Below the pieces are notes generated by a model. It was given only the letters and a program-made list of their open reading frames with translations, ran no database searches and was not told the DNA's origin. A stretch of 7,465 nucleotides of DNA from Cyanobacteria bacterium RUI128 (lineage in GTDB: Bacteria > Cyanobacteriota > Vampirovibrionia > Gastranaerophilales > Gastranaerophilaceae), in NCBI GenBank assembly GCA_024695725.1, contig JAILHQ010000094.1:1-7465 (forward strand), read 5' to 3'. Each line of letters begins with the position of its first letter. Within the stretch, counting starts at the first letter, position 1. Shown here piece by piece: positions 1 to 7,465 of the stretch. A program made the translations under genes and the position numbers.

Positions 1-12
1 CGACATACCCAT
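1..12 (-). CDS. Start of an MGMS... protein, runs off the left edge
   Basis: Only four codons are present (ATG GGT ATG TCG, reading Met-Gly-Met-Ser), continuing beyond position 1. The call rests on comparison with the right edge: the first 11 nucleotides are identical to the start of the gene at 7326, and the stretches just upstream are also alike (AACCTAGGGAAAAT here, AACTTAGGAAAAT there). In both genes an AGGA element lies exactly 12 nt before the ATG. A good promoter lies at 72-100 on this strand. I infer a paralogue of the right-edge gene, transcribed leftwards. Function unknown. The four codons alone would not support a call. Confidence 0.6.
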
Positions 13-24
13 AGTTCGTTTGTT

Positions 25-28
25 TCCT
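25..28 (-). promoter_or_regulatory. Putative ribosome binding site of the left-edge gene, long spacing
   Basis: The minus strand reads AAGGA ending 12 nt before the ATG at 12-10. That is longer than the usual 5-9 nt. The right-edge gene has AGGA at the same 12-nt distance, which suggests the spacing is a family trait. A second purine run (AGGGA) lies further upstream. Confidence 0.4.
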
Positions 29-44
29 TTATTTTCCCTAGGTT

Positions 45-60
45 TTGCCAGAATTGGCAA
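45..60 (-). promoter_or_regulatory. Leader hairpin of the left-edge gene
   Basis: TTGCCA and TGGCAA form a perfect 6-bp inverted repeat around a 4-nt loop. It lies between the predicted transcription start (about position 65, minus strand) and the ATG, so it would fold near the 5' end of the mRNA. No U-run follows, so I do not call it a terminator. It could stabilise the transcript or bind a regulator; nothing in the sequence decides between these. Confidence 0.35.
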
Positions 61-71
61 TTGTTATAACG

Positions 72-100
72 TTTATATCTACGTCATTAATAGACGTAAA
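72..100 (-). promoter_or_regulatory. Sigma70-type promoter of the left-edge gene
   Basis: On the minus strand a -35 box TTTACG (forward 95-100, 4 of 6 to consensus) and a -10 box TATAAA (forward 72-77, 5 of 6) are separated by exactly 17 nt. The predicted start is near 65, giving a leader of about 50 nt. This is the best-formed promoter I can see in the window. It is overlapped by a dyad at 80-98 and abutted upstream by a 34-bp palindrome. Confidence 0.45.
80..98. promoter_or_regulatory. Operator-like dyad across the left promoter
   Basis: TACGTC and GACGTA form a perfect 6-bp inverted repeat around a 7-nt AT spacer. The dyad spans the -35/-10 spacer and covers part of the -35 box, so a bound dimer would block the polymerase. 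It belongs to a cluster of six ACGT tetramers between 69 and 133. The binding protein is unknown. Confidence 0.35.
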
Positions 101-102
101 CT

Positions 103-136
103 TTAACGTTCACGTCGATATCGTTACAAACGTTAA
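103..136. promoter_or_regulatory. 34-bp composite palindrome upstream of the left promoter
   Basis: The arms TTAACGTT (103-110) and AACGTTAA (129-136) are exact reverse complements, and a self-complementary CGATATCG (116-123) sits exactly at the shared centre (119.5). The two 5-nt linkers do not pair. The AACGTT core of each arm is itself palindromic. The element abuts the -35 region on its upstream side, a usual place for an activator or a second repressor dimer. A TTAACGTTA lies at 6940-6948 upstream of the giant gene, so the half-site may be shared. Confidence 0.4.
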
Positions 137-246
137 TATAAGGGCGGATGTATTGATATATCAGTGTTTTGAGTGTATTAAATCTTTTTGTGATTCACTA
201 TTGTAAGTTTACGAATTTTCACTCATTTTTACTCTGGAATCGCAAG

Positions 247-273
247 AAATTGTTACAAAAGTTTACACAAAAT
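247..273 (-). repeat. 27-nt element, left copy (inverted pair with 7002-7028)
   Basis: Read on the minus strand, towards the left-edge gene, this 27-nt stretch matches the plus strand at 7002-7028 at 25 of 27 positions; only positions 6 and 13 differ. The core is TGTAAA-N5-TGTAACAA. It lies about 235 bp upstream of the left ATG, and its partner about 300 bp upstream of the right ATG, each pointing at its own gene. It may be a shared regulator site or the remnant of a duplicated upstream region. Confidence 0.6.
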
Positions 274-276
274 CTT

Positions 277-293
277 CAATTTTTTGAAAATTG
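277..293 (-). terminator. Weak terminator-like hairpin after the winged-helix gene
   Basis: CAATTTT and AAAATTG form a 7-bp stem around a 3-nt loop, 20 nt beyond the stop codon on the minus strand. The stem is almost all A-T, and only a short T-run (TTTT after AAGA) follows, so it would terminate poorly if at all. It is the only candidate I can find for the end of the transcript from the giant gene and its regulator. Confidence 0.25.
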
Positions 294-313
294 TTACATT
301 ACTTAACACAAGT

Positions 314-628
314 TTAGTAAGAGAAATATCTGTCAAAATCAACATCATCAAAACTGCAAAGCAGCAGGAAAATATCATCGTTTTCATCCATACGCTGAAA
401 ATTATATTCATCAAACAGCCAATATTTGGGGTTATTTCCTTTTACACGCACAATACTTTTTTCTTTAAGTATATTCAGTTTCTTTTTAACTGTATCCAGA
501 GGCAACTCAACGAGTTTTGATAATTCAACGGCTGTTATCCCGTCCTCATTATCATACTTCTCGGGAGTAAGGAACATAAGTTCCAGCCCAACCTTTTTGA
601 GTTCAAGATCTTCTTCTTCCATGCACAT
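314..628 (-). CDS. Small winged helix-turn-helix DNA-binding protein
   Basis: This 104-residue protein probably binds DNA as a transcription regulator. Residues about 29-75 read as a winged helix: a first helix (ITAVELSKLVE), a turn (LPLD), a recognition helix (TVKKKLNILKEKSIV) and a basic wing (RVKGNNPKYWLF). This is the general pattern of small MarR/ArsR-like wHTH domains, but I cannot assign a named family. Both ends are acidic (EEEDLEL; DENDD and DDVDFDRY), which may serve for partner contact. There are no membrane segments. The start at 628 is followed by a second ATG two codons later (622), also possible because no Shine-Dalgarno is visible before either. The gene lies 47 bp downstream of the giant gene on the same strand, so co-transcription is plausible. 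An inverted repeat just upstream suggests autoregulation. Its targets could be the dyads in this window; that is inference. Confidence 0.75.
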   Translation of the reverse strand: MCMEEEDLELKKVGLELMFLTPEKYDNEDGITAVELSKLVELPLDTVKKKLNILKEKSIVRVKGNNPKYWLFDEYNFQRMDENDDIFLLLCSFDDVDFDRYFSY

Positions 629-636
629 ATTTTTAT

Positions 637-664
637 GATAACAACAAAATATTAACTTGTTATC
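637..664. promoter_or_regulatory. Operator-like dyad before the winged-helix gene
   Basis: GATAACAA (637-644) and TTGTTATC (657-664) are perfect 8-bp inverted arms, with a palindromic AATATT exactly at the centre (648-653). The dyad starts 8 nt upstream of the wHTH start codon. It contains a possible -10 hexamer TAATAT (minus strand, 649-654), though I find no good -35. No T-run follows, so a terminator for the giant gene is unlikely. A symmetric site directly before a wHTH gene suggests autorepression. Its half-site resembles the TTGTTACA boxes in the two flanking non-coding regions. Confidence 0.45.
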
Positions 665-675
665 GTGTTAATGTA

Positions 676-3600
676 CTAGATTTCCTTATCTCTTGTTTCA
701 AGGCCAGGAGTTTCAACCGCTAACTGGCGAAGAACTTTGTTGTTGTATTCGACAAGTGTCATATGGTCTTTCTTTGCCTTCTGTTGATCCCTGTATCCTT
801 TTGAATATTCAGGCAGGCTAAGTTCATCAAGGAATTTGTATATCAAGTTAACGATGTTAATGTATGACTGAATTTCCTTGATTTCTTCGGTAACCTTGTC
901 GTTAACCTCAGAGAACGCATCGTTCATTCTGTGTTGCATAATGACACTCTTTGTTACTTCAGGTTTTGCCTTGATGAAGTTTACACCGTCATCGAGTGCG
1001 TTGAGTAATGTTTTTACGCTTGCTTTGTCTTCCGTATTTTTTGTACGTTTTTTGATGTTGCGTTTTGTTTTTGCAACAGCCTTATCCAATTCGGCAGGAT
1101 CTTCCATCTCGTCAATATTCTGTAAAAGATCTTCGTATTCCTGTTTGACGACATTTGTCAGCTTGTTAGATTTCCTTAAAAGGCCGGCAATTTCGTCAAT
1201 CTTACCTTTTGCATCAACACCTTCTATTGTCTTCATTTCAATCTTAACGATTCTGTCTCCAAGACCAAGTTTTTCAACAAACATTTTTGCAGTTTCGGTA
1301 TTGTCCTCTAAAATCAGGTTTCTTATCATATAGTCAATAGAAGCATCTGAATTCATACTGATTTTCTGATCCTGATTATAAGGGTCTACATAGTAATCGT
1401 CAAAGTAATCCTGAACGTTAGAAGCATTACCCATTTCTACGGCTTCCATCAGGTAGTCCTGTATTGAAACATATTTAGCCAGATTAAGTTCTGTTTCAAG
1501 GTAGTGTTTATACGTTTGCTGTTGTGCTTCAGGTTTAGCATCCTTAGCTGATAACAGAAGGAAGTTGTCAATTACTTCGAGCGGATGTGATGTCAGGTGA
1601 TATTTCTTGAAATCAGCCTGGAATTTTGCTTTTGCAAATTCAAGGTCCTCAGGATTTATTTTTTCCTTTTGTCCGCCGTTAATGGTTCTGTTAATCATAT
1701 CTTTCATATTTGCTCTTACAGTAATCTGAGCGTCAGGCTGAATGTACTTAGTTACAAACTTATCAGCTTTTTCGTTCAGTGCCTGTAATTCTTTTTCCAA
1801 TGCTTCAGGCGAAGTTTTTAAATCATCTTTCATATTCTTTGCATTGAAGGCTGCATTTGTAATCTCAACGTAGTCTTCTATTTGAGATTTTTTATCGGCG
1901 CCTTTATTTGAGAACATAGAAATCTTGTACTGAACTTCCATTGCTTCTCTGTTGCTGTCTATTGCGTTGTTGTTTCTGCGTGCTTTTACTTCAAGATTTA
2001 TCCAGTTTTCCAAATCATTTCTCATTGTTCTGTGATATTTTGGAGGAATGTTTGTATTCAGAAGGACATTGAAGTAATTTCTGAGTGCTTTTGAATGAGC
2101 GTCGTTAGACTCTTCAAAATCTTTGATGCCGTTTACGTGTTCTATCATTTCGATAGTTTCAACCATTGTATCAATGTCTGCGTTATAATCTGCTATGGTT
2201 GCCCCTTCTGGTATATCCATTGCGTCATAAGCGTCATTCAGTGCATCTTCCAGATCAGGATCTGACATGTTAGCAGTAATAAACTTTCCTATCATATTAT
2301 CAAGAACCGCTTTTTCAGCCTTTGTCAGAGGTTTTCCTTCCGGAATCATTTTTCTGTAATCATCAAGCTGATGGATAAGTTTGATGTCATAGATACAGTT
2401 CTTTTGCATTGCGATTGTGCCAAATGTATCATCAACAATTTTTCCTGCTGTTTCTATTTTGTTATTAAGAACCGGGTCGTTTGTTAAGTCAATCTTTGGA
2501 TATGCAGGGAAAGCACCATATTTTCTGTAATTAGCATCTTTGTACTTGTTAAATGCATTCGGATATTCCAGTGACATCAGTGAGAAATACATTGTTCTGT
2601 ACAAGTCGTCAAAGGTTCTTGCTCCGACATAGAAAGCACCTCGGGCATTTTTCTCAAGTTTTTTGAACTTATAAGAAGGTCTTGTTTTACTGATATCAAG
2701 TGTTTCACTGTATTCATCATAGAATAGAGTATTTCTCAAAAGGCTTTCAGCACCTTCGTTTGCTGCCTTAACCTTTTGAAGCAATTCATAGCCTTTGACA
2801 TCTTTTATTCCAAGATATTTGTCATCAATATCTCTTGTAAGTTTATCAAATTCTTCCTTAGGCATATCCTGAAGCGTTCTGTAAATGCGTACAAAATCAT
2901 CGTCTGACTGAGGTGCAAACTTGTCGTCTATCCATTTCTTTATGCCGTTTGCCTTATCAGAGGAGTTCTTCAGGTCTTCCTTTGTGAAGTAAAGGTTATC
3001 GACATAAACCTTTTCAAGGTTTTCTAAGAATTCTTTCTTTGCTTCTTGGCTTTTTTCTGATACAGGAATCTGTTCGTCAAACTGCTTGTCAGCACGTTTT
3101 AAGAAGAGATCTATGCTGTTTCTTACACTTCCGTTCCATTCTTTTTGTTCGTCTTTTTCAAGAGTTGCAACATTTTTAATAATCTTAGCCGCATCGTCGA
3201 GCGGAATCTTAATGTCGTGGTTCTTAAGAGCATTCAGTATAGCATTTGAGAAATCCAGACCGTGGTCATAAGCGACATACAAGAACGGGTTGCTTACAGC
3301 ATCGTTTTTGTTGAATGAATAGTAGAAGTTATCAAGTGCTATTTTTCTTTGTTTAGCCTTGATTTTTCTTACATCGTCCATTGTTTTTGCAGCACCGAGT
3401 TCTTTATACATGCTTGCATCTGCGTAAGAACCTCTTACGGCTGCTTTTTCAAATGCAACTTTTACTATATCGTTATCAGGTAAGCTGTTATATTCTTCTT
3501 CTGTTGTGATACCCTTGTTGAAAGTTGAATCAGTGATGCGTTCAATGATTCTATCATATTGCTTTCTGTAGGTTTCACCGATTGATTTGTTTCTGAAGAT

Positions 3601-6600
3601 ACGTTTCTGTATTTCTTCTTTTGTCATACCTTTGGCATATTTTTCAAGTTTTCCGATATATGCTGTTTCAGGAATGAAAATTTCATCTTTTATTGCGCCT
3701 GCAATATCTTTATATTCGGTTGTTGTACCTTCAAGAATAATATCGTGCATTATTGTGAAGTCGTAGTCGTTTGCGTGAGTCGGGTTTATTTTCTTGTAAA
3801 CCTTACTATCAACATCGTCAGGGCTGACGTGACCTTTTTTGTGAGTAAGGTTTTCAACGAAATTCCCGTTTAACCAGTCTTTGTTTGTAATGTAACCTAA
3901 TTCGCCACCGCGTCTGTCGCTGTAGTCAGTACGTGTCAGACCGTTAGAGTCAACCCAGGTGTTTTCGTGCTCTGAAGCACCCCAGGTGTTGTCGTGATAA
4001 AGGATGTCTTTTCCTGTCTTTTCATCTTTTACAACATCTGCAATATACATTGCGTGTCCACCCTGTCTGTCGTGGAAAACACTTGAACCTGATATGCCTG
4101 AATGTGTGCCGTTCTTGATTTTGTCTACGGCTTCATCAATATCTTTGACAGCATAGTGCGGTCTATCAGTTAATTGTTCAAAAATCTTTATCTGCTGCGG
4201 TGTAAATAATCCGCTGGTTCCGTCGGCTATAACCCAGTATGAACCTTCATTTGTACCAACATATCTTGCGATTTCTTCAAGAGGTTCTTTTATTTCTCTA
4301 TATTGGTATTCAAGGTTGCGGGTAACATCTGCATACATTGCGTTTAACTTACCGTGGATTTGTTTAACTCCTGCTTTTTCTTCTTTTGACAGTTTGTACA
4401 ATGTAGGATCGGAAATCTTTCCTTGTCTGCTTGAGAATTCATCTGATGAACGAATTTTATCTATTTTTGTGAATCTGTCCTGAAGTTTTTTCATTGTACT
4501 TACAGGAATAAGCTTGCCTTCGTTTTCCATCTTTTTCAGGATGATTGAGGCTGCGTTTGTAGTGAAATACGGTTCCCCGTTTTCATCTTCTACTTCGAGC
4601 ATTGCCCCTGCGTTCGCAATTGACTGGGACAGTGTGTTAAATCTGTTTCCGATACTTTGTACCGCATTTAGAATATCATCTTGTGATGCATCTTCCTTTA
4701 GACCGTTTACAGCTTTGAAGTTAGAGATATAAAAATCTCTTTGTTCTGAATCCGGACCGAGTACATTGTTTGTGAAGATTCCGAAGATATCAACGAACGC
4801 ATTTACCTGATCCTTATAGCCCATCTTGTTGAAGGCTTCCACATAAGCCTTTTGATCTTCAGGCTTATCTGTCAGATTCTTTTTAAGTTTGTCTAATTCT
4901 TTAAGAACGGTGAGTTTGTCTTCTTTTGAGTGCAGGCATGTTGCAGTTCTCTTTAATTCTGCTTTGTCGCCGTGTTTTATGGAATCTGATGCCCCATCAA
5001 TTTCATTTATCATTAGAGCTCGTCTGTTACCGTATCCTAAAGCCGAATATAGTTCATCAAGTTCGTCTGTAAGCAGGTAGTCAACCATATTTTTTACAGC
5101 ATTAAGCCCTTCAACTATTTTTTCCTTATCGTCAGGTGTTGTGTTGAAGTATGGCGCGAAGTGATTTAAGAGCTTCTTATCGTTGTTCTTTTCAATCTTC
5201 TTTATTGCTGTTGCATACCCGTCTGATATACGTGTTTCTCTGTCCGGAACGTTGTATTTTATAAGCATATCATCTTTGTTATCGTCCTCCATCATCCCGA
5301 CAACAACAGATGCTCTGTAAATAGCTTCAGCTTCATACATTTTTCTGGCTTTTGCTATCTTTCTTGCAGGAGAATTATTCTTGTTTAGTTTGTTATCAAG
5401 TGTGTTTATTTCCTCAAGTGTGGTGACGATATATTCCGAATTAGCTTTTAATTTATCTCTGTTAATGAGCTTTCCGTAGCTGTCAGTCAGATATGCTTCA
5501 ACCTTCTTGATTTTTTGAGAAGGTTCTTCGTTCGGAATAAATGCATATCTGCGTAATTCCTTCGGTAATTTTTCGATATTTGCAGATAACGGTTGAGCTA
5601 ACTTCATCATATCGCAAAACATCATTTCCTTTGACTGTTTTATAGCTGTAGGTGCAATATCTTCTATTGCTTTTCTGATGTATTGGTTATCTTTTTTGAG
5701 CTTCTCAATGTTGAGGTGTCTTTCGTCTCTGTTTTTGGTAGACTCGATATCCGATCTTATCTCGTCTGATTTTACGCTTCCAATATCAGCTTTTGCTTTT
5801 GTTAATACCTGGAAAAATGCCTGTTTATGAGCAAGTTTTTCATCAGGGATGCTCTTAGTAAAGAATGCGTCGTGGAAGGCATCAAAGTTGTTCTTGTCGA
5901 AGGCGTTAAAATCGTGCATATTTTCATTTTGAACGCCGTACATGCCTCCGATGTTCATCCATTGAAGAGTTGAAGCGTCAACTATTCTGTACCCTCTTTT
6001 TTGAGCATAGTCATAATCTACATAGATTTTCTTAACAGGTATTCTTTTACCCTTGCCTAAATTTTGTCTGTCATAAATCATTACGTTGTCGCTGCTGTCG
6101 AGTTCTGACAGAATCGCATCAACGTAGTTTGGTTTATCTTCGTATGCAATAGACTTTCTTGCTATTGAAATAGCGGCACACATACCGTGAGTCTTTTGGT
6201 TAATTGCCTTGATATTAGGAATTTTTGAATCAGGTGTGTTTACCGTAATATCGTTTACTATTTCTGAAAGCACCTGAGGCTTTTTGTCTTTGAGCTGTGG
6301 GTTTATTTCATATTTTGAGCTCATCATATAGTTAAGACGTTTAAGAATATATTTCTTCTGTTCAATAGGGGTTTCTGTTGATGTAATGAAATATTCAAGA
6401 TTACGTTCAATATCATCATGGTACTGCGTACCTTTTACGGCTTTAACAAGACGGTTTTTCCCCTTCGCAAGGTATTCATCATCTTTTGTCGGCTGTTTCT
6501 CGTCAAAAACACGATTGATTTCGGGCTGATACTTTTCTCTCAATATCGGATTTGAAATAGCTAATGACTCTTCTGCGGCGTGCTTAAGCTTTGCATTCCA

Positions 6601-6849
6601 GTCATTTTTAACAGGACGTTCAACTTTAGGAATAACAGTCTGATACTTCAGATTCTTACCTACATCAAGCAAAAATCTAATGTTTTCTTCACCTCTTTGT
6701 TTTGCCAGATTATCAATGGCTTCGTTTATACGACGCTGATTTGGTTCATTCAGTGAATAGTCATTGTTTTGTCTTAGTTGTGATACTGTATTTCTGTCTT
6801 CTCTCACGCTTTTAAATGCGGGTAAATTTGCTAAAAAGTTAACTTTCAT
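676..6849 (-). CDS. Giant papain-like cysteine protease candidate, 2057 aa
   Basis: I do not recognise the protein as a whole. A papain-type active site can be read: Gln218 and Cys224 (INQKTHGMCAAISIAR; papain has the same Q-x5-C spacing at Gln19/Cys25), His932 (GGHAMYIADVV) and Asn954 (YHDNTWG, like papain's NSWG). Residues 1-200 are mainly helical and could act as a prodomain. About 300-870 form a long charged helical insertion between the Cys and His halves, with coiled-coil-like stretches near 371-398 and 643-662. About 1040-2057 is a large helical tail with no fold I can name. I count only four cysteines (224, 412, 638, 1485), and see no signal peptide or membrane segment, which fits a cytoplasmic protein or one exported by a signal-less route. 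The start is supported by AAGGA 6 nt before the ATG. The frame is open throughout, with stop TAG. The gene leads the regulator gene. Substrate unknown; protease activity is inferred from motifs. Confidence 0.7.
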   Translation of the reverse strand: MKVNFLANLPAFKSVREDRNTVSQLRQNNDYSLNEPNQRRINEAIDNLAKQRGEENIRFLLDVGKNLKYQTVIPKVERPVKNDWNAKLKHAAEESLAISNPILREKYQPEINRVFDEKQPTKDDEYLAKGKNRLVKAVKGTQYHDDIERNLEYFITSTETPIEQKKYILKRLNYMMSSKYEINPQLKDKKPQVLSEIVNDITVNTPDSKIPNIKAINQKTHGMCAAISIARKSIAYEDKPNYVDAILSELDSSDNVMIYDRQNLGKGKRIPVKKIYVDYDYAQKRGYRIVDASTLQWMNIGGMYGVQNENMHDFNAFDKNNFDAFHDAFFTKSIPDEKLAHKQAFFQVLTKAKADIGSVKSDEIRSDIESTKNRDERHLNIEKLKKDNQYIRKAIEDIAPTAIKQSKEMMFCDMMKLAQPLSANIEKLPKELRRYAFIPNEEPSQKIKKVEAYLTDSYGKLINRDKLKANSEYIVTTLEEINTLDNKLNKNNSPARKIAKARKMYEAEAIYRASVVVGMMEDDNKDDMLIKYNVPDRETRISDGYATAIKKIEKNNDKKLLNHFAPYFNTTPDDKEKIVEGLNAVKNMVDYLLTDELDELYSALGYGNRRALMINEIDGASDSIKHGDKAELKRTATCLHSKEDKLTVLKELDKLKKNLTDKPEDQKAYVEAFNKMGYKDQVNAFVDIFGIFTNNVLGPDSEQRDFYISNFKAVNGLKEDASQDDILNAVQSIGNRFNTLSQSIANAGAMLEVEDENGEPYFTTNAASIILKKMENEGKLIPVSTMKKLQDRFTKIDKIRSSDEFSSRQGKISDPTLYKLSKEEKAGVKQIHGKLNAMYADVTRNLEYQYREIKEPLEEIARYVGTNEGSYWVIADGTSGLFTPQQIKIFEQLTDRPHYAVKDIDEAVDKIKNGTHSGISGSSVFHDRQGGHAMYIADVVKDEKTGKDILYHDNTWGASEHENTWVDSNGLTRTDYSDRRGGELGYITNKDWLNGNFVENLTHKKGHVSPDDVDSKVYKKINPTHANDYDFTIMHDIILEGTTTEYKDIAGAIKDEIFIPETAYIGKLEKYAKGMTKEEIQKRIFRNKSIGETYRKQYDRIIERITDSTFNKGITTEEEYNSLPDNDIVKVAFEKAAVRGSYADASMYKELGAAKTMDDVRKIKAKQRKIALDNFYYSFNKNDAVSNPFLYVAYDHGLDFSNAILNALKNHDIKIPLDDAAKIIKNVATLEKDEQKEWNGSVRNSIDLFLKRADKQFDEQIPVSEKSQEAKKEFLENLEKVYVDNLYFTKEDLKNSSDKANGIKKWIDDKFAPQSDDDFVRIYRTLQDMPKEEFDKLTRDIDDKYLGIKDVKGYELLQKVKAANEGAESLLRNTLFYDEYSETLDISKTRPSYKFKKLEKNARGAFYVGARTFDDLYRTMYFSLMSLEYPNAFNKYKDANYRKYGAFPAYPKIDLTNDPVLNNKIETAGKIVDDTFGTIAMQKNCIYDIKLIHQLDDYRKMIPEGKPLTKAEKAVLDNMIGKFITANMSDPDLEDALNDAYDAMDIPEGATIADYNADIDTMVETIEMIEHVNGIKDFEESNDAHSKALRNYFNVLLNTNIPPKYHRTMRNDLENWINLEVKARRNNNAIDSNREAMEVQYKISMFSNKGADKKSQIEDYVEITNAAFNAKNMKDDLKTSPEALEKELQALNEKADKFVTKYIQPDAQITVRANMKDMINRTINGGQKEKINPEDLEFAKAKFQADFKKYHLTSHPLEVIDNFLLLSAKDAKPEAQQQTYKHYLETELNLAKYVSIQDYLMEAVEMGNASNVQDYFDDYYVDPYNQDQKISMNSDASIDYMIRNLILEDNTETAKMFVEKLGLGDRIVKIEMKTIEGVDAKGKIDEIAGLLRKSNKLTNVVKQEYEDLLQNIDEMEDPAELDKAVAKTKRNIKKRTKNTEDKASVKTLLNALDDGVNFIKAKPEVTKSVIMQHRMNDAFSEVNDKVTEEIKEIQSYINIVNLIYKFLDELSLPEYSKGYRDQQKAKKDHMTLVEYNNKVLRQLAVETPGLETRDKEI

Positions 6850-6855
6850 ATTTAT

Positions 6856-6860
6856 TCCTT
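6856..6860 (-). promoter_or_regulatory. Ribosome binding site of the giant gene
   Basis: AAGGA on the minus strand ends 6 nt before the ATG at 6849, a normal Shine-Dalgarno and spacing. This supports the chosen start of the giant gene. The winged-helix gene has no such site, and the two edge genes have theirs at 12 nt. Confidence 0.65.
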
Positions 6861-6863
6861 AAA

Positions 6864-6879
6864 ATTTCACATGTGATAT
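6864..6879. promoter_or_regulatory. Palindrome in the leader of the giant gene
   Basis: TCACATGTGA (6867-6876) is a perfect 10-bp palindrome. Two further pairs outside one mismatch extend it to 16 bp. It starts 14 bp upstream of the giant gene's ATG and just upstream of its ribosome site, below the probable promoter, as expected of a repressor site that blocks transcription. Confidence 0.35.
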
Positions 6880-6900
6880 GCATGTTATAAAGATCCTAAA

Positions 6901-6929
6901 AATATATTTTGCTATTCAGTGCTTTTGTA
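6901..6929 (-). promoter_or_regulatory. Tentative promoter of the giant gene
   Basis: On the minus strand a -10 box TATATT (forward 6901-6906, 5 of 6 to consensus) has a poor -35 match TACAAA (forward 6924-6929, 3 of 6) at 17 nt. Transcription would start near 6894, giving a leader of about 45 nt that includes the palindrome at 6864-6879. A competing -10 (TATAAC, forward 6884-6889) has no -35. In so AT-rich a region chance matches are likely. Confidence 0.3.
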
Positions 6930-7001
6930 TTTACAAAATTTAACGTTAGGTGTAAGAATTACAATTTATTTCAGAGTGTAAAATTTTGTTATAAATGCTC
7001 C

Positions 7002-7028
7002 ATTTTTTGTAAATTTTTGTAACAATTT
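7002..7028 (+). repeat. 27-nt element, right copy (inverted pair with 247-273)
   Basis: This plus-strand stretch matches the minus strand at 247-273 at 25 of 27 positions, with the core TGTAAA-N5-TGTAACAA. It points towards the right-edge gene about 300 bp downstream. Two such matches, each oriented towards one of two related genes, are more than I would expect from AT-richness alone, although part of the match is T-runs. Confidence 0.6.
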
Positions 7029-7055
7029 TTGTGGTAAAAAATCTACATGATTTAA

Positions 7056-7079
7056 GGGGAAATTGTTACATTTGCCCCC
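7056..7079. promoter_or_regulatory. G/C-clamped hairpin displaying TTGTTACA in its loop
   Basis: GGGG-AAA (7056-7062) pairs with TTT-(g)-CCCC (7071-7078) with one bulged G, leaving an 8-nt loop that is exactly TTGTTACA (7063-7070). The G/C block stands out in AT-rich surroundings. No T-run follows on either strand and no gene ends here, so a terminator role is unlikely. The same 8-mer recurs at 250-257, 291-298 and, inverted, 7018-7025. Confidence 0.35.
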
Positions 7080-7208
7080 ATTTTGATTATTGTTAATTGT
7101 ACACTTGCTAAACTCGTTCATAGAGCGCATTTTGGGCCCATGTTTTTAAGAAAGTTGTTTGTTGTAAGTATTCAACAAAAATAAATTTCTCATACCTATC
7201 AAATTCAG

Positions 7209-7217
7209 TGATATAGT
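7209..7217 (+). promoter_or_regulatory. Extended -10 promoter of the right-edge gene (tentative)
   Basis: TG-A-TATAGT fits the extended -10 pattern TGnTATAAT with one mismatch. No good -35 lies 16-18 nt upstream, which extended -10 promoters can tolerate. The predicted start is near 7224, giving a leader of about 100 nt. An inverted repeat overlaps it. Confidence 0.35.
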
Positions 7218-7231
7218 GTAAATAACACTAT
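7213..7231. promoter_or_regulatory. Operator-like dyad over the right promoter
   Basis: ATAGTGT (7213-7219) and ACACTAT (7225-7231) are perfect 7-bp inverted arms around 5 nt. The dyad covers the -10 box and the predicted start of transcription, a position suited to repression. It differs in sequence from the dyad at the left promoter, so the two edge genes may not share this control. Confidence 0.35.
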
Positions 7232-7309
7232 TTTAAGAAATGTAAAGTATGGGCTTTTTTTGTTAAAGTTTGTTCTTAACATTTCCGTAAACGTAAATGG
7301 AAAAAACTT

Positions 7310-7313
7310 AGGA
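7310..7313 (+). promoter_or_regulatory. Putative ribosome binding site of the right-edge gene, long spacing
   Basis: AGGA lies 12 nt before the ATG at 7326, exactly as in the left-edge gene. The conserved, unusually long gap is worth noting when choosing the start. ATG 7332 (third codon) would put AGGA even further away. Confidence 0.4.
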
Positions 7314-7325
7314 AAATCAACAACT

Positions 7326-7465
7326 ATGGGTATGTCATCATCACAAGCGAGATTATTGAATCTGACTGCAAGAATGCACCAGATTGAATACAAAGCTGCC
7401 AAACTTGAAGCTCAAAAACTTCAGATGGCAAATGAATCTCGTCGTGTATATGACGATTACCTCAA
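7326..7465 (+). CDS. MGMSSSQ-type small protein, N-terminal part
   Basis: The first 46 codons are present and the gene runs off the right edge. The product opens MGMSSSQARLLNLTARMH, followed by a charged, Ala/Lys/Glu-rich helical stretch (about residues 18-46, IEYKAAKLEAQKLQMANES) that looks like a coiled coil. There is no signal peptide. I recall this opening from a widespread family of uncharacterised proteins in Gastranaerophilales (Vampirovibrionia); I know no demonstrated function. The start is supported by its identity with the left-edge gene over ATGGGTATGTC and over the stretch upstream. It is divergent from the giant gene across a 476-bp region and has its own probable promoter. The family call is from memory; the coding call is firm. 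Confidence 0.75.
   Translation, partial: MGMSSSQARLLNLTARMHQIEYKAAKLEAQKLQMANESRRVYDDYL

Follow-up and report, generated by a model that had tools for sequence, protein, structure and literature searches.

The window, by which we mean the whole analysed stretch of 7,465 nucleotides, carries on its reverse strand an ATG-started open reading frame (ORF) for a giant papain-like protein of 2057 residues (positions 676–6849; all features of this protein given below lie on the same strand). The protein begins with a region lacking a hydrophobic, signal-like stretch (residues 1–183; 6301–6849), which is followed by the first (L) lobe of a predicted papain fold (residues 184–336; 5842–6300), an insertion that is all-helical in the AlphaFold2 model (residues 337–868; 4246–5841), the second (R) lobe (residues 869–1004; 3838–4245) and a less conserved, helical C-terminal region (residues 1005–2057; 679–3837). 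The limits of both lobes were set from the model and the structural alignment before any invariant column was counted; the C-terminal part was modelled separately (residues 1000–2057) and is nearly all helix, with a pLDDT of 85.4 and a pTM of 0.67. Nothing in the window protein looks like a signal or membrane stretch, the 19-residue mean hydropathy being 0.79 at its highest. Among 195 family members, eight have a 19-residue mean of at least 1.6 at some point, and a hydrophobic start (12-residue mean of 2.0 in the first 45 residues) is seen in none. A short motif, F-x-[G/S/A]..R, is present within the first 60 residues (6670–6849 in the window) in 191 of the 195 members and could be a lineage-wide N-terminal tag; a looser form of the pattern occurs in 15 of the 145 ORFs in the flanks, only a few being convincing cases (at L016 and L034).

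The genes around the family loci differ between loci. In the window, a small ORF of 104 residues (314–628, reverse strand) lies 48 bases downstream of the gene and is helix-turn-helix-like by two weak matches: one to Csa3/CARF regulators, in their helix-turn-helix parts (E 0.0035), the other to a phage family (E 0.0037). It adjoins the gene only in close relatives of the window and is probably not part of the system. On the other side, a divergent ORF (7260–7463, forward strand), cut by the end of the window, has a helical-looking sequence, the first 67 residues of which match no NCBIfam family. At another locus (L001, 5459–6260), two adjacent small membrane-like proteins resemble a CrcB-like paired fluoride channel by appearance only.

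Homologues were collected in two steps. A protein search with residues 180–1100 gave, counting the window's own, 279 matches at E ≤ 1e-3; the best 120 of them were listed, most of which are similar in length to the window protein. A profile search extended to shorter and remoter relatives, and of its 93 proteins 75 had new identifiers (P0121–P0195). The resulting alignment had 207 rows: 195 proteins, that of the window among them, and 12 ORFs taken from fetched genomes. Two rows, L034 and L035, were dropped because they are halves of genes, lying at contig ends in the same genome, with one site each. The remaining 205 rows (204 distinct) share a median pairwise identity of 31% (3000 sampled pairs). 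Named members are labelled Candidatus Gastranaerophilales (P0016, P0178), Gastranaerophilaceae (P0177), Melainabacteria (P0129) or simply “bacterium”. A family match was present in 93 of 286 genomes from the order of the closest genome, in 3 of 97 genomes of the class sample and in 13 of 146 of the phylum sample; all positives of the latter two samples were already present in the order sample, and the 69 class-sample genomes outside it gave no match. Absence from a genome is soft evidence, since genome completeness was not stated. The locus assigned to Candidatus Gastranaerophilales (L002) sits in a genome of the order sample (G002), and the matching genomes and named members are Gastranaerophilales, which are uncultured gut bacteria.

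The initial annotation of the locus had picked out four residues as a papain-type active site, and all four are found at the proposed positions of the 2057-residue ORF: Gln218, the putative oxyanion-hole glutamine (6196–6198); Cys224, the putative nucleophile, in the motif INQKTHGMC (6178–6180); His932, the putative catalytic histidine, in GGHA (4054–4056); and Asn954, in DNTWG, the counterpart of the asparagine in the NSWG motif of C1 peptidases (3988–3990). In papain, the catalytic cysteine and histidine are about 134 residues apart. In the translated ORF, Cys224 and His932 are separated by 708 residues, as had been claimed; the distance is 691–718 across the best 120 of the 279 matches and 460–739 across the 205 aligned sequences. 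Conservation of the four residues, which had been proposed as a check, is complete: Gln, Cys, His and Asn are invariant in 120 of 120 listed sequences (window included) and in all 205 rows of the alignment, and no aligned homologue reaching both sites lacks Cys224 or His932 (0 of 205). The order Cys, His, Asn/Asp with an oxyanion glutamine before the cysteine, characteristic of the superfamily, is thus kept throughout (205 of 205).

The distribution of the other invariant positions follows the same division. Exactly 20 of the 2057 columns are invariant in the 205 sequences, and all 20 lie inside the two putative protease halves: 12 in residues 184–336 (E196, D200, K214, Q218, C224, R231, K232, K239, E249, R288, D291 and D327) and eight in residues 869–1004 (H932, D953, N954, W956, G957, E960, Y976 and G981). 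The N-terminal region, the insertion and the C-terminal part contain none in this alignment. That four positions named in advance should all fall among 20 of 2057 has a probability of ~7e-9, a naive figure because conserved positions cluster. These two segments, to which strict invariance is confined, are predicted to make up a single papain-type domain.

Structure prediction points in the same direction. The AlphaFold2 model of residues 150–1010 is confident (pLDDT 90, pTM 0.87) and has the two-lobed papain fold, as a prediction, with the cysteine on the core helix and the histidine on the sheet: Cys224 (model residue 75) lies in helix 72–88 and His932 (model residue 783) in strand 782–792. 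Foldseek alone returned no match for the model. Structural re-alignment gave calpain cores, staphopains and a C39 domain as the eight best chains, each with an aligned range from model residue 34–64 to 853–855. In keeping with the single fold initially considered, Cys224 and His932 are not put in separate domains by this model, the top eight papain-fold enzymes all spanning both halves. Because of the invariant columns, the confident model and the structural matches across both halves, it is very likely that the two halves form one papain fold.

At the level of sequence, the relation to papain is faint. No Pfam or NCBIfam family fits the window protein: an hmmscan against Pfam (E up to 10) gave no match to PF00112 (Peptidase_C1), to C19 (UCH) or to the calpain C2 and staphopain C47 families, the likeness to the last two being structural only, and a precomputed Pfam domain is absent from all listed rows (120 + 93) of both homologue searches. 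A C1 profile was assembled from PF00112 matches in genomes belonging to the same order and phylum (36 loci, of which one below the cut-off was omitted, 14 were off the motif pattern and 21 were used), and the family alignment was divided into 96 overlapping windows of 150 residues, each of which was scored against this profile. The top 13 of these 96 are exactly the seven that contain Gln218 and Cys224 and the six that contain His932 and Asn954, with scores of 23.7–26.3 as compared to 18.7 for the next and a median of 12.3. NQKTHGMCAAIS aligns onto the NQGxxGSC block of C1, and GGHA...DNTWG onto GGHA...NSWG, with the catalytic residues in register, which bears out the papain-like order and local context ascribed to the four residues. 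Both alignments are short, with low hhalign probabilities (12% and 7%), and would not establish homology to C1 by themselves.

The insertion between the lobes had been described as a helical module of roughly 700 residues; its helical nature is borne out by the model (helices from 188–226 through 673–719 in model numbering), but its size is about 530 residues (337–868, 532 in the model). Some 216 residues of this arm, missing from part of the relatives, are an array of tandem helical repeats, each 72 residues long. Profile self-comparison pairs residues 532–603 (5041–5256) with residues 604–675 (4825–5040) at an offset of 72 (E 4.3e-8), the yardstick being the two halves of the C-terminal region (E 0.31). 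A possible third repeat, residues 676–747 (4609–4824), is weak, with E 0.0012 at offset 72 and 0.0014 at offset 144, an off-register offset of 107 being no worse (E 0.0004). Across the 205 sequences, the distances from the cysteine to the repeat start (293–306 residues, 10th–90th percentile) and from the repeat end to the histidine (151–153) are nearly constant, and the repeat stretch (530–780 in the window protein) spans ~250 residues in most sequences and ~34 in some, with about ten in between. Since this stretch varies and its flanks are constant, the short forms (50 of 205, about a quarter; Cys–His distance 460–499, typically ~480) lack ~217 residues, corresponding to three repeat lengths. 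In a tree of 34 rows, the seven short rows fall into two groups, which may nevertheless share a single origin. The arm itself is kept in all 205 sequences; none of its residues is invariant, and most of its change is in the repeat block. In two distant relatives (P0190 and P0195), with Cys–His distances of 529 and 530, the insert is longer in its first part (356 and 318 residues), so variation is not limited to the repeat block.

Taken together, the gene is most readily explained as encoding a new, lineage-specific predicted cysteine peptidase with a papain fold and a helical arm between its lobes, a reading to which we assign a probability of roughly 0.8. Such an enzyme could function in the following manner, by analogy with papain: The two lobes would form a papain-type cleft, as papain enzymology and the pattern of conservation suggest. 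In this cleft, Cys224 would attack the peptide bond, with His932 acting as its base, Asn954 orienting His932 and Gln218 completing the oxyanion hole. The arm and the helical tail of ~1050 residues may serve to bind or choose substrates or regulate entry to the cleft, a weaker inference than the preceding steps. The arm, presumably grown out between the lobes, is probably an element for substrate binding or control; this role is modelled on the insert of USP4, which helps activity in a ubiquitin-specific protease. More speculatively, a family confined to gut Gastranaerophilales may have arrived independently at a USP-like solution, in which a nested arm, with its 72-residue repeats gained and lost as a block, would tune reach or specificity while the active site stays fixed; we regard this extension as tentative and somewhat doubtful.

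A papain fold need not imply a peptidase, and the Cys–His–Asn site might serve a transferase, amidase or deamidase instead. Papain-like families do include transglutaminases, acetyltransferases and deamidases (PMC10318531), but the glutamine six residues before the cysteine, the GHA-like context of the histidine and the N-[T/S]-W-G motif match C1 peptidases, the closest folds on structural re-alignment are peptidases, and the acetyltransferase/deamidase cluster is described as almost always lacking the oxyanion-hole element (PMC10318531); a function of this kind is thus unlikely. Similarly improbable is a regulatory or self-processing enzyme that acts on itself or on one partner, cutting arm or tail and freeing a mature protein: the very long single chain, the less conserved tail and the want of a generally conserved neighbour in the flanks compared would fit, but neither arm nor tail has an invariant column. 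Chance motifs, with Cys224 and His932 belonging to different domains of a structural protein made of helices, would agree with the missing family match at sequence level and the empty result of Foldseek alone but are very hard to reconcile with the conservation in 205 of 205 sequences, the location of all 20 invariant columns and the papain folds spanning both halves that head the structural list.

If the predicted peptidase with its arm is real, a gut bacterial order whose enzymes are poorly known gains a large protease family that annotation had passed over. It would also illustrate a route by which an enzyme escapes annotation, namely a catalytic motif split in two so that neither half has a family match, and the arms with and without the repeat block would provide a natural series on the effect of an insertion into a papain core.

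Among known systems, papain-type C1 peptidases (PF00112) resemble the family in how Gln, Cys, His and Asn are ordered and in the sequence around them, including N-[S/T]-W-G, but here ~530 residues separate the lobes, and the protein has 2057 residues as compared to 220 positions of the domain model. Membership in C1 was rejected: although the local motifs agree, there is no PF00112 match and the domain is not compact (Cys–His 460–739). Calpain cores (C2) and staphopains (C47) show no detected sequence similarity to the window protein, and their cores are not known to contain so large an insertion. The C39 peptidase domain of PCAT1 aligns over 122 residues at 2.9 Å, with a range across both halves; it is a small ABC-transporter domain that is not known to have an insertion of this kind. 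The C19 family comprises ubiquitin-specific proteases, which are ubiquitin-binding enzymes known from eukaryotes. Like the protein described here, C19 enzymes such as USP4 have a papain-like catalytic core that is interrupted by a large inserted domain. In C19, a fingers insertion grips ubiquitin; the insert of the present family is modelled as helical. The 50 structural matches listed include no USP chain, which carries no weight either way. Assignment to C2, C47 or C19 was likewise dropped, as none of their family models matched in the Pfam scan. The insert of USP4 comprises ~285 residues, between 481 and 766, and its deletion is reported to lower kcat about sevenfold (PMC4243247); the insert is about half as long as the arm here, and no sequence similarity was found. 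According to a 2023 survey, papain-like catalytic residues are often tens to hundreds of residues apart, and the cysteine helix may join the remainder of the fold through extensive insertions (PMC10318531). The principle of large insertions is therefore known, and the initial statement that no described family is so arranged was too strong in view of these insertions and of USP4 (PMC10318531, PMC4243247). Neither Gastranaerophil- nor Melainabact- is mentioned in the main text of that survey, the Cyanobacteria/Melainabacteria group is tabulated among the prokaryotes examined for C1A peptidases (PMC10380794), and no description of the family was found in the titles and abstract openings of the open-access papers retrieved. 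Within the literature searched, there thus appears to be no account of the family, of its size, of the bacterial group that carries it or of its arm with repeats, and by its predicted fold and active site it can be filed as a new family in the papain-like superfamily.
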